Part shown: piece after piece, positions 1 to 64,000 of the stretch
Numbering within the stretch: position 1 is the first letter of the stretch
Layout of the letters: each line of letters starts with the position of its first letter
The notes under the pieces: model-generated
What the model was told of the DNA's origin: nothing
Databases searched by the model: none
What the model saw: the letters and a program-made list of their open reading frames with translations, nothing else
Translations under genes and position numbers: made by a program
Source: an uncultured SAR116 cluster alpha proteobacterium
Lineage (GTDB): Bacteria > Pseudomonadota > Alphaproteobacteria > Puniceispirillales > Puniceispirillaceae
Reading direction: 5' to 3'
Assembly: GCA_902520885.1 (NCBI GenBank)
Contig: CABYPW010000006.1
Location: 1 to 64,000 of the forward strand
Length of the DNA stretch: 64,000 bases

Positions 1-93
1 AATAATTTAGGAAAAGTCATTATAGTTTATAAATTCTATAATCAGTTTTCAAATTATAATACTTTTGGATATTTTGTGTGTTAATACAGTAAC

Positions 94-351
94 TTATTTT
101 CTTTTTGTTACCATACTACCCTTTAATCTCTTCAATAAGACATTATCGGTGGAACTTACTCCAATCCCTAAACCACTAATATATGATAATAAGGTATTTT
201 GTTGAGAGATGAGTTGGTTTTGTTTCTTTGGGTCTTTCTCAGACTGTATCTGTTGATTTAGGTTTCTCATTTGTAAAACCAAACCACCAACGGTAATCCT
301 TAACCACATAGGATACTTACCTTCAGAGATAAACTGTTTAAACCGTAACAT
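94..351 (-). CDS. Small phage-like hypothetical protein (85 aa)
   Basis: Function unknown. The protein is basic, with an amphipathic helical middle rich in Gln/Asn/Lys and a Gly-Ile-Gly stretch before a basic C-terminus. Its N-terminus (MLRFKQFISEG) resembles the start of many small proteins of T4-like marine phages; that is recalled family knowledge and not tested here. Its ATG overlaps the stop of the upstream gene by one base (TAATG), which suggests translational coupling. It is the last gene of the accessory minus-strand operon visible before the window edge; the operon may continue outside. Confidence 0.6.
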   Translation of the reverse strand: MLRFKQFISEGKYPMWLRITVGGLVLQMRNLNQQIQSEKDPKKQNQLISQQNTLLSYISGLGIGVSSTDNVLLKRLKGSMVTKRK

Positions 352-542
352 TAGTTTCCACCATCGATGAACATTACTGAGAAATGACCTTTCCTCATAT
401 ATTGGTCAAATAAACGATTTAAGGTTGGTTTATCTTTCATTGAAAATACTTCTATCACTTCAAACTTTGAATTAGTGGGAAGTTTATTCATCAATGATAT
501 TAATTGAGTTTTATTTTTTGGTGATTGAGTGGACGAAATCAT
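351..542 (-). CDS. Small hypothetical protein of the accessory operon (63 aa)
   Basis: Function unknown. A 63-residue soluble protein without membrane segments or cysteines. It is joined to its neighbours at both ends: its ATG overlaps the stop of the ribbon-helix-helix gene by four bases (ATGA) and its stop overlaps the next start by one base. That packing, rather than any recognised domain, is the main reason to accept it as a real gene. Confidence 0.55.
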   Translation of the reverse strand: MISSTQSPKNKTQLISLMNKLPTNSKFEVIEVFSMKDKPTLNRLFDQYMRKGHFSVMFIDGGN

Positions 543-931
543 CTTCCTATTCCGTTTAAGAAACCTACACCACTTATATCATCCCAATCTTCATCATTGG
601 TATGGTCACTCCAACTTCTTTTCTCATTTAGTGTAGGTATCATAGGTGGTTCATATTCCTCCTCTACCTCACTCTTCATCGTTCTCAGTTGAGTCTTTAA
701 TTCCTCTTTATTTCTTTTCTCTACATCATTTATCATTAGGTTAAGGGTATTATCATCTTCCATTAGTTTCTTTTCAGAACGTATATAACTCTCCATTAGG
801 TGAACTAACATTGAAGTTCTACTTACCCTTTTAAATCTTACTAAATTATCAAAATTCTTAATGAGGTATTTGGGTACATTAAAATTAATCAATTTATAAT
901 CAGATAAAATGTTCGTTGAGGTCATTCCCAT
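539..931 (-). CDS. Ribbon-helix-helix DNA-binding protein (130 aa)
   Basis: Probable DNA-binding regulator. Residues about 12-58 fit a ribbon-helix-helix (Arc/MetJ/CopG) fold: a short strand (LINFNVP) followed by two helices with the SRTS turn that usually separates them. The C-terminal half is acidic and charged (EVEEEYEPP) and has no recognised domain. The start at 931 is supported by an AAGG Shine-Dalgarno sequence 8 bases upstream. Its 5' end overlaps the preceding gene by 32 bases. In a small replicon-like operon such a protein would typically control copy number or repress the operon; that role is inference. Confidence 0.65.
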   Translation of the reverse strand: MGMTSTNILSDYKLINFNVPKYLIKNFDNLVRFKRVSRTSMLVHLMESYIRSEKKLMEDDNTLNLMINDVEKRNKEELKTQLRTMKSEVEEEYEPPMIPTLNEKRSWSDHTNDEDWDDISGVGFLNGIGR

Positions 932-1190
932 ATTGGATACCTTTCCTTTCTCTTACTTCGATTATTGGTTCAAAGAACCTATATATTTCGTCCCTATTTG
1001 AACGAATAAACTCACCTTCTCTCTCTATGAATTTAATCATTGAGTTGTACTGTTTGAGAGTTATGAATTGGTTATTCTCTAATCTTTTTTTGATATTAAT
1101 GAGGACGTTTTTCATTTTAAGGTTCTTTTTTAATAAATATTGATTGATATATTTGAGTAAAAGAGACCTTTGATATTTTGAGTTATACAT
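900..1190 (-). CDS. Small basic hypothetical protein (96 aa)
   Basis: Function unknown. A highly charged, Lys/Asn/Ile-rich helical protein whose centre (ITLKQYNSMIKFIEREGEF) resembles small conserved proteins of marine phages; I recognise the style but cannot name the family. An AAAGG Shine-Dalgarno lies 8 bases before the ATG at 1190. It follows the HUH endonuclease gene by about 100 bases and overlaps the ribbon-helix-helix gene downstream, so it belongs to the same transcript. Confidence 0.6.
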   Translation of the reverse strand: MYNSKYQRSLLLKYINQYLLKKNLKMKNVLINIKKRLENNQFITLKQYNSMIKFIEREGEFIRSNRDEIYRFFEPIIEVRERKGIQYGNDLNEHFI

Positions 1191-1292
1191 ATTAGTGACC
1201 TTTGTGATTTAGATAATATTAATCATTAAAGAGAAAGTGAGGTTCTCTTTTGGATTTTTAAAAAATTGATAATTCAAAGGACTTTATAGTCT

Positions 1293-1772
1293 TCAATGAA
1301 TAAGAACCGATGAGTTCTCAAAATCAATTGATGTACTCAAACTGACTTTCGTAAAGTCTTTCATAATATAATCTAACCAACCATCTTCCCTTAATTGGGA
1401 GGATGGTTTTTCTATATCGATTTGGTCATAACCAAACTTTGTATTTCTCCATATTCTTTTGATAAGAGAACTAAACTCATCAAACCGATACCTTAGAGGT
1501 AATTCAATAATACAATGAAGATGATGTCTTTGATTAAGACTTACTTCTCTGATTACTAACATCTCTAATTGTTTATTAAATCGTTTGTATCCGTTACCAA
1601 ATACCTTTCGATTTAATACGTTTTTAAAGTGTTTAAAATTCTGTTCTGATTGAAAGTCATCTATCCATTTACCATCAACTTTTTGTTTTTGAGTAAAGGT
1701 AATATTGATAGGATTTTTAACTCTCTTTGACCTTAAATAGTTTTTTAATTGGTCATTTAGATTAGAACTCAT
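1293..1772 (-). CDS. Minimal HUH endonuclease / rolling-circle Rep-like protein (159 aa)
   Basis: Probable single-tyrosine HUH endonuclease that would nick DNA to start rolling-circle replication or transposition of the element. The three classical motifs appear in order: motif 1 ITFT (residues 24-27), motif 2 His84-Leu-His86, the metal-binding HUH, inside HHLHCIIELP, and motif 3 Tyr135-x-x-Lys138 (YIMK), the catalytic tyrosine and its lysine. The protein stops about 20 residues after motif 3, so there is no helicase or large C-terminal domain. No clear Shine-Dalgarno precedes the ATG. It sits mid-operon among short phage-like genes. It could instead be an IS200/IS605-type Y1 transposase relative, but the YxxK motif fits Rep better. 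Confidence 0.72.
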   Translation of the reverse strand: MSSNLNDQLKNYLRSKRVKNPINITFTQKQKVDGKWIDDFQSEQNFKHFKNVLNRKVFGNGYKRFNKQLEMLVIREVSLNQRHHLHCIIELPLRYRFDEFSSLIKRIWRNTKFGYDQIDIEKPSSQLREDGWLDYIMKDFTKVSLSTSIDFENSSVLIH

Positions 1773-1850
1773 ACAACACCGTTTTGTATAAAATTTAATT
1801 TATTTTCTATTTATTATTTATTTATACATTTTGATTTTTTCAGAAATGAG

Positions 1851-1878
1851 GAAGAATCGGAGTTATGTCCGATTCTTC
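1851..1878. repeat. Perfect 11-bp hairpin at a gene end near the Rep gene
   Basis: An inverted repeat with an 11-bp perfect stem (GAAGAATCGGA / TCCGATTCTTC) and the 6-base loop GTTATG. It spans the stop codon of the 1863-2177 gene and lies about 80 bases upstream of the HUH Rep start. There is no clear T-tract on either side, so it is not a textbook terminator. A double-strand origin hairpin for the Rep, or an mRNA-stabilising structure, are alternatives. Confidence 0.6.
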
Positions 1879-2177
1879 ATTTGTTCAATTTGATAAAGGG
1901 TATCATCGTCCCATAATTTGGTTTTGAACTGATATTCAATCAAATTGATTATCTCTGAAGGGTCACTACCACTAAATGATTTGAAGTGGGATATTTGGTC
2001 TCCGTTGACATAACAGAATAACGTATTCCCATCGTAAGTGATTTTCCAAACCTCAAAGGTTTCATCATCTGTTGATGGTTCACCGTCTAATTCAACTTTG
2101 AAACCTTTTGTCCAATATTTAATTTCAAAGAGGATGTCATAGTTTTGAGGTTCTGATGTTGTAAATGTTCTACTCAT
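1863..2177 (-). CDS. Hypothetical protein of the accessory operon (104 aa)
   Basis: Function unknown. A soluble acidic protein with alternating strand-like segments (DILFEIKYW, FEVWKITYDG, TLFCYVNGDQI) and a helical C-terminus. The frame opens at 2201, but the ATG at 2177 (MSRTFTT) is preferred because it gives a short 8-base overlap with the previous gene. The end of the gene lies within a strong hairpin. Context suggests cargo or accessory function of the mobile segment. Confidence 0.5.
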   Translation of the reverse strand: MSRTFTTSEPQNYDILFEIKYWTKGFKVELDGEPSTDDETFEVWKITYDGNTLFCYVNGDQISHFKSFSGSDPSEIINLIEYQFKTKLWDDDTLYQIEQMKNRT

Positions 2178-2457
2178 AAACCGACCCCAATTCAAAACCA
2201 AAAGACCGAAAAATACTTTCCAACCTTTGTAAATAATTTGACCAAATCATCTCACATTCATATGAACTTACATTGGGGTGATTGACTTCGGAAGAATACA
2301 CACCGAAGAAAACGTCAACATAACCAATTAAATCGTTTAGTTGATCTTTTGGTAACTGATCTAACCAAATATTTAATTCGTTTTCGGATGTGTTATTGTC
2401 TTCATCTAAAATACTACCAAAAATCTCATTTCTTAATTCATCTAAATTCGTAATCAT
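2170..2457 (-). CDS. Acidic hypothetical protein of the accessory operon (95 aa)
   Basis: Function unknown. An acidic all-helical-looking protein (MITNLDELRNEIFGS...). The ATG at 2457 is chosen over the one at 2469 because a GGAG Shine-Dalgarno sits 6 bases upstream of it. The gene overlaps the next gene downstream by 8 bases. The acidic composition recalls small inhibitor or anti-defence proteins of mobile elements, but nothing specific supports such a function. Confidence 0.5.
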   Translation of the reverse strand: MITNLDELRNEIFGSILDEDNNTSENELNIWLDQLPKDQLNDLIGYVDVFFGVYSSEVNHPNVSSYECEMIWSNYLQRLESIFRSFGFELGSVYE

Positions 2458-2538
2458 TTTTATCTCCATAAAGTTAATTTTCTATTCTACTATTTTAGGA
2501 GATTTTGGTTGTTAAACTTAGGACAGTAGACCGATCAA

Positions 2539-2548
2539 AGTTATGTCC
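2539..2548. repeat. Second copy of AGTTATGTCC
   Basis: The ten bases AGTTATGTCC recur here exactly as in the loop and right arm of the hairpin at 1861-1870. At this site a GGACA at 2521-2525 could pair with the TGTCC end at 2544-2548. The two copies bracket the gene pair at 1863-2457. A ten-base match can be chance in an AT-rich region, though both copies sit in possible hairpins between genes. Confidence 0.35.
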
Positions 2549-2562
2549 AATCTGATTTCGAA

Positions 2563-2778
2563 TTAAGGATTAGGTCTATAAGGAACTACTACTAAAGTTT
2601 CCTTTAATTGAACTAACTTATCAGTTGTAAAACGATGTTGTCTTTTTCTGTATTTGGATAAGGTAGTCCAAACTAAAGTAGGATAGTATTCCAACCCCTT
2701 TGGGGTTTTAATATTACTATCATTAAAATACTGAGAAATCTGTTTAGACGAATAACCTTTATCCGATAAATGGATCAT
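2563..2778 (-). CDS. Recombinase-like helix-turn-helix fragment (71 aa)
   Basis: Resembles the 'Recombinase' region of large serine recombinases or a related small marine-phage HTH protein: the pattern SSKQISQYFND...IKTPKG...W....L.KYRKR matches the 'I A..LN..GI.TP.G..W....V...L' layout of that domain. No catalytic resolvase domain is present. The same frame stays open upstream for over 35 codons with plausible sequence (VVRISQNRLDRLKL) but no ATG, GTG or TTG, so the gene may be a truncated remnant or start at a rare ATT. It is the accessory gene nearest to glmS. Confidence 0.45.
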   Translation of the reverse strand: MIHLSDKGYSSKQISQYFNDSNIKTPKGLEYYPTLVWTTLSKYRKRQHRFTTDKLVQLKETLVVVPYRPNP

Positions 2779-2870
2779 TAACTTTAATCGGTCTAATCTG
2801 TTTTGACTAATTCTGACGACCGATAAACTTTTTGTTTCTACTATAATATTGAATCTAATAAATAATTTGT

Positions 2871-2887
2871 AATTACCATAGGTAATT
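2871..2887. terminator. Short palindrome just past the glmS stop
   Basis: AATTACC-ATA-GGTAATT, a 7-bp stem with a 3-base loop, 7 bases beyond the glmS stop codon. It is too weak and lacks a T-run to be a convincing intrinsic terminator. It marks the boundary between conserved glmS and the accessory segment, so a recombination site is also possible. Confidence 0.3.
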
Positions 2888-2893
2888 CTAAAT

Positions 2894-4714
2894 CTATTCC
2901 ACTGTGACTGACTTTGCTAAATTACGGGGTTGATCAATATCCGTTCCTTTCTCGAGAGCTGTTAAATAAGCAAGTATCTGAGCAGGTACAGCGCTAACTA
3001 TTGGGGTAAGGATAGGGTCACAATTTGGAATAATAATCTTGTCTGTTGCGAAATCAATCATATTAACTGCAGTTTGTGTGCCTATAATAATAATGTAGGC
3101 TCCTCTAGCCTCTGCTTCTTTAAGATTACTTACGGCTTTCCGGGATATTTCATCCTCCGATACAAAACTAACTACTGGTAGACCCTCTTCTATAAGTGCG
3201 ATAGGACCATGCTTCATTTCCCCAGATGCAAATCCTTCTGCATGAATGTAACTAAGTTCCTTTAGTTTCAAAGCTCCTTCACATGCAAGCGGAAAAAGCA
3301 TATCTCGACCTAAAAATAAACAAGAATGTGCATTTTTTAATTTATAAGAAATCGGAAGAATAAGCTCAAATAGGTTCATCGATTTACCAATGGTACTAGG
3401 TATCTTTAGAATTTTTTGATGAATGTTATTCGAGATATCTTCATCTAATTTTCCATTTTGTCTACCTATAGATATTGCTAAGCATATTAATACCACTAAT
3501 TGTGCGGTGAATGCCTTGGTACTTGCAACGCCTATTTCTGGTCCGGCTCTTGTTGGTAAGATTTTATCTACCTCTCTTGAGATTGTGCTATCTACAACAT
3601 TTACTATTCCATATGTGTCAAGACCTAGCTTCTTTGCATGTCTAACGGCCATTAATGAGTCTATGCTTTCCCCAGATTGACTAATAACTATTGCTGTGGT
3701 CTGAAATGAAGCGACTGGATTGCGATAATGATATTCAGAGGCTACCTCACAAACCACTGGCACGCCCGCTAGCTTTTCAATCCAATAGCGACCAATTTGC
3801 GCTGCATAGAAACTTGTTCCTGCTGCCAATAGCACAATACCCTTGATCTTAGATAGGTTATAATCCTCTAGCCCTGCCGTTAATCGTCCATTGCTGTCTG
3901 TCATCGCTGAAATTGTATGGCTAATCGCATCTGGCTGTTCATGGATTTCTTTTTCCATGTAATGCCTAAAACCCAACTTATCTAATAAAATTGGACTTAC
4001 GTTTACCTTTACAACTTCTCTATTTACCATCTCGTTTTCGCCATTATAAATAGTATGGCTTTTCGATGTTAAAATAGCATAATCATTGTCTTTCAAGTAA
4101 GTAACTTTTTGTGTCAAATGTGCAATGGCTGTTGCATCTGAGGCAACAATTACCATATCATCTGAAAATCCAATTGCTAGTGGAGAAGCATTACGGGCTA
4201 CCATTAATGAATCAGGATATGATTTACTCAATGCTACAAATGAATAAGCCCCCTCAATTTTTGTTAATACAGTCTCTAATGCTCTTTTAGGGTCCAAACC
4301 TTGGCCGATCATATTAGAAAATAAATGTGCAAGCACTTCTGAGTCTGTGTCACTTGAGAATACACAACCTTTATCCATAAGCTCTTCTTTAAGGGAGGCA
4401 TAATTCTCAATGATACCATTATGAACGATTGCAATCTCGCCATTTACGCTATGTGGATGAGCGTTTTGCTCTGTAACACCTCCATGTGTCGCCCATCTAA
4501 TGTGCCCAATGCCTATTTTCCCAGAAACTGGTTCTTCCAAAATTTTTGCTTTTAATTCGGATAGTTTACCAACGGAACGACGCAATTGTAGTCTGTCGTC
4601 ATTTAGCGTTGCTATACCAGAGCTATCATAACCACGATATTCTAATCGTTGCAAGGATCCTAAGATTATTTCCTGACACGCCTCATTTCCGATATATCCT
4701 ACAATTCCACACAT
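2894..4714 (-). CDS. glmS: Glutamine-fructose-6-phosphate aminotransferase (isomerizing)
   Basis: Makes glucosamine-6-phosphate from fructose-6-phosphate and glutamine, the first step to UDP-GlcNAc for peptidoglycan and lipid A. 606 residues, normal length. The mature N-terminus is the nucleophile Cys after Met (MCGIVGYIG), giving the glutaminase domain; two SIS sugar-isomerase domains follow (SQSGES and the ...ELSYIHAEGFASGEMKHGP region). The frame opens at a TTG at 4732, but ATG 4714 is the start because Cys must follow Met and an AGGA lies 9 bases upstream. Divergent from glmU, which acts later in the same pathway. Confidence 0.97.
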   Translation of the reverse strand: MCGIVGYIGNEACQEIILGSLQRLEYRGYDSSGIATLNDDRLQLRRSVGKLSELKAKILEEPVSGKIGIGHIRWATHGGVTEQNAHPHSVNGEIAIVHNGIIENYASLKEELMDKGCVFSSDTDSEVLAHLFSNMIGQGLDPKRALETVLTKIEGAYSFVALSKSYPDSLMVARNASPLAIGFSDDMVIVASDATAIAHLTQKVTYLKDNDYAILTSKSHTIYNGENEMVNREVVKVNVSPILLDKLGFRHYMEKEIHEQPDAISHTISAMTDSNGRLTAGLEDYNLSKIKGIVLLAAGTSFYAAQIGRYWIEKLAGVPVVCEVASEYHYRNPVASFQTTAIVISQSGESIDSLMAVRHAKKLGLDTYGIVNVVDSTISREVDKILPTRAGPEIGVASTKAFTAQLVVLICLAISIGRQNGKLDEDISNNIHQKILKIPSTIGKSMNLFELILPISYKLKNAHSCLFLGRDMLFPLACEGALKLKELSYIHAEGFASGEMKHGPIALIEEGLPVVSFVSEDEISRKAVSNLKEAEARGAYIIIIGTQTAVNMIDFATDKIIIPNCDPILTPIVSAVPAQILAYLTALEKGTDIDQPRNLAKSVTVE

Positions 4715-4746
4715 GTCATTTGGTCCTATCAACTTTGTGCCAAATA

Positions 4747-4775
4747 CAGATACTTAATATCATCTATTTGGTCAA
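4747..4775 (-). promoter_or_regulatory. Putative glmS promoter
   Basis: On the minus strand TTGACC (4770-4775) and TATCTG (4747-4752) are separated by 17 bases and lie about 35 bases before the glmS ATG. The match to sigma-70 consensus is moderate. It lies back to back with the stronger glmU promoter in a gap of about 116 bases. Confidence 0.4.
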
Positions 4776-4795
4776 TCAAACACTATGATATTCCT

Positions 4796-4824
4796 TTGAT
4801 ACTAGATAAATAATTATGTATAAT
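4796..4824 (+). promoter_or_regulatory. glmU promoter, probably giving a leaderless mRNA
   Basis: TTGATA (4796-4801), a 17-base spacer and a perfect TATAAT (4819-4824). The expected transcription start, about 7 bases downstream, falls on the A of the ATG at 4831. No Shine-Dalgarno precedes that ATG, consistent with leaderless translation. Confidence 0.65.
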
Positions 4825-4830
4825 CTACAA

Positions 4831-6159
4831 ATGAGTTTTACTGTTATTATACTCGCTGCAGGTAAAGGCAGCAGGATGAAGTCTTCTACTTCCAAGCCTT
4901 TGCATAAAATTGCAGGGTGCGAAATGATTAAATGGGTATTAGAGGCATCGAGGAAAGCTGGTGCAACGCAAATCATTCCTGTTATTCGAAAAGAAATGTC
5001 TGACTTAGCATCTTATCTATCAAATTATTCTACTGCAATTCAACCGGAGGCAAACGGCACAGCTGATGCTGTTGTTGCAGCTTTACCGCATATTAAAAAT
5101 TTAAATCAGCCGGTTATTGTATTATACGCAGATACTCCATTTATAACAGCAGAAATTATTTCTTCCCTTTATTATAAAATTTATTCAGGAAATGATATAT
5201 GTGTCCTAGGATTTCATACTGATAACCCATATGGATATGGAAGATTAATTCAATCTACCACAGGAGGACTAAAAGCAATTGTGGAAGAAAGTGAGGCTAG
5301 CACATCAGAAAAAATGATAAAAAATGTAAATGCTGGTATAATGGCGTTTAATGGCAACATTATAGAAAAATTGATAAACAAAATAACCCGATCTAATTCG
5401 AAGGACGAATATTTTCTCACCGATATAGTCTCTATTGCTAATGATAATAATCTCAATGTCGATTTTATACTGACTAAGTATGAATATGTAATTGGGATAA
5501 ATGATCGTGAGCAATTAGCTTTTGCAGAATCACTTGCGCAAAATTATCTTCGAAAATCAGCAATGTTTTCTGGCGTAACTATGATTGCACCAGAAACAAT
5601 CTTTTTACAAAAGGATACTGTTTTTGGCCCGGATGTAATTATTGAACCAAATGTTATTATTGCAAGTAACGTCTCAATTGCAAAAAAATGTCATATTAAA
5701 TCATTTTGTTACCTAGAGGCGTGTTCAATAGGGGAAAATAACATAATTGGACCTTTCGCTAGAATAAGACCAGATACTATAACAGATAAAAATGTAAAAC
5801 TTGGAAATTTTGTGGAAGTTAAAAAATCTAGTATTGGCAAGGGAACCAAAATCAGCCACCTTAGTTATATTGGGGATACACTGATTGGAGAAAATACAAA
5901 TATAGGCGCCGGAACTATAACTTGTAATTTTGATGGTTATAAAAAATATAAAACAAAAATCGGCTCAGGCTCGTTCATTGGCTCAAACTCCTCTTTAGTA
6001 GCGCCATTAAACATCGGGGAAAACACAATTATAGGGGCAGGTTCAACAATTACCGAAAACACTCCAAAAGACAGCTTGAGCCTATCAAGAGCAAAACAAG
6101 AAGTAAGAGTGGATGGGGCCAAAAAGTTTCAAAAAAATCAAAAACAAACAAAATATTAA
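4831..6159 (+). CDS. glmU: Bifunctional GlmU: N-acetyltransferase / uridyltransferase
   Basis: Acetylates glucosamine-1-phosphate and then couples it to UTP to give UDP-GlcNAc. The N-terminal half has the nucleotidyltransferase signature (LAAGKGSRM followed by a conserved Lys) and the C-terminal half is a left-handed beta-helix of hexapeptide repeats (IGENNIIGPFARIRP, IGENTNIGAGTITCN). 442 residues, close to the usual 450. An in-frame ATG at 4816 would add five residues (MYNLQ), but it overlaps the -10 box, so 4831 is preferred. Divergent from glmS and convergent with the SbmA-like gene. Confidence 0.95.
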   Translation: MSFTVIILAAGKGSRMKSSTSKPLHKIAGCEMIKWVLEASRKAGATQIIPVIRKEMSDLASYLSNYSTAIQPEANGTADAVVAALPHIKNLNQPVIVLYADTPFITAEIISSLYYKIYSGNDICVLGFHTDNPYGYGRLIQSTTGGLKAIVEESEASTSEKMIKNVNAGIMAFNGNIIEKLINKITRSNSKDEYFLTDIVSIANDNNLNVDFILTKYEYVIGINDREQLAFAESLAQNYLRKSAMFSGVTMIAPETIFLQKDTVFGPDVIIEPNVIIASNVSIAKKCHIKSFCYLEACSIGENNIIGPFARIRPDTITDKNVKLGNFVEVKKSSIGKGTKISHLSYIGDTLIGENTNIGAGTITCNFDGYKKYKTKIGSGSFIGSNSSLVAPLNIGENTIIGAGSTITENTPKDSLSLSRAKQEVRVDGAKKFQKNQKQTKY

Positions 6160-6185
6160 ATTTCTAAAAATTAAAATATCTTAGT

Positions 6186-7181
6186 TCACTTTGCTATTTC
6201 TGCATAATCGCTAGAAATCTGATGTTCAAATTCTCTAAGACGTTTATATACACTTAATAATTCAATAATAGTAGGCCAAGCCCTTAAAAGATATTGCATC
6301 GAGCCTTCAACTCTCCCAAAGGCTCTGATAATTTGCTGCATTACTCCTAGTGTAACAACTCCGGCAACTATGGCGGGGGCTAAGAAAATATAAGCCGATA
6401 GTACATTGGCCTGCAGGTATGCCACACGACCAATATTAAAATAGAGGTATCTTAAATAAGACAAAAAATGAATAGACCTAACATCTAAAAATATTTCTTC
6501 TATTGTTTTTGGCCTAACGTTCTCGGCGTCGTCATCTTCCGCTATTACAAGAATTTTTCTATACGCTGCCTCTTTTTTTTGAAGATCATATTCAATTCCA
6601 ACAAGTCTAAGTAACCATCCTAAAACAATAAGAAATATAGTCCCGCCAACACTCCATAAAAGAGCGCCTGTAACTAGTCCAAATTCCCAATCACCAAAAA
6701 AGAATATTGGAATACCTATTGAAAGTCCCAGCAATATAGGAACAAATTGCACTAGCACCATTATTGCTTCTATAAAGCTTGTCCCCAAACCCTCCATAAT
6801 CCTTGTGAATTTTATAGTATCTTCTTGAACTCGCTGGGACGCACCCTCAATTTTTCTAGCCCTATGATAAACGGAGTGATACCAATCAACCATCGATGTT
6901 CTCCACCTAAACAAGAAGTGAGCCGTAAAATAACTTACTAATACCGAAATAGCTACGTAGATAGCCGCTAGAGACATAAAACTAAAAAGACTACTCCAAT
7001 ACTCTTCTATTGTAATGGAATTAGGCTCACCAAGAGCTTTTTGGATAAGATCATAAAATTCTCCAAACCATTCATTGATCTCAACATCGATCTGTACTTG
7101 AACCCATAAAGAGGATAGAATCGCAGCTGAACCCAACCAAGACCAAAAAAACCATTTTCTTATTGTGAAAAACCTAAACAT
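6186..7181 (-). CDS. SbmA/BacA-family peptide transporter, short form
   Basis: Inner-membrane transporter of the SbmA/BacA family, which takes up peptides, including some antimicrobial peptides, and in other alphaproteobacteria influences very-long-chain fatty acids and B12 import. Family landmarks are clear: FYDLIQKAL, FRWRTSMVDWYH, IEGASQRVQEDT, YLRYLYFNIGRVAYLQ and SVYKRLREFEH. At 331 residues it lacks about 70 N-terminal residues, including one or two membrane segments, relative to E. coli SbmA (about 406). No upstream in-frame extension is seen because the gene begins 61 bases after the rodA stop. It is probably co-transcribed with the rod-shape operon. Confidence 0.85.
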   Translation of the reverse strand: MFRFFTIRKWFFWSWLGSAAILSSLWVQVQIDVEINEWFGEFYDLIQKALGEPNSITIEEYWSSLFSFMSLAAIYVAISVLVSYFTAHFLFRWRTSMVDWYHSVYHRARKIEGASQRVQEDTIKFTRIMEGLGTSFIEAIMVLVQFVPILLGLSIGIPIFFFGDWEFGLVTGALLWSVGGTIFLIVLGWLLRLVGIEYDLQKKEAAYRKILVIAEDDDAENVRPKTIEEIFLDVRSIHFLSYLRYLYFNIGRVAYLQANVLSAYIFLAPAIVAGVVTLGVMQQIIRAFGRVEGSMQYLLRAWPTIIELLSVYKRLREFEHQISSDYAEIAK

Positions 7182-7241
7182 GGAGTCTCCCTTTCAGGAT
7201 TTATGTAAAAATTTAATAGTTTATTGTTACTTTAGCAACTA

Positions 7242-8342
7242 TCAGCTAATTTCAAGGTCTTCTTTATCACGATTTATTGATAAATTGATAGAAATTCCCA
7301 AAATAACAAAAACAGTAAGCATTGCTGTGCCGCCATACGATAAGAGCGGTAATGGTGCACCAACTACTGGTAAAACACCTGTTACCATAGCAATATTGAT
7401 AAAGACATATAGAAAAACGATCATACCAAGTCCACTTGAAACAAGCCTGGTAAATCTATTTTTTGCTTTCAAACCAATGCTAGTAACAGAGAGAATAATC
7501 ATAAAATAAATCAGAATAATAGTAATACTGCCAACAAAACCAAATTCTTCTCCAATTAACGTAAATACAAAATCTGTTTGTTTTTCAGGTAAATAGTCAA
7601 GTTGCGACTGTGAGCCTTGCAAAAATCCTTTTCCAAAAAGACCACCAGATCCTAAAGCAATCTTTGATTGCGTAATCTGCCAGCCTGCACCCAAAATATC
7701 CTTGTCTGGGTTAAGGAAAGTTAGTAATCTTGCTTTTTGGTAATCATATAACTGTCCCCAGATAATAGGTATAGAAGCTCCAACTGTTCCTAACCCAAGA
7801 AAAACGTATTTTTTTGGGAGTCCACTTACAAATATCACTGCTAATCCTCCAACTAAAATCATCAGACCAGTACCTAAATCTGGCTGCCTAAGTACCAGCG
7901 CAGAAGGAATACCTATTATAAATATTGCAGGTATATAAATTGAAAATTTATCAATTTGATCAAATGTTCTGAGGGATAAATATCTTGCTAATAGCAGAAT
8001 AACGGCTATTTTAGTTGGTTCAGAGGGTTGAAAATTCATAACTCCTAAATCAATCCATCTAGTTGCTCCAGCCCCCACACCAATAAATGGCATAAGCATT
8101 AAAACACAGACAAAAGCAAACCATGCGAGGAAACTGATTCTAAACAACCAATTAATCGGAAGAAAAGCGATAAAGAAGGCTATTAAAAAACCGATTGCTG
8201 AACGTATCAAATGTTGTTTAACAGATATTGTCCACACACCGTCAGAGGCAGAGTACAACGCCATTGTTCCGATGATAACAAGGATAAACATACTTATTAT
8301 CATTAGCCATGGAATTAAGAGTAATCTTGAGGTCCAATTCAT
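7242..8342 (-). CDS. rodA: Rod-shape peptidoglycan polymerase RodA (SEDS family)
   Basis: SEDS-family glycosyltransferase that polymerises lipid II during cell elongation with PBP2. About ten membrane segments; family motifs include RQPDLGTG, LGSGGLFGKGFLQGSQSQLDYLPEKQTDFVF and LPLLSYGGTAML. 366 residues, normal. The start overlaps the PBP2 gene stop by four bases (ATGA), giving coupled translation. Confidence 0.95.
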   Translation of the reverse strand: MNWTSRLLLIPWLMIISMFILVIIGTMALYSASDGVWTISVKQHLIRSAIGFLIAFFIAFLPINWLFRISFLAWFAFVCVLMLMPFIGVGAGATRWIDLGVMNFQPSEPTKIAVILLLARYLSLRTFDQIDKFSIYIPAIFIIGIPSALVLRQPDLGTGLMILVGGLAVIFVSGLPKKYVFLGLGTVGASIPIIWGQLYDYQKARLLTFLNPDKDILGAGWQITQSKIALGSGGLFGKGFLQGSQSQLDYLPEKQTDFVFTLIGEEFGFVGSITIILIYFMIILSVTSIGLKAKNRFTRLVSSGLGMIVFLYVFINIAMVTGVLPVVGAPLPLLSYGGTAMLTVFVILGISINLSINRDKEDLEIS

Positions 8343-10291
8343 GTATCATGTCTCTCAAGTGCAAACTGAAGTATATCACGAGCTATTGGTGCAGCCATAG
8401 ATGAACCACTTCCTCCATGTTCTACAATTACACTGATAGCATATTTAGGTTTATCATATGGTGCGTAACCCACAAACAGAGCGTGGTCCCTGTCTTTCCA
8501 ACGTCTATCAATGTTATCAATGATACCCTCCTCTCTCTCTGCTTTTGAAATTCTTTTTACCTGGACAGTGCCTGTTTTACCTGCTAGTCCATAACCATTT
8601 AATTCATATTTACGTGCTGTACCCCTCGCACTAGAAATGACACTTCTCATAGAACGCTGAATTTCTCTCAATACTGAACTGCTAATATCTAACGGTGGGA
8701 AATCGTCAGAAGTTTTTGTTGCTTCAGATAACAACTTTGCCTTAACTGCTTTTTTTCCATTTGCTAGCCGAGCCGTCATTACAGAGAGTTGAATAGGAGT
8801 TGTTAAAACAAATCCCTGACCAATCCCAGCGATCACTGTCTCACCGGGTGTCCATACTGTTCCACGTGTGTTTTTTTTCCATTCACGATTTGGCATTATC
8901 CCAACTTTTTCATCAGGTATTCCAACATTTGTAATTTTCCCAAGTCCCATTCGTTTTGCCATATTATGAATACGTTCTATACCTGTTTTAAGGGCGATTT
9001 GATAAAAATAAACGTCACATGACTGTGCTATTGCCTGCCTACCATTCACCACACCGTGGCCTTTTTCTTGCCAACAATAAAAATCACGATCACCAAATTC
9101 AAAAAACCCCTTGCATTTAAAAGCTGCGTCAGATGAAATAACGCCAGCTTCCAGAGCAGCAGCATATACAACCATTTTGAAGGTAGAGCCAGGCGAATAT
9201 AACCCAGCTATAACTCTGTTTAACAATGGTACTCTTGGATGTTCATTAAGATTATGCCAAGCTCTATTTGATATCCGACCTGCAAATAAATTTGGATCGT
9301 AAGCAGGTGAAGACACCATTGCAATAACTGCACCCGTATGAATGTCCATCAACACAACAGCTCCTGCTTCAGGTGGCACATATCGTGAATTCGCATCTTT
9401 TAATATCATTGTTTCACCAATATTAATGTGTGCCTTTAGCTCATCATTGTTGTTAATAGCTTCTTGAACAGAACTTTGAGCCATTTCAACCTGCTCTGAA
9501 TTTCCCAACTTCAACCTATTTACTGCATAGGATTGGATATCTATATCAATTGTAAGCTGATGATCCCTGCCCTGTTTAGGCACACTATCAGAAATAAATC
9601 TGACTGGCTTACCACGTGAATTTACTTCAATACGCTCTTTACCGGCTATTCCTCGAAGAGAGTCATCCAACGTCTTTTCAAGACCAGATTTACCTGTTTT
9701 CAATCCAACCAATCTCTGTAATTTTCTATTCTTTTCAACCTCTCCTGCAGTAATTCCCGAGACATAGCCAGTGACATGCGAAAGTAACTTACCTTGTGGA
9801 TAAATTCGATTAAAATTCTTTTGAAATAATACCCCCTCTAAAACAGCGCTTCTAATTGCAAGGTGGGATAATTCTCGCTGCGTCAAGTCAGATTTTATCG
9901 AAATTTCTATGAAATCTGGTTGGTTTTTAGCAGCTACTATTATATCTTCAATTTCTTCCCTAGATAGTCCTACAATATTGTCAATTTCGATCAAAAGCAT
10001 TTCTAAATTCTTAGTCCTAGCTGGTATAACAACCAACTCGAAAACCTCTGAATTCCCAGCAAGTAAACGATTCTTAGAGTCCAACAATCTTCCTCTAGGC
10101 GCAACCACTAAGCGATGATCAAATTGGTTCTTATCTGATAATTTTAAGTAGGAGTCGCTATGCAGAATCTGCAATTGGTATAATCTTCCAATTAGAACCA
10201 ACCCAAAACCTATTTGCAGGCTTCCAACCAAAATCATTCTTCTAGAAATTTGGTTTGCAACTTCCTGTATTTCTTTTCGTTTCTTAGCCAT
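8339..10291 (-). CDS. mrdA: Penicillin-binding protein 2, elongation transpeptidase
   Basis: Monofunctional class B transpeptidase of the elongasome. It has an N-terminal membrane anchor (about residues 18-38), a dimerisation domain, and the transpeptidase domain with the SxxK motif Ser369-Thr-Phe-Lys372, an SCD motif and KTGT. 650 residues, typical for the family. It lies between mreD and rodA in the standard order; the gap to mreD is about 20 bases. Confidence 0.96.
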   Translation of the reverse strand: MAKKRKEIQEVANQISRRMILVGSLQIGFGLVLIGRLYQLQILHSDSYLKLSDKNQFDHRLVVAPRGRLLDSKNRLLAGNSEVFELVVIPARTKNLEMLLIEIDNIVGLSREEIEDIIVAAKNQPDFIEISIKSDLTQRELSHLAIRSAVLEGVLFQKNFNRIYPQGKLLSHVTGYVSGITAGEVEKNRKLQRLVGLKTGKSGLEKTLDDSLRGIAGKERIEVNSRGKPVRFISDSVPKQGRDHQLTIDIDIQSYAVNRLKLGNSEQVEMAQSSVQEAINNNDELKAHINIGETMILKDANSRYVPPEAGAVVLMDIHTGAVIAMVSSPAYDPNLFAGRISNRAWHNLNEHPRVPLLNRVIAGLYSPGSTFKMVVYAAALEAGVISSDAAFKCKGFFEFGDRDFYCWQEKGHGVVNGRQAIAQSCDVYFYQIALKTGIERIHNMAKRMGLGKITNVGIPDEKVGIMPNREWKKNTRGTVWTPGETVIAGIGQGFVLTTPIQLSVMTARLANGKKAVKAKLLSEATKTSDDFPPLDISSSVLREIQRSMRSVISSARGTARKYELNGYGLAGKTGTVQVKRISKAEREEGIIDNIDRRWKDRDHALFVGYAPYDKPKYAISVIVEHGGSGSSMAAPIARDILQFALERHDT

Positions 10292-10312
10292 TATATCTCT
10301 TAAGTCCCAATC

Positions 10313-10855
10313 TTAATCAATTTGTTTAATAGGAGATTCAGCTATGCTTAGGAGAATAGTTGTACTTACAAAAAATACTGGAAATAATACAATACTAACA
10401 CCGATTTGAAATGCCAGCATAGATATATTTGGCATAGTAAAATAAAGAACCATAAATACCATCAATCTAAACAAAACAACCCCAATACAAATCAAACTAA
10501 AATTAGCCCAATATGAAATAAAATCGTCATGCTCATTTGATACCAAACGTGTAGTCACAAGAAGTGCCACTATATAAAAAGCGGTCATTCTTACTCCAAG
10601 CATATCTCCACCCATTAACTCAAAAAGTAATGAGGGTAAAATTATTGTTATCGGAGATATTAATTGAGGACATACCAATAAAAGTGTGAATATATAGCAA
10701 AGGCTTAACATTGGAGCTGCCCCAAAAAAAAGAGACCATTTAGCTAGAGCAATTTCAAAAAATACAATTAACAAACTAATTCCAAAAATTAGAAATTTTT
10801 TTGAAAACTCAGCATGATTTTTGTAAACCTTAGATTTTAATTGGTTTTTTATCAT
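10313..10855 (-). CDS. mreD: Rod shape-determining protein MreD
   Basis: Small integral membrane protein of the elongasome linking MreC to the cell-wall synthases. 180 residues with five or six hydrophobic segments and little primary-sequence conservation, so the call depends partly on position: its ATG overlaps the mreC stop (ATGA) and it precedes mrdA. Confidence 0.88.
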   Translation of the reverse strand: MIKNQLKSKVYKNHAEFSKKFLIFGISLLIVFFEIALAKWSLFFGAAPMLSLCYIFTLLLVCPQLISPITIILPSLLFELMGGDMLGVRMTAFYIVALLVTTRLVSNEHDDFISYWANFSLICIGVVLFRLMVFMVLYFTMPNISMLAFQIGVSIVLFPVFFVSTTILLSIAESPIKQID

Positions 10856-11775
10856 TGCAGGATCTCTTTGACATTTAAACCTTCAAATAAACGTTCCTTT
10901 TTTTGGTCTATCAAAGGGGAGTAAAAAATATCGCTCTTTTCTGGATCAACGAAAAACTCAGGGACTGTTTTTCGTGAAAGAATGGTTACAAACGAGAGTT
11001 TCCTCAGTTCGACTGAAGGTGTCACTAAAACTTGCTTTTTAGTTATGGAAGAGACTCTGCCAACAGGTATACCAGCAGGAAGTAAACCGCCATGCCCCGA
11101 TGTAACAACTGTCTCGTTGAGAGATGGTTTAGCTTCCGCAGGAAGAAAATCCAACCCTAATATGAGACCATTTTTGCCAACTGCAAGACCCGGCCAAGAA
11201 GAGTCGCTTAGAATGACTGGAATCCTAGCATTCACATCACTTAAGAGAAGAATACGCGAAAAATATTTTCCACTGGAAATAATATAACCAACTAAACCTT
11301 CTGCTGTAACAACTGCGCTACCTCTTGCTATAACATGATTGGCTCGATGTTCAACAATCATACTATGTGTAAAATTTCCCCCAGGCACTGCGATAACGCG
11401 AGCAGTAATAGCGTCCCATTCCTGTGGGATAACAGCCCCAAGAACTGTGCGTAATTGTCTATTTTCGACCTCCAGTTTTTCAGCTATTCTTTGTAGTTTT
11501 TTCAATCTCGCATTTTCAAGTTCGAGTCTATTTGCTTTTTTCCTTAAAGATGCGACTGTCTGGAGCCCCTCAAATAAACTTTCTATGCTATTTACTGGAA
11601 CTGTGACGACAGAATAAAAAGGTGCAATTACTTCAACTACTCCACCTTGCATATAGCGTACCGCAGTTAAATCTGCTTTACCAACCAAAATTAATAAGAA
11701 TCCAAATGAGATAATCAATATTTGAGGAATACGAGAATTAGATTGTTTCCTTTTAATCTGTTTTAACCAGACCAT
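10852..11775 (-). CDS. mreC: Rod shape-determining protein MreC
   Basis: Bitopic scaffold protein of the elongasome that binds PBP2 in the periplasm. It has one N-terminal transmembrane helix (about residues 18-38), a coiled coil (about 70-110, LRKKANRLELENARLKKLQ), then the beta-rich domain with VIAVPGGNFTHSMIVE and TSGHGGLLPAGIPVG. 307 residues. It starts 10 bases after mreB. Confidence 0.95.
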   Translation of the reverse strand: MVWLKQIKRKQSNSRIPQILIISFGFLLILVGKADLTAVRYMQGGVVEVIAPFYSVVTVPVNSIESLFEGLQTVASLRKKANRLELENARLKKLQRIAEKLEVENRQLRTVLGAVIPQEWDAITARVIAVPGGNFTHSMIVEHRANHVIARGSAVVTAEGLVGYIISSGKYFSRILLLSDVNARIPVILSDSSWPGLAVGKNGLILGLDFLPAEAKPSLNETVVTSGHGGLLPAGIPVGRVSSITKKQVLVTPSVELRKLSFVTILSRKTVPEFFVDPEKSDIFYSPLIDQKKERLFEGLNVKEILQ

Positions 11776-11785
11776 TCTTTACCAA

Positions 11786-12850
<1,065 letters not shown>

Positions 12851-12993
12851 TTAATCGCAATACAACTACGACATAATAATCCACAAGTTAACCAAAAAAA
12901 ATAGTTTTATTATATTTTAGGTCTTACAAAACAAAACTAAGCAAGTTTTATTCTAGGATTAACATTTTTAATAAAATTAACTATGGTTATTAA

Positions 12994-14076
<1,083 letters not shown>

Positions 14077-14121
14077 TTAAGGAAATATTAGCATAATTGT
14101 AGGCACTATAGTGTGAAATTC

Positions 14122-14643
14122 TTAGTCCGCAAGATCAATTTTATTTCCTCGGGTGATTCCACATATTCCAGTTCTTGCAACTTCTACTTTACCTAGTGAT
14201 TCCATTAGGTCAATAAAAGCAGAGACTTTCTCTGAAGCTCCTGTAACTTCAAATACGAAGCTATTAAGAGAACTATCTAGTATTCGAGCTCTAAAGCTAT
14301 CTGCAATGCGTAAAGACTCGATCCGACTATCTCCCTTATTTACGATTTTGACCAGAGCCAACTCACGTTCAACGTGAGATGGACCATTTGTTAAATCTTC
14401 AACTTTGTGAACGGGAATGAGCTTAGAAAGTAGCTGTTCTATTTGATTTATAACTTGGGGTGTTCCTGTGGTTACAACGGATATTCTCGAAGTCTTTTTC
14501 TTTTTATCAACCACAGATACCGTTAAACTCTCAATATTGTAACCACGTCCAGAAAACAATCCAACAACACGAGCGAGAACTCCAGGCTCATCATCCACAA
14601 GCACAGATAAGGTATGTCTTTCAATTGTTTGAGTATCTAACAC
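14122..14643 (-). CDS. ilvN: Acetolactate synthase small (regulatory) subunit
   Basis: Regulatory subunit that confers valine feedback sensitivity and activates the large subunit. Tandem ACT domains: the first begins HTLSVLVDDEPGVLARVVGLFSGRGYNIESL, shown here only as a landmark of residues 10-40, and the second covers about residues 80-160. 173 residues, typical of the single-regulatory-unit type. Lies 82 bases after ilvB. Confidence 0.95.
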   Translation of the reverse strand: MLDTQTIERHTLSVLVDDEPGVLARVVGLFSGRGYNIESLTVSVVDKKKKTSRISVVTTGTPQVINQIEQLLSKLIPVHKVEDLTNGPSHVERELALVKIVNKGDSRIESLRIADSFRARILDSSLNSFVFEVTGASEKVSAFIDLMESLGKVEVARTGICGITRGNKIDLAD

Positions 14644-14725
14644 CTAATATTATCCCTTTTTCTTAAACAGTGCTTACTATGATCAGATAGTTTTAAAATA
14701 CCACTAATTGATATCCTATAATTTT

Positions 14726-16513
14726 TTAAACCAATATTTTTCCAGCTTCGGAAATAGCTCCCTTTTGGTCATCTGGCCCCAGGATCATTTCATTATGAGC
14801 AGCACCAGATGGAATCATTGGAAAGCAATTTTCCTCCTTTTCTATTCTAATATCTGCAATTACAGGGCCATCTGTTTCTATCATTTGGCTTATCACATCA
14901 TCTAATCCAGATGCAGTCTCAGCAACAAGACCAGTCATCCCAAATGTATCTGCCAATTTCACAAAATCGGGAAGTGATTCGGAGTAACTCTGCGAATATC
15001 TTCCGCCATGAATGAGTTCCTGCCACTGACGAACCATCCCAAGCCATTCATTATTTAAAATAAAAATTTTAACTGGGAGGTTATATTGAGCTATTGTCGA
15101 TAACTCTTGCATATTCATCATGAATGAGCCTTCACCCGAGATATCGATAACAAGGGAATCTGGGTGCGCTATTTGAACACCCATGGCTGCTGGCAAACCA
15201 TACCCCATAGTGCCAAGACCTCCTGATGTCATCCACCTATTTGGTTCATTAAACCCAAAATATTGAGCTGCCCACATCTGGTGCTGACCCACTTCGGTTG
15301 TAACAAAAGTGTCTTTATTTTTAGTTAATTGATAAAGTCTTTCAATGGCAAATTGTGGCTTTATTATCTGATTATTTTGCTTGTATCCGAGGCAATTTCT
15401 TGAACGCCATTCGTTTATTTTATCCCACCATTTTTTCAATGCACTGCTATTTGGTTCAAAAGTTTGTGCCTTCATCTCTGATATTAACTCATCTAAAACG
15501 ATTTCGGCGTCTCCGATGATTCCTACATCTACCTGAATATTCTTGTTAATCGATGATGCATCTATATCAATATGAATTTTTTCTGATTGAGGTGAAAATT
15601 CAGAAAGTTTTCCAGTCACTCTATCATCAAACCTGGCTCCAATATTTAACATCACATCACAATTATACATCGCTAAATTTGCCTCATAAGTCCCATGCAT
15701 GCCTAGCATACCAAGGAAATGCTCATCCTCAGCTGGAAGTGCGCCAAGGCCCATTAGTGTGAGGGTTGTTGGCCACCCAGTCATTTTTACGAGTTTTCTT
15801 AGCTTCTCTGATGCGCCGGGGCCGCTGTTAATGATACCACCTCCCCCATAAATAATGGGTCTTTTTGCCCTCTTCAAAATTCGAACAGCATTTTTTATTA
15901 CTTGAATATCTGGGGTTATCTTAGGATAATATCTTCTTGTAGCTTCTTCACGGACCTCAGGAGAATTTGAGTACGGCGCATTTAACATCAATATATCTTT
16001 AGGTAAATCAATTAGAACAGGTCCCGGACGACCAGTTTTGGCTACATGAAATGCTTCAGATATTATCATCTGTAGGTCAGCTGAATTGGTTACAAGATAG
16101 TTGTGCTTTGTACATTGTCTAGTAATTCCTGAAGTATCAGCCTCCTGGAATGCATCTGTTCCTACAAGATGTGTAGGTACCTGGCCAGTGAGACAAACAA
16201 TGGGTACTGAGTCCATAAGAGCATCTGTTAATCCAGTTACTGCATTAGTTGCTCCAGGACCAGATGTCACCAGAACAACTCCAGTTTTTCCAGTAGAGCG
16301 TGCATAACCTTCCGCCGCATGCACTGCTGCTTGCTCATGTCTAACTAAAATGTGTTTAATACGATTATTCTTAAATAAAGCGTCGTAAATTGGCAAAACA
16401 GCGCCTCCTGGATATCCGAATATAACCTCGACATTCTGATCTTCGAGACATTTTAACAATAATTCTGCTCCTGGAAGCTCTAGAGTTCTATACTTTTGAA
16501 ATTTGTCTGCCAT
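14726..16513 (-). CDS. ilvB: Acetolactate synthase large subunit
   Basis: Thiamine-diphosphate enzyme condensing two pyruvates, or pyruvate and 2-oxobutyrate. The N-terminal domain carries [15 protein letters not shown] with the catalytic Glu in [15 protein letters not shown]; the C-terminal domain has the ThDP motif region ([24 protein letters not shown]). 595 residues, normal. First gene of the ilvBNC operon; the 120 bases upstream show no obvious attenuator or leader peptide. Confidence 0.96.
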
Positions 16514-16635
16514 CTGTAATCAACATTTTTTCCATTAAAAAATAAATTGTAAAAAGAATTTTGGTAATAAAAATAACTGAAAAATCCTTTGAAAACTAAC
16601 CTATTCCTAAGATCGGATTAGATTTTTGTCAACCT

Positions 16636-17580
16636 TTAATTGGGAACTTTTGAAAAGATTTCTGAAACAAATCTTTTTGAATATTTCTTTGTACTGACAA
16701 TTTCAGATATAAAATTATTATTGAACCAAGTGAATTGGCGTTTTGCATAATTTCTTGTATCTTGAACTATATTTGAAATAACAGCATCAATTTCCCTGCT
16801 ACTATCCAGATAAGATGCGATGTGCCTCACACCCAACGCCTTCATAACTGGAAGTGATTTATCTAAATTACGTTCAAGTAATAACTTTACTTCATCAACA
16901 ACGCCTTTTTCAAACATTTCTAACACTCTTTGATGAATGGATTCATATATAATTTGACGCGGTGGGAGATGGGCTATATTAAAAAAATCGCCAGAAATTG
17001 CTCCCTTTAATGGTTGTGCTTGCCACTTAGATAATGGTTTTCCAGTTTGCCAAAAAACCTCCATTGCCCTTATAAGTCTCTGACTATCTCCATCAGCTAA
17101 TCTAGACGCCAGGGCTCCGTCAAAACGGCCAAGCAAATTCTTAAATGAGTGTCCTCCTATTTCTTTGTGAAGGCTCACTGCCTTGTTATGAATCTGCTCC
17201 GAGACCTCTGGAATCTCCGAAATTCCATATCTTGCTGCATTTAAATAGAGACCTGTACCCCCTACCAAAATTGGAAGTCGTCCTTCCATCCTTGCCTTTT
17301 CAACCTCTTTTTTTGCATACTTCAACCATAGGCTAACATTACATCTTATTCCACCGTCAATAACACCATATAAAGCGTGAGGTTTATTTGCCATGTTTGA
17401 CAATGATGGACGTGCAGTAAGTATCCACAAATCTGAATAAACTTGCATTGAGTCAGCGTTAATGATGACACTTTCGCATTTCTCAGCTATATCCATTGCA
17501 ATGGATGACTTACCGCTAGCTGTCGGCCCAGCTATGACTAAGATATGCTCGCTTGAGTTTATCTGATTAATGGCGCTCAT
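16636..17580 (-). CDS. miaA: tRNA dimethylallyltransferase
   Basis: Adds a dimethylallyl group to A37 of tRNAs reading UNN codons. P-loop GPTASGKS near residue 20, the DSMQVY motif and LVGGTGLYLNA are intact. 314 residues from ATG 17580 (MSAINQIN); an upstream in-frame ATG at 17598 would add six residues and leave only about 10 bases to the divergent serB start. Neither start has a strong Shine-Dalgarno. Confidence 0.92.
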   Translation of the reverse strand: MSAINQINSSEHILVIAGPTASGKSSIAMDIAEKCESVIINADSMQVYSDLWILTARPSLSNMANKPHALYGVIDGGIRCNVSLWLKYAKKEVEKARMEGRLPILVGGTGLYLNAARYGISEIPEVSEQIHNKAVSLHKEIGGHSFKNLLGRFDGALASRLADGDSQRLIRAMEVFWQTGKPLSKWQAQPLKGAISGDFFNIAHLPPRQIIYESIHQRVLEMFEKGVVDEVKLLLERNLDKSLPVMKALGVRHIASYLDSSREIDAVISNIVQDTRNYAKRQFTWFNNNFISEIVSTKKYSKRFVSEIFSKVPN

Positions 17581-17609
17581 AATGCCGACATAAAACACGA
17601 GGCAAATAG

Positions 17610-18491
17610 ATGCAAGCTCTTATCCTAATATCTTCGTCAAATAACAACTCTGAAACAAAGACTAACTTGTCTGACTTTATAAAAGCGAATGGCTTAGGCT
17701 TACACCGTTGGTTAGCTAAGGGAGAAGAAAATCAGTGGGCAGTTGAATGTAATGTTAAACACAATGACATTAACATTGAATTATTTCGAAAAAAAGGACA
17801 GCAATTCGAATTTGACATAAATTTAATAAGCAACACTAACAGGCGCAAAAAATTGTTACTGGCAGACATGGATAGCACTCTAATAAGAGGTGAGTCTCTA
17901 GATGAAATTGCCCATAAAGTTGGGGTGGGAGAAGAAATATCAAGAATAACTTTTCAGACGATGAATGGAGAACTTGACTTCCACCAATCAATAATTCGCC
18001 GTGTGTCATTACTTAAAGGAGTAAAACAAACTGTATTAGACGAGATTATTGAAGAGACTATTTTAACAAGCGGAGCAAATTTGATTGCACCTACAATGAA
18101 AAAAAATGGGGCCCATTGTTTTATTTTATCTGGAGGTTTTGATTTTCTTACTTCTCAAGTAGCCAAAAAAATTGGTTTCGATGGCTCTTTTTCTAACTCA
18201 CTAGAAATAAAAGATTCACAATTAACTGGCAACATAATTTTCCCTATTTTTGGAATGCATTCTAAACTGCAAACGCTTACACATTTATGCAATAAGCAAA
18301 ATATCTCAATTAAGGATGCTGCAGCTATTGGGGATGGTGCTAACGATTTAGAAATGCTAAAAGTAGCTGGCTTAGGTGTGGCTTTCAATGGAAAGCCAAT
18401 ATTAAAGAAAGAAATAAAAACCCAGCTAAATCATACAGATTTAGTAGGTTTATTATTTTTACAAGGATATAACGTTAGTGAAATATATTGA
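17610..18491 (+). CDS. serB: Phosphoserine phosphatase
   Basis: Last step of serine synthesis. HAD-family phosphatase: the nucleophile Asp86 and acid/base Asp88 lie in DMDSTLI, motif II is LSGGFDF, and motif III/IV is GDGANDLEML. The N-terminal ~75 residues form a divergent regulatory region. 293 residues. Divergent from miaA with only about 30 bases between the preferred starts, so the promoters must overlap the opposing genes. Confidence 0.94.
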   Translation: MQALILISSSNNNSETKTNLSDFIKANGLGLHRWLAKGEENQWAVECNVKHNDINIELFRKKGQQFEFDINLISNTNRRKKLLLADMDSTLIRGESLDEIAHKVGVGEEISRITFQTMNGELDFHQSIIRRVSLLKGVKQTVLDEIIEETILTSGANLIAPTMKKNGAHCFILSGGFDFLTSQVAKKIGFDGSFSNSLEIKDSQLTGNIIFPIFGMHSKLQTLTHLCNKQNISIKDAAAIGDGANDLEMLKVAGLGVAFNGKPILKKEIKTQLNHTDLVGLLFLQGYNVSEIY

Positions 18492-18539
18492 TCAGGGCTG
18501 CTCACCATTAAATATTTTATATATTTCTTTTCTAATAAA

Positions 18540-20057
18540 TTATCTGCTTGCGAAAGGTAGTTGCACAAATCGGTTTCTACCATCAGCTTCAATTAACATT
18601 AGCACTCCACTTCTATTGGCTTCAAGTTGTCTTTCAACTTCCGAAACTACTGTTTCAACCGTTTCAACTTTTCGCTGGCCAATACGGCGAATAATATGAC
18701 CCTCTCGAATATTCAAATCAAACGCAGAACTCCCTTCAAACACATCCACGATAATCACACCACTCTCGTCTTCATCCAAGTTATATTTTGCAATTAATTT
18801 TGAATTAATATCTGCAAGAGCAATACCAAGCGACCCTACGACAGTAGGTTCGTCCTCAGAAGAACCACTTTTCAAAACACCACTTTGCTCTGCTTGCTCT
18901 AATTCACCAAGAGTAACATCGATAGACATCTTTTTACCCTCCCGAATAATATTTACAGATACTTCCTTATCTACTGGTGTTTCAGCTACTATACGAGGCA
19001 AGTCTTTAACACTATCTATCTTCTTATCATCAAAAGAAATTATGGTGTCACCTGGTTCCAAACCAGCTTTCTCTGCTGGTCCTCCAGGTGTCACAGCGGA
19101 AACAAGAGCACCTGCTACATCGTCAAGACCTAAGCTGTCCGCTATGTCTTCTGTTATTTCTTGAATGAATACTCCAAGCCATCCACGCCTAGTTCTTCCG
19201 TACTTAACTAACTGGTCAACGGTATCTTTGGCGAGGTTAGAAGCAATGGCAAAGCCAATACCAACAGAACCCCCAGATTGCGAAAAGATAGCAGTGTTAA
19301 TTCCAATAACATTTCCCTCTAGATCAAACAATGGACCCCCTGAATTGCCTCTGTTAATAGATGCATCTGTTTGAATAAAATCATCATATGGACCAGAACC
19401 GATGTCGCGTCCTCTAGCTGAAACAATACCAGCTGTTACTGTCCCACCTAGGCCAAATGGGTTGCCTATAGCCATTACCCAATCTCCAACCCTCAAATTA
19501 TCCGAATTACCAAAATCAACAGAAACGAGCTCTTTTTCCTTTGGAGAGATGCGAAGTACAGCTATATCTGTTTTTGGGTCACGACCTACAATTTCCGCCT
19601 TAAATTCAGTTTCATCGGCTAAAATTACGGTAATTTCGTCCGCATTTTCGATAACATGATTATTCGTAACCACTATTCCACTTGCATCAGTTATAAATCC
19701 TGAACCCAATGATTGAGCCCGTTGAGCTCCTGGTCTTTGATTGAATTCTTTAAAAAATTCTTCGAATGGTGACCCTTTTGGAAATTGTGGTAAATCAAAT
19801 TCATTACCACCATCGATTAAAGTTGCCGTGGAAATATTGACAACGGCAGGTGATAGCCGCTCAGCTAAATCGGCAAAGCTATCTGGTCTTTGAGTTGCAT
19901 TTAAATCATTCCCTATCAGCAGGAAAAAAAGAGCAAACCATACACTCCTCGTCAAATAGAATTCAGAAAAGCTATGCCCTTTACGTTTATAGGTCCCTAC
20001 TCCGTCTGAAAAATGCTCACTAAGTTTTAATTTTAATATTTTAGAAGCTACTCCCAT
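18540..20057 (-). CDS. degP: Periplasmic serine protease DegP/Do family
   Basis: Envelope quality-control protease and chaperone. A long basic N-region precedes a hydrophobic signal/anchor segment (about residues 38-50), followed by a trypsin-like domain with catalytic His134 (TNNHVI), Asp164 (DIAVL) and Ser239 (GNSGGPL), then two PDZ domains (about 275-375 and 405-500). 505 residues. An AAGGA lies 7 bases before the ATG. Third gene of hflK-hflC-degP, an arrangement common in alphaproteobacteria. Confidence 0.94.
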   Translation of the reverse strand: MGVASKILKLKLSEHFSDGVGTYKRKGHSFSEFYLTRSVWFALFFLLIGNDLNATQRPDSFADLAERLSPAVVNISTATLIDGGNEFDLPQFPKGSPFEEFFKEFNQRPGAQRAQSLGSGFITDASGIVVTNNHVIENADEITVILADETEFKAEIVGRDPKTDIAVLRISPKEKELVSVDFGNSDNLRVGDWVMAIGNPFGLGGTVTAGIVSARGRDIGSGPYDDFIQTDASINRGNSGGPLFDLEGNVIGINTAIFSQSGGSVGIGFAIASNLAKDTVDQLVKYGRTRRGWLGVFIQEITEDIADSLGLDDVAGALVSAVTPGGPAEKAGLEPGDTIISFDDKKIDSVKDLPRIVAETPVDKEVSVNIIREGKKMSIDVTLGELEQAEQSGVLKSGSSEDEPTVVGSLGIALADINSKLIAKYNLDEDESGVIIVDVFEGSSAFDLNIREGHIIRRIGQRKVETVETVVSEVERQLEANRSGVLMLIEADGRNRFVQLPFASR

Positions 20058-20191
20058 TATTCATTCCTTAAAAAGAGATCAAAAAACTATTGTCCAAATT
20101 CTTCTCTTGTTTACTTTTATCATTTGGGTAAAAATAATTTGTGGTCTAAATTTGTTAAAAATCTGACAATTAATGTTCATAAATTCAGTGA

Positions 20192-21058
20192 TTATTCACC
20201 AGCTTTATTTTTAAAAAACCTAAAAAATTCTGAATCTGGGGATAAAACCATAGAAGTTTCGGATTCTCCAATTGCGGCACGGTAGGCTTCCATAGACCGA
20301 TAAAATGAAAAGAAATCTGCATCTTTTCCAAAGCTATTTGCATATATTTCGATAGCCTCACTGTCTCCACGACCTCTATTTTCTTGCGCTTTCCTCGCAG
20401 CCTCCGCAACAATAACGGTTCTAGTTTTTTCCGCGTCTGCCCTAATTTTTTGCGCCTCTTCTTCCCCTGTTGCTCGAAATTCTTTGGCCTCTCGTTCTCG
20501 TTCAGATTTCATTCGATTAAAGATATTTTGACTCGTAGATTCTGGATAATCAGCTCTTCGCAGCCTTACATCAATTATCTCAATGCCAAGTGATGTCACC
20601 GACTCTTCAACTTCATCTTTTATATTATCATTTATATTGTTTCTCATTCCGGTGAGGATTGATGCTAGCGTCTCGCTACCTAGTACACGTCTAACGGAAG
20701 AGTCGATTATTGATTCAAGACGGGTCCTGGCTCCAAATTCATTCCTAACAGTTTGATAAAAGAGTAAAGGATTAGAAATGCGATAACGAGCATAAGCGTC
20801 GACTAATATACGTTTTTGGTCTGCAAGTATCACTTCTTCAGCATCTTGCGGTATAAGAGATAATACCCGTTTTTCATAATACTCAACATCTTGTATAAAT
20901 GGCAACTTAATAGCTAGGCCAGGTTCTTGAATTATTCGTTTTGGTTCTCCGAATTGTAGCACAAGTGCTTGTTTTGTCTGATTCACGGTAAATAATGCCG
21001 ACAAAATCGTAAACAATAATAATGCTACAAATCCAATTGAAAAGTTTCTGACATTCAT
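20192..21058 (-). CDS. hflC: HflC, SPFH-domain modulator of FtsH
   Basis: Partner of HflK in the periplasm-facing SPFH complex that surrounds the FtsH protease. One N-terminal transmembrane helix, then the SPFH/band-7 domain and a coiled coil rich in Glu/Ala/Arg (about 165-225). 288 residues. It begins 4 bases after the hflK stop, so the two are translated together. Confidence 0.94.
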   Translation of the reverse strand: MNVRNFSIGFVALLLFTILSALFTVNQTKQALVLQFGEPKRIIQEPGLAIKLPFIQDVEYYEKRVLSLIPQDAEEVILADQKRILVDAYARYRISNPLLFYQTVRNEFGARTRLESIIDSSVRRVLGSETLASILTGMRNNINDNIKDEVEESVTSLGIEIIDVRLRRADYPESTSQNIFNRMKSEREREAKEFRATGEEEAQKIRADAEKTRTVIVAEAARKAQENRGRGDSEAIEIYANSFGKDADFFSFYRSMEAYRAAIGESETSMVLSPDSEFFRFFKNKAGE

Positions 21059-21062
21059 TTAC

Positions 21063-22181
21063 CTAGCTCCCCTGACCTGCGTTTCTGTTTAATTCTTTTA
21101 ATGGAAGGTAGGGAACTACTCCATTCCCATTATCACCATCTATGATAATTTTCTCAACATTTCTAAAAATATTTTCCATGGTTTCTAGATAAATACGCTC
21201 AAGCGTTATATCTTTATTCTTCAAATATGCGCTGTAAACTTGGTCGAATCTAGAAGCATCTCCTCGTGCCCGATTTACGACTTCTGCTTGATAAGCTTCA
21301 GATTCTGCTATCAACCTTGCTCCCTCACCTCTTGCTCTAGGAACAACGTCGTTCCTAAATGCCTCGGCTTCATTCTTCAACCTGTCTCTATCCTGACGTG
21401 CACGTTGAACGTCATTGAAAGCATCTATAACGTCCGCTGGTGGATCTACAGCGAGAAGCTGGACTTCACGAACCCTTATTCCAGCTTCATAATCATCTAA
21501 AAGCTCTTGAAGTTTATCTTTCACATTTATTTGAATATTTTGTCGTCCTTCAGTTAACGCAGTTTGAATGGGTGTTTGGCCTATTGTCTCTCGCATTACT
21601 GCCTCAGCTGCCACTTTAATAGTATCATCAGGGTCAGCGAGATTAAAAAGATACTCACCAGCATCTGCTATTCTCCAAAAGACCACAAAGTCGATGTCTA
21701 CAATATTTTCATCGCCAGTAATCATTTGACTTTCATCAGCAATATCTCGCTTTGTATTGGAGCGACCAACTATCTCCCTGAAACCTATCTCAAGTCTATT
21801 ATCTCGTGTCACCTCAGGTTTAAGAACGGTCTCAATGGGGTAGGGAAGATGATAATGGAGGCCAGGGGATGATGTTCGAACCCACTCTCCAAACCGTAAA
21901 ACAACACCTTGTTGCTGAGCATTCACTCGGTAAAAACCAGTCAATAACCACAAAATCGCTGCTATAAGGAGGAATATTAAAAACAACCTTCCCGAGCCAC
22001 CACCATTGGAAAACCCGCCAAGACCACTAAACTTCCGTTTAGCATCATTAATTAGTTTGTCTAAGTCAGGTGGTGTTGGTTGACTAGGCTGTTTACCGCC
22101 ATTACCCCACTGTTTGCCATTATCAGAGCCGCCGCCCCATGGACCACCCTCATTTCCTCCACCTTGATTATTCCACGGCAT
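21063..22181 (-). CDS. hflK: HflK, SPFH-domain modulator of FtsH
   Basis: Larger partner of HflC. The cytoplasmic N-terminus is strikingly Gly/Asn-rich (GGGNEGGPWGGGSDN), followed by a transmembrane helix at about residues 66-83, the SPFH domain (VNAQQQGVVLRFGEW) and a coiled coil. 372 residues. A GGAG Shine-Dalgarno lies 6 bases upstream. Head of the hflK-hflC-degP cluster and divergent from mrp. Confidence 0.94.
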   Translation of the reverse strand: MPWNNQGGGNEGGPWGGGSDNGKQWGNGGKQPSQPTPPDLDKLINDAKRKFSGLGGFSNGGGSGRLFLIFLLIAAILWLLTGFYRVNAQQQGVVLRFGEWVRTSSPGLHYHLPYPIETVLKPEVTRDNRLEIGFREIVGRSNTKRDIADESQMITGDENIVDIDFVVFWRIADAGEYLFNLADPDDTIKVAAEAVMRETIGQTPIQTALTEGRQNIQINVKDKLQELLDDYEAGIRVREVQLLAVDPPADVIDAFNDVQRARQDRDRLKNEAEAFRNDVVPRARGEGARLIAESEAYQAEVVNRARGDASRFDQVYSAYLKNKDITLERIYLETMENIFRNVEKIIIDGDNGNGVVPYLPLKELNRNAGQGS

Positions 22182-22322
22182 TCGCCACTCCGTTCTGTAA
22201 AAATTAAAATTTAAAAGCTGCCTAAAAAGGCTAAAATAAATTTAAATAAAATAAATGGTTTTAAAAAAAAAAAATTATTCTAAGTTACTCTTATATTTGA
22301 CGTAAAGATCGGAAAATCAAGA

Positions 22323-23423
22323 ATGCAGTCAGAAATAACTTTAGAAAAAGTAAAATCAGTCCTCAGAAAAGTGAAATATACCCATTCAAAAGATAATATT
22401 GTGGATGATGGTGATGTTTCAGGTATTGTAATAAAAAATGGACACATAGGATTTTCGATAGAAATAGACCCCTCATTAGCAAAAAAATCTGATGAGATGC
22501 GTCGTGAAGCGGAAGATGCTGTAAGGAAATTGTCAGGCGTGATTTCGGCGACCGCTATTATGACTGCACATAAGCATTCAACTTCTGAAGGCACAGAAAA
22601 ACTTTCTTCACAAGAAAAAACTTCGAGCAAGTTATTAAAACCAGCAAAATATGTGGTCGCTGTAGCATCTGGTAAAGGTGGGGTGGGTAAATCTACAACC
22701 TCTATTAATATTGCATTAGCACTAAAACTACAAGGAATTAGAGTAGGAATATTGGATGCCGACATATACGGCCCCTCTCTTCCTCGACTTATAGGAACCA
22801 GCAGGAAACCAGACTATGAGAATAAGAAATTAATTCCTTTGGACGCTTGGGGTTTGCAAGCTATGTCGATTGGATTTTTGGTTGAATCAGAGTCGCCTAT
22901 GATTTGGCGTGGACCAATGGTTATGAGTGCTATAGAGCAAATGATTCGAGATGTATTATGGTCAGATTTAGATGTATTAGTAATTGATTTGCCACCTGGA
23001 ACAGGAGATGCTCAACTTACATTATCTCAGCGTTTAGCATTATCTGGTGCAGTAATTATATCAACCCCACAAGACCTTGCTTTGATTGACGCCAGAAAAG
23101 GCCTTAATATGTTTCGAAAGGTTGGCGTTCCAATTCTAGGAATTATTGAGAATATGAGTTATTTTATTTGCTCCGATTGTGGCATGCGGCACGATATTTT
23201 TAGTACTGGTGGGGCTCAAAAAGAAGCTGCAAAACTCAACATACCATTTCTTGGTGAAATACCGCTTGAAATAACTATTAGACAAACATCCGACTCAGGA
23301 GAGCCTATAGTAGCCTCAGATCCTGGAAACCAGCATACTAAAACATACGTCAAAATAGCTCAAAAAATATGGGGGAACCTGACTAATCAGGAAGTAGAAA
23401 GACCTAAAATCATAATTGAATAA
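22323..23423 (+). CDS. mrp: Mrp/ApbC-type iron-sulfur cluster carrier ATPase
   Basis: Cytoplasmic P-loop ATPase that transfers Fe-S clusters. N-terminal MIP18/DUF59 domain (residues 1-80), then the deviant Walker A GKGGVGKST near residue 120 and the cluster-binding CSDCG pair near residue 283. 366 residues. It is transcribed alone and divergently from hflK; its stop is 55 bases from the convergent folA end. Confidence 0.93.
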   Translation: MQSEITLEKVKSVLRKVKYTHSKDNIVDDGDVSGIVIKNGHIGFSIEIDPSLAKKSDEMRREAEDAVRKLSGVISATAIMTAHKHSTSEGTEKLSSQEKTSSKLLKPAKYVVAVASGKGGVGKSTTSINIALALKLQGIRVGILDADIYGPSLPRLIGTSRKPDYENKKLIPLDAWGLQAMSIGFLVESESPMIWRGPMVMSAIEQMIRDVLWSDLDVLVIDLPPGTGDAQLTLSQRLALSGAVIISTPQDLALIDARKGLNMFRKVGVPILGIIENMSYFICSDCGMRHDIFSTGGAQKEAAKLNIPFLGEIPLEITIRQTSDSGEPIVASDPGNQHTKTYVKIAQKIWGNLTNQEVERPKIIIE

Positions 23424-23478
23424 AAAATTTTTGGGATTTCTTTGTGAAACAAGACTTAATCACTGCGCCCCGAATTCT

Positions 23479-23997
23479 TCATACATATCTCGTGATTTTT
23501 CTATATTTATAACTATAATAAGAAAACCTAGGATAGTCAGGCCCAGGTGCAAAATCTTTCAGTTTAATTTCATCCCAATCATTCCAATTAATATCTGGAA
23601 ATTTAGCACCTTTTTCAGGACTGATATCTACTTTTGTCAACTCAATTTCTTGGCAAAGATTAATGCCTAAACTATAAATTTCCCCACCACCAAATAAAAT
23701 AAGTCTATTTTCTTTTGTTTGTTGTTGGACAAGCCAACGTTTACTTTGAGATATGGCATCTGAAAAATTATGTACAACAATCGCACCGTTTTCTTTCCAA
23801 TTAGTATCTCGTGTTAAAACGATTGATGCCCGGCCAGGTAATGCCCGCCCAATAGAGTTCCAAGTTCGTCGTCCCATTATTAAAGGGCATCCCATAGTTA
23901 TTTTTTTAACGCGAGATAAGTCTCCAGGCAAATGCCAGATAAGACCATCACCATCTCCAATTACTCTATTATTTGCCATCGCAACTACACAGATCAT
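23479..23997 (-). CDS. folA: Dihydrofolate reductase
   Basis: Reduces dihydrofolate, regenerating the cofactor oxidised by the thymidylate synthase encoded upstream. The start MICVVAMANNRVIG, GLIWHLPGDL and GRRTWNSIG are typical. 172 residues from ATG 23997. The frame is open to 24054, and a TTG at 24033 has a GGAG about 10 bases upstream, so a 12-residue longer protein is a real alternative. Follows thyA. Confidence 0.92.
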   Translation of the reverse strand: MICVVAMANNRVIGDGDGLIWHLPGDLSRVKKITMGCPLIMGRRTWNSIGRALPGRASIVLTRDTNWKENGAIVVHNFSDAISQSKRWLVQQQTKENRLILFGGGEIYSLGINLCQEIELTKVDISPEKGAKFPDINWNDWDEIKLKDFAPGPDYPRFSYYSYKYRKITRYV

Positions 23998-24087
23998 CTG
24001 ATATTTTCGTGTATCTTCATAACTAGTTCTCAATATATTTATCTCCAAATCCAAATGAAAAATATTACCCAGACATTAGAAAAAAGA

Positions 24088-24885
24088 TCAAACTGATATT
24101 GGTGCCTTAATATTTGCCTCAGCAAAATAGTCCTTTATGACTATATGTTTAAATTCAAACTTCTCTAATGAATCAGGAGCACCATAAAATACTAATTTCG
24201 GCAATTTAGTTGGATTTCTTTTGAGTTGTAATCTGGCCTGTTCAAGATGGTTTAAATAAAGGTGAGCATCTCCAAAAGAGTGGATGAAATCTCCAACTCG
24301 CAATTTACAGACATGAGCAACCATATGAGTCAGTAGCGCATATGATGCAATGTTAAATGGGACCCCTAAAAATATATCAGCACTCCGCTGATATAATTGA
24401 CACGATAGTCTGCCATCAGCAACATAAAACTGAAATAAACAATGACACGGTGGCAACGCCATTTTTGGAATGTCTGACGGGTTCCAAGCGCTTACAATCA
24501 AACGTCTTGATTCTGGATTGCTTTTGATCTGCTCAACAACATTACTGAGCTGATCAATTTTTTGTCCCTCATAAGGGGATAGCCATTCTCGCCATTGCTG
24601 TCCATAAACAGGTCCAAGGTCCCCGTTTTTATCTGCCCATTCATCCCAAATACGCACCTTATTATCTCGCAAATAACGAATATTTGTATCTCCACTTATG
24701 AACCAGATCAACTCATGGATTATTGAGTTGGTATGTAATTTTTTTGTTGTTAGTAGGGGAAACCCATCAGATAAATCAAACCTCATCTGCCATCCAAATA
24801 TTGATAGCGTTCCAGTTCCAGTTCTGTCCTCACGACGATTACCATGCTTTAACACATGTGAAAGCAAATCCAAATATTGTTGCAT
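24088..24885 (-). CDS. thyA: Thymidylate synthase (ThyA type)
   Basis: Methylates dUMP to dTMP with methylene-tetrahydrofolate. Conserved [11 protein letters not shown], the active-site [13 protein letters not shown] and [17 protein letters not shown]. 265 residues from ATG 24885 (MQQYLDLL), which aligns with the E. coli start; an upstream ATG at 24903 would add six residues. Paired with folA on the same strand, so thymidylate synthesis and folate recycling are co-expressed. Confidence 0.95.
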
Positions 24886-24963
24886 ACCAAAAAATAACCC
24901 CATTTTTTTCGCGTTACTTATTCTATTTTATTTCTAACTCATAAAGAAAGTGAAGATAAATCT

Positions 24964-24991
24964 TTCAACCTATGTATTTTCGTCCTATAAT
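24964..24991 (+). promoter_or_regulatory. ssrA promoter
   Basis: TTCAAC (24964-24969), a 16-base spacer and a perfect TATAAT (24986-24991), directly in front of the tmRNA precursor. The predicted start is near 24998. Confidence 0.55.
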
Positions 24992-24997
24992 TTATTT

Positions 24998-25372
24998 GTC
25001 GATGTAAGTCGGCTATGGCGATAAACGTAGTATGGAATAGGCAGAGCGGACCCGGGGGCGGTACCCGGCGCCTCCACCATTATGAGGAAAGAGTAAATTA
25101 AATAAACAGTTTTTTTAGATATTAGACTGGAATTTAATCAACTGTTTTTTTTGGGGGCGAAATAGGATCGACGCATGTAGTAAAGATAGTATTTTCGCTC
25201 GGCATGATATCCACCGTTATCGGGTCAATGTAGTAGTTGCAAATGACAACACTGCTCCGGTTGCAATGGCTGCATAATGCAGTTTGAGTAACCAAAATTA
25301 AGCCCTGTTGGATTGAGCTCTGACAGGCGGGGTTAGAGGGTGCACCTGGCAACAGAAAGCCCCTCACTAAAC
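24998..25372 (+). ncRNA. ssrA: Circularly permuted two-piece tmRNA (ssrA)
   Basis: Rescues stalled ribosomes and tags the unfinished protein for proteolysis. The 3' acceptor piece comes first: its T-arm and acceptor strand end in CGCCTCC (25069-25075), A, CCA (25077-25079). After an intervening segment of about 73 bases the coding piece begins with GGGGGCG (25153-25159), which pairs with CGCCTCC to form the acceptor stem, and continues with the typical GAAATAGGATCGACG. The tag frame is GCA at 25239 to GCA at 25274, ANDNTAPVAMAA, then TAA. Outer ends are approximate: 5' from the promoter, 3' limited by the sspB Shine-Dalgarno at 25375-25381. Permutation is the usual alphaproteobacterial form. 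Confidence 0.93.
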
Positions 25373-25389
25373 TAGAGGGAGTAAAATTA

Positions 25390-25908
25390 ATGAGCAGTGA
25401 TACGGATAACACGACATCAAGCATCGACTATGAAAGCCTTGTTGAAGAGGCATTGCGGGATGTTGTCAAGAGTGCACTTAAAATAGCTGAAACAACTGGT
25501 CTTCCAGAAGAGGCCCATTTTTACATTAGTTTTAAGACCCAATTTTCCGGAGTGGAAATAGATGAAAGCTTGAAAGAAATAAATCCTGATGAAATGACCA
25601 TAGTTTTACAGCATCAATTTTGGGACTTAATTGTTTCTGAGGAGCTTTTCAGTGTTACACTCTCCTTTTCCGGTGTTAAACAAAACCTTGTTATTCCATT
25701 TGCTGCGGTCACACATTTCACAGATCCATCTGTTGGATTTGGCCTTCAATTCAGCACCAATGATGATAAGAACTCTTCTGAATTATCAGAGGTTATTACT
25801 TCTATAGAGGATAAAAATAAAAAAACCGCTGAAGAAATTAAAACAAACAGCACTGCTGATGTAGTATCACTAGATTCCTTTCGTAAACAACCATCCAACC
25901 CAAATTAA
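25390..25908 (+). CDS. sspB: ClpXP adaptor SspB, alpha type
   Basis: Adaptor that delivers ssrA-tagged proteins to ClpXP. The SspB fold covers about residues 15-125 (FYISFKTQFSGVEI, QHQFWDLIVSEELFSVTLSF), followed by an acidic flexible linker and a C-terminal ClpX-binding tail (VVSLDSFRKQ). 172 residues. A strong GAGGGAG lies 8 bases upstream and abuts the tmRNA, so the adaptor is read from the same direction and perhaps the same transcript as the tag it recognises. Only three bases separate it from fumarase. Confidence 0.93.
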   Translation: MSSDTDNTTSSIDYESLVEEALRDVVKSALKIAETTGLPEEAHFYISFKTQFSGVEIDESLKEINPDEMTIVLQHQFWDLIVSEELFSVTLSFSGVKQNLVIPFAAVTHFTDPSVGFGLQFSTNDDKNSSELSEVITSIEDKNKKTAEEIKTNSTADVVSLDSFRKQPSNPN

Positions 25909-25911
25909 AAA

Positions 25912-27522
25912 ATGAATGAATTTACATATACTCCGCTTCTTCCCGTTGGTGAGGAAACTACTGAATTTATTAAAATTACTGATAGATTTGTAAACAGCTT
26001 TTCTATGAATGGTGATGTTTTTCTGGAAATTGACCCTGAAGGTTTAGGCTTCCTTGCCCAAAGAGCCTTTGAAGATGTAAGTCATTTGTTAAGGCCATCA
26101 CACCTTCAACAACTTAGAAATATTTTAGATGACAAAGAAGCAAGTGATAACGATCATTTTGTTGCTTTAGAATTGTTAAAAAATGCAGTTATTGCATCAG
26201 ATAAGGTCCTTCCAATGTGTCAAGATACTGGTACAGCTATAATTTCGGCTGTGAAAGGTGAGAGAGTGATAACAGGTGGTTTGGATGCCGAATCTTTGTC
26301 CAAGGGTATCTTCAACACTTACAGAAGTAGTAATCTCAGGTACTCACAGCTTGCACCAATAACAATGTTTGAGGAAAAAAATACCGGAAACAATCTTCCA
26401 GCTCAAATAGATATCTACAGTGGTTCTGGTAATGAATATAAATTCACGTTTATTCAAAAAGGAGGTGGCTCAGCGAATAAATCATTCTTATATCAAAAAA
26501 CAAAAGCTATTCTCAATCCAGATAGTTTAAGAGAATTTTTAACTGATACGATAATTAACCTTGGAACAGCTGCCTGCCCTCCTTATCATTTAGCAATTGT
26601 TATAGGTGGAACATCTGCTGAAAGCACTCTCAAAACTGTGAAGGCAGCCTCTGTAAGAGACTTAGATGCATTGCCTACTTCTGGAGATATTTCTGGCCAT
26701 GGCTGGCGAGATCTAGAGTGGGAGAAGATCGTTTTAGAAATGACGCGTAAAATGGGAATTGGCGCGCAATTTGGAGGAAAATACTTCTGTCACGATGTGA
26801 GAGTCATACGATTACCCAGACATGGTGCATCCTGTCCTATAGGTATTGGCGTTTCATGTTCAGCGGACCGCCAGATACGTGCAAAAATTAACTCAGAGGG
26901 ATTGTTTATTGAAAAGCTAGAAACAGACCCAACCCGATTTCTTCCAGCTATAACAGAAAATCTAACTATGCCTGTAGTGGCCATTGATTTGCAAAAACCA
27001 ATGCCTAAAATTCTTGAAGCCCTTTCACAGCATCCTATTAAAACGCGTGTAAATCTTACAGGCACAATGATTGTTGCTCGTGATATTGCTCATGCAAAGC
27101 TTCTAGAGGTTCTTGAAACAAAAGGAACACTTCCAGAGTACGTAAAAAATCATCCAATTTATTATGCTGGCCCGGCCAAAACCCCAGCGGGCATGGCCTC
27201 TGGTTCTTTTGGCCCTACCACCGCTGGTAGAATGGATACTTACGTTGATAGATTTCAAGCAGCAGGTGGGTCCATGATAATGCTAGCAAAAGGAAACAGA
27301 AGTGGATCTGTTAGAGAGGCGTGTGCAAAATATGGAGGTTTTTATCTAGGTTCCATAGGTGGTGCTGCAGCGAAGCTTGCTATCGAGTCAATAAAGCATA
27401 TTGAAATTTTAGAGTATTCTGAACTTGGTATGGAAGCTATATGGAAAATTGAAGTTGAAAATTTTCCAGCTTTTATTGTTATTGATGATAAAGGTAATGA
27501 TTTCTACAACAGAAGGATGTGA
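25912..27522 (+). CDS. Class I (iron-sulfur) fumarate hydratase
   Basis: Interconverts fumarate and malate in the TCA cycle, with an oxygen-sensitive 4Fe-4S cluster. Conserved motifs include MCQDTGTA (first cluster Cys), [16 protein letters not shown] and GPTTAGRMD. 536 residues in one chain, the fused FumA/FumB-type architecture. It follows sspB by three bases without its own clear Shine-Dalgarno, which suggests translational coupling. Confidence 0.94.
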
Positions 27523-27642
27523 TAAAATAAAAATATATTTACTATCAGCCATTGCTTTGGTTTACCATATCTTGAATATTATTCCTTCAAAGGATAAAAA
27601 CTCAAAAAGTATTCATATTACAAGAAAACTGTTAGATATAAC

Positions 27643-27676
27643 TTGACGATATAAGTTTAATCTTGATTATGATTAA
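27643..27676 (+). promoter_or_regulatory. Putative promoter/operator of the lactate genes
   Basis: A TTGACG at 27643-27648 is followed by the inverted repeat TTAATC-8-GATTAA (27657-27676), which overlaps where a -10 box would lie. The arrangement resembles a GntR-type operator over a promoter, but no regulator gene is nearby. Confidence 0.35.
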
Positions 27677-27715
27677 CGGATTTATTTGACATAAACTAAC
27701 AAAAAGAAAAAAAAC

Positions 27716-28861
27716 ATGAGATTAGAGCACTGTCATAATTTTCACGATTTTAGGTTGTTAGCAAAGAAACGGCTGCCTGGACCGATTTTTAATTACATTG
27801 ATGGGGCAGCAGACGATGAAAAAACATATAAAAGGAATACAAACTCTTTTGATAGTGTAGACCTTATCCCAAATGTATTAAACGGAACTGAAGAAATAGA
27901 TATGTCCGTCGAGATAATGGGACAAAAATTAAATATGCCTATATACTGCTCTCCAACTGCATTACAAAGATTATTTCACTTTCAAGGGGAAGAAGGCGTT
28001 GCAGAAGTTGCCTCAGAATTTGGAACTATGTTTGGTGTATCGTCTTTAGGAACTACAAGTTTAGTGGATCTCAGAGAAAAGTATAAAACCCCTCAATGCT
28101 ACCAATTTTATTTTCACAAAGATCGTGGTTTAAATAGATCTATGTTGAATAGTGCAAAGGATGCAGGCGTTGATATAATGATGCTTACCGTCGATACTAT
28201 TACAGGAGGGAATCGCGAGAGAGATTTAAGGACTGGATTTTCTATTCCGTTACGACTTACCCCAAAAGGCGTTCTAGATTTTGTCATTAAGCCTTCTTGG
28301 GGAATAAATTTTTTGACTAAGGGCAAATTTACCCTGCCTCAATTAGACGATTTTGTTGATATGAGTAAGGGTTCAATCTCGATTGGGAAATATTTTACTG
28401 AAATGTTAGACCATACCCTTAATTGGAAGGATGTTGAGGAGATGGTAAAATTATGGGACGGTCAATTTTGTCTTAAAGGCATCATGAGTGTGGAAGACGC
28501 AAAAAAAGCAGTTGATATTGGCTGCACTGGCATCGTTATATCCAACCATGGCGGAAGACAGTTAGATGGTTCACGTTCCCCATTCGACCAATTAGCAGAG
28601 ATTGTTGACGCGGTTGGAGACAAAATTGATGTTTTAATGGATAGCGGGATTCAAAGAGGAACACATGTTATCAAGGCATTATCTCTAGGTGCTAAAGCTG
28701 TCGGTGGTGGTCGTTTTTATTTATTTGCATTGGCAGCAGCTGGAAAATATGGCGTCAAGAGGGCACTGCAGTTAATGCGCACTGAGATAGAGCGAGATAT
28801 GCGCCTGATGGGAGTAAAGAAAATTAGTGAGCTATCCCGTGATAATTTGCGGTACAGATAG
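27716..28861 (+). CDS. lldD: L-lactate dehydrogenase (quinone), FMN-dependent
   Basis: Oxidises L-lactate to pyruvate at the inner membrane, passing electrons to quinone. FMN-dependent alpha-hydroxy-acid dehydrogenase: FNYIDGAADDE near the N-terminus, FYFHKDRG, and the active-site SNHGGRQLDGS with catalytic His and Arg. 381 residues. Glycolate oxidase-type enzymes share the fold, but the full length and the adjacent dld favour lactate. Followed after about 30 bases by dld. Confidence 0.88.
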   Translation: MRLEHCHNFHDFRLLAKKRLPGPIFNYIDGAADDEKTYKRNTNSFDSVDLIPNVLNGTEEIDMSVEIMGQKLNMPIYCSPTALQRLFHFQGEEGVAEVASEFGTMFGVSSLGTTSLVDLREKYKTPQCYQFYFHKDRGLNRSMLNSAKDAGVDIMMLTVDTITGGNRERDLRTGFSIPLRLTPKGVLDFVIKPSWGINFLTKGKFTLPQLDDFVDMSKGSISIGKYFTEMLDHTLNWKDVEEMVKLWDGQFCLKGIMSVEDAKKAVDIGCTGIVISNHGGRQLDGSRSPFDQLAEIVDAVGDKIDVLMDSGIQRGTHVIKALSLGAKAVGGGRFYLFALAAAGKYGVKRALQLMRTEIERDMRLMGVKKISELSRDNLRYR

Positions 28862-28894
28862 AACTTCCGCTTATTGAAGCTTTTCTTAAAAAAT

Positions 28895-30583
28895 ATGAAT
28901 TTAAAAATGAATGAATTTATTGAAAACTTGCAAAAAGTGGTCGCACGTCGAAATGTAATTACTCACCCTGACAAAACTGAGCATTTTCGGACCGCTTACC
29001 GTTCTGGTGTCGGAGAAGCATCATGTGTTGTTAAGCCTAATTCATTAATTGAATTTTGGAACGTCTTACAGTTGTGTGTAAAATATGATAAAATTATATT
29101 TATACAAGCTGCAAATACAGGGCTCACTCAAGGTTCTACTCCGGCAGGACCATATGATAGAGACGTGGTAATCATAAACACCTTAAAAATGAATAAAATT
29201 TTTTTGTTGAATAACAACGAAAAAGCATTGTGTTTCCCAGGTTGCTCCTTATCCAATTTAGAGAAAAAGTTGGAACCACATGGCAGACTTCCTCATTCCG
29301 TACTTGGCTCATCTTGTTTTGGTGCATCAGTAGTTGGAGGCGTATGTAACAACTCTGGAGGAGCTCTTGTTCATCGAGGTCCTGCCTACACTGAACTGTC
29401 TTTGTTTGCTAGAATTAATGAAAAAAATGAGTTGGAGCTCGTTAATCAGTTAGGTTTTGATCTTGGTAATGACCCGGTAAAATTGTTAGAACGACTTGAT
29501 AAAAGTTTCCCTAAAAATTTAAATATTAATCTGAAAACAGAAGGAAAAAAAAATATCAGTTATGAACAAATTGTTCGTGATGTAAACGCTGATACTCCAG
29601 CCCGTTTCAATGCAAATCCTAATTGCCTAAAGGATGCTTCTGGATGCGCAGGGAAAGTAGCCGTTTTTGCAGTATGCATGGATACATTCCCCGCTCATGC
29701 CAGATTAAAAACATTTTATATTGGCACAAATGATACTGTTCAGTTGCAAAGATTACGAAAGTCTGTTTTGGAAAAGTTCAATTCTCTGCCTGTGATAGGC
29801 GAGTATATGAGTCGTCCAACAGTTGAAGTATCTCAAATGTATGGAAAAGATTTATCTCTAATAATTAAGTTTTTTGGATCAAATGCCATCAATAAGTTAT
29901 TTTTTTTGAAATCAAAATTTGATGACCACTTCGCACGATTGTTTAAAAAAGAAAATATTTCCGACTATATTCTTCAATTTTTTTGTGACCTGCTTCCATG
30001 TATCCTCCCAAAAAGAATTCAATTTTTCAAAAAAAAATTTGAACATCATCTCATACTTAAGATGGAGAATAACGGTATTGAAGAGGCTAGATTCTTTCTT
30101 GAGAAATTTTTTAATAAGGAGAATGGTGACTGGTTTGAATGTAATAAAAATGAGGCAAAATCGGCAGAAATTAATCGTTTTGTGACTGCAGCCGCTGTCA
30201 TTCGAAAAAAAAATATTCTGGATGATAGCACAGGACCAATTTTAGCACTTGATATAGCACTGAAAAGAAATGAAGAAGATTGGTTTGAAATTCTTCCAAA
30301 AACTATAAATAAAGATATTTATAATTTTTTTTATTATGGTCATTTTTTTTGTCACGTGATGCACCATGATTACATTTTGAAGGAAAAGATTTCACCTGAG
30401 ATAATTAAAAAAAAGATGCTAAAAATTCTTGATAAAAAAGGTGCTGAATATCCAGCGGAACACAATGTCGGCAGACATTACGTGGCAAAGAAACAATTAG
30501 CAGAATTTTATCGTGAATTGGACCCTACCAATACCTTTAACCCTGGGATTGGGGGGTTACCCACAGGAAGAGATTATACTTAA
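28895..30583 (+). CDS. dld: D-lactate dehydrogenase (quinone), Dld type
   Basis: Peripheral membrane flavoprotein oxidising D-lactate to pyruvate. The sequence follows E. coli Dld closely: QAANTGLTQGSTP (FAD-binding), LGSSCFGASVVGGVCNNSGG, RGPAYTELSLFARINE and PAEHNVGRHY near the C-terminus. 562 residues from ATG 28895; the frame opens at a TTG at 28874 and another ATG lies at 28907, with no Shine-Dalgarno to decide. Paired with lldD, so both lactate isomers are used. Its codons are very A-rich in the Lys-rich C-terminal half. Confidence 0.95.
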   Translation: MNLKMNEFIENLQKVVARRNVITHPDKTEHFRTAYRSGVGEASCVVKPNSLIEFWNVLQLCVKYDKIIFIQAANTGLTQGSTPAGPYDRDVVIINTLKMNKIFLLNNNEKALCFPGCSLSNLEKKLEPHGRLPHSVLGSSCFGASVVGGVCNNSGGALVHRGPAYTELSLFARINEKNELELVNQLGFDLGNDPVKLLERLDKSFPKNLNINLKTEGKKNISYEQIVRDVNADTPARFNANPNCLKDASGCAGKVAVFAVCMDTFPAHARLKTFYIGTNDTVQLQRLRKSVLEKFNSLPVIGEYMSRPTVEVSQMYGKDLSLIIKFFGSNAINKLFFLKSKFDDHFARLFKKENISDYILQFFCDLLPCILPKRIQFFKKKFEHHLILKMENNGIEEARFFLEKFFNKENGDWFECNKNEAKSAEINRFVTAAAVIRKKNILDDSTGPILALDIALKRNEEDWFEILPKTINKDIYNFFYYGHFFCHVMHHDYILKEKISPEIIKKKMLKILDKKGAEYPAEHNVGRHYVAKKQLAEFYRELDPTNTFNPGIGGLPTGRDYT

Positions 30584-30635
30584 TTAGAAGCGTCCATTTA
30601 TATAAATGACAATTTACCGGAGATTAATTTTAACT

Positions 30636-30761
30636 CTAACCTTGGCGGGCTTTCAGTCTAGGATTTCTTTTATTTATTACATATAATCTTCCGCGCCGAC
30701 GCACCACCTGGCAATTACGATCGCGTGTTTTAATGGTTTTAAGAGAACTAACAACTTTCAT
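30636..30761 (-). CDS. rpmJ: 50S ribosomal protein L36 (C-minus form)
   Basis: 41-residue ribosomal protein. The sequence begins [13 protein letters not shown] and ends NPRLKARQG, with the [11 protein letters not shown] centre typical of alphaproteobacterial L36. Only one of the zinc-ribbon cysteines remains (NCQVV) and the C-terminal His is replaced, so this is the zinc-independent type. It sits 58 bases downstream of msrA on the same strand. Confidence 0.93.
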
Positions 30762-30819
30762 AAAATCCGCCACTACCTTCCGTTGTGTTTGAGGTTTATA
30801 GACTGGCGAAGGCTAGAGG

Positions 30820-31464
30820 TCAAGTGGCATATTCATAAGAGATACCGCAACCGGCAAGTCCACAATAACCGTTTGGCACTTTGTGCAGATATTGTTGGTG
30901 ATAGGCTTCTGCATAATAAAAATTAGAATACATTTTTATTTCGGTTTGTATTTTTGAATAACCAGACCCTGTCAAAGCTTTTTGGTATAATTTGGCTGAA
31001 TTACTTAGTTCTTTTAGCTGCGTCTTGTCAGATGCATAAAGAGCAGACCGATATTGCGTTCCTTTATCGTTACCTTGTCTCATATATTGCGTTGGATTAT
31101 GCTCTTCCCAGAAAATACCAAGCAGCCTGTTTAAACAAACAATATTTGGATCGAAAACAATAAGTACTGCCTCTGTGTGTCCAGTGCGACCCGAGCATAC
31201 TTCTTCATAGGTTGGATTACGTGTTTGTCCCCCTGCATATCCAACAGCGGTACTGTAAACTCCCTCACAATTCCAAAACAATCTTTCTGCACCCCAAAAA
31301 CACCCCATCCCCACGACGAGTGTTTCAAGATTATCCAGAAATGGAGGGTGTAGCGGCGTATTCAACACACTGTGAAACTTGGATGTTTGTATTTCCTGCA
31401 GTCTGCCAGGCAACGCTTCATGGGTTTCTGGCAATCTTGTTTTAAATGGATTATCAAAATACAT
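30820..31464 (-). CDS. msrA: Peptide methionine sulfoxide reductase MsrA
   Basis: Repairs S-methionine sulfoxide in proteins. Catalytic Cys55 lies in [32 protein letters not shown], shown as the region around residues 75-95, and the C-terminal GYCGLAGCG resolving cysteines are present. 214 residues, with about 45 N-terminal residues before the core as in the long MsrA form. Upstream of rpmJ on the same strand. Confidence 0.94.
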
Positions 31465-31507
31465 AAATAAATACTCTTTTCATTACTTGGCCATATAATT
31501 CTATTAT

Positions 31508-32707
31508 TTAATCCGCTGAGTTTAACGCTTCAATACCTGGAAGAATTTTTCCTTCCATCCATTCAAGAAATGCTCCACCCGCAAGTGACAAATAACTAAT
31601 CTCATTCCCCGCACCCGCAAGATTCACAGCAGCGACAGTATCTCCCCCACCCGCAACACTTATAAGATAACCGGCGCTTGTTCTTTTCCCAATATAATCT
31701 CCAAGTGATTTAGTCCCCAAATCATAAGGAGCAATTTCAAATGCACCTGCCGGACCATTCCATAATAAGGTTCTAGATTGGGCAATATGCTTTTTAAATA
31801 AAACGATAGACTTAGGTCCGATATCCAGAATCATCTCGTCATCTTTGACCGCACCATTTAAACGATAATCTGACACTCCTCCAGCCTGCAAGCTTTTGCT
31901 TACAACCCCATCTATTGGCAAGATTATTTGGCATTTTTTTTCTTTAGCTAAGTTCAAAATCATATTTGCTGACTGTATTAAGTTTGGCTCATATAAAGAA
32001 GCTCCAACTGGAACTTTTTTTGCTGCAAGAAAAGTATTTGCCATCGCTCCAGCCAATAGCAATTTATCTACTTTAGAAATTAGATTTTCTAGTATTGATA
32101 GTTTTGTTGATATCTTTGCCCCTCCCACAAATGCAGCAAAAGGTCTAGTTGGGTTTTCCAAAGTATTGGAAAGCGCTTTTAGCTCTGCTGCTAATACTGG
32201 ACCAGCATAACTAGGCAAAAATTTTGTGATTGATTGTATAGATGCATGCGCCCGATGAGAGCATGAGAAAGCATCATTTACATAAATATCAGCTATATTT
32301 GCGTAAGCTCTTGCTAAATCAAGATCATTTTTCTCCTCTCCCGGATAAAAACGACAATTCTCGAGCAGACAAATTTTTTCTTCTTTGTTAGCTTTTTCTT
32401 TGAGTTTTGACGGTTTATCAACATACGGTAGAAAACTTACATTGCATGATAGTGCTTTTCTAAGATAATCCTGCAATGGGCGAACTGACAAATCTTTGCT
32501 AACGGCTCCTTTTGGACGTCCAAAATGTGTAATTAAAAAAATTTGCTTAGCACTATTGGCAAGAATTTTGAGACCAGGTATGACACGTCTTATTCTCGTA
32601 TCATCTAAAATTTTACCACCTTTCATTGGCACATTAAAATCAACACGCATGATGATTTTTTTGTTTTTTACTTGTTTCTCGTCAATCACCTTGTAGTGAT
32701 TTTTCAT
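31508..32707 (-). CDS. pgk: Phosphoglycerate kinase
   Basis: Glycolysis/gluconeogenesis enzyme transferring phosphate between 1,3-bisphosphoglycerate and ADP. RVDFNVPMKGG, the HFGRPKG motif and LLWNGPAGAFE mark the two domains. 399 residues. A GAGGAA sequence lies about 10 bases before the ATG. No gap or fba gene is adjacent, so it is not in the usual cbb/glycolytic cluster in this window. Confidence 0.96.
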   Translation of the reverse strand: MKNHYKVIDEKQVKNKKIIMRVDFNVPMKGGKILDDTRIRRVIPGLKILANSAKQIFLITHFGRPKGAVSKDLSVRPLQDYLRKALSCNVSFLPYVDKPSKLKEKANKEEKICLLENCRFYPGEEKNDLDLARAYANIADIYVNDAFSCSHRAHASIQSITKFLPSYAGPVLAAELKALSNTLENPTRPFAAFVGGAKISTKLSILENLISKVDKLLLAGAMANTFLAAKKVPVGASLYEPNLIQSANMILNLAKEKKCQIILPIDGVVSKSLQAGGVSDYRLNGAVKDDEMILDIGPKSIVLFKKHIAQSRTLLWNGPAGAFEIAPYDLGTKSLGDYIGKRTSAGYLISVAGGGDTVAAVNLAGAGNEISYLSLAGGAFLEWMEGKILPGIEALNSAD

Positions 32708-32835
32708 TTTTTTTTGTTCCTCTTGAATTAAATGGTAATAGTGACTTACATCTATAATTTATCAAAAGCAATACAGTATACCGAGATGATACAACCAAAT
32801 TCAGATCTAATCATATTCTTTGTAATCGGTGAAAA

Positions 32836-33573
32836 ATGACCAACAAATTTACTCGTAAAAATTCAGCTCGAAATGAATTTGTTTCAGGTTTAAAAGACGG
32901 TCTACCGCTTCAAATAGGAGTTATACCGTTTGGTATCGTATTTGGAATAGTCGGGCTTGAAGTCGGTCTTAGTCCACTTCAGACTTTTTTAATGTCTTCA
33001 ATCTTATTTGGAGGCGCCAGCCAAATTGTATTTACACAATTACATGCAACAGCGACACCATTCGCTGTGTTGGTAGCAACAGTAAGTGCGGTAAATCTGC
33101 GTCATTTGCTTTACGGCATGGTGATGTCAGAATATTTGCGGCATCTACCTCTAAAATGGCGCCTTATACTTGGATATCTGTTAACAGATGAAGCCTTTGC
33201 TGTATCTCACCAGAGATATACCCAAAGACCTACTTCAGATTTCATGCACTATCACTTATTGGGAAGTGGCCTTATATTATGGTTTTGCTGGCAAGTTTCT
33301 ACAGCTATAGGAATATTGTCTGGCCCAACGATACCTGAAAGTTTTCAACTTGGATTTGCTATCCCTCTCACCTTCATCGCGGTCATCATTCCATCTCTGA
33401 CCCATTTTCCTGCAATATTTTCTGCTATTTCAGCAGGTTTAGCTGCTTTAATATTCCAATTTCTACCATTTAATCTTTGGCTAATTGTTGCCGCTTTTTG
33501 CGGAATTATGGCAGGAACCCTAAGCAGTTATGTATCCAAAAATTACATCAAAAAAATACAGGAGCGAAAATGA
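32836..33573 (+). CDS. azlC: AzlC-family branched-chain amino acid exporter, large subunit
   Basis: Large subunit of a two-component exporter (AzlC/AzlD, BrnF/BrnE) for branched-chain amino acids or related azaleucine. Conserved GVIPFGIVFGI, FGGASQIVF and AVNLRHLLYG near the N-terminus; about seven membrane segments. 245 residues. Overlaps azlD by four bases. Confidence 0.93.
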   Translation: MTNKFTRKNSARNEFVSGLKDGLPLQIGVIPFGIVFGIVGLEVGLSPLQTFLMSSILFGGASQIVFTQLHATATPFAVLVATVSAVNLRHLLYGMVMSEYLRHLPLKWRLILGYLLTDEAFAVSHQRYTQRPTSDFMHYHLLGSGLILWFCWQVSTAIGILSGPTIPESFQLGFAIPLTFIAVIIPSLTHFPAIFSAISAGLAALIFQFLPFNLWLIVAAFCGIMAGTLSSYVSKNYIKKIQERK

Positions 33574-33887
33574 GCGTTTGGATTGCAATTATATTTACTG
33601 GTTGTCTTACCTTTGGCACACGATTTTTGCCTCTTTCACCATTGATGCCTAAAAAGTTGCCTGATTGGTTACAATTAGCAATGAAATTCGTCCCTGTATC
33701 TGTATTGAGTGCAATAATAATACCAGCGATTTTTATTTCAGAAGATACAGGTTATATCGTAATTCAAGATAACCTGCGGATTGCAGCTGCTATTGTTGCT
33801 ATTTTTGTTGCTTACTTCTCAAAGTCTACAGCCATAACAATCTTATCTGGTTTATCAGTTATTTGGATTTTAACTTTTTTAGAATAG
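33570..33887 (+). CDS. azlD: AzlD-family exporter, small subunit
   Basis: Small membrane partner of AzlC: 105 residues with four hydrophobic segments and the family's TRFLPL and VPVSVLSAIIIPAIF motifs. The frame is open from 33477, but the ATG at 33570 (MSVWIAII) overlaps the azlC stop as ATGA and has CAGGAG upstream. Its 3' end overlaps the convergent EamA gene by 29 bases. Confidence 0.9.
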   Translation: MSVWIAIIFTGCLTFGTRFLPLSPLMPKKLPDWLQLAMKFVPVSVLSAIIIPAIFISEDTGYIVIQDNLRIAAAIVAIFVAYFSKSTAITILSGLSVIWILTFLE

Positions 33888-34764
33888 CCCACAAAAGTCT
33901 TCCATCAATTAGCAACAAACCAAAACTTATTACAATAAAACCCAAGAAAATTTGCAAAGAAATCCATTTCTGTAGTAGAATCACATCAAGCAAAATCGCA
34001 AAAACTGGCACAATAATAGTTACAAGCATAAGGTTAGCAGCACCAGCCAATTCCAAAATTCGAAAATAAACGATATAAGCTACGGCAGTTCCAGCGATAC
34101 TCAAACCAAAAAGTATTAAAATAAATTTTAAATCAAACGCTGCCAAATTTGGTATTCCATTTGTCAAAATTACAAATGGAACAGAAATTAAAGAACCAAT
34201 CAGTAAGGTGCCACAAGCAATATCCTTAGGATCATAAACAAAGAGTTGTGTTTGTCCCCAGACACTCCCCAACGCATAGCTAATAGAAGCAAGCAAGACT
34301 GCTAACTGGCTAAGCGAGGTGAGTGTTATTTCTTTTAAAACATCAAAGCCGGTTACTAAAGTCACTCCACAAATTCCAATTAATGTGCCAATTATTCTTC
34401 GTATTCCTAATTTTTCTGAAGGAATAAAAATCGCTGCAAGAAACACAGCTGCAAATGCAGTATTGGAATTTAAAATTGAAGCAAGACCACCGCTTATTGT
34501 TTGTTGACCCCATGCAATAAGCGTGAAAGGTATAATGTTATTTAATAATGCCATTACCGCAACTTTAATCCAAAAGTCTAACTTTTTTGGAAGTCTTCGC
34601 CTAAGCCATAAAAATACTAAATAGAGGGCAAGCCCTGCAAAAAAAATTCGGTAGAAAACAAGTGTAAGAGGTGGAACGGACTTTACACCCTCGCCAATAA
34701 AGTAAAACGAGCTACCCCATATGAGAGATAAGAACAATAATAAAAGCCACGCTTTATTACTCAT
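33859..34764 (-). CDS. EamA-family (DMT) permease
   Basis: Drug/metabolite-transporter superfamily protein with ten predicted membrane helices in two EamA repeats (SLIWGSSFYFIGEG at the start of the first; the second from about residue 150). 301 residues. Substrate cannot be told from sequence; related proteins export amino acids and other metabolites. Its end overlaps azlD convergently. Confidence 0.88.
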   Translation of the reverse strand: MSNKAWLLLLFLSLIWGSSFYFIGEGVKSVPPLTLVFYRIFFAGLALYLVFLWLRRRLPKKLDFWIKVAVMALLNNIIPFTLIAWGQQTISGGLASILNSNTAFAAVFLAAIFIPSEKLGIRRIIGTLIGICGVTLVTGFDVLKEITLTSLSQLAVLLASISYALGSVWGQTQLFVYDPKDIACGTLLIGSLISVPFVILTNGIPNLAAFDLKFILILFGLSIAGTAVAYIVYFRILELAGAANLMLVTIIVPVFAILLDVILLQKWISLQIFLGFIVISFGLLLIDGRLLWAILKKLKSK

Positions 34765-34779
34765 CTAGTTTGACCCTAG

Positions 34780-35535
34780 TTATAAGATTGCTTCTACTAT
34801 CATTCGCATCCCCATGATGAAAAACATCCATAATAAAAGATTTCTAAATAAATCAGTCGATATTTTTTCACGTATTGATTGCCCAATAACAAATCCCATA
34901 GTTGCCACCAATGTTGCTACCACACTTGGAAACCAAATTTCAGAAAGAACTAAGACCTCTGTTGACAAATATCCAAACAAAACAGGCATACATCCTACTA
35001 ATAAGAGAAAACCCATGGTATCAACAAATTCCCTCTTTGGAATTTTCGCTGCTATTAGATAAATAGTAAGCGGAATAGCCCAAAGCACTGTTGGACCACC
35101 AACAAAACCAGATATGATACCAACAAAGGGCTGCCAAATCCTCATCTTTTCGGGCCGAATATACCAACCACTTCCTCTTAAATTTGTAACTAAAAAGCTT
35201 AATATACCAACTCCTATCCAGAGCTTAATTAGTTCACTGGATAAGTGAACAGTAACAAAAGAAAATACAGCCAGACTTGCAATCATCCAGGATGCTAAAC
35301 GCCAATACTTTCTAACTACAAAAAGATGGTCCTCCGCCTGATAGTACTGCCAGCTATTCAAAATAAGGACTGGGATAACATTAATCATTACCGCATCTAA
35401 AGGAGGGAGAAAAAAAGTTAAGATGGTAATCGCAGTGGTGGGCAAACCAAGGCCGAGTGTTCCTTTAACTATTCCAGCAAGAAAAAATGAGCTTGAAATA
35501 ATTATCCAATAGTATTCAGATGCAAATTCATTCAT
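34780..35535 (-). CDS. TauE/SafE-family sulfite/anion exporter-like permease
   Basis: Membrane protein of the TauE/SafE/YfcA family, about eight helices in two repeats (GIVKGTLGLGLPTTAI and VGIISGFVGGPTVLW). Members move sulfite, sulfoacetate or other small anions; the substrate here is unknown. 251 residues. Its ATG shares one base with the end of phhB, and EamA follows after 15 bases, so the three genes are probably one transcript. Confidence 0.88.
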   Translation of the reverse strand: MNEFASEYYWIIISSSFFLAGIVKGTLGLGLPTTAITILTFFLPPLDAVMINVIPVLILNSWQYYQAEDHLFVVRKYWRLASWMIASLAVFSFVTVHLSSELIKLWIGVGILSFLVTNLRGSGWYIRPEKMRIWQPFVGIISGFVGGPTVLWAIPLTIYLIAAKIPKREFVDTMGFLLLVGCMPVLFGYLSTEVLVLSEIWFPSVVATLVATMGFVIGQSIREKISTDLFRNLLLWMFFIMGMRMIVEAIL

Positions 35536-35846
35536 TAAATGCTGATAGCACCTAATTGCAACGCTATTTTGTCAATTTTTTTAGCAAGAGCTTCGTCGAG
35601 GTCCGTAATACCTCCTGCATCGTGCGTAGTGAGCCTTATTTTCACTGTGCTATAGACATTTGACCACTCAGGATGATGATTCATTTTATCAGCAATAATG
35701 GCAACTTGCATAATAAAACCTATGGCAGAAGGAAACCCATCAAACTTGAGTTCTATATTCATCCCCCTACCGTCGGTTTCAAATGACCAACTCGTCTGCT
35801 CAGATTTTAGAACTTTTAGTGCATTATCATCTAATAATATAGGCAA
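35535..35846 (-). CDS. phhB: Pterin-4a-carbinolamine dehydratase
   Basis: Recycles the pterin cofactor of aromatic amino acid hydroxylases. The [23 protein letters not shown] core carries the catalytic His residues (described at about residues 57-79). 103 residues. The start is a TTG at 35846, supported by GGAG 6 bases upstream. No phenylalanine hydroxylase is seen in the window. Confidence 0.92.
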
Positions 35847-36065
35847 CTATTTCTCCAAAAAATGTTTTTTGACATATTTATTTTTTTACTCAACTATGCA
35901 ATTTATCACACGCAGCAACTTAGATGACAAGTATATTCCTAAGTTTGCTAAATTAAGTTAGCATATCACATGCTATATATTAAAAAACACATTCAAAAAA
36001 GAAATAATTAAATCAAATTTATCCGGCTTCTTCCTTTTTTTGATTTCAGAATTAGATTAATTACT

Positions 36066-36638
36066 ATGAAAATAAGGAAGTTTTATATAACCGCAAAGCC
36101 GTTTGTTTCCGTTTTGGTGGAGACCATACCTTTAGCTGCACTTTTTATAGGTACATCTTTCTACTCATTACATATCGGCGCAGCTGCTGCTATCTTAGCC
36201 TCCTCTATCCTAATTTTTTTTCAATTTGCTAAAGATAAATCGATTTTATTTTTTCCACTATTTTCGACCATCATTTCAATATTATTTGTTTCAATAGCAT
36301 TTATCACAGAAGAAACTTTTTTTATAAAAATTCAAGCTAGTTTATTTAACATTGCGTTTGCATTTTTATTGTTACTAGGCTGGGCTAGAAACTATCCTGT
36401 GATGAAATTATTCTTTGGAAAGCAATTCTCTCTTAATCATTATACATGGATGCAACTCTCTATGAGATGGTCAATATTTTTTCTTTGTCTAGCGATCGCA
36501 AATGAATTTGCATGGAGACTGCTCGATGATGAGGGTTGGGTGAGTGTAAAAGTGTTCATTTTCGCACCAGCAACAGCTTTATTCATGGCATCTCTTATAC
36601 CTCTAACTATCAAGGGCAAAGTACCAAGGTCTGACTAA
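36066..36638 (+). CDS. YciB/IspZ-type inner-membrane septation protein A
   Basis: Integral membrane protein (five or six helices) of the YciB/IspZ family, linked to envelope organisation and septation. The C-terminal block NEFAWRLLDDEGWVSVKVF is the family's most recognisable region. 190 residues, normal. Transcribed alone; the 220 bases upstream are AT-rich without a clear promoter match. Confidence 0.85.
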   Translation: MKIRKFYITAKPFVSVLVETIPLAALFIGTSFYSLHIGAAAAILASSILIFFQFAKDKSILFFPLFSTIISILFVSIAFITEETFFIKIQASLFNIAFAFLLLLGWARNYPVMKLFFGKQFSLNHYTWMQLSMRWSIFFLCLAIANEFAWRLLDDEGWVSVKVFIFAPATALFMASLIPLTIKGKVPRSD

Positions 36639-36687
36639 ATATAGAAATTTTGACCTCGATTTGAGATATTTTGAGAGCAAATTTAAT

Positions 36688-37614
36688 TTAAAGGGCTGAC
36701 AATTGATACCCCAATAATGGAAAATGAATTGAGACCATTCCAACATCTTCATGTTCATAATCTATAATAATTATATTTTGGTCCAAATATCGTAAAACCC
36801 CCTTCACATCAGGGTCAGATGTTTTGCCGTTTGGCCTTATACGAACCCTTTCTCCTATTTTTAACTTTCCGGTATAAGCACAATTTATTCCGCTAGGAGC
36901 AGTGGAAATATGGTTTTTAGCTATTTGTAATGCTTCCTCCGGTTCACAATCAACAAAAGAGCCGTGTCCCATTTGGGTTATTAAATCACGATGTTTAATA
37001 AGTGCTTTGAAGGGAGCAATAAAACTATCACCTCTATCCCATCTTCCACATAGAAACCACACACAATGTTGTATTACCGCATCTGCATAGCTTGGATTGT
37101 TTCCATTCATATAAGGACCGTGTGATGTGAGATGATGATTTATAAGCTCAAAGGCTGACTGCAATTGTAAAAGAATACTTGGAAGAGAGTTCTGCATCTC
37201 TTCAACTGTCCATCCGGGCTCGAAATACAGAGAACTCCTATCTTTGATAAAATCTTCAGGCGCCACTCCCATAGACGTGGTCAGCACTATCCTTACTGTA
37301 AGTTTAAATAAAATATTTTCTCCAAAACTTCCTAAAATTAACTCTAACGCCCTATTAGAGGGATCATATGCCACTTTCTTGCTTTTTAGCTTACCAAGTT
37401 GAAAAGCTATACACTGACTATCACAAAATATATCTGCACCCACTTGCAAGACGGGTGTTCTTCGATATCCACCAGTAAGTGGGGTCAACAGTGGCTTCGG
37501 AGGAATACGTGGTATTTGGACAGAGTACCATTCAAGACCCATTATACCGAATGTCATCCGAATTTTTTCTGCTATTGGCGATTGCGGATAATGATGAAAA
37601 ATAGGAACTAACAT
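36688..37614 (-). CDS. Glutathione S-transferase-like protein with C-terminal extension
   Basis: The N-terminal thioredoxin fold (residues 1-80, FHHYPQSPIAEKIRMTFG and RTPVLQVGADIFCDSQCIAFQL) and an all-helical domain to about residue 235 fit the GST family. An added stretch of about 70 residues (LKIGERVRIRPNGKTSDPDVKG ... near 250-308) is basic, strand-rich and looks like a small SH3-like barrel not usual in GSTs. 308 residues. Substrate unknown. It follows the sulfur operon on the same strand after 175 bases. Confidence 0.72.
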   Translation of the reverse strand: MLVPIFHHYPQSPIAEKIRMTFGIMGLEWYSVQIPRIPPKPLLTPLTGGYRRTPVLQVGADIFCDSQCIAFQLGKLKSKKVAYDPSNRALELILGSFGENILFKLTVRIVLTTSMGVAPEDFIKDRSSLYFEPGWTVEEMQNSLPSILLQLQSAFELINHHLTSHGPYMNGNNPSYADAVIQHCVWFLCGRWDRGDSFIAPFKALIKHRDLITQMGHGSFVDCEPEEALQIAKNHISTAPSGINCAYTGKLKIGERVRIRPNGKTSDPDVKGVLRYLDQNIIIIDYEHEDVGMVSIHFPLLGYQLSAL

Positions 37615-37789
37615 TTTATTTTTAGCCTTTTTTTACTTTTTTTTAAATAGTAGATAGATTTCGTTAATAAATGTCCATTTTAATCACAGGTCAATGTGAT
37701 TTAGGTTTAACCGGTCAAAATAAATTATGAAAGTTGAGGATAATAAAATGAGGAATAAACTTGATATATACTCAAATTTGAAGAACAGT

Positions 37790-37948
37790 TTATTCTGGAC
37801 ATGGCGCACCGCATGGCGCGCAAGCGGATGCGTTATCAGCGGGAGCTGCGAGGCTTTTAGTAACAGGGCTTGTTAGATGATCCAAACTACCAAGAAGAAA
37901 AATTAGTAAAAGCAAAATCAAATGTATATTTCTAGGGGATTTAAACAT
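37790..37948 (-). CDS. Small exported cysteine-rich protein (52 aa)
   Basis: Unrecognised. The protein starts MFKSPRNIHL, has a hydrophobic leucine-rich segment at residues 9-22 that would serve as signal peptide or anchor, and ends SACAPCGAPCPE, with three cysteines at 43, 46 and 50 in a CxxCxxxC pattern. Its ATG lies 5 bases after the YeeE stop, so it is the third gene of the rhodanese-YeeE operon. The stretch is much richer in GC than its surroundings. An exported thiol protein carrying sulfane sulfur or metal would fit, but that is inference. The plus strand also has a 42-codon frame here, judged less likely. Confidence 0.68.
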   Translation of the reverse strand: MFKSPRNIHLILLLLIFLLGSLDHLTSPVTKSLAAPADNASACAPCGAPCPE

Positions 37949-37953
37949 CTGCT

Positions 37954-39105
37954 TTAAAATCCGAAATAAGGCCTAGTTTTTATGCCTACCCAGCTTCCAA
38001 GCAAAGCGAAAAACGCCCATAACCAGCCATGTAAGCTACCAGAAGAAATACCAGCAACAAAAGCGCCAATATTACAGCCAAAAGCTAACCTCGCCCCTAC
38101 GCCCATTAACAGACCACCAATTATTGCGGCTACTAATTGACGGATAGGTGGCCATGGCTGGTTAGCAAAACTCGCCGTTACGGCGGCAAAGAAACCTGCC
38201 CCAATAATCATACCAAAATTCATTAGGCTACTAATATTTGCAAAAACAGATTGTTTCAACGCTAAAGCTGGCCCAGGCCATTGCCAGAATACAGTTTTAT
38301 CAATGGGAATTCCTGCTATCATAGCTATCTTGCCGCCCCAAACGGTAAACCCAAATGTTATACCCCAAGGGTGTCCAGAAATGATGAAAACAAGAATGCA
38401 TAAGAAAGAAATCAGTAATGTTCCAATAAGCCAATTTATACTCAATTTTTGCCCAGACTTTACGGCTATTGTGAAAAAAATAACTGCTACGCCAAAAATT
38501 AAAAAGAAATTTAATATACAATAAGTAAGTAAACTTGAGGACCCACCAATAACAATTGGGTTTAAAGCACCCCAATTTAAAATTATGGGCAAAATCAGAC
38601 TTCCAATAACTGACCCTATTATAAACCCTGGTAATGCGAAAATCATTCGTGCAGAACCGCTACCATAGGTAAATAGCACACCAGAGCCACAACCATTTGC
38701 AAGTTGCATCCCTGTTCCGAATATGAATGACCCGAACAAAAGTGAAATGGATATTGGCGCAAAACTGCCAGAAGAGCCTAGTCCTAAATAACTTATCGGT
38801 AAATATACTAGGCTACAGAAACCAATTAAAACGAAGTGATACCCAATTGGGCGGGTATCACCTCGAGTAATTAATTTTTGCCAACCGGAGGCAAATCCAT
38901 ATTGAAAATATAGAAATGTGATCCCCAATAATCCGCCCATGAAGAAAAGGCTTAATCCTCTACTTCCAGTATCAATAGCCACAAAAGCTGCAATTATTAC
39001 CGTTATTACGCCAAGGAGACATAAAAGACCATAATCTTTTTTATCTCCCAGTTTTAGACTAAAGGCCTGATATTCGAAAACATTGAGTTTTAAAAACTTA
39101 TCCAA
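37954..39105 (-). CDS. YeeE/YedE-family sulfur transporter
   Basis: Inner-membrane protein with about ten helices; characterised YeeE imports thiosulfate through a relay of cysteines. Conserved cysteines occur as Cys139 in NGCGSG and Cys344 in FGCNIG, in the two symmetric halves. 383 residues, near the usual length. It overlaps the rhodanese gene by 8 bases, and a small Cys-rich gene follows 5 bases later. Thiosulfate as substrate is inferred from family and context. Confidence 0.9.
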   Translation of the reverse strand: MDKFLKLNVFEYQAFSLKLGDKKDYGLLCLLGVITVIIAAFVAIDTGSRGLSLFFMGGLLGITFLYFQYGFASGWQKLITRGDTRPIGYHFVLIGFCSLVYLPISYLGLGSSGSFAPISISLLFGSFIFGTGMQLANGCGSGVLFTYGSGSARMIFALPGFIIGSVIGSLILPIILNWGALNPIVIGGSSSLLTYCILNFFLIFGVAVIFFTIAVKSGQKLSINWLIGTLLISFLCILVFIISGHPWGITFGFTVWGGKIAMIAGIPIDKTVFWQWPGPALALKQSVFANISSLMNFGMIIGAGFFAAVTASFANQPWPPIRQLVAAIIGGLLMGVGARLAFGCNIGAFVAGISSGSLHGWLWAFFALLGSWVGIKTRPYFGF

Positions 39106-40117
39106 GACGGAAGAATTCTTTAATTTTAGTAAAATTAGATTTCTCCTTGATTAATGGCCGGTTTGAGTCTTGTGTCCATTCCACCATTGAGCCATCGTAT
39201 AAGGTAACGTTTTCATTGCCAAGTAGCTCCGATAACACAAACCAATTCATAGCAGCCCAATGACCGGTGTTACAATAACTCACAACTGGCTTGCTTCGCA
39301 TATCACCATAAATTTCATTCAACATATTTGTTGGTTTTAACTTATTGCTGATTTTGTCATAGGCATTTGATTGCGTTAAGAGGGTTGCCCCAGGGATATG
39401 TCCGGTCGCTAAAACCTTCGGGTGTTTTTCCTCTCCCCAAAACTGCTTTTCAGGTCTCCCATCAAGAAGAATGGTATTGGAGGTTCTATCCATTACGATT
39501 TGCTCCACTCCGTTTGTATCAATATAGTCTTCAGTTGATAATGAAGCCGTGAAGTTGCCTTTCTTAGGAGCTTTTGGGGTTCCTCTTTCAATTTGAGCTG
39601 GATAGGTCTCATTCCAGTTTGCCCAACCACCATTTAAGATAGATACTTTTTCGTGCCCGAATGATTTAAATGTCCAATACGCTCTTGCAGAAGAGCCAAA
39701 ATCTGTTGACGATACACCCGCTGGAACGATTATCACATGAGAGTTTTGGTTTACGCCTAATGAGCGTGCGAGTGCCTGAAATTGTTCCTCTGAAGGAATT
39801 AAGCCAGGAATATCGTTTCTAGGTACGCGCCATCCCGCTTTCATATAATCTGAATGAATTGAACCAGGAATATGGCCCTCCATGAACGTCTCATGTCCAC
39901 CGCCATCCAGTGAATTACGTAAATCAATAATAACTAATTCGGGATCTTGGAGGTTTTTCGATAGCCAATCCACCGAAACCAATGGTGATGATGCAAAGGC
40001 GACGTTAACGTTGAATATTGTTAAAACCACTGTAGTAAAACAGAAAAATAAAGTTCTAAGTAAAGTTTTCATTAAAATTCTCTTCATAATATCAATTACA
40101 TAATCTGAAAAATACAT
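39098..40117 (-). CDS. Exported tandem-rhodanese sulfurtransferase
   Basis: Two rhodanese domains (about residues 45-170 and 205-320) preceded by a signal peptide (MKTLLRTLFFCFTTVVL from residue 16). The active-site Cys is in VVSYCNTGHWAA of the second domain; the first domain lacks it, as usual. It transfers sulfane sulfur from thiosulfate or mercaptopyruvate, here probably in the periplasm. The start at 40117 has a clear AAGGA 9 bases upstream; ATGs at 40087 and 40072 would give more standard signal peptides. First gene of the operon with YeeE and the small Cys-rich protein. Confidence 0.88.
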   Translation of the reverse strand: MYFSDYVIDIMKRILMKTLLRTLFFCFTTVVLTIFNVNVAFASSPLVSVDWLSKNLQDPELVIIDLRNSLDGGGHETFMEGHIPGSIHSDYMKAGWRVPRNDIPGLIPSEEQFQALARSLGVNQNSHVIIVPAGVSSTDFGSSARAYWTFKSFGHEKVSILNGGWANWNETYPAQIERGTPKAPKKGNFTASLSTEDYIDTNGVEQIVMDRTSNTILLDGRPEKQFWGEEKHPKVLATGHIPGATLLTQSNAYDKISNKLKPTNMLNEIYGDMRSKPVVSYCNTGHWAAMNWFVLSELLGNENVTLYDGSMVEWTQDSNRPLIKEKSNFTKIKEFFRLG

Positions 40118-40485
40118 TCGTAAATTTCCTTATTAATTGAAATATAGAATATTTTTTTATTCTTTAAATATTTAAGTAGAAAAAATAAAATTTTTTTCTT
40201 TTTTATATGTTTAAATAAAATTTTATTTTAAATTATAACATTAATTTAATTCGTTATTTCAAGAATGTTAGTAAGGCTAAATACTTTTCTACTGCATTAT
40301 ATACACTTTTTCTTATTTCAAATTACAATGTGAAATAGTGCCGCATTGCACTTGAATCAATTAACAATCTCATTACTTTACATTATTAAAGAAAGTCTTC
40401 TTATTAGTACACTTAAAAAACCCCTTAATTGATGTAGGTGTTATTTGCAAAATTTAATTGCACATAAATTAATGAAGAGATAAAA
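40118..40485. promoter_or_regulatory. AT-rich divergent control region of the sulfur and ccm operons
   Basis: No gene is seen in these 368 bases. The left half is almost pure A/T with long T and A runs and carries the ribosome-binding site of the sulfurtransferase. On the right TTGATG (40429-40434) and TTTAAT (40453-40458), 18 bases apart, make a weak ccmE promoter. GAAGAG precedes the ccmE ATG. Confidence 0.45.
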
Positions 40486-40920
40486 ATGTCGCCGAAATCA
40501 AATAGATTGATACTTTTTGGTGTGGCCGCAGCTTTTCTTATATCTGCAGCTGTACTGACACTTTCAGCCCTAGAAGAAAATATTGTTTACTTCTATACAC
40601 CTTCAGAATTAGACAGATCAGAAATTGGAAGCAGATCTATTCGTATTGGAGGGTTAGTAAAAAAAGACAGTATACATATTAATGGATTAACTGCACGTTT
40701 TGTCATAGAGGATGCGACCAGTCAGCAGACGGTAATTTACACAGGCGCACTTCCTGATATTTTTCGCGATGGTCAAGGCGTCATAGCAGAAGGCAAATTC
40801 AAAAACAAATTTTTTAAAGCGAACGTGGTAATGGCAAAGCATGACGAGAAATATATGCCACGTGAGGTTGCAGACAAGCTAAAAGAACAAGGCGTCTGGC
40901 AAGGGGAGACGAGCAGATGA
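40486..40920 (+). CDS. ccmE: Cytochrome c maturation heme chaperone CcmE
   Basis: Periplasmic, membrane-anchored chaperone that carries heme to CcmF. N-terminal anchor (residues 8-28), OB-fold, and the HxxxY heme-binding motif His119...Tyr123 (HDEKY). 144 residues. Overlaps ccmF by four bases. The ABC part of the system (ccmABCD) is not in this window. Confidence 0.96.
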   Translation: MSPKSNRLILFGVAAAFLISAAVLTLSALEENIVYFYTPSELDRSEIGSRSIRIGGLVKKDSIHINGLTARFVIEDATSQQTVIYTGALPDIFRDGQGVIAEGKFKNKFFKANVVMAKHDEKYMPREVADKLKEQGVWQGETSR

Positions 40921-42875
40921 TTACCGAGTTAGGACATTTTTGTTTAGTGCTCGCTTTTGTTTTATCAGTTAGCCAGTTTGTTTTTCCTATTTTTGCATTA
41001 AACTCCAATTTTAAGCAGTTGCACTTAATCACCTTAAAAATGTCATTATTGAATGCAATTTGCGTTTTACTCTCTTTCATGAGTCTCGTTTGGGCATTTA
41101 TTGTCTCCGATTTTTCAGTAGCTCTTGTAGCTGAGCATTCCCATTCTTCAAAACCAATGATCTATAAAATATCCGGTACTTGGGGTAACCATGAAGGCTC
41201 ACTATTAATGTGGATTTTGATTTTATCTATTTTTGGCGCTGGGTTAGCGCTTACACAGAAAACAATGCCAATATCACAAAAATCGTTGATACTTGGTATT
41301 CAAGGGTCTATTGGTTCTGCATTTTTGGCTTTTTGTCTCTTTACTTCTAACCCATTTGAGAGACTATCGAACATCCCATTAGACGGCAATGGGTTGAACC
41401 CAGTGTTGCAGGATATTGGGCTAGCGCTTCACCCACCAACGTTATACGTTGGGTATGTTGGATTATCACTCGCCTTTTCATTTGCAGTAGCTGCTCTTTT
41501 AATAAATACATTTGATAAAAACTGGGCCCGGTATATGCGTGTCTGGGTACAAATAGCCTGGTGCGCACTAACTCTTGGTATTGGCCTTGGAAGTTGGTGG
41601 GCATATTACGAGCTCGGATGGGGGGGCTGGTGGTTTTGGGATCCAGTTGAAAATGCATCTCTTATGCCATGGCTTGCTGCAACTGCATTATTGCATTCCG
41701 TAATAGTGGTTGAGCAAAGAGAACAACTCAAAAGTTGGACTGTTCTGCTCGCGATTATTGGGTTTTCATTGTCATTGCTTGGAACATTCATTGTTCGCTC
41801 TGGACTTCTAACTTCGGTCCACAGCTTTGCCTCAGACCCAACAAGAGGATTATTTATTTTAGGAATTCTCATTATCTCTATCGGACCGCCGTTGATACTA
41901 TTCGCAATTCGTGGCCCAAAATTAAAAACGGATGGGCCCTTGGTTTTAGTAAGTAGAGAAACAGCATTAATAGCCAATAATTTTTTACTAATTTGCGCCA
42001 CTATTGTCGTGCTGATTGGAACATTTTACCCAATCGCACTAGAAATGACTACGGGAATGAAAATTACAGTAGGACCTCCTTTTTTTGAAGCTACCTTTAA
42101 TCCAATAATGGGTCTACTTGTAATAATTATGGGCGTTGGACCTTTCATGATTTGGAAACAAGGCTTGATGCGCAAAACAAAACAAATTTGGATGTTCGGA
42201 ATTGGTATTACAGCTCTTACAACCTTTATCATTATCCAAGCAAGCACCGTTTTATCTATAGGTGCCATTGTGGGGATTTCGACTGTTATATGGCTTGGTG
42301 CAACAATCATTTGTGACTTAGTGTTTAAGGTTCGCACATTAAAGCGAAACAATAAATCTGATTTTTGGCAACGTCTTATTCATTTGCAATGGAGTATGTG
42401 GATGGCACATTTTGGTGTTGTTATTTTTCTAATTGGCGCTCTTGGAGAAAGTATTTTTAAAAATGAAACTGTCGCTCGTATGCATATAGGAGAACAAATT
42501 CAAATTGGTGCCGACAAAGCTGAGCTGAAATCATTGTCTACAAGGACAGGAAGTAATTATGAAGCTCTGGTTGCAACACTCCACATTATTGATGATCAGG
42601 ACAACCATATCGGAACCTTAAATCCGGAAAAAAGGATTTATCCCGTAGAGAGACAGACAACTACAGAGGCTGCAATACGCCAAAAACTGACACATGATTA
42701 TTATGCAGTACTTGGTGATGGCAATCAAACAGATGGATATACCATTAGGCTATATCGGAAGCCATTTGTATCATGGATTTGGTTTGGTGTATTATTGATG
42801 GCATCAGGTGCAGCAGTGTCAGCACTAAAAAATATTAATTACCATAAAAAATCTATAAAAGTTCTAAAATCATGA
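40917..42875 (+). CDS. ccmF: Cytochrome c heme lyase CcmF
   Basis: Large membrane protein that attaches heme to apocytochrome c with CcmH/I. WGNHEGS near residue 90 and the tryptophan-rich WGGWWFWDPVEN motif are intact; about 15 membrane helices, with a periplasmic domain near the C-terminus. 652 residues. Both ends overlap neighbours by four bases. Confidence 0.97.
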   Translation: MITELGHFCLVLAFVLSVSQFVFPIFALNSNFKQLHLITLKMSLLNAICVLLSFMSLVWAFIVSDFSVALVAEHSHSSKPMIYKISGTWGNHEGSLLMWILILSIFGAGLALTQKTMPISQKSLILGIQGSIGSAFLAFCLFTSNPFERLSNIPLDGNGLNPVLQDIGLALHPPTLYVGYVGLSLAFSFAVAALLINTFDKNWARYMRVWVQIAWCALTLGIGLGSWWAYYELGWGGWWFWDPVENASLMPWLAATALLHSVIVVEQREQLKSWTVLLAIIGFSLSLLGTFIVRSGLLTSVHSFASDPTRGLFILGILIISIGPPLILFAIRGPKLKTDGPLVLVSRETALIANNFLLICATIVVLIGTFYPIALEMTTGMKITVGPPFFEATFNPIMGLLVIIMGVGPFMIWKQGLMRKTKQIWMFGIGITALTTFIIIQASTVLSIGAIVGISTVIWLGATIICDLVFKVRTLKRNNKSDFWQRLIHLQWSMWMAHFGVVIFLIGALGESIFKNETVARMHIGEQIQIGADKAELKSLSTRTGSNYEALVATLHIIDDQDNHIGTLNPEKRIYPVERQTTTEAAIRQKLTHDYYAVLGDGNQTDGYTIRLYRKPFVSWIWFGVLLMASGAAVSALKNINYHKKSIKVLKS

Positions 42876-43426
42876 ATACTCGTTTTTTCTTACCAATTGG
42901 GATTTTCTTAGCATTGGTAGCCGTTTCCGCTGTCTCAATGATGTCAATGTTAAATGGAAATCAGGCAAGAGAACAACTACCCTCTCCTTTAATTGGCAAA
43001 GATGCCCCTGAGCTTATTCTTGTTCCATTTGATACAACTTTATCGACATCTGAACGACAAGTTGATCTTAAGCAACTAATAGGGAATGGACCATTTGCAG
43101 TTAATTTTTTTGCAAGCTGGTGCGCACCCTGCCAAAAAGAGGCTCCCTTCCTAGAAAAGTTATCCAATCACATCCCCATAATTGGAGTTGCTTATAAAGA
43201 TAAGTCGGACCATTTAGCCATTTTTTTAGAACGTTTTGGAGATCCATTTAATGAGATTGGCTTTGATAATGACGGAAAAACATCGATTAATTGGGGTGTT
43301 TATGGAATTCCGGAAACATTTCTAATTTCAAATGAAGGAAAAATAATTGCACGCCATGCTGGTGAGATAACAAATGAAGTTTTGAATTCTTTACTAATCC
43401 CTTCTATTAAAGAAACGATAAGATAA
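42872..43426 (+). CDS. ccmG: Thiol:disulfide oxidoreductase CcmG/DsbE
   Basis: Membrane-anchored periplasmic thioredoxin that reduces the apocytochrome heme-binding cysteines. Active site Trp83-Cys84-Ala-Pro-Cys87, with the cis-proline in GIPETF. 184 residues. Its stop shares one base with the ccmH/I start (TAATG). Confidence 0.95.
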   Translation: MNTRFFLPIGIFLALVAVSAVSMMSMLNGNQAREQLPSPLIGKDAPELILVPFDTTLSTSERQVDLKQLIGNGPFAVNFFASWCAPCQKEAPFLEKLSNHIPIIGVAYKDKSDHLAIFLERFGDPFNEIGFDNDGKTSINWGVYGIPETFLISNEGKIIARHAGEITNEVLNSLLIPSIKETIR

Positions 43427-45147
43427 TGTTAAAATTATTCTTAATCGAGAAATTCTTTGTAAGTTTATTTTTCCTGTTAATAGCAAGCTTCATAAATGAT
43501 AAATTTAATATTTCTGGTTTTGTAACAAAAGATGCATTTGCAATTACGGCAGAAGAGATGCTGAGCGATCCTATTCTTGAAAAAAGAGCTCGAGATATTT
43601 CTGCTAAACTTCGATGTCTTGTTTGTCAAAACCAATCAATCGATGAATCCGACGCTGAGCTTGCTATTGATTTGAGAAAACAAGTTCGTGAGTACTTGAA
43701 AGATGGCATGACCGATAATCAGATTTTCCAGGACTTAGCAGAAAAATATGGGGAATTTGTTTTACTAACCCCACCCTTTAAACCTGCCACCTACTTGCTT
43801 TGGGGAGCACCACTGCTAATTCTTGCTATTGGCCTATCATTTATAGCTAATCTTTTTTTATCCTCAAAAATGAATTTTCCTAAGTCATCGTCAGACACAA
43901 AAGTTTTTTCAGATTTAAAGGCCAAAACGTTTGAACAAAACAAAACCGATAAGGAAATAAACTACGGTCAAAGTAGACAAATACCTAATATTATAAAACT
44001 AGCGTTGCCAGTTCTTATCTTGCTTCTCAGCGCAGGTATATACCTTAGCATAGGCAGACCGGATCTCATTGATTATTCACCATCAGATGAAAATACGCTA
44101 CGAGCTATAACAAAAAATGAACTATTGGAAAAAAATCAATTAGCTCTCAAATCGTTTAAAGAAGCTAAAAGACGTGTTGAAAAAAACCCAGATAGTTTAT
44201 CTGCACTATTCATGTTAGCAGCAACGGCTTCTCAAATTGGTTCGATTGAAGATGAGATAAATGCCCTTAAAAAAGCATTATTGTTAAGTGAGGGAGACTT
44301 AAGAATTAAATCTCAACTAGCAGAGACGCTTACAAGGCAAGCTGATGGTCAAGTGACGAAGCTGGCATCAAACCTCATTTCAGAAGTTCTACAAAGTGAC
44401 CCAAAAAATATTCGTGCTCTTTATTTTCATGGCTTAGAATTATCACAAAAAGGAGAACTAAAAGAAGCTATTAGTTATTGGCAATCTACAGCGAGGCAGA
44501 TTTTGCCAAACTCGCCTCTAGCAGATAGGTTGAAATCTGATGTTGAGCAGGCAGCAGAATTAGCCAAAATAGAAATACCAAACCTTACCTTTTTAAATGT
44601 TCCTGCTGTAAATATTGATGATCTTGAAAGCCAAAATAATTTAATAGATGTCAATAAGGAGATATTTGAAAAAAAACTATCTCAATTTTCAGATTTGTCG
44701 CAGAGTGAGCAGAACCAATTTATAAATAAAATGATTGAACGACTTTCATCAAAATTGCAAGAAGAGCCAGACAATTTCGATGGTTGGCTAAAACTTGCAC
44801 AATCCTATCTTTTGGTAGACAAACCTAATCAGGCTGACAATGTTCTAATATCTGCCACTTATGCTATTAACTCAGATGAAGAGAGAATTTCTTTGATTGA
44901 ATTCGCTCTTCTTTCGCACCCATCTTCTTCATCAACAGCCCTTGCTGGAGCACAATTATCTATGCTTCCAATTAGTTTAAAAAAAACATATCCAATAAAA
45001 TTTCTACAAGGTGAATATTCTCGACAAATTGGAAATAACGAAGAAGCGATAAGACATTGGTTCGATATTTTAAATCATATACCAGCAGATTCTGAGCAAG
45101 CAAGAACTTTACGACTTTATATAAGTAAATTAGAAAAAGCGTTTTAA
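43426..45147 (+). CDS. ccmH: Fused CcmH-CcmI cytochrome c maturation protein
   Basis: Combines CcmH, whose Cys64-x-x-Cys67 pair (RCLVCQN) reacts with apocytochrome, and CcmI, a TPR apocytochrome chaperone. N-terminal membrane/signal segment (8-24), CcmH domain (about 45-120), helix (about 125-145), another helix near 188-206, then TPR-like repeats to the end. 573 residues. Most alphaproteobacteria encode the two parts separately, so the fusion is notable here. Last gene of the operon; it converges on the ferredoxin reductase gene. Confidence 0.93.
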   Translation: MLKLFLIEKFFVSLFFLLIASFINDKFNISGFVTKDAFAITAEEMLSDPILEKRARDISAKLRCLVCQNQSIDESDAELAIDLRKQVREYLKDGMTDNQIFQDLAEKYGEFVLLTPPFKPATYLLWGAPLLILAIGLSFIANLFLSSKMNFPKSSSDTKVFSDLKAKTFEQNKTDKEINYGQSRQIPNIIKLALPVLILLLSAGIYLSIGRPDLIDYSPSDENTLRAITKNELLEKNQLALKSFKEAKRRVEKNPDSLSALFMLAATASQIGSIEDEINALKKALLLSEGDLRIKSQLAETLTRQADGQVTKLASNLISEVLQSDPKNIRALYFHGLELSQKGELKEAISYWQSTARQILPNSPLADRLKSDVEQAAELAKIEIPNLTFLNVPAVNIDDLESQNNLIDVNKEIFEKKLSQFSDLSQSEQNQFINKMIERLSSKLQEEPDNFDGWLKLAQSYLLVDKPNQADNVLISATYAINSDEERISLIEFALLSHPSSSSTALAGAQLSMLPISLKKTYPIKFLQGEYSRQIGNNEEAIRHWFDILNHIPADSEQARTLRLYISKLEKAF

Positions 45148-45180
45148 AGCATGGGCGTTAAATTAATAAATGAACTTTAA

Positions 45181-45975
45181 TTAACCAACAAATGCTTTTT
45201 CTACAACATAGTGACCTGGCTGGGAGTTGGCTCCTTCAACAAGGCCAAATTCTTCACAGATTAGTTTCATGTCCGTGTTCATTCCAAGAGAGCCACAAAT
45301 CATCACTCTATCTTTTTCTGGAGAAAATGGAGTGGTGGACAATAACGAAAATAATTTTCCATTCTGAATTAAATCGGTTGGCCTCCCCATTACATCTGAA
45401 TTCTCTCTAGTAGTTGTTGAGAGATAAACTAAATTTTCCAGCGCTAATTCTCCAATTAAAGGATCTCTTTTAGTTCTATCAACTAATTCTTTTCCATAAG
45501 CAAGTTCAGCTTTATTTCTGCAAGTATGGATTAAATTAACCTGTTCATATTTATCATATAACTCTGGATCTCTTATGAGAGAGGCAAATGGTGCGATACC
45601 TGTGCCAGTTGCGATCATATAAATTTGTTTTCCCGGGATCAGAGCATCTAACACCAATGTCCCTACAGGTTTTTTTCGCATAATAATATGATCATCTACC
45701 TTAATATTCTGCAGTCTCGATGTAAGTGGGCCATCTGGAACTTTAATTGAATAAAATGAAAGCCTTTCATCCCAGCTAGGAGAAGCTACCGAATATGCTC
45801 TTAATAAAGGTTTTCCTAGTGTATCAAGAAGACCAAGCATAACAAACTCACCAGAACGAAATCTAAAACTCGTTGGTCTTTCAACAGAAAATGAAAAAAG
45901 CTTATCTGTCCAATGCTTGACGTCTAAAACCTTAACAGCATCATCTGCCTCTGGTGTAACCTCAAAAAAAGTCAT
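45181..45975 (-). CDS. fpr: Ferredoxin/flavodoxin-NADP+ reductase
   Basis: FAD enzyme exchanging electrons between NADPH and ferredoxin or flavodoxin. FAD motif RAYSVASP near residue 65, NADP-binding GTGIAPFASLIRD and a C-terminal VEKAFVG. 264 residues, the bacterial subclass I size. Divergent from the putative metal exporter with about 195 AT-rich bases between them. Confidence 0.92.
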   Translation of the reverse strand: MTFFEVTPEADDAVKVLDVKHWTDKLFSFSVERPTSFRFRSGEFVMLGLLDTLGKPLLRAYSVASPSWDERLSFYSIKVPDGPLTSRLQNIKVDDHIIMRKKPVGTLVLDALIPGKQIYMIATGTGIAPFASLIRDPELYDKYEQVNLIHTCRNKAELAYGKELVDRTKRDPLIGELALENLVYLSTTTRENSDVMGRPTDLIQNGKLFSLLSTTPFSPEKDRVMICGSLGMNTDMKLICEEFGLVEGANSQPGHYVVEKAFVG

Positions 45976-46170
45976 AAAGCTCGCCTTTATTTTTTTAGCA
46001 GCAATGTCTTATTAACAACAGCGTTTAATCGTATTGGAAATAAAAAGCAATATATCTCCGCTTAGATCCTTAAATATCCATGTCAATTTATTAGATTCAA
46101 AACATTAAGAGTTTAGTCTTGACTAATTATATAAGTGTATTATTTACTTTAATATACTAAAAAACTATCT

Positions 46171-47352
46171 ATGTCATGGAGAAATAGCATCGCTGAAGCT
46201 TCATTACAGCCACCTAAAGCAAATTTGATTTTTAATCAAAAGTTATTTATCTCAGGGTTTATCTCATTAGCGCTCGGATATGGCCTTATAAATCACGAAT
46301 TTGGTGAAATCATTATATCATCAATTGCCGACGCTTATATCCAAGTAACATCATTTGTTGCTGCCACTTTATTCTTATTCTATGGTATAGAACGTCTCTT
46401 TAAAATCGACCTAACCAAAAAATTATCAGAATCAGGCAACCTTCAAGTATTTTTCGCAGCCTTGCTCGGAGCGCTGCCAGGATGTGGTGGGGCTATTATT
46501 GTAGTTACCCGTTATGTATCAGGCTCACTCAGCTTTGGCTCTGTACTTGCTACACTTACAGCCACCATGGGAGATGCGGCATTTCTTCTAATCGCAAAAG
46601 AACCATCCACCGGTATACTTATAATGGCATTGGGTCTAATTGTAGGAACTATTTCCGGGTACGTTGTTGACAAAATTCACGGCCGTGATTTCTTGAGGCC
46701 AAAAGTAGCTCCTTCTATGCCCGAAAATAATAGTCATGCGAGCCAACAATCTAATTCAATTTTAGTAACAAGAATATGGATTGCACTGATTATTCCAGGA
46801 ATTGTTCTTGGCATCCTTGCTGCCTTTCAAGTTGATATTGATTTATTATTTCAAAACCCTTTAATTTCACAACCTGGCACATACCTCGGGTTTGTTGGTG
46901 GGGCATTTTGCGTGTTTTTATGGGCAGCACCTGCTATTCTACAAGGAAGCAGAATTAATAATAGTAAAATACCCGCCTACCTAAGAAATACGATTGCTGA
47001 TACAAATTTTGTGACTGCATGGGTTGTGTTTGCATTTTTAATTTTTGAGATTTGGATTTTCAGTTTTAATGTTGATCTTGAAAGTTTATTTAAGGGTTTT
47101 GCTTTATATCTGCCATTGATCACAATTATCATAGGGCTGCTCCCAGGATGCGGACCGCAAGTCATTGTAACCAGTATGTATATTGGTGGAATCATTCCAT
47201 TATCAGCACAAATTGGAAATGCAATTAGTAATGATGGAGATGCTTTATTTCCAGCTATTGCGCTTGCCCCAAAAACAGCCATCGTTGCAACACTTTATTC
47301 TTCCATTCCAGCGCTTATAGTAGCTTATGGTTGGTATTTTATTTTTGAATAG
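46171..47352 (+). CDS. Putative 10-TM metal exporter (ArsP_2 / putative manganese transporter family)
   Basis: Integral membrane protein with an internal duplication: GALPGCGGAIIV...MGDAAFLLIAKEP in the first half is matched by GLLPGCGPQVIV...NDGDALFPAIALAP in the second. This is the hallmark of the 10-TM putative heavy-metal exporter family, often annotated as a manganese transporter; the substrate is not established. 393 residues. Transcribed alone, divergent from fpr; methylmalonyl-CoA mutase follows after 117 bases. Confidence 0.82.
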   Translation: MSWRNSIAEASLQPPKANLIFNQKLFISGFISLALGYGLINHEFGEIIISSIADAYIQVTSFVAATLFLFYGIERLFKIDLTKKLSESGNLQVFFAALLGALPGCGGAIIVVTRYVSGSLSFGSVLATLTATMGDAAFLLIAKEPSTGILIMALGLIVGTISGYVVDKIHGRDFLRPKVAPSMPENNSHASQQSNSILVTRIWIALIIPGIVLGILAAFQVDIDLLFQNPLISQPGTYLGFVGGAFCVFLWAAPAILQGSRINNSKIPAYLRNTIADTNFVTAWVVFAFLIFEIWIFSFNVDLESLFKGFALYLPLITIIIGLLPGCGPQVIVTSMYIGGIIPLSAQIGNAISNDGDALFPAIALAPKTAIVATLYSSIPALIVAYGWYFIFE

Positions 47353-47469
47353 GGTTCATGTAGAATTAGTCGCAGTACTGTGTTATCTTAATGAGCTTGA
47401 AACTTTATGATATCTTTTGAGTTTATATCTTTTTTTTAATGGACAATACTTAAACATAGAATAAGCAAG

Positions 47470-49662
47470 ATGACCAAGATAAGCAAACAAACACATTATA
47501 CACGTTGGGAGTCGATGGCGTTAGAGGAATATAATGATGATGCCACAAAGATTGAAGGAAAAATAAATTTAGATAATTTGCTCGTTAAGCCTTTATATAC
47601 AGAAGATGATTTAAAGAATTGTGAACACCTTGGTAATTTACCAGGACAAGCTCCTTATACACGTGGGCCAAAAGCAACTATGTATACGGGCAGGCCCTGG
47701 ACAATTCGACAATATGCTGGCTTTTCAACCGCAGAGGACACAAATGCCTTTTTTAAACAAGCACTAGCAGGAGGTCAAAGGGGACTTTCAGTCGCATTTG
47801 ATTTGGCAACTCATAGAGGATATGATTCAGACCACGAAAGAGTCGCTGGAGATGTTGGAAAAGCAGGCGTGGCAATTGACACCGTGGAGGATATGAAGCG
47901 TCTTTTTGCTGATATACCTCTTGATAAAATGTCCGTATCAATGACTATGAACGGAGCGGTTTTACCTATTTTATCTAGTTTTATTGTCGCAGGAGAAGAG
48001 CAGGGTGTACCAGAAGAAGCTCTTGCTGGGACTATTCAAAACGATATATTAAAAGAATTTATGGTGCGAAATACTTACATTTATCCGCCCGAACCATCAA
48101 TGCGAATAGTTTCCGATATTATTGCTTATACTGCAGAAAAAATGCCCAAATTTAACTCAATTTCAATTTCTGGTTACCATATGCAAGAAGCCGGCGCAAA
48201 TCTTATACAGGAACTCGCCTTTACTCTTGCTGATGGCCTTGAATATGTCAAAGCAGCAACAGAACGAGGGTTAAATGTTGATAAATTTGCACCTCGACTA
48301 TCTTTTTTCTTTGCGATTGGTATGAATTTTTTTGCTGAAATAGCTAAATTAAGGGCAGCACGTACTTTGTGGGCTGTTTGGATGAAACGACTATTTAAAC
48401 CAGAAGATCCTAGGTCTCTTATGCTACGCACTCATTGCCAAACAAGCGGCGCAAGTTTAACAGAGCAAGACCCATATAATAACATCGTTAGAACAACCAT
48501 CGAAGCAATGGCAGCAACAATTGGAGGCACCCAGTCACTTCATACAAATTCATTTGACGAGGCAATTGCACTCCCATCAGAATTTGCTGCAAAAATTGCT
48601 AGAAACACTCAATTGATTCTGCAGCATGAGGCTGGCCTAACTGATACCGTCGACCCCATCGCTGGCTCTTATTATGTCGAAAATTTAACATCGCAACTCA
48701 TATCAAAAGCTAACATATTAATTGAGGAAATTATGGATATGGGCGGAATGACAACCGCTGTTCAGCAGGGTTTCCCAAAAAGAGAAATAGAGAAGGTTGC
48801 AACAAAAAAGCAAGCTCTTATAGATTCAGGGCAGACTGTGATTGTAGGTGTAAATCAATATAAAACAGAAGAAATTGATCAAATTGAAGTCCGAGAGATT
48901 GACAATTCTGCTGTAAGAAATGCACAGATAAATCAGATATTGGAAGTAAAATCATCACGGGATGATAAAGCAGTTTCAGCAGTACTATCTCGCTTAAAAA
49001 ACGCTGCGCGAACAGGAGATAATAATTTATTGGCGCTTGCAATAGAGGCAATGCGAGCAAGAGCTACGGTTGGAGAAGTATCTTCTGCACTGTGCGAAAT
49101 ATACACGCGACATACAGGCATAAATGAAGTTGTCCGTAATATCTACACAGATACATTTAATAATGAAGAAGTGCTACAACCAGTATACCAAGCTATCAGG
49201 CAGTTCCGGACAGAAACAAATAAAAATCCAGTTTTATATTTAGCAAAACTAGGCCAAGATGGACATGATAGGGGGGCTAAAATCATTGCAAGTGCGTTTG
49301 CTGATTTCGGTTATAATGTGATTGCGGGTAATTTGTTTGAAACACCTGAGGAGGCGGCAGGTAGCGCTATTTCGAACAATGTTAATGTAATTGGAGTTTC
49401 CTCACTGGCAGCAGGACATAAAACTTTAATTCCAGAATTAATTCATCATTTAAAAGAAAAGAAAGCAGAGGATATTCTTGTGATTTGTGGTGGTGTAATA
49501 CCACAGCAAGATTATGAATTTTTGTATAAGGCAGGCGTTTCAAAGATTTTTGGTCCTGGAACACCAATAAACGATGCAGCGCTCGAAACAACACAAGCGG
49601 TTTTAGAAAACCATAAGCGTACTCATAATTACCGTACATCAAGATTATCTGGCATTACATAA
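47470..49662 (+). CDS. Methylmalonyl-CoA mutase (B12-dependent)
   Basis: Interconverts methylmalonyl-CoA and succinyl-CoA, feeding propionyl-CoA carbon into the TCA cycle. The barrel domain holds [21 protein letters not shown] (active-site Tyr region, about residues 62-82), and the C-terminal B12 domain has Asp597-x-His599-x-x-Gly602 for base-off cobalamin binding. 730 residues, the single-chain catalytic form. No epimerase, MeaB or propionyl-CoA carboxylase gene is nearby, and no cobalamin riboswitch precedes it. Confidence 0.95.
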
Positions 49663-49709
49663 AACCTTATAACAGAACAAAGTTCCACTATTTTTGCATT
49701 CTATGACGC

Positions 49710-49738
49710 CTTGAACGCAGTAGTTGGAACTCTTACAT
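49710..49738 (+). promoter_or_regulatory. Putative RpoH heat-shock promoter of clpB
   Basis: CTTGAA (49710-49715), 14 bases, then CTCTTACAT (49730-49738), about 165 bases before the clpB start. The spacing equals that of the htpG candidate. Confidence 0.4.
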
Positions 49739-49904
49739 TTAAAATATAAAAGTTGTTAAAAAAAACTATCGAACCCCTAAGGTTGAAAGTTGTTCTGGCA
49801 GAATAAAGAAAAATTCTAACTCGAGTACAGCAACAAATATAAAATAAAAGCCAGATGAATAGTCTTTGGGCTGCTTAGAACTATTTAGGCTAAGGAAATT
49901 AAAT

Positions 49905-52514
49905 ATGGATTTAAATAATTTTACAACTATTGCTCGCGCTGCTCTCACGGAAGCACAGAATTATGCGCTCGCTCATTCTAACCCTAGCTTAACTGATCTG
50001 CACCTTCTATCTTCTTTATTAAAAAATGACTCAATATCTCTTCCAAAACTGCTAAATCGTTCAGGTGTTGATCTAATTAAGCTTGGTAGCTCTGTTTCAC
50101 AGTCTGTTGAAAATCTCCCTAAAATTAAATCTAGTTCAACAGAAGTAAAGTTGCAAGTTGACCAAACACTCGTGAAAATTTTAGCGAAATCAGACCAATG
50201 GGCAAAAAATAGAGGAGATAGTTTTATCGCTAGTGATGCATTGTTACTTGCTATTACAGAAGTGAATGGAGCTGCGGGAAAATTGCTAGAACAGCACAAT
50301 TTGAATGTAACTATTTTAAAGCAAGAAATTGAAATACTGCGCCAAGGTCGCAAAATCGAAAGCGATAGCGGTGAGGAATTATTTGAAACTCTGAGTAAAT
50401 ATGCACGTGACCTAACAAATGCTGCCCTAAACGGAAAATTAGATCCAGTAATAGGAAGAGATGAAGAAGTTAGAAGGACGATGCAAATACTAGCAAGAAG
50501 AACTAAAAACAACCCTATTTTAATAGGGGAGCCTGGAGTTGGCAAAACTGCAATTGCAGAAGGTCTTGCTCAGCGGATTATATCAGGGGATGTACCAGAG
50601 GCATTATTAAATAAGTCTATTCTTGCGTTAGATATGGGTGCATTGGTAGCTGGGGCAAAATACAGGGGTGAGTTTGAAGAAAGACTAAAAGCAGTTATAA
50701 GTGAAATTCAGTCGCGCGAGGGGGATGTAATTTTATTTATCGATGAAATGCACCAAATAGTTGGTGCTGGCAAAACAGAGGGCGCAATGGACGCATCTAA
50801 TTTATTGAAGCCAGCACTAGCACGAGGTGAGTTGCATTGCATCGGAGCAACAACTCTAAACGAATACCGAAACCATATTGAAAAAGATACTGCGTTAGCA
50901 CGGAGATTTCAGCCAGTTTATGTGGGCGAGCCAACAATAGAAGATACGATTTTTATTTTGCGTGGGCTTAAAGAAAAATATGAGGCACATCATGGCATAC
51001 GTATAACCGATGATGCACTTGTTGCTGCTGCAAAATTAACAGACCGTTACATAAATGATAGATTTCTGCCTGACAAGGCAATTGATGTAACAGATGAAGC
51101 AGCAAGCTTTATTCGGATGCAATCTGACAGCAAGCCCGAGGCACTTGATTTAATTGACAGGTCTATTTTGCAATTGAAAATAGAGCAAGCAGCGTTGCAA
51201 AAAGAGCCTGCTTCTGATGACCAAAATCATAGGCTAGAACAAATTACAACTGAATTGAGTAAACTTGAAGCAGATTCTGGAGCACTCACAGGAAAGTGGC
51301 AAACTGTTAAAACTAAGTCAGAAGAAGTCAAACAACTTCAAATAAAAATTGAAGATGCACGCCACCTTCTGGAGAGGTCTCAGAGGGATGGCAATCTTGA
51401 AAAAGCAGCAGAGCTTACCTACTCTATCCTACCAAGCCTAATAAATGAGTTAGATGTTGCCAAAAAAGCATTTGAAAAAAATGATACAGTAGGACAACAA
51501 GTTGAAAGTCGTCATATAGCCCTTATAATAAGCCAATGGACCGGAATTCCTGTTTCAAAAATGCTCGCAGGAGAAGAAGAAAAACTCCTTAAGATGGAAA
51601 AGCAGATGGAGCGCCAAGTAGTTGGACAAGATGAAGCAATTTCTGCGATCGCAAACGCTATCAGGCGCTCTCGCTCTGGTTTGAGCGATCCTAATTTGCC
51701 TCTTGGTAGTTTTTTAATGCTGGGTCCAACAGGAGTAGGAAAAACAGAATTAGCAAAAGCATTAGCTATTTTTTTATTTGATAAGAAAGATGCTATTCTT
51801 CGACTTGATATGTCAGAATATATGGAAAAACACTCTGTTTCTAAACTGATAGGTGCGCCTCCTGGTTATGTTGGATACGAAGAAGGAGGCAGCCTTACTG
51901 AGGCTGTGCGGAGGCGCCCATACCAAATAATTCTATTTGATGAAATAGAAAAGGCGCATCCTGACATATTTAATATACTCTTACAGGTGCTAGATGAGGG
52001 AAAGCTCACTGATAGTCAAGGACGTAGTGTGGATTTTCGTAATACACTCATTCTATTAACCTCAAATCTTGGCGCTGAATACCTGCTGAAATTAAAAGAA
52101 GCAGAACCAGTTGAAAAAGTTAAAGAGCAAGTAATGACAGAAGTTCGTTCTGCATTTAGACCAGAATTTTTGAATAGATTGGAAGCAATTTTGCTATTTC
52201 AGCGTTTATCAAAGCAAAGTATGAGAAGAATCGTTGACATTCAAATTAAAGAACTTCAAGCCAGATTATCTGAGCGCTCAATCATAATTGAAATTTCAGA
52301 TGCAGCTAAAGCCTGGCTTAGTGAGAAAGGGTATGATCCTAGTTATGGGGCGCGCCCGCTTAGAAGACAAATTCAGATACACGTACAAAATCCATTAGCT
52401 GAAGACTTAATAGCAGGTACGTATGCCGACGGTGATGAAATCTTTGTTGATATTTCGGATGTAGATGACGGACTGATTTTTCATAAACAAAATGATTTAG
52501 CCATTATAAAATAA
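49905..52514 (+). CDS. clpB: ClpB disaggregase
   Basis: Hsp100 ATPase that rescues aggregated proteins with DnaK. N-domain (1-145), NBD1 with Walker A GEPGVGKT near residue 208, the coiled-coil middle domain (about 400-525), and NBD2 with GPTGVGKT near residue 606. 869 residues from ATG 49905 (MDLNNFTT), with TAAGGA upstream; the frame is open to 49866 but the added residues do not belong to the family. Convergent with htpG. Confidence 0.97.
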
Positions 52515-52611
52515 TAAATAATTTAGTTTTAAAATTAATTTTTGTTTATTTATGGCAAATATACAAATGTACAACTTGATTAAATATAAAAAGGAAAAGA
52601 AAGAAATGCCG

Positions 52612-52634
52612 TAAACAATTTTGAATATTGTTTA
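52612..52634. terminator. Possible bidirectional terminator between clpB and htpG
   Basis: An 8-bp stem TAAACAAT/ATTGTTTA with a 7-base loop, followed at 52646-52672 by a second hairpin (AAGAAAT...ATTTCTT with an inner AAAG-CCG-CTTT). Neither has a long T-run, but both lie in the convergent gap. Confidence 0.4.
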
Positions 52635-52749
52635 GTCCACCTTTTAAGAAATAAAGCCGCTTTAAAAATTTCTTGTGCTTTCCTATTAAGGATACAGAGA
52701 TACCGAATCTATTTACTGCTCAAATGTTTGGTTTTTCCGCCAGTACAGC

Positions 52750-54636
52750 TCATTTTTGCCCTGAGTCATTCTTTAATGAGAATGACATTATACGGGTCAT
52801 ACGTTTAGAAAATGCAGTTAAATCTGCAGGCATTCGTCCCTCGATAATTTGGGCCTGATCAAATAAAAGTAATGCTGCATCATCCACCAATTCGCTCTCT
52901 TTACTACTCGATTTCGCATCTGCCAATTTATTCAATGCAATCACAAGTTCGTGGTCTGGATTTATCTCCAAGATTCGAGGCGCTCCTTGAAAATCTCTGT
53001 TATGAGCTTTCATCAGACGCTCCATCTGGATATCCATACCGCCTTCGTCTGCAACCAGACAAACAGGGCTCTCTGTGAGGGTTGATGACAAACGTACATC
53101 TGAAATTTTCTCACCCAAATTGGTTTTAATTCGAGCTATAAGCAAATCAAATTTTGAAGGGTCTGCTTTTTTCTTTTCGGAATTCTCTGACTCAAATTTG
53201 TCAAGGTCAAGCGCACCTCTACTAGCAGACTTAAATTTTTTACCTTCAAAGTCGGGAACTAATGGTAGCCAGAACTCGTCGATTGGGTCACTTAACACGA
53301 TCACATCTATATCACGTGCTTTGAACCCTTCAATATGTGGGCTCATTTCAGCTTGCTCAACTGTCTCAGAGGACAAATAATAAATTTCTTCTTGTTTTTC
53401 TTTCATTTCCGAAACGTATTGCGCTAAACTTATGTAATCACCTTTTCTACATGAATAGAATCTGCATAGTTCGAGGATTTTCTCTCTAAATTCCTGATCC
53501 TCGTATAAACCTTCTTTGATAACAAGACCAAAATCCAACCAAAATTTCTGGTATTCCTCTTGTTTTTTCCCTGCCTGTTTTTTTAATTCAGATAAAACAC
53601 GTCTTATTATTGTTTTTTTGATTTTATTAATAGCAGGAACTTGTTGCAGCATTTCCCTACTTACATTTAAATCAAGGTCAGGTGTATCAACCACCCCACG
53701 AACAAATCGAAGCCAATTAGGAACCAATTCTTCACATTCGTCTGTAATGAAAACACGATTAATGTAAAGTTGTAGTCGAGATTTGCGCTCAGGGTTGAAT
53801 AAATCCATAGGTCGCGTACTAGGGATAAATAGAAGACTTGTAAAATTTGTAACACCCTCAGTTACATTGTGCATAGTAAGATAGGGTGTGTCGTAAGCAG
53901 AGCTAGCTTGCTGATAAAAAGAGTTGTATTGTTCTTCTGTAATTTCCGACTTAGGTCTCGTCCAAATAGCGGAAGCGCTATTCAACATAGTGCTTGCTTC
54001 ACCATCTTGCCAATATATTGGAGCAGATAGATGGTCAGAATATTTTTTCACCATATATGAAATTCGTTGCTCCTCTAAAAATTCCTTGGCATCTTTTTTC
54101 AGGTGAAGAATAACGTCTGTCCCCTCTTCTCCACGTTCAGCATCATCAAGACTATATCCATTAGACCCGTCTGAATGCCATTTATACGCTTTGTCACTTC
54201 CCACTTTTCTCGAGATAACATCAACAGTCTCTGCAACCATAAATGCCGCATAAAAACCAACACCAAATTGCCCAATCAAAGAAAGCTTATTTTCGTCATT
54301 TTGTTTTGATGATTCGAGTTGCTCTATGAAATTCTTTGTACCAGAGCGAGCGATCGTACCAAGAGAAGATACTAAATCGTCTGAGTCCATTCCAACCCCG
54401 TTATCAGAAATAGTAAGAATTTTAGCTTTTTTATCAGACTTTATTTGAATTTGTAATTCCTGACTGGCTTGCATAGACTGGTTGGTTGAGGCAAGAAAAC
54501 GTCTTTTATCAAGTGCATCCGACGCATTAGATATTAATTCCCGTAAAAAAATTTCCCGGTTAGAATAAAGCGAATGAATAACGATATCTAAGATTTTACT
54601 GGTATCTGCTTCAAAGGCTCTATTTTCAATAGTCAT
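52750..54636 (-). CDS. htpG: Hsp90-family chaperone HtpG
   Basis: ATP-dependent cytoplasmic chaperone. N-terminal GHKL ATPase (NREIFLRELISNASDA, DNGVGMDSDDL, GQFGVGFY), middle domain and C-terminal dimerisation domain. 628 residues, typical. Converges with clpB; both appear to have heat-shock promoters. Confidence 0.97.
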   Translation of the reverse strand: MTIENRAFEADTSKILDIVIHSLYSNREIFLRELISNASDALDKRRFLASTNQSMQASQELQIQIKSDKKAKILTISDNGVGMDSDDLVSSLGTIARSGTKNFIEQLESSKQNDENKLSLIGQFGVGFYAAFMVAETVDVISRKVGSDKAYKWHSDGSNGYSLDDAERGEEGTDVILHLKKDAKEFLEEQRISYMVKKYSDHLSAPIYWQDGEASTMLNSASAIWTRPKSEITEEQYNSFYQQASSAYDTPYLTMHNVTEGVTNFTSLLFIPSTRPMDLFNPERKSRLQLYINRVFITDECEELVPNWLRFVRGVVDTPDLDLNVSREMLQQVPAINKIKKTIIRRVLSELKKQAGKKQEEYQKFWLDFGLVIKEGLYEDQEFREKILELCRFYSCRKGDYISLAQYVSEMKEKQEEIYYLSSETVEQAEMSPHIEGFKARDIDVIVLSDPIDEFWLPLVPDFEGKKFKSASRGALDLDKFESENSEKKKADPSKFDLLIARIKTNLGEKISDVRLSSTLTESPVCLVADEGGMDIQMERLMKAHNRDFQGAPRILEINPDHELVIALNKLADAKSSSKESELVDDAALLLFDQAQIIEGRMPADLTAFSKRMTRIMSFSLKNDSGQK

Positions 54637-54707
54637 TTTAACCGTATTCCTTTATTTTTATGATAACGAATTTTTGTCGTCAAAAGATTATATTTTGTCT
54701 GACTAGC

Positions 54708-54736
54708 ATTTAGGCATCTCTAGAATAGTATTCAAG
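54708..54736 (-). promoter_or_regulatory. Putative RpoH heat-shock promoter of htpG
   Basis: On the minus strand CCCTTGAA (core 54731-54736), 14 bases, then TGCCTAAAT (54708-54716), about 72 bases before the htpG ATG. The extended CCCTTGAA is a good match to the RpoH -35 element. Confidence 0.5.
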
Positions 54737-54777
54737 GGTAACATTGTTAATGTGTGTAATTTTTATTTGTGAAAAAA

Positions 54778-55110
54778 ATGAAAAATAAGATTTACAAAAT
54801 ATGTGATTTTAAAGAATGGGAAATAGCTGTAAAAAAAGGGGTTTTTTATGGCTCAAAGATAGATTTGTCGGACGGATTTATCCACTTTTCCACTAAAAAC
54901 CAACTAAAAACTACAGCGAGAAAACATTTCAAAGGCCAAAAAAATTTGGTTTTAATTGAAGTTGATGCCCTAACCTTACCGCTTAAATGGGAACCTTCTA
55001 GAGGTGGTGACTTATTTCCTCATTTATATGTGAAATGGAAATTAAGTGGTTTGGAAAAAACGTGGAGATTATCTCTTGACGAGAATGACATTCCTTTAAT
55101 CCCTGTTTAA
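54778..55110 (+). CDS. DUF952 family protein (110 aa)
   Basis: Small cytoplasmic protein of the DUF952 family, function unknown. Family landmarks: YKICDFKEWEIAVKKGVFYGS, SDGFIHFSTKNQL and the C-terminal HLYVKWKL region. The ATG at 54778 is preferred; a GTG at 54769 would add three residues. The gene is isolated between htpG (divergent) and dabA (convergent). Confidence 0.82.
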   Translation: MKNKIYKICDFKEWEIAVKKGVFYGSKIDLSDGFIHFSTKNQLKTTARKHFKGQKNLVLIEVDALTLPLKWEPSRGGDLFPHLYVKWKLSGLEKTWRLSLDENDIPLIPV

Positions 55111-55194
55111 TAAAGGAAATGAAGTAAACCTAAATACTCAAAACTGTTTTCAAAAAAGTCTTCCCTTTATTGTTGTTATTTTTTTAATCTAATT

Positions 55195-57981
55195 TCAGGT
55201 CAAATATTCGTCTTCGTTCAATATCTCCCAACCATTACTTGGTTTATAAACAAAAACCTCGATGCTGTTTAATGTTTCGATTGAAAAAAAACGAACCCAT
55301 TCATTTTCACATAATGATTTCAAAGATGTATTTCTATTTATAATATCAAGAATCTGTTTTCGAGGAGCTTCTATTAATACACATAGCCTCAAAGGTTCGT
55401 GAAAATTTATCTTGCCATTAGTAGTTGTCTGAATTGGAAGCCCCACCCTTAAATCACTCTGTGGACCAGACATTACACCAATGTTTCCAACAATATTATG
55501 ATATATCTTATTTCCACTGCCAAAAATCTCTGGATCAGTGGTAGAAAAATAATGCTCAGCATTTATCCATTGACCAACAATCATAGGCCCCAACAAAATA
55601 CCCTCTAAATAAATTCCCTTTGGGTCATCCGTGTAGTCATAGGAATTTAAGAATGCTCTACCATTCAGATTTACGTTACGTGTCAAATTGCGCCTACCGA
55701 TGATAAAAGATGCATTTCCAGAGAGCCCCCATTCTGGTCTAGTTTCGCTCCAATCGCCAGACCTTCTAAGCACCTCCTTTTTTACTTTATTTGCCGTAAA
55801 TGTGTTAATTCCACCCGGTAATTTTTTACACCTCTCAATACGATTATTAATTGATGCCTCTTCCAGATCAAATTTTAGGTCGTTTAATTCTTTTAAATGC
55901 GTCTCTGGAATATCTTCAGTGTCAAAAAATTGTATATCATCTGTGGTAGTATTGTGAACTGCACTTATGAAGATTGTATCTTCTGGTATCACGATACCAT
56001 TTTTTTTGATTTGTTGGCGTACATTTTTATTATTAGCAATTTTAGTAAATAAACGAGAGTTTGGCTCTCCAGAATTGCCTCCACAGGCTCCGCAGTTCAG
56101 CGCTGCCTCATATGGATTATTATCAGATAAGCTTGTATGACCAGTCACCAGAATAAGTCTTGCAAAATTTTCTGTTAGACCGATAGTCCTAAGAGCATCC
56201 TCTATATAAGAAACCTGCTTTTCGTGGCTAAATTCCTGGTTAATGCCCTCTAAGTTTGGCAAAATTTCTGTGTTTACAGGTGAGATCAAAAAATTTGTTA
56301 ACCGTTTCTGCCACTTCCTGTAAATACCTGGATAAAAAGTTCTCTCAATTAAATGCCAACCAAAAAACCAGCCAAAAGCCTCAACAGCTACAAAAGGAGC
56401 AATGAAATGATTTTTCACATTTTTGAAAATGTCTTTAATTAATTCTGATAGTTTTTTAACACTCTTATTTTTCGTATCTTTGTTTTTTTCACCATCCCTT
56501 ATGACCTCATGAACGACATGCTTCGGCTGAATAATTGCCGGACACTGGGCAGAAAAATGTTGCGTATCATGGGCGCAAAAACTTATTGGTATGCCAAAAA
56601 AACCTGCAAAACCATATGTTTCATAGTTTCCCATTAATTCTAAATTTCTTCTAAAAGGCTCTGACCTTACATCTATACAAAACATCAATTGCGCTAAAGG
56701 TCTTTGAATTTGGACATTTTTTTCTTCTTGATCGTAAAAACTTGTTTTTAGCTTACAAATTAGCTCATTGATATACCCTTGCTCGTAAGCATCAAGCCAA
56801 ATAGGTCCATGTTCTTTCTCTGACAACTCATTGATCCAAAGAAGTAAGTTTTCTAATTTTTTTGGTGAAGCCTCCAGAATTGTATGTTTACCTATTCCTA
56901 GGGCATCCGCTAAACAAATAAGTTTCCAAGCAGCCTCAAGTTTTTCATTCTCTATTGAAGAGTTTTCTTTAAATTTATTTTCTTCAAAAGATACAATTGT
57001 ATCAAAGTTACCCTCTTCTTTTATTTCATTTTGGCAAGTTTGCTCAACTAATTCACATTCATAAAATAATCTTACAGCAAGATATTGAAGCAAATCGATG
57101 GGATATACCTTTTGCCATTCATATTCGTTATTTTTTGACCTCCAATTAATAAAACTAGACCATCCATGCAGACTCGCGAGATGACGAGAAATATAATCTT
57201 GCCAATATTCTTTTGGAATACAAAGCCTATTTAGTTTCTGGAGAACGGTAGCAACAGGATCAATAGACAATGCCCTAATTTTGTTATTGCTATTTCTTAT
57301 TCCGCAAGTTGACCACTCATTCATTGCTAAAGCTCGCCAAGCCTCATAAAAACCTTTTTCTCGGCCTGGCATAGACCATGTAGCGTGTCCTTCATCTAAA
57401 AAAGCCTCACACCATTTTATAAGTTCGTTATTTAAATGGACTTCTAGATTAGAATCAAAAACCAAATCACACCATTCAATTGCGGTCATATTTTTGTAAA
57501 CTAATGAAGAGGCAACTCCTTTGTTATGTTTTGCATGTATTTTTTTGGCAAGTAATCTTATTGCTTTTTCATCTGGATGAGCGTCTATGAATTTACCTAA
57601 AAACTGAGAAAAAGGAGCAGTTATGCCTATTAAAAGGTGAGTGCGAATGACTAAGGACTTATTTATTTTTTTTCCACTTAATTCTATGCTGTCATCGATG
57701 CCAGTTTTTGAAATATATGACTTGATTGCGGCATCAAGATGGGTGAGTTTTATTCTGCCTGCATTTACCTCGTTTCTGTAAGTTTCATTAGTGAGGTAAC
57801 CTTGGCTACCTAAAAAACGGTTGGCTAAACGAATAGCCTCATGAAAATGTAAATTCTCAAGGCTATTTATTGGATTATGATGAACAAAATAGGTTAACGG
57901 CCAATTATATCCAATAATATGGCTTGCTTTTTCTACTAAGTTAACCAAGTCCTCAAATTCTTGTTTTTGAGCCAATGTCAT
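55195..57981 (-). CDS. dabA: DabA, inorganic-carbon accumulation protein (DUF2309)
   Basis: Cytoplasmic, carbonic-anhydrase-like subunit of the DAB pump, which couples ion flow through DabB to one-way hydration of CO2. The zinc site is intact: Cys435 and Asp437 in FCIDVRSE, His615 in TGHTS and Cys630 in NCGACGG. The 15-residue His-Cys spacing equals that of Halothiobacillus DabA. 928 residues, a little longer than typical. It begins two bases after the dabB stop. Confidence 0.93.
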   Translation of the reverse strand: MTLAQKQEFEDLVNLVEKASHIIGYNWPLTYFVHHNPINSLENLHFHEAIRLANRFLGSQGYLTNETYRNEVNAGRIKLTHLDAAIKSYISKTGIDDSIELSGKKINKSLVIRTHLLIGITAPFSQFLGKFIDAHPDEKAIRLLAKKIHAKHNKGVASSLVYKNMTAIEWCDLVFDSNLEVHLNNELIKWCEAFLDEGHATWSMPGREKGFYEAWRALAMNEWSTCGIRNSNNKIRALSIDPVATVLQKLNRLCIPKEYWQDYISRHLASLHGWSSFINWRSKNNEYEWQKVYPIDLLQYLAVRLFYECELVEQTCQNEIKEEGNFDTIVSFEENKFKENSSIENEKLEAAWKLICLADALGIGKHTILEASPKKLENLLLWINELSEKEHGPIWLDAYEQGYINELICKLKTSFYDQEEKNVQIQRPLAQLMFCIDVRSEPFRRNLELMGNYETYGFAGFFGIPISFCAHDTQHFSAQCPAIIQPKHVVHEVIRDGEKNKDTKNKSVKKLSELIKDIFKNVKNHFIAPFVAVEAFGWFFGWHLIERTFYPGIYRKWQKRLTNFLISPVNTEILPNLEGINQEFSHEKQVSYIEDALRTIGLTENFARLILVTGHTSLSDNNPYEAALNCGACGGNSGEPNSRLFTKIANNKNVRQQIKKNGIVIPEDTIFISAVHNTTTDDIQFFDTEDIPETHLKELNDLKFDLEEASINNRIERCKKLPGGINTFTANKVKKEVLRRSGDWSETRPEWGLSGNASFIIGRRNLTRNVNLNGRAFLNSYDYTDDPKGIYLEGILLGPMIVGQWINAEHYFSTTDPEIFGSGNKIYHNIVGNIGVMSGPQSDLRVGLPIQTTTNGKINFHEPLRLCVLIEAPRKQILDIINRNTSLKSLCENEWVRFFSIETLNSIEVFVYKPSNGWEILNEDEYLT

Positions 57982-57983
57982 AT

Positions 57984-60545
57984 CTAAATACCAAGTATTA
58001 GCATGGATGAACTAACCATAAGATTTAGCCAATTAATGAGTATACTGACTGGGATCATTAACAACATGAGAACGACAGTTAATACTGCAATTTCGATAAA
58101 ATATAGGTCTTTATAATGAATATCTTCTCTTGCTACTCCAAAAAGTAAAGACTGCATTATTTTAAAAAAATACCAACAAGACATGAACCAAATTATAATT
58201 ATTCCAACAAATTCAAATGAAATAACAATAGAATGACTTATTAAAATGCCTACATAACCAAAGAAAAGGCTAAATGGAGGCAACCCTATCGCAGCCATTA
58301 TAAGTAGCCCAAAAAGTAAAGTAAAATATGGCATGGTTTTAAAAAGGCCTGTGATAGTTGTTAACTTGAATTCGCCATAACGCATAATTAATTGACCCAC
58401 TGAAAAAACCAGTCCCCAAATGACAATGGTTAAAGACCAAATATAAGCAATCGAATAATCCGAAATATATCCGTTTAATCCTATAACCAACCAAAAAATA
58501 GAGTAGAGCGCCAGTCCACTATATGTAATTAAGCTTAAAATGGAAACTTGGGTCAGCGTTTTAATTATAGCCCAAGAGGCTCCAATAGTTGCAAAAACAG
58601 TTATTGCAGGCAGTATCTCTTCAGGTAATCCAGATATTACTGAATCTAGAAAATAAAAACCAACAGTAGGAAAAATGAGTGCTAAAACTAGCCTAGAAAT
58701 CCTAGAAGTTTTGGTTATCCCAATTACATATAAACCATGGAAAGGAAACAGAGGAAGACATAATGCTGAAGCCACTAATTTGATAGCTGTTTCAATGGAT
58801 AACCCTGAAAAACTAGCCTTTTGAAAATATAAAAATAAAAATGAAATAATCAAAAAAATCGTAAACATAAATCGATTTTGATTCAACTTTTTACCAAACA
58901 TTCTAAGGAAATTAAATAACTGTTCAGAAAAATGATCAAAATATAAACGGTTTAAAAATAATAAATAGATGTTTCTTTTTAACCAAATACCAAATGGAAA
59001 AGTTAAAATGTTTGAAAAATGAAATAGAGAAAAAAACCAACTTAAAGAAATTGAAAGAATTATTATTGTTACTAAAAGTAAAAAGAAATGGGATGGTAAT
59101 GCACCCGCAAGAAGATATCTTTGAATTTCAATCGGACTTGTAATGAGAAAATACGCGAAACTCTCAGCCGCAAAAAAATAAACTGTCCCAACAAAAGAAA
59201 TACCCAATAACATACCAATTTTAATTTTTAGCGGTTTTTCAAGCCTTACAAGAGTAAGCATTGCTTGGGATGTGGTGGCCCAACTAAAAAGTAAAAAAAT
59301 GATCAGCGCATGGTAATCTAAAAAGTGGACCCCAAGAAAGATATGAGACCCAAATAAAATTGTTATTGGAAAAAGAAAGGAAAAAACAAACGCAGATATC
59401 AAGCTTGAGTAATTAGAAAATTTAAAATGGTTAGTTTCAACAGGTTTAGAAGGATATAGCCTTGCGTTATGAATACCTTTTCCGATATTGAGAAATATAT
59501 CAGCTTTAAAAAGTCCGTGGGCCATTAGGTGAAAAATGGCAAGATGGAATGCACCAAGCCCACATTCCATCATCATATATCCCATTTGACCAATAGTTGA
59601 GTAACCTAATGTTTTTTTTATGTCGTTTTGTACCATCATCATCGACGAAGCTAAAATTGCTGTAAGCAGCCCAATAAAAAGAACAATATGCAAAGTAGTT
59701 GAGCTCAGTGAAAATAATGGTGCTAAACGAGCAAGCAAAAAACCACCTGCATTAATTAATCCAGCGTGTATAAGTGCGTGTATAGGAGTGGGTGCAAAAA
59801 GAGAATCTGGCAGCCACATATGAAGTGGTATTTGAGCAGATTTACTCATGGCACCAACAAAAATCAAGATAGTAACTAACGTTACGCCAGTTATTTGCAA
59901 CCCTGAGCCAAAAATTGAAAAAATTGTTTGGTCGATAGACGCACGTTCAAAAATAAGATTAAATTCTAGAGTGCCATATAAATGATAGGCAATTGCAATT
60001 CCCGCAATAAACGTTAAGTCCCCTGCTCGTAAAATAATAAAAGTTCGAAAGCTACTTTTAATTGTTGGACCATGTAAATAATTATGCGAGAGCAAAGAAA
60101 GAAACCAGCCCAATAGTTGCCAGAAAATAAATAGCATAATGAAATCGGCACATAAAACCATAAATAATAAAGAGGAGATGCAAAGCGCAAATAGGGTGAG
60201 ATATCTATCATGCCCAGCGTCTTGTTGGAGATATCGGACAGAATAGCGATACAAAAGAACACCAAATCCTGATATAAATACCATCATTACAGAAGAAAGC
60301 CGGTCTACAGACATGGCAACCTCTGGCAAGAGACTCCATCCCCAAGAAAATAAAACTATTTGATTAAATTCAGGTTCCTGTATTACCCGAACAAGCTGCA
60401 ACAGAGACACTAAAAAGCTAACAATCATTAACCACCAACTTAAAAGATAGTTAGGTAAAATTTTATTCCAAAAAGGAAATGCAGTAATCAAAGCAGCAAT
60501 TAAAGGTGCAAGTGGAATTAATAATGGATATTGGTTAATGGTCAT
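57984..60545 (-). CDS. dabB: DabB-like membrane subunit with extra NuoM-like module
   Basis: NuoL/Mrp-type membrane partner of DabA. The N-terminal ~540 residues match DabB (MWLPDSLFAPTPIHALIHAG and NAGGFLLARLAPL are characteristic). About 300 further residues form a second proton-antiporter-like unit (LPLFPFHGLYVIG, GLFKTMPYFTLLFGLLIMAAIGLPPFSLFFG), which resembles part of NuoM/NuoN. 853 residues compared with about 550 in studied DabB proteins. The position of the NuoL key glutamate is Gln here (FIFWQLLGW). Transcribed first, dabA immediately after. Confidence 0.88.
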   Translation of the reverse strand: MTINQYPLLIPLAPLIAALITAFPFWNKILPNYLLSWWLMIVSFLVSLLQLVRVIQEPEFNQIVLFSWGWSLLPEVAMSVDRLSSVMMVFISGFGVLLYRYSVRYLQQDAGHDRYLTLFALCISSLLFMVLCADFIMLFIFWQLLGWFLSLLSHNYLHGPTIKSSFRTFIILRAGDLTFIAGIAIAYHLYGTLEFNLIFERASIDQTIFSIFGSGLQITGVTLVTILIFVGAMSKSAQIPLHMWLPDSLFAPTPIHALIHAGLINAGGFLLARLAPLFSLSSTTLHIVLFIGLLTAILASSMMMVQNDIKKTLGYSTIGQMGYMMMECGLGAFHLAIFHLMAHGLFKADIFLNIGKGIHNARLYPSKPVETNHFKFSNYSSLISAFVFSFLFPITILFGSHIFLGVHFLDYHALIIFLLFSWATTSQAMLTLVRLEKPLKIKIGMLLGISFVGTVYFFAAESFAYFLITSPIEIQRYLLAGALPSHFFLLLVTIIILSISLSWFFSLFHFSNILTFPFGIWLKRNIYLLFLNRLYFDHFSEQLFNFLRMFGKKLNQNRFMFTIFLIISFLFLYFQKASFSGLSIETAIKLVASALCLPLFPFHGLYVIGITKTSRISRLVLALIFPTVGFYFLDSVISGLPEEILPAITVFATIGASWAIIKTLTQVSILSLITYSGLALYSIFWLVIGLNGYISDYSIAYIWSLTIVIWGLVFSVGQLIMRYGEFKLTTITGLFKTMPYFTLLFGLLIMAAIGLPPFSLFFGYVGILISHSIVISFEFVGIIIIWFMSCWYFFKIMQSLLFGVAREDIHYKDLYFIEIAVLTVVLMLLMIPVSILINWLNLMVSSSMLILGI

Positions 60546-60906
60546 TTTAAACGATATGAATGTTATAATTTAAGCAATTTTATTCTTTACCTTCTCGACC
60601 TTACAGTAATTAAAGCTAAAAACCTGCATAAATATCATTAGAAAATTCTCTTGGGAAGAATCTACCAAATTTTTTTATTTATCAGTTACATCTGTTTAAG
60701 CCAATAATTTAATAACAAAATATTCTTTAGTTGGAAATTTTTTAAAATTTTAATTGTAAGCATTTAAATTTAATAAAAAAATTAAAAACAATTTTTGAAA
60801 GCCATGCGTAAATTTTTGAAAAATTTTATCAAATAATACGCATTAATTTTACATGTTCCCAAATATAGTATTATCTAAATTAACCAAATGGACAGGAATT
60901 TTTTAG
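60546..60906. promoter_or_regulatory. AT-rich divergent control region between dabB and the LysE gene
   Basis: No gene is seen in these 361 bases. A direct repeat AATTTTTGAAA occurs at 60790-60800 and 60811-60821, 21 bases apart (two helical turns), upstream of a possible LysE promoter starting at TTTACA (60848-60853). AGGA lies 9 bases before the LysE ATG. Confidence 0.4.
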
Positions 60907-61527
60907 ATGGGTTTTAATGATTGGGGTGCATTAATCGCAATCTGTGTAGCGGGAGCAATTTCGCCTGGACCAAGTTTAATTGTAATTATATCTATTTCTT
61001 CAAAATTTGGACGAAAAGCTGGTTTCCTAAGTGCAGCTGGACATGGATTAGCTGTTTTTATTTATGCTATAACTACAGCTGTAAGTATAAATTTTCTTTC
61101 CGATGTAACAAATAGCTTTTTTTTCTTTGTAAAATTAGCAGGAGCATTATTACTTCTTTGGATGGGAGCATCGATGATGATTTCTGCAAGTAATGCAAAT
61201 AACGATGCAAAAAATCCTAAAGTTCCAAAAAACCTTGTGTTTGCCTTTAGAAATGGCTTTCTGATCGGTATACTTAATCCCAAAATTGCGGCTTTTTTTG
61301 CATCTCTTTTTAGCCAATTTGTTGAACCAACACAGGGTTTTTCTATTAGCTTAATAATGGCTGGTATAGCTGGCTTAATTGATATGACGGCTTATTGTTT
61401 AGCTGCACTTATTTCAAATACACTGCTAGTCAAATATCTATTTTTAAACTATGCTCACATTCGCGATTATGTATTTGGTTCATTGCTAATCATTTTAGCC
61501 TTATCTGTCATCCAAGATAGTCTTTAA
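60907..61527 (+). CDS. LysE/RhtB-family amino acid exporter
   Basis: Six-helix exporter of the LysE superfamily. The family start AISPGPSLIVIIS and GILNPKIAAFFASLFSQF, shown as landmarks at about residues 18-30 and 120-137, are clear. 206 residues. Substrate (amino acid or derivative) cannot be told from sequence. MFS, methyltransferase and thiolase genes follow at 24-29 base gaps, so it may head an operon. Confidence 0.92.
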   Translation: MGFNDWGALIAICVAGAISPGPSLIVIISISSKFGRKAGFLSAAGHGLAVFIYAITTAVSINFLSDVTNSFFFFVKLAGALLLLWMGASMMISASNANNDAKNPKVPKNLVFAFRNGFLIGILNPKIAAFFASLFSQFVEPTQGFSISLIMAGIAGLIDMTAYCLAALISNTLLVKYLFLNYAHIRDYVFGSLLIILALSVIQDSL

Positions 61528-61553
61528 ATTATAAAATTGGTTTTTCTATTTAA

Positions 61554-62771
61554 ATGTTAGAATATAGCTCCAGCTACTTGAAAACAATATTTAAAGAATA
61601 TTTACGAACACCTGTTGGTTTCTTAATTCTTGTGTCAATAGCGATGCCAATAGCAATGTCAGGATGGTTAGCATTGCTCAACAACTTTGTGATAGAGAGA
61701 GCAAATTTTTCTGGTGCCGAAATTGGATGGTTACATACTGTTAGAGAAATACCTGGTTTTCTTACTTTATCTATTGTTTTTGTTTTACCATTTATCCGTG
61801 AACAAAGACTAATAATTTTATCTCTTATAACTCTTGGTGGTGCTGTGGCAGTGGTAGGCTATTATCCTATTTTTACTGGGCTTATGATAACTACCTTAGT
61901 AAGTTCAATTGGATTTCATTATTTCGAGGCTGCTCAACAAACATTACAATTACAATGGCTAGACAAAAAGAAGGCTCCTCAAATCTTAGGCTGGTTACTA
62001 GCGGCATCATCCGGCGCATCTCTTCTAACATTTGGAACAATTGCAATAATGTATTCTCATTTTGATTTTACTTATAAACAAATGTACATTTATTGCGGCA
62101 GTATCACTATTTTTCTTGCTGTTATTGCTTTTATATTTTGGCCAAAATATCCGACCCAAAAACAAATAACAAAGAAGTTAATTATAAAAAAAGCTTATTG
62201 GCTTTATTACGTTTTACAGTTTATCTGTGGAGCAAGACGGCAAATATTTTCTGTTTTCGCTGCATTTATGCTAGTTGAGAAATTTGGGCTAGAGATCCAC
62301 CAGGTAAGTTGGCTCCTTTTATTAAACTTTTCTGTAAATCTAATATTTGCTCCCTTTGTTGGTTGGCTAATAGGACGTATTGGTGAGAAATGGACATTAA
62401 TTACCGAGTATTCGGGACTATCCATAGTATTCTTTGCTTATAGCCTAATTTATTTTTTAGATTGGCCTGCTTGGGTTGCTGCAGCCTTATACATAATTGA
62501 TCATCTTTTTTACGCGATGATGATTGCCCAAAAAACTTATCTACAAAAAATTGCATTAAAAGAAGACTTGGCCTCGACTACAGCCGTTGCTTTCACAATA
62601 AATCATATTGCGGCTGTTTTTTTACCAGTTATTTTAGGTTACGTTTGGATAATATCACCGCCACTTGTTTTCATATTAGCAACATTTCTAGCATTATCAT
62701 CTTTGCTTATATCTTTTGCAGTGCCAGAAAATCCTTTTCCCGGCAACGAGACAATATTTTCTAAAACTTAA
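61554..62771 (+). CDS. MFS transporter
   Basis: Major facilitator superfamily protein with about twelve helices and a central basic loop (about residue 200, KKLIIKKAYW). 405 residues. The substrate is unknown; there is no diagnostic signature beyond the fold. Starts 26 bases after the LysE gene and ends 29 bases before the methyltransferase. Confidence 0.85.
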   Translation: MLEYSSSYLKTIFKEYLRTPVGFLILVSIAMPIAMSGWLALLNNFVIERANFSGAEIGWLHTVREIPGFLTLSIVFVLPFIREQRLIILSLITLGGAVAVVGYYPIFTGLMITTLVSSIGFHYFEAAQQTLQLQWLDKKKAPQILGWLLAASSGASLLTFGTIAIMYSHFDFTYKQMYIYCGSITIFLAVIAFIFWPKYPTQKQITKKLIIKKAYWLYYVLQFICGARRQIFSVFAAFMLVEKFGLEIHQVSWLLLLNFSVNLIFAPFVGWLIGRIGEKWTLITEYSGLSIVFFAYSLIYFLDWPAWVAAALYIIDHLFYAMMIAQKTYLQKIALKEDLASTTAVAFTINHIAAVFLPVILGYVWIISPPLVFILATFLALSSLLISFAVPENPFPGNETIFSKT

Positions 62772-62800
62772 ATGTTATTTCATGGACAATGTAATCGCTA

Positions 62801-63412
62801 ATGAAATATAAATGGAATTATAAATATGCCCAGAGCACGCAGCCACTTTTCGGCGAAATTCCATCGTTAATTTGCCAAGAATATAAAAATTTACCCGCTA
62901 TTGATCTAAGCCCATCTTTATTTATTGGTGATGGAGAAGGAAGAAATAGTCGATTTATAGCGAATTCAAATATAGACGTGACTGCTATTGATTTTTCAGA
63001 AGTGGCAACAAAAAAGGCGCTTGATGAAGATAAAAAATTAGGGATTCAGGTCAAAAGATACATTGCAGATGCAAAATATTGGAATGATAAAAATAAAAAG
63101 TTTCAAAGTTGCTTTATGATTTTTTTGCATGTCCCTGAAAAAGAGAGACAAGCTATTTTTTCCAATATTAAAAAGAATCTTCATATGGGAGGAAGTTTAT
63201 TTATAGAGGGTTTCTCGATCCAACAGATGCTATATCACTCAGGCGGTCCGCGTAACCCAAATTTACTATATGACACACAAACAATTATAAAAGAACTATC
63301 TTCATTTACATTAATAAAGTCGATAATTACAGAAGAGTTTCTCAATGATGCACCGGGCCATGTTGGACTTGCATCTATAAACAGACTACATTTTACTAAA
63401 ACAATACCTTGA
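62801..63412 (+). CDS. Class I SAM-dependent methyltransferase
   Basis: Small methyltransferase: motif I FIGDGEGRNSRFIA (about residues 41-54), the acidic residue VTAIDFSEVA that binds the SAM ribose, and GGSLFIEGFS after the central sheet. 203 residues. Resembles TehB-like or thiopurine-type enzymes acting on small molecules; the substrate is not known. Sits in the LysE-MFS-thiolase run. Confidence 0.82.
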   Translation: MKYKWNYKYAQSTQPLFGEIPSLICQEYKNLPAIDLSPSLFIGDGEGRNSRFIANSNIDVTAIDFSEVATKKALDEDKKLGIQVKRYIADAKYWNDKNKKFQSCFMIFLHVPEKERQAIFSNIKKNLHMGGSLFIEGFSIQQMLYHSGGPRNPNLLYDTQTIIKELSSFTLIKSIITEEFLNDAPGHVGLASINRLHFTKTIP

Positions 63413-63436
63413 AGTTATTTTTAAAGGAAAATTTCT

Positions 63437-64000
63437 ATGAGCAAATATGTTTTTATTCTCTCTGCATTGCGCTCAGCTATTGGAGGTTATGGCGGAGCAT
63501 TGAAAGATATGTCTCCAATCGACCTCGGCACTAGAGTTGCTAGCGAGGCTATTAAAAAGTCAGGTCTTAGTCCAGAACATATAGGACATGCTATCTACGG
63601 CCATGTTATCCATACTGAACCGAGAGATATGTATTCTCCAAGATGTATAGCAATAGGTGCTGGTTTATCAGAAACATCATCCGCTTTTCTGGTTAATAGA
63701 TTATGTGGTTCTGGATTACAAGCTGTGGTGAATGGCTGCCAACTAATCGAACTTGGCGATACTCAAGCTGCTTTGACAGGTGGGGTGGAAGTGATGTCAC
63801 GCTCTGGTTATCTCCTTCAAAATCATCGCTTTGGTTCCAAAATGGGTGATGAGCCTATAAAAGACATGATGATGGGAGCACTTCATGATCCATTCAGCAG
63901 CATTCATATGGGAATAACTGCTGAAAATGTTGCTTATGAATATAATATTTCTCGTGAAGAGATGGATAGGTTTGCCTTGGACTCACAGAATAAGGCAATG
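63437..64000 (+). CDS. Thiolase / acetyl-CoA acetyltransferase, cut by window end
   Basis: First 188 codons of a thiolase, open to the window edge. The nucleophile Cys90 lies in NRLCGSGLQAV, and the start MSKYVFILSALRSAIGGYGGAL is typical. An AAAGGA lies 8 bases before the ATG. It probably makes or cleaves acetoacetyl-CoA or takes part in beta-oxidation; the His and second Cys of the active site lie outside the window. Confidence 0.93.
   Translation, partial: MSKYVFILSALRSAIGGYGGALKDMSPIDLGTRVASEAIKKSGLSPEHIGHAIYGHVIHTEPRDMYSPRCIAIGAGLSETSSAFLVNRLCGSGLQAVVNGCQLIELGDTQAALTGGVEVMSRSGYLLQNHRFGSKMGDEPIKDMMMGALHDPFSSIHMGITAENVAYEYNISREEMDRFALDSQNKAM

Follow-up and report, generated by a model that had tools for sequence, protein, structure and literature searches.

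The window, by which we mean the whole stretch of 64,000 nucleotides analysed here, starts with the first base of contig C6 of an uncultured SAR116 genome (G000), and the gene island at this end thus runs on elsewhere. Behind glmS, eight minus-strand open reading frames were found where the earlier note had placed them, overlapping by 1, 4, 32 and 32 bases (Table 1). Homologs of six of them occur in preserved gene order in other genera (G018, G010), which marks them as real genes; the 85-aa protein is 62% identical to its homolog in G025. The claimed ribbon-helix-helix nature of the 130-aa protein is probable, its sole basis being the appearance of the sequence and a HicB-like Pfam match that stays below threshold. 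The GGACA..TGTCC dyad recurs in four further copies preceding genes in the remote part of the island, and weaker copies occur in the G010 element.

Table 1. Features of the glmS-side end of the element and of its integrase. Positions refer to the window unless marked C5.
Position	Strand	Feature	Remarks
94..351	-	Small protein, 85 aa, conserved Rep-side module	Homologs 58-74% identical, order kept, in G018, G010, G022
351..542	-	Small protein, 63 aa	60-73% identity in G018, G010, order kept
539..931	-	Probable ribbon-helix-helix regulator, 130 aa	36-62% identity in G018, G010, G022
900..1190	-	Small helical protein, 96 aa	58-67% identity in G018, G010
1293..1772	-	HUH endonuclease Rep, 159 aa, HLH and YIMK	Motifs, PF23343, predicted structure
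1863..2201	-	Small accessory protein, 112 aa	A G010 element protein matches over 53 aa (36% identity)
2170..2469	-	Small accessory protein, 99 aa	Paralog (38% identity) of C5 island protein L007 12465-12785
2450..2548	-	Repeated leader/operator-like sequence, GGACA..TGTCC dyad	Lies upstream of gene 2170-2469
2563..2886	-	Recombinase-domain-like C-terminal domain (PF07508)	Frame runs on from int in rebuilt attP
2879..2908	-	attL: glmS-tail core GTCACAGTGGAATAG plus element arm ATTTAGAATTACCTA	Arm inverted at attR
2894..4732	-	glmS, host gene, attB in its last codons	SIS and GATase domains; empty-site comparison
C5:129187-130845		Large serine integrase (LSR), 553 aa	Other end of element from attL; PF00239, PF07508

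The HUH/YxxK Rep is well supported: its HxH, E and YxxK motifs are invariant among seven relatives and PF23343 matches all seven, the window copy scoring below the curated cut-off. The AlphaFold model reaches a pLDDT of 80.7, and Foldseek weakly matched it to HUH domains of viral Reps and of ISHp608. Motifs and domain match are shared with the rolling-circle Reps of PF23343 (REP_ORF2-G2P), from which our protein differs as a single domain of about 160 aa and in having no match in the plasmid collection or among phage records. It is present in 5 of 61 genomes, such that the possibility of the same genes lying at the same place in all relatives does not apply, and it was not found in the family members G025, G047, G048, and G451. 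Rep is an optional module of the element family. The proposed integrated rolling-circle element is thus only partly supported, the Rep being real but not found in every family member.

The earlier note let the island run past the window edge and saw no integrase. The island does continue; the edge, however, is the start of a contig, and the remaining part is found, oriented accordingly, where contig C5 ends on the right. Its last features are a large serine integrase of 553 aa, followed by a copy of the glmS tail and then by the neighbour gene. The join of C5 and C6 across the assembly gap is inferred; both island halves share a 21-nt arm as well as the leader repeat, which is absent elsewhere in the G000 genome. 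Excluding the gap, the element measures at least 11.9 kb. The integrase has an N-terminal resolvase domain (PF00239, E=1.2e-23) with a YxRVS motif, including the catalytic serine, that is invariant in the alignment, and a recombinase domain (PF07508, E=1.4e-10, 41.8 bits against a cut-off of 21.1). A zinc ribbon (PF13408) scores 20.4 bits, under its cut-off of 25.3, and a CxxC motif is present in the integrases of both G000 and G025. Structure search matched A118 integrase structures.

C5 also encodes a 200-aa tyrosine recombinase, and it might be argued that integration is due to this protein, with the serine recombinase as a passenger. Its conservation, at about 80% identity, extends over G000, G025, G010, and G022. 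However, the copies in G010 and G022 reside in tRNA-Arg elements with a separate 408-aa integrase, no full-length copy was seen in G047, G048, G085, and G451, all of which are located at glmS, and the serine recombinase alone goes along with glmS and adjoins attR. We regard this assignment as very improbable.

That the island is an insertion is indicated by G009, a genome of the same genus lacking it, as the suggested comparison with island-free strains had called for. Here, 51 bp separate glmS from a neighbouring nucleosidase gene, the same gene that starts the far flank on C5 in G000. Empty site and patchy distribution rule out a core chromosomal cluster. All 14 members found of the integrase clade, hosted by SAR116 bacteria and other alphaproteobacteria, are associated with glmS or followed by its tail: eight are linked to glmS (G000, by the contig join, G025, G028, G047, G048, G085, G451, and G302), G040 and G049 were assigned from the tail and the neighbours on the glmS side, G114 from its attL and attR, which lie on two contigs, and the MAG loci L065, L070, and L071 from a glmS tail directly after int. 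In G025, G047, G048, G085, and G451 the entire arrangement is contained on a single contig. Not all of these elements are independent, given the common ancestry of G000, G025, and G018 and the near identity of G085 and G114. At some loci, elements are arrayed in tandem at the same site. Element sizes range from 6 to 13 kb, and relatives carry defence-type cargo. Two further serine recombinases, L073 (Clostridiales) and L074 (Ligilactobacillus), are only 22-24% identical, and glmS is absent from the L073 locus; we place both outside the clade. The suspicion of a small, apparently undescribed mobile family landing at the glmS end is thus borne out by the empty site and the clade.

The 3' end of glmS is the classical attTn7 site, which would fit a Tn7-like transposon. 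Yet no Tns protein (TnsABCD/TnsE) was found in the sequenced parts of G000, as noticed earlier for the window, no Tns-like ORF was recognised in the complete elements of G025 and G451, and the insertion lies in the stop codon region with att sites of the serine-integrase type. Tn7 and its relatives share the landmark with the glmS element but use other enzymes and another site chemistry; we consider this origin practically negligible. A phage satellite or defective prophage using glmS as its attachment site is likewise improbable, if less so. Small overlapping genes, an RHH-like regulator, the Rep, and the element size and cargo given above would fit it. In the sequenced parts, i.e., outside the assembly gap, however, no capsid, terminase, portal or packaging-interference gene was recognised, consistent with the initial impression that structural genes are missing. 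Moreover, no relatives of Rep or integrase were found among IMG/VR contigs at the sensitivity of the pattern-based search used, which gave just a 27% match for the tyrosine recombinase. The satellite proposal is therefore unsupported. With no tns or structural genes recognised in the sequenced parts, and with an empty site, the Tn7, prophage and core-gene readings were rejected.

In attL as in attR, inverted arms specific to the element enclose a core from the glmS tail (..SVTVE-stop). The attL arm is repeated in inverted orientation at attR (L007 7135-7160), and a third copy lies in the int promoter (L007 8884-8909). Of the seven elements tested, six had inverted arms that exceeded all 2000 shuffles (P<0.0005), the signal being weak in the seventh, G451 (P=0.03). 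A distal glmS remnant, DDQPRNLASPLTVE (L007 ~5797-5832), was considered as the element's own attR and ruled out by the arms; their positions place the true attR at L007 ~7122-7160, with a second, decayed element farther out. For the excised element, we predict an attP at the circle junction reading ..CTATTCGGTTAC-AGTGGAATAGATTTAG.. As expected for LSRs, the inverted arms indicate a dyad-symmetric attP next to int and hybrid attL and attR sites. At the sequence level, insertion, empty site, att cores, arms, related clade arrangement, and tandem arrays are thus all documented.

The attL side carries a further feature. A recombinase-like fragment had been reported at 2563-2778; the resemblance holds, but the segment is merely the 3' part of an open frame, 2563-2886, that extends into the glmS end. 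Its start is a guess, as the frame begins at an ATT codon where G018 and G025 have ATG. The domain scores 21.3 bits against PF07508 (cut-off 21.1), which is matched in nine of ten family members; a PDB fold search found nothing significant, so that its identity rests on Pfam.

All ten intact integrase genes bear a run of nine or ten A near the int 3' end, often the sole A9/T9 run of the whole locus, even where the DNA has 53-58% GC. When attP was rebuilt by rejoining element ends, which was feasible for seven elements only, the path from the A-run to the domain was open over 57-77 codons in all seven. From A-run to core, exactly one frame is open in nine of the ten integrases, and a codon boundary falls at the first A in every case (10/10 open to core). 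Multiplying the shuffle odds for the open frame over all ten gives about 6e-7, a figure that ignores relatedness and the att-arm constraint; part of the frame falls in DNA obliged to carry att arms. The long frame is reached directly in five integrases (G047, G040, L065, L070, and L071) and by a shift in G000, G025, G048, G451, and G085/G114, -1 in four and +1 in the G085/G114 type. As the required shift varies (0, -1, +1), the shift itself is not conserved. Since the rebuilt frame is continuous from the int 3' end into the domain, integration would sever a C-terminal recombinase-like domain. Taken together, the window very probably represents the attL-side end of an LSR integrative element in the last codons of glmS whose attP lies inside a longer int frame. 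This position of attP is read from the nucleotide sequence; the function assigned to it is putative.

A competing explanation accepts the same glmS-targeting LSR element and takes the recombinase-like ORF as an independent gene beside attP, e.g., a recombination directionality factor (RDF), with A-run and frame incidental. RDFs are often small DNA-binding proteins, the ATG that G018 and G025 have at the att arm makes a separate protein possible, and G018 has the domain well kept behind glmS although int was not found there. On the other side, the single codon phase in all ten cases and the want of any other stop-free frame in nine, the A-run kept in GC-rich hosts, and the missing ATG in the window's own copy speak against it. 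We hold an independent gene to be possible but the less likely solution.

Under the preferred reading, i.e., attP within an extended integrase frame, the LSR from the far end would insert the element at the last codons of glmS. In the excised circle, which the HUH Rep may replicate by rolling circle, a long integrase with an extra recombinase-like domain of about 110 aa could form, directly or by -1/+1 slippage. Integration would cut this frame, so that the catalytic integrase stays at one end and the extra domain comes to lie behind glmS (2563-2886). The resulting change in the form of the integrase would help to set the direction of recombination; via the arm copy in its promoter, the enzyme may also repress or sense its own expression. 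On balance, we lean towards a glmS-tail LSR clade in which integration amputates a slippage-extended C-terminal DNA-binding domain, switching the integrating to the integrated-state form, which would be the first bacterial, and the first serine, self-disrupting integrase.

Known systems share parts of this arrangement. SCCmec-type elements use the serine recombinases Ccr to integrate at the 3' end of rlmH, and the conserved gene is not destroyed. The glmS element resembles them in a large serine recombinase at the 3' end of a spared conserved gene; it differs in its glmS target, single integrase, attP within the extended int frame and alphaproteobacterial hosts. In the archaeal 'suicidal' tyrosine integrases (SSV1, pTN3, pT26-2), attP likewise lies in the integrase frame and integration splits the gene (PMC8371274), leaving no intact enzyme. 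A 2021 review termed self-disrupting recombinases exclusively archaeal. Our enzyme has attP within its frame, directly or via a -1/+1 shift. In contrast to the archaeal tyrosine recombinases (PF16795), it is a serine integrase of alphaproteobacteria whose catalytic, recombinase and zinc-ribbon-like portions remain joined, and what would be lost is an extra C-terminal domain entered at the A-run. In the integration-dependent immunity of mycobacteriophages BPs and Brujita, attP is also located in a coding sequence, and a regulatory protein acquires a different C-terminus on integration (PMC9262239); there, a repressor is shortened, and a tyrosine integrase acts at a tRNA gene. Open-access literature on serine integrases at glmS or on int slippage yielded nothing relevant, which is weak evidence of novelty.

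A central question is how serine integrases choose between integration and excision. The usual answer lies in separate directionality factors; here, integration itself appears to alter the enzyme. Confirmation would make self-disruption, described for archaeal tyrosine recombinases, a trait of bacterial serine integrases as well. The glmS tail, a site that is conserved and single-copy, would gain new integrases specific for it, and a hotspot for restriction-modification and other cargo would be described in marine alphaproteobacteria. Furthermore, glmS-targeting elements may explain why several contigs in these genomes break close behind glmS.

Base 1 of the window is also base 1 of contig C6 in the SAR116 genome G000 (2.17 Mb, 39 contigs), and the eight ORFs behind glmS described in the earlier note are indeed present there. 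The GC content of the island is 29-30% versus 37% in the remainder of the window. A DNA search of this genome with the leader repeats of the island (see table) identified copies on the right end of contig C5; none were found elsewhere in the genome or in 60 family members. The C5 end carries numerous small genes besides those for a 553-aa large serine integrase (gene int) and a 200-aa tyrosine recombinase. The repeat is likely a shared operator or promoter of a regulon spanning the whole element.

Coordinates of the island and of related features (G, genomes; C, contigs; L, extracted loci; L007, right end of C5)
Feature	Location	Remark
Island ORFs	window 94-2778	minus strand
Recombinase-domain ORF	window 2563-2886	
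Rep module		Rep (window 1293-1772), 96-aa, RHH-like, 63-aa, 85-aa proteins
Leader repeat, ~80 bp	window 2450-2548; L007 11171-11250, 12828-12907, 14220-14299, 14633-14712	GGACA..TGTCC dyad; ahead of genes, five island places
Leader repeat, G010 element	L014 6958, 7518, 8595	weaker copies
Second glmS element remains	L007 5797-7122	recombinase-domain ORF directly after att core
Rep-bearing tRNA-Arg elements	L016 6379-15505; L014 5621-14402; L018 8918-10675	full-size tyrosine integrases; same bacterial family
Type I restriction-modification	L064 2951-7754; L065 97-4945	
Small resolvase-type serine recombinase	L045 2556-3146; L061 7186-7785; L046 10744-11295	~180-200 aa; immediately upstream of int in several glmS elements
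glmS matches	G006 C34:27515-29350; G005 C131:347-2182	one in-frame TAA in each

In the nearest relative, G009, whose glmS is 95% identical, a nucleosidase gene is located 51 bp past glmS. The same gene forms the far flank on C5 in G000, in the orientation predicted by an insertion. Consequently, the island was inserted between glmS and the nucleosidase gene. We infer that C5 and C6 join across an unsequenced gap; no overlap between their ends was found.

A 21-nt sequence, GAATAGATTTAGAATTACCTA, is present at the glmS end, and further copies flank int on both sides. The coding-strand copy 3' of int, TAGGTAATTCTAATTCTATTCGGTTACCGTAGAGTAG, combines an inverted arm with the glmS tail (SVTVE-stop); by sequence it is attR, and the glmS end with the mirror arm is attL. 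The tail copy preserves the C-terminal end of GlmS unaltered. G025 carries the entire element (~12.97 kb) on a single contig, with attL at glmS and attR immediately 3' of int; its arm, TATATCATTCT, is unlike that of G000, and the int promoter again holds an arm copy. The same att pattern, each time with its own arms, was found in G047, G048, G085, G114, and G451. The arms scored better than 2000 shuffles in six of the seven elements (G451, P=0.03).

The integrase was detected in 9 of 136 genomes by an order-level search (E<1e-25) and in 4 of 385 by a class-level search, G302, G321, and G451 being outside the order; a scan of public genomes revealed it in SAR116 single-cell genomes as well as Paracoccaceae and Rhodobacteraceae MAGs. 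Combined, these searches gave 14 loci, including two fragments (G028, G049) and a pseudogene (G302), all 14 of which either lie behind glmS or have a glmS tail or glmS-side neighbours following them. No report of serine integrases at glmS was found among open-access papers. We assign the glmS element to a known kind, the large serine integrase islands; its built-in split is unusual.

This split concerns the recombinase-domain ORF, which matches PF07508 in 9 of 10 members (Pfam, best 4e-7). In attP rebuilt by script, joining the left part of attR to the right part of attL, its reading frame extends upstream without a stop through attP as far as the int 3' end. It lies directly in the int frame in G047, in the -1 frame in G000, G025, and G048, and in the +1 frame in G085/G114; for G451, read by eye, -1 is needed for the long frame. 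An A9 or A10 run lies a short distance 5' of the core in every intact int, L071 and G451 included; usually it is the sole such run of its locus, even in 53-58% GC DNA. The stretch from run to core has a single open frame in 9 of 10 cases, and in this frame the first A always falls at a codon boundary. Since run and frame are conserved while the required shift varies, slippage at the A-run fits better than one fixed frameshift. The fusion of integrase and extra domain is a predicted product only. In some mycobacteriophages, attP is located within the repressor gene (PMC9262239).

We propose that excision yields a circle in which a single gene spans int, attP, and the extra domain; slippage would then generate short and long integrase forms. 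Recombination with the last glmS codons would create attL and attR and sever the extra domain, leaving it behind glmS in the same direction. The integrated element would then produce the short form only, or one with a different tail. Such a change could bias the direction of recombination, and excision could draw on the separate domain, expressed through glmS read-through, or on a superinfecting relative.

Past attR, G000 contains a decayed second element terminated by another glmS remnant; it comprises two small ORFs for secreted proteins, one of them internally repetitive, plus a glmS tail that encodes DDQPRNLASPLTVE-stop. A second element is also present in G048 and G085, and G114 has three in succession across two contigs, the middle one divided between them.

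Rep carries the motifs HLH and YIMK, and PF23343 was recognised in 7 of 7 relatives. When its predicted fold (pLDDT 80.7) was compared by Foldseek, HUH domains of ISHp608 and of the Rep proteins from wheat dwarf virus, AAV, and circovirus matched weakly (E 0.006-0.03). Given the HUH motif, Rep presumably drives rolling-circle replication. The Rep module is shared with tRNA-Arg elements of G010 and G022, whose tyrosine integrases are 408 aa long; in G034, a relative of Rep adjoins tRNA-Arg. Rep also occurs in the glmS elements of G018, G085, and G114, and none was found in those of G025, G047, G048, and G451; hence, it represents a swappable module. The tRNA-Arg element of G022 includes a gene resembling, by appearance, a glycosyltransferase.

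Cargo in relatives includes type I restriction-modification, type III-like methyltransferase, and GIY-YIG/HNH genes. The type I genes of a SAR116 single-cell glmS island (L064) and of a glmS-tail-flanked island in a Paracoccaceae MAG (L065) encode HsdR and a fused HsdM-HsdS; they appear closely similar, with starts compared by eye only, and may possibly reflect recent transfer between families.
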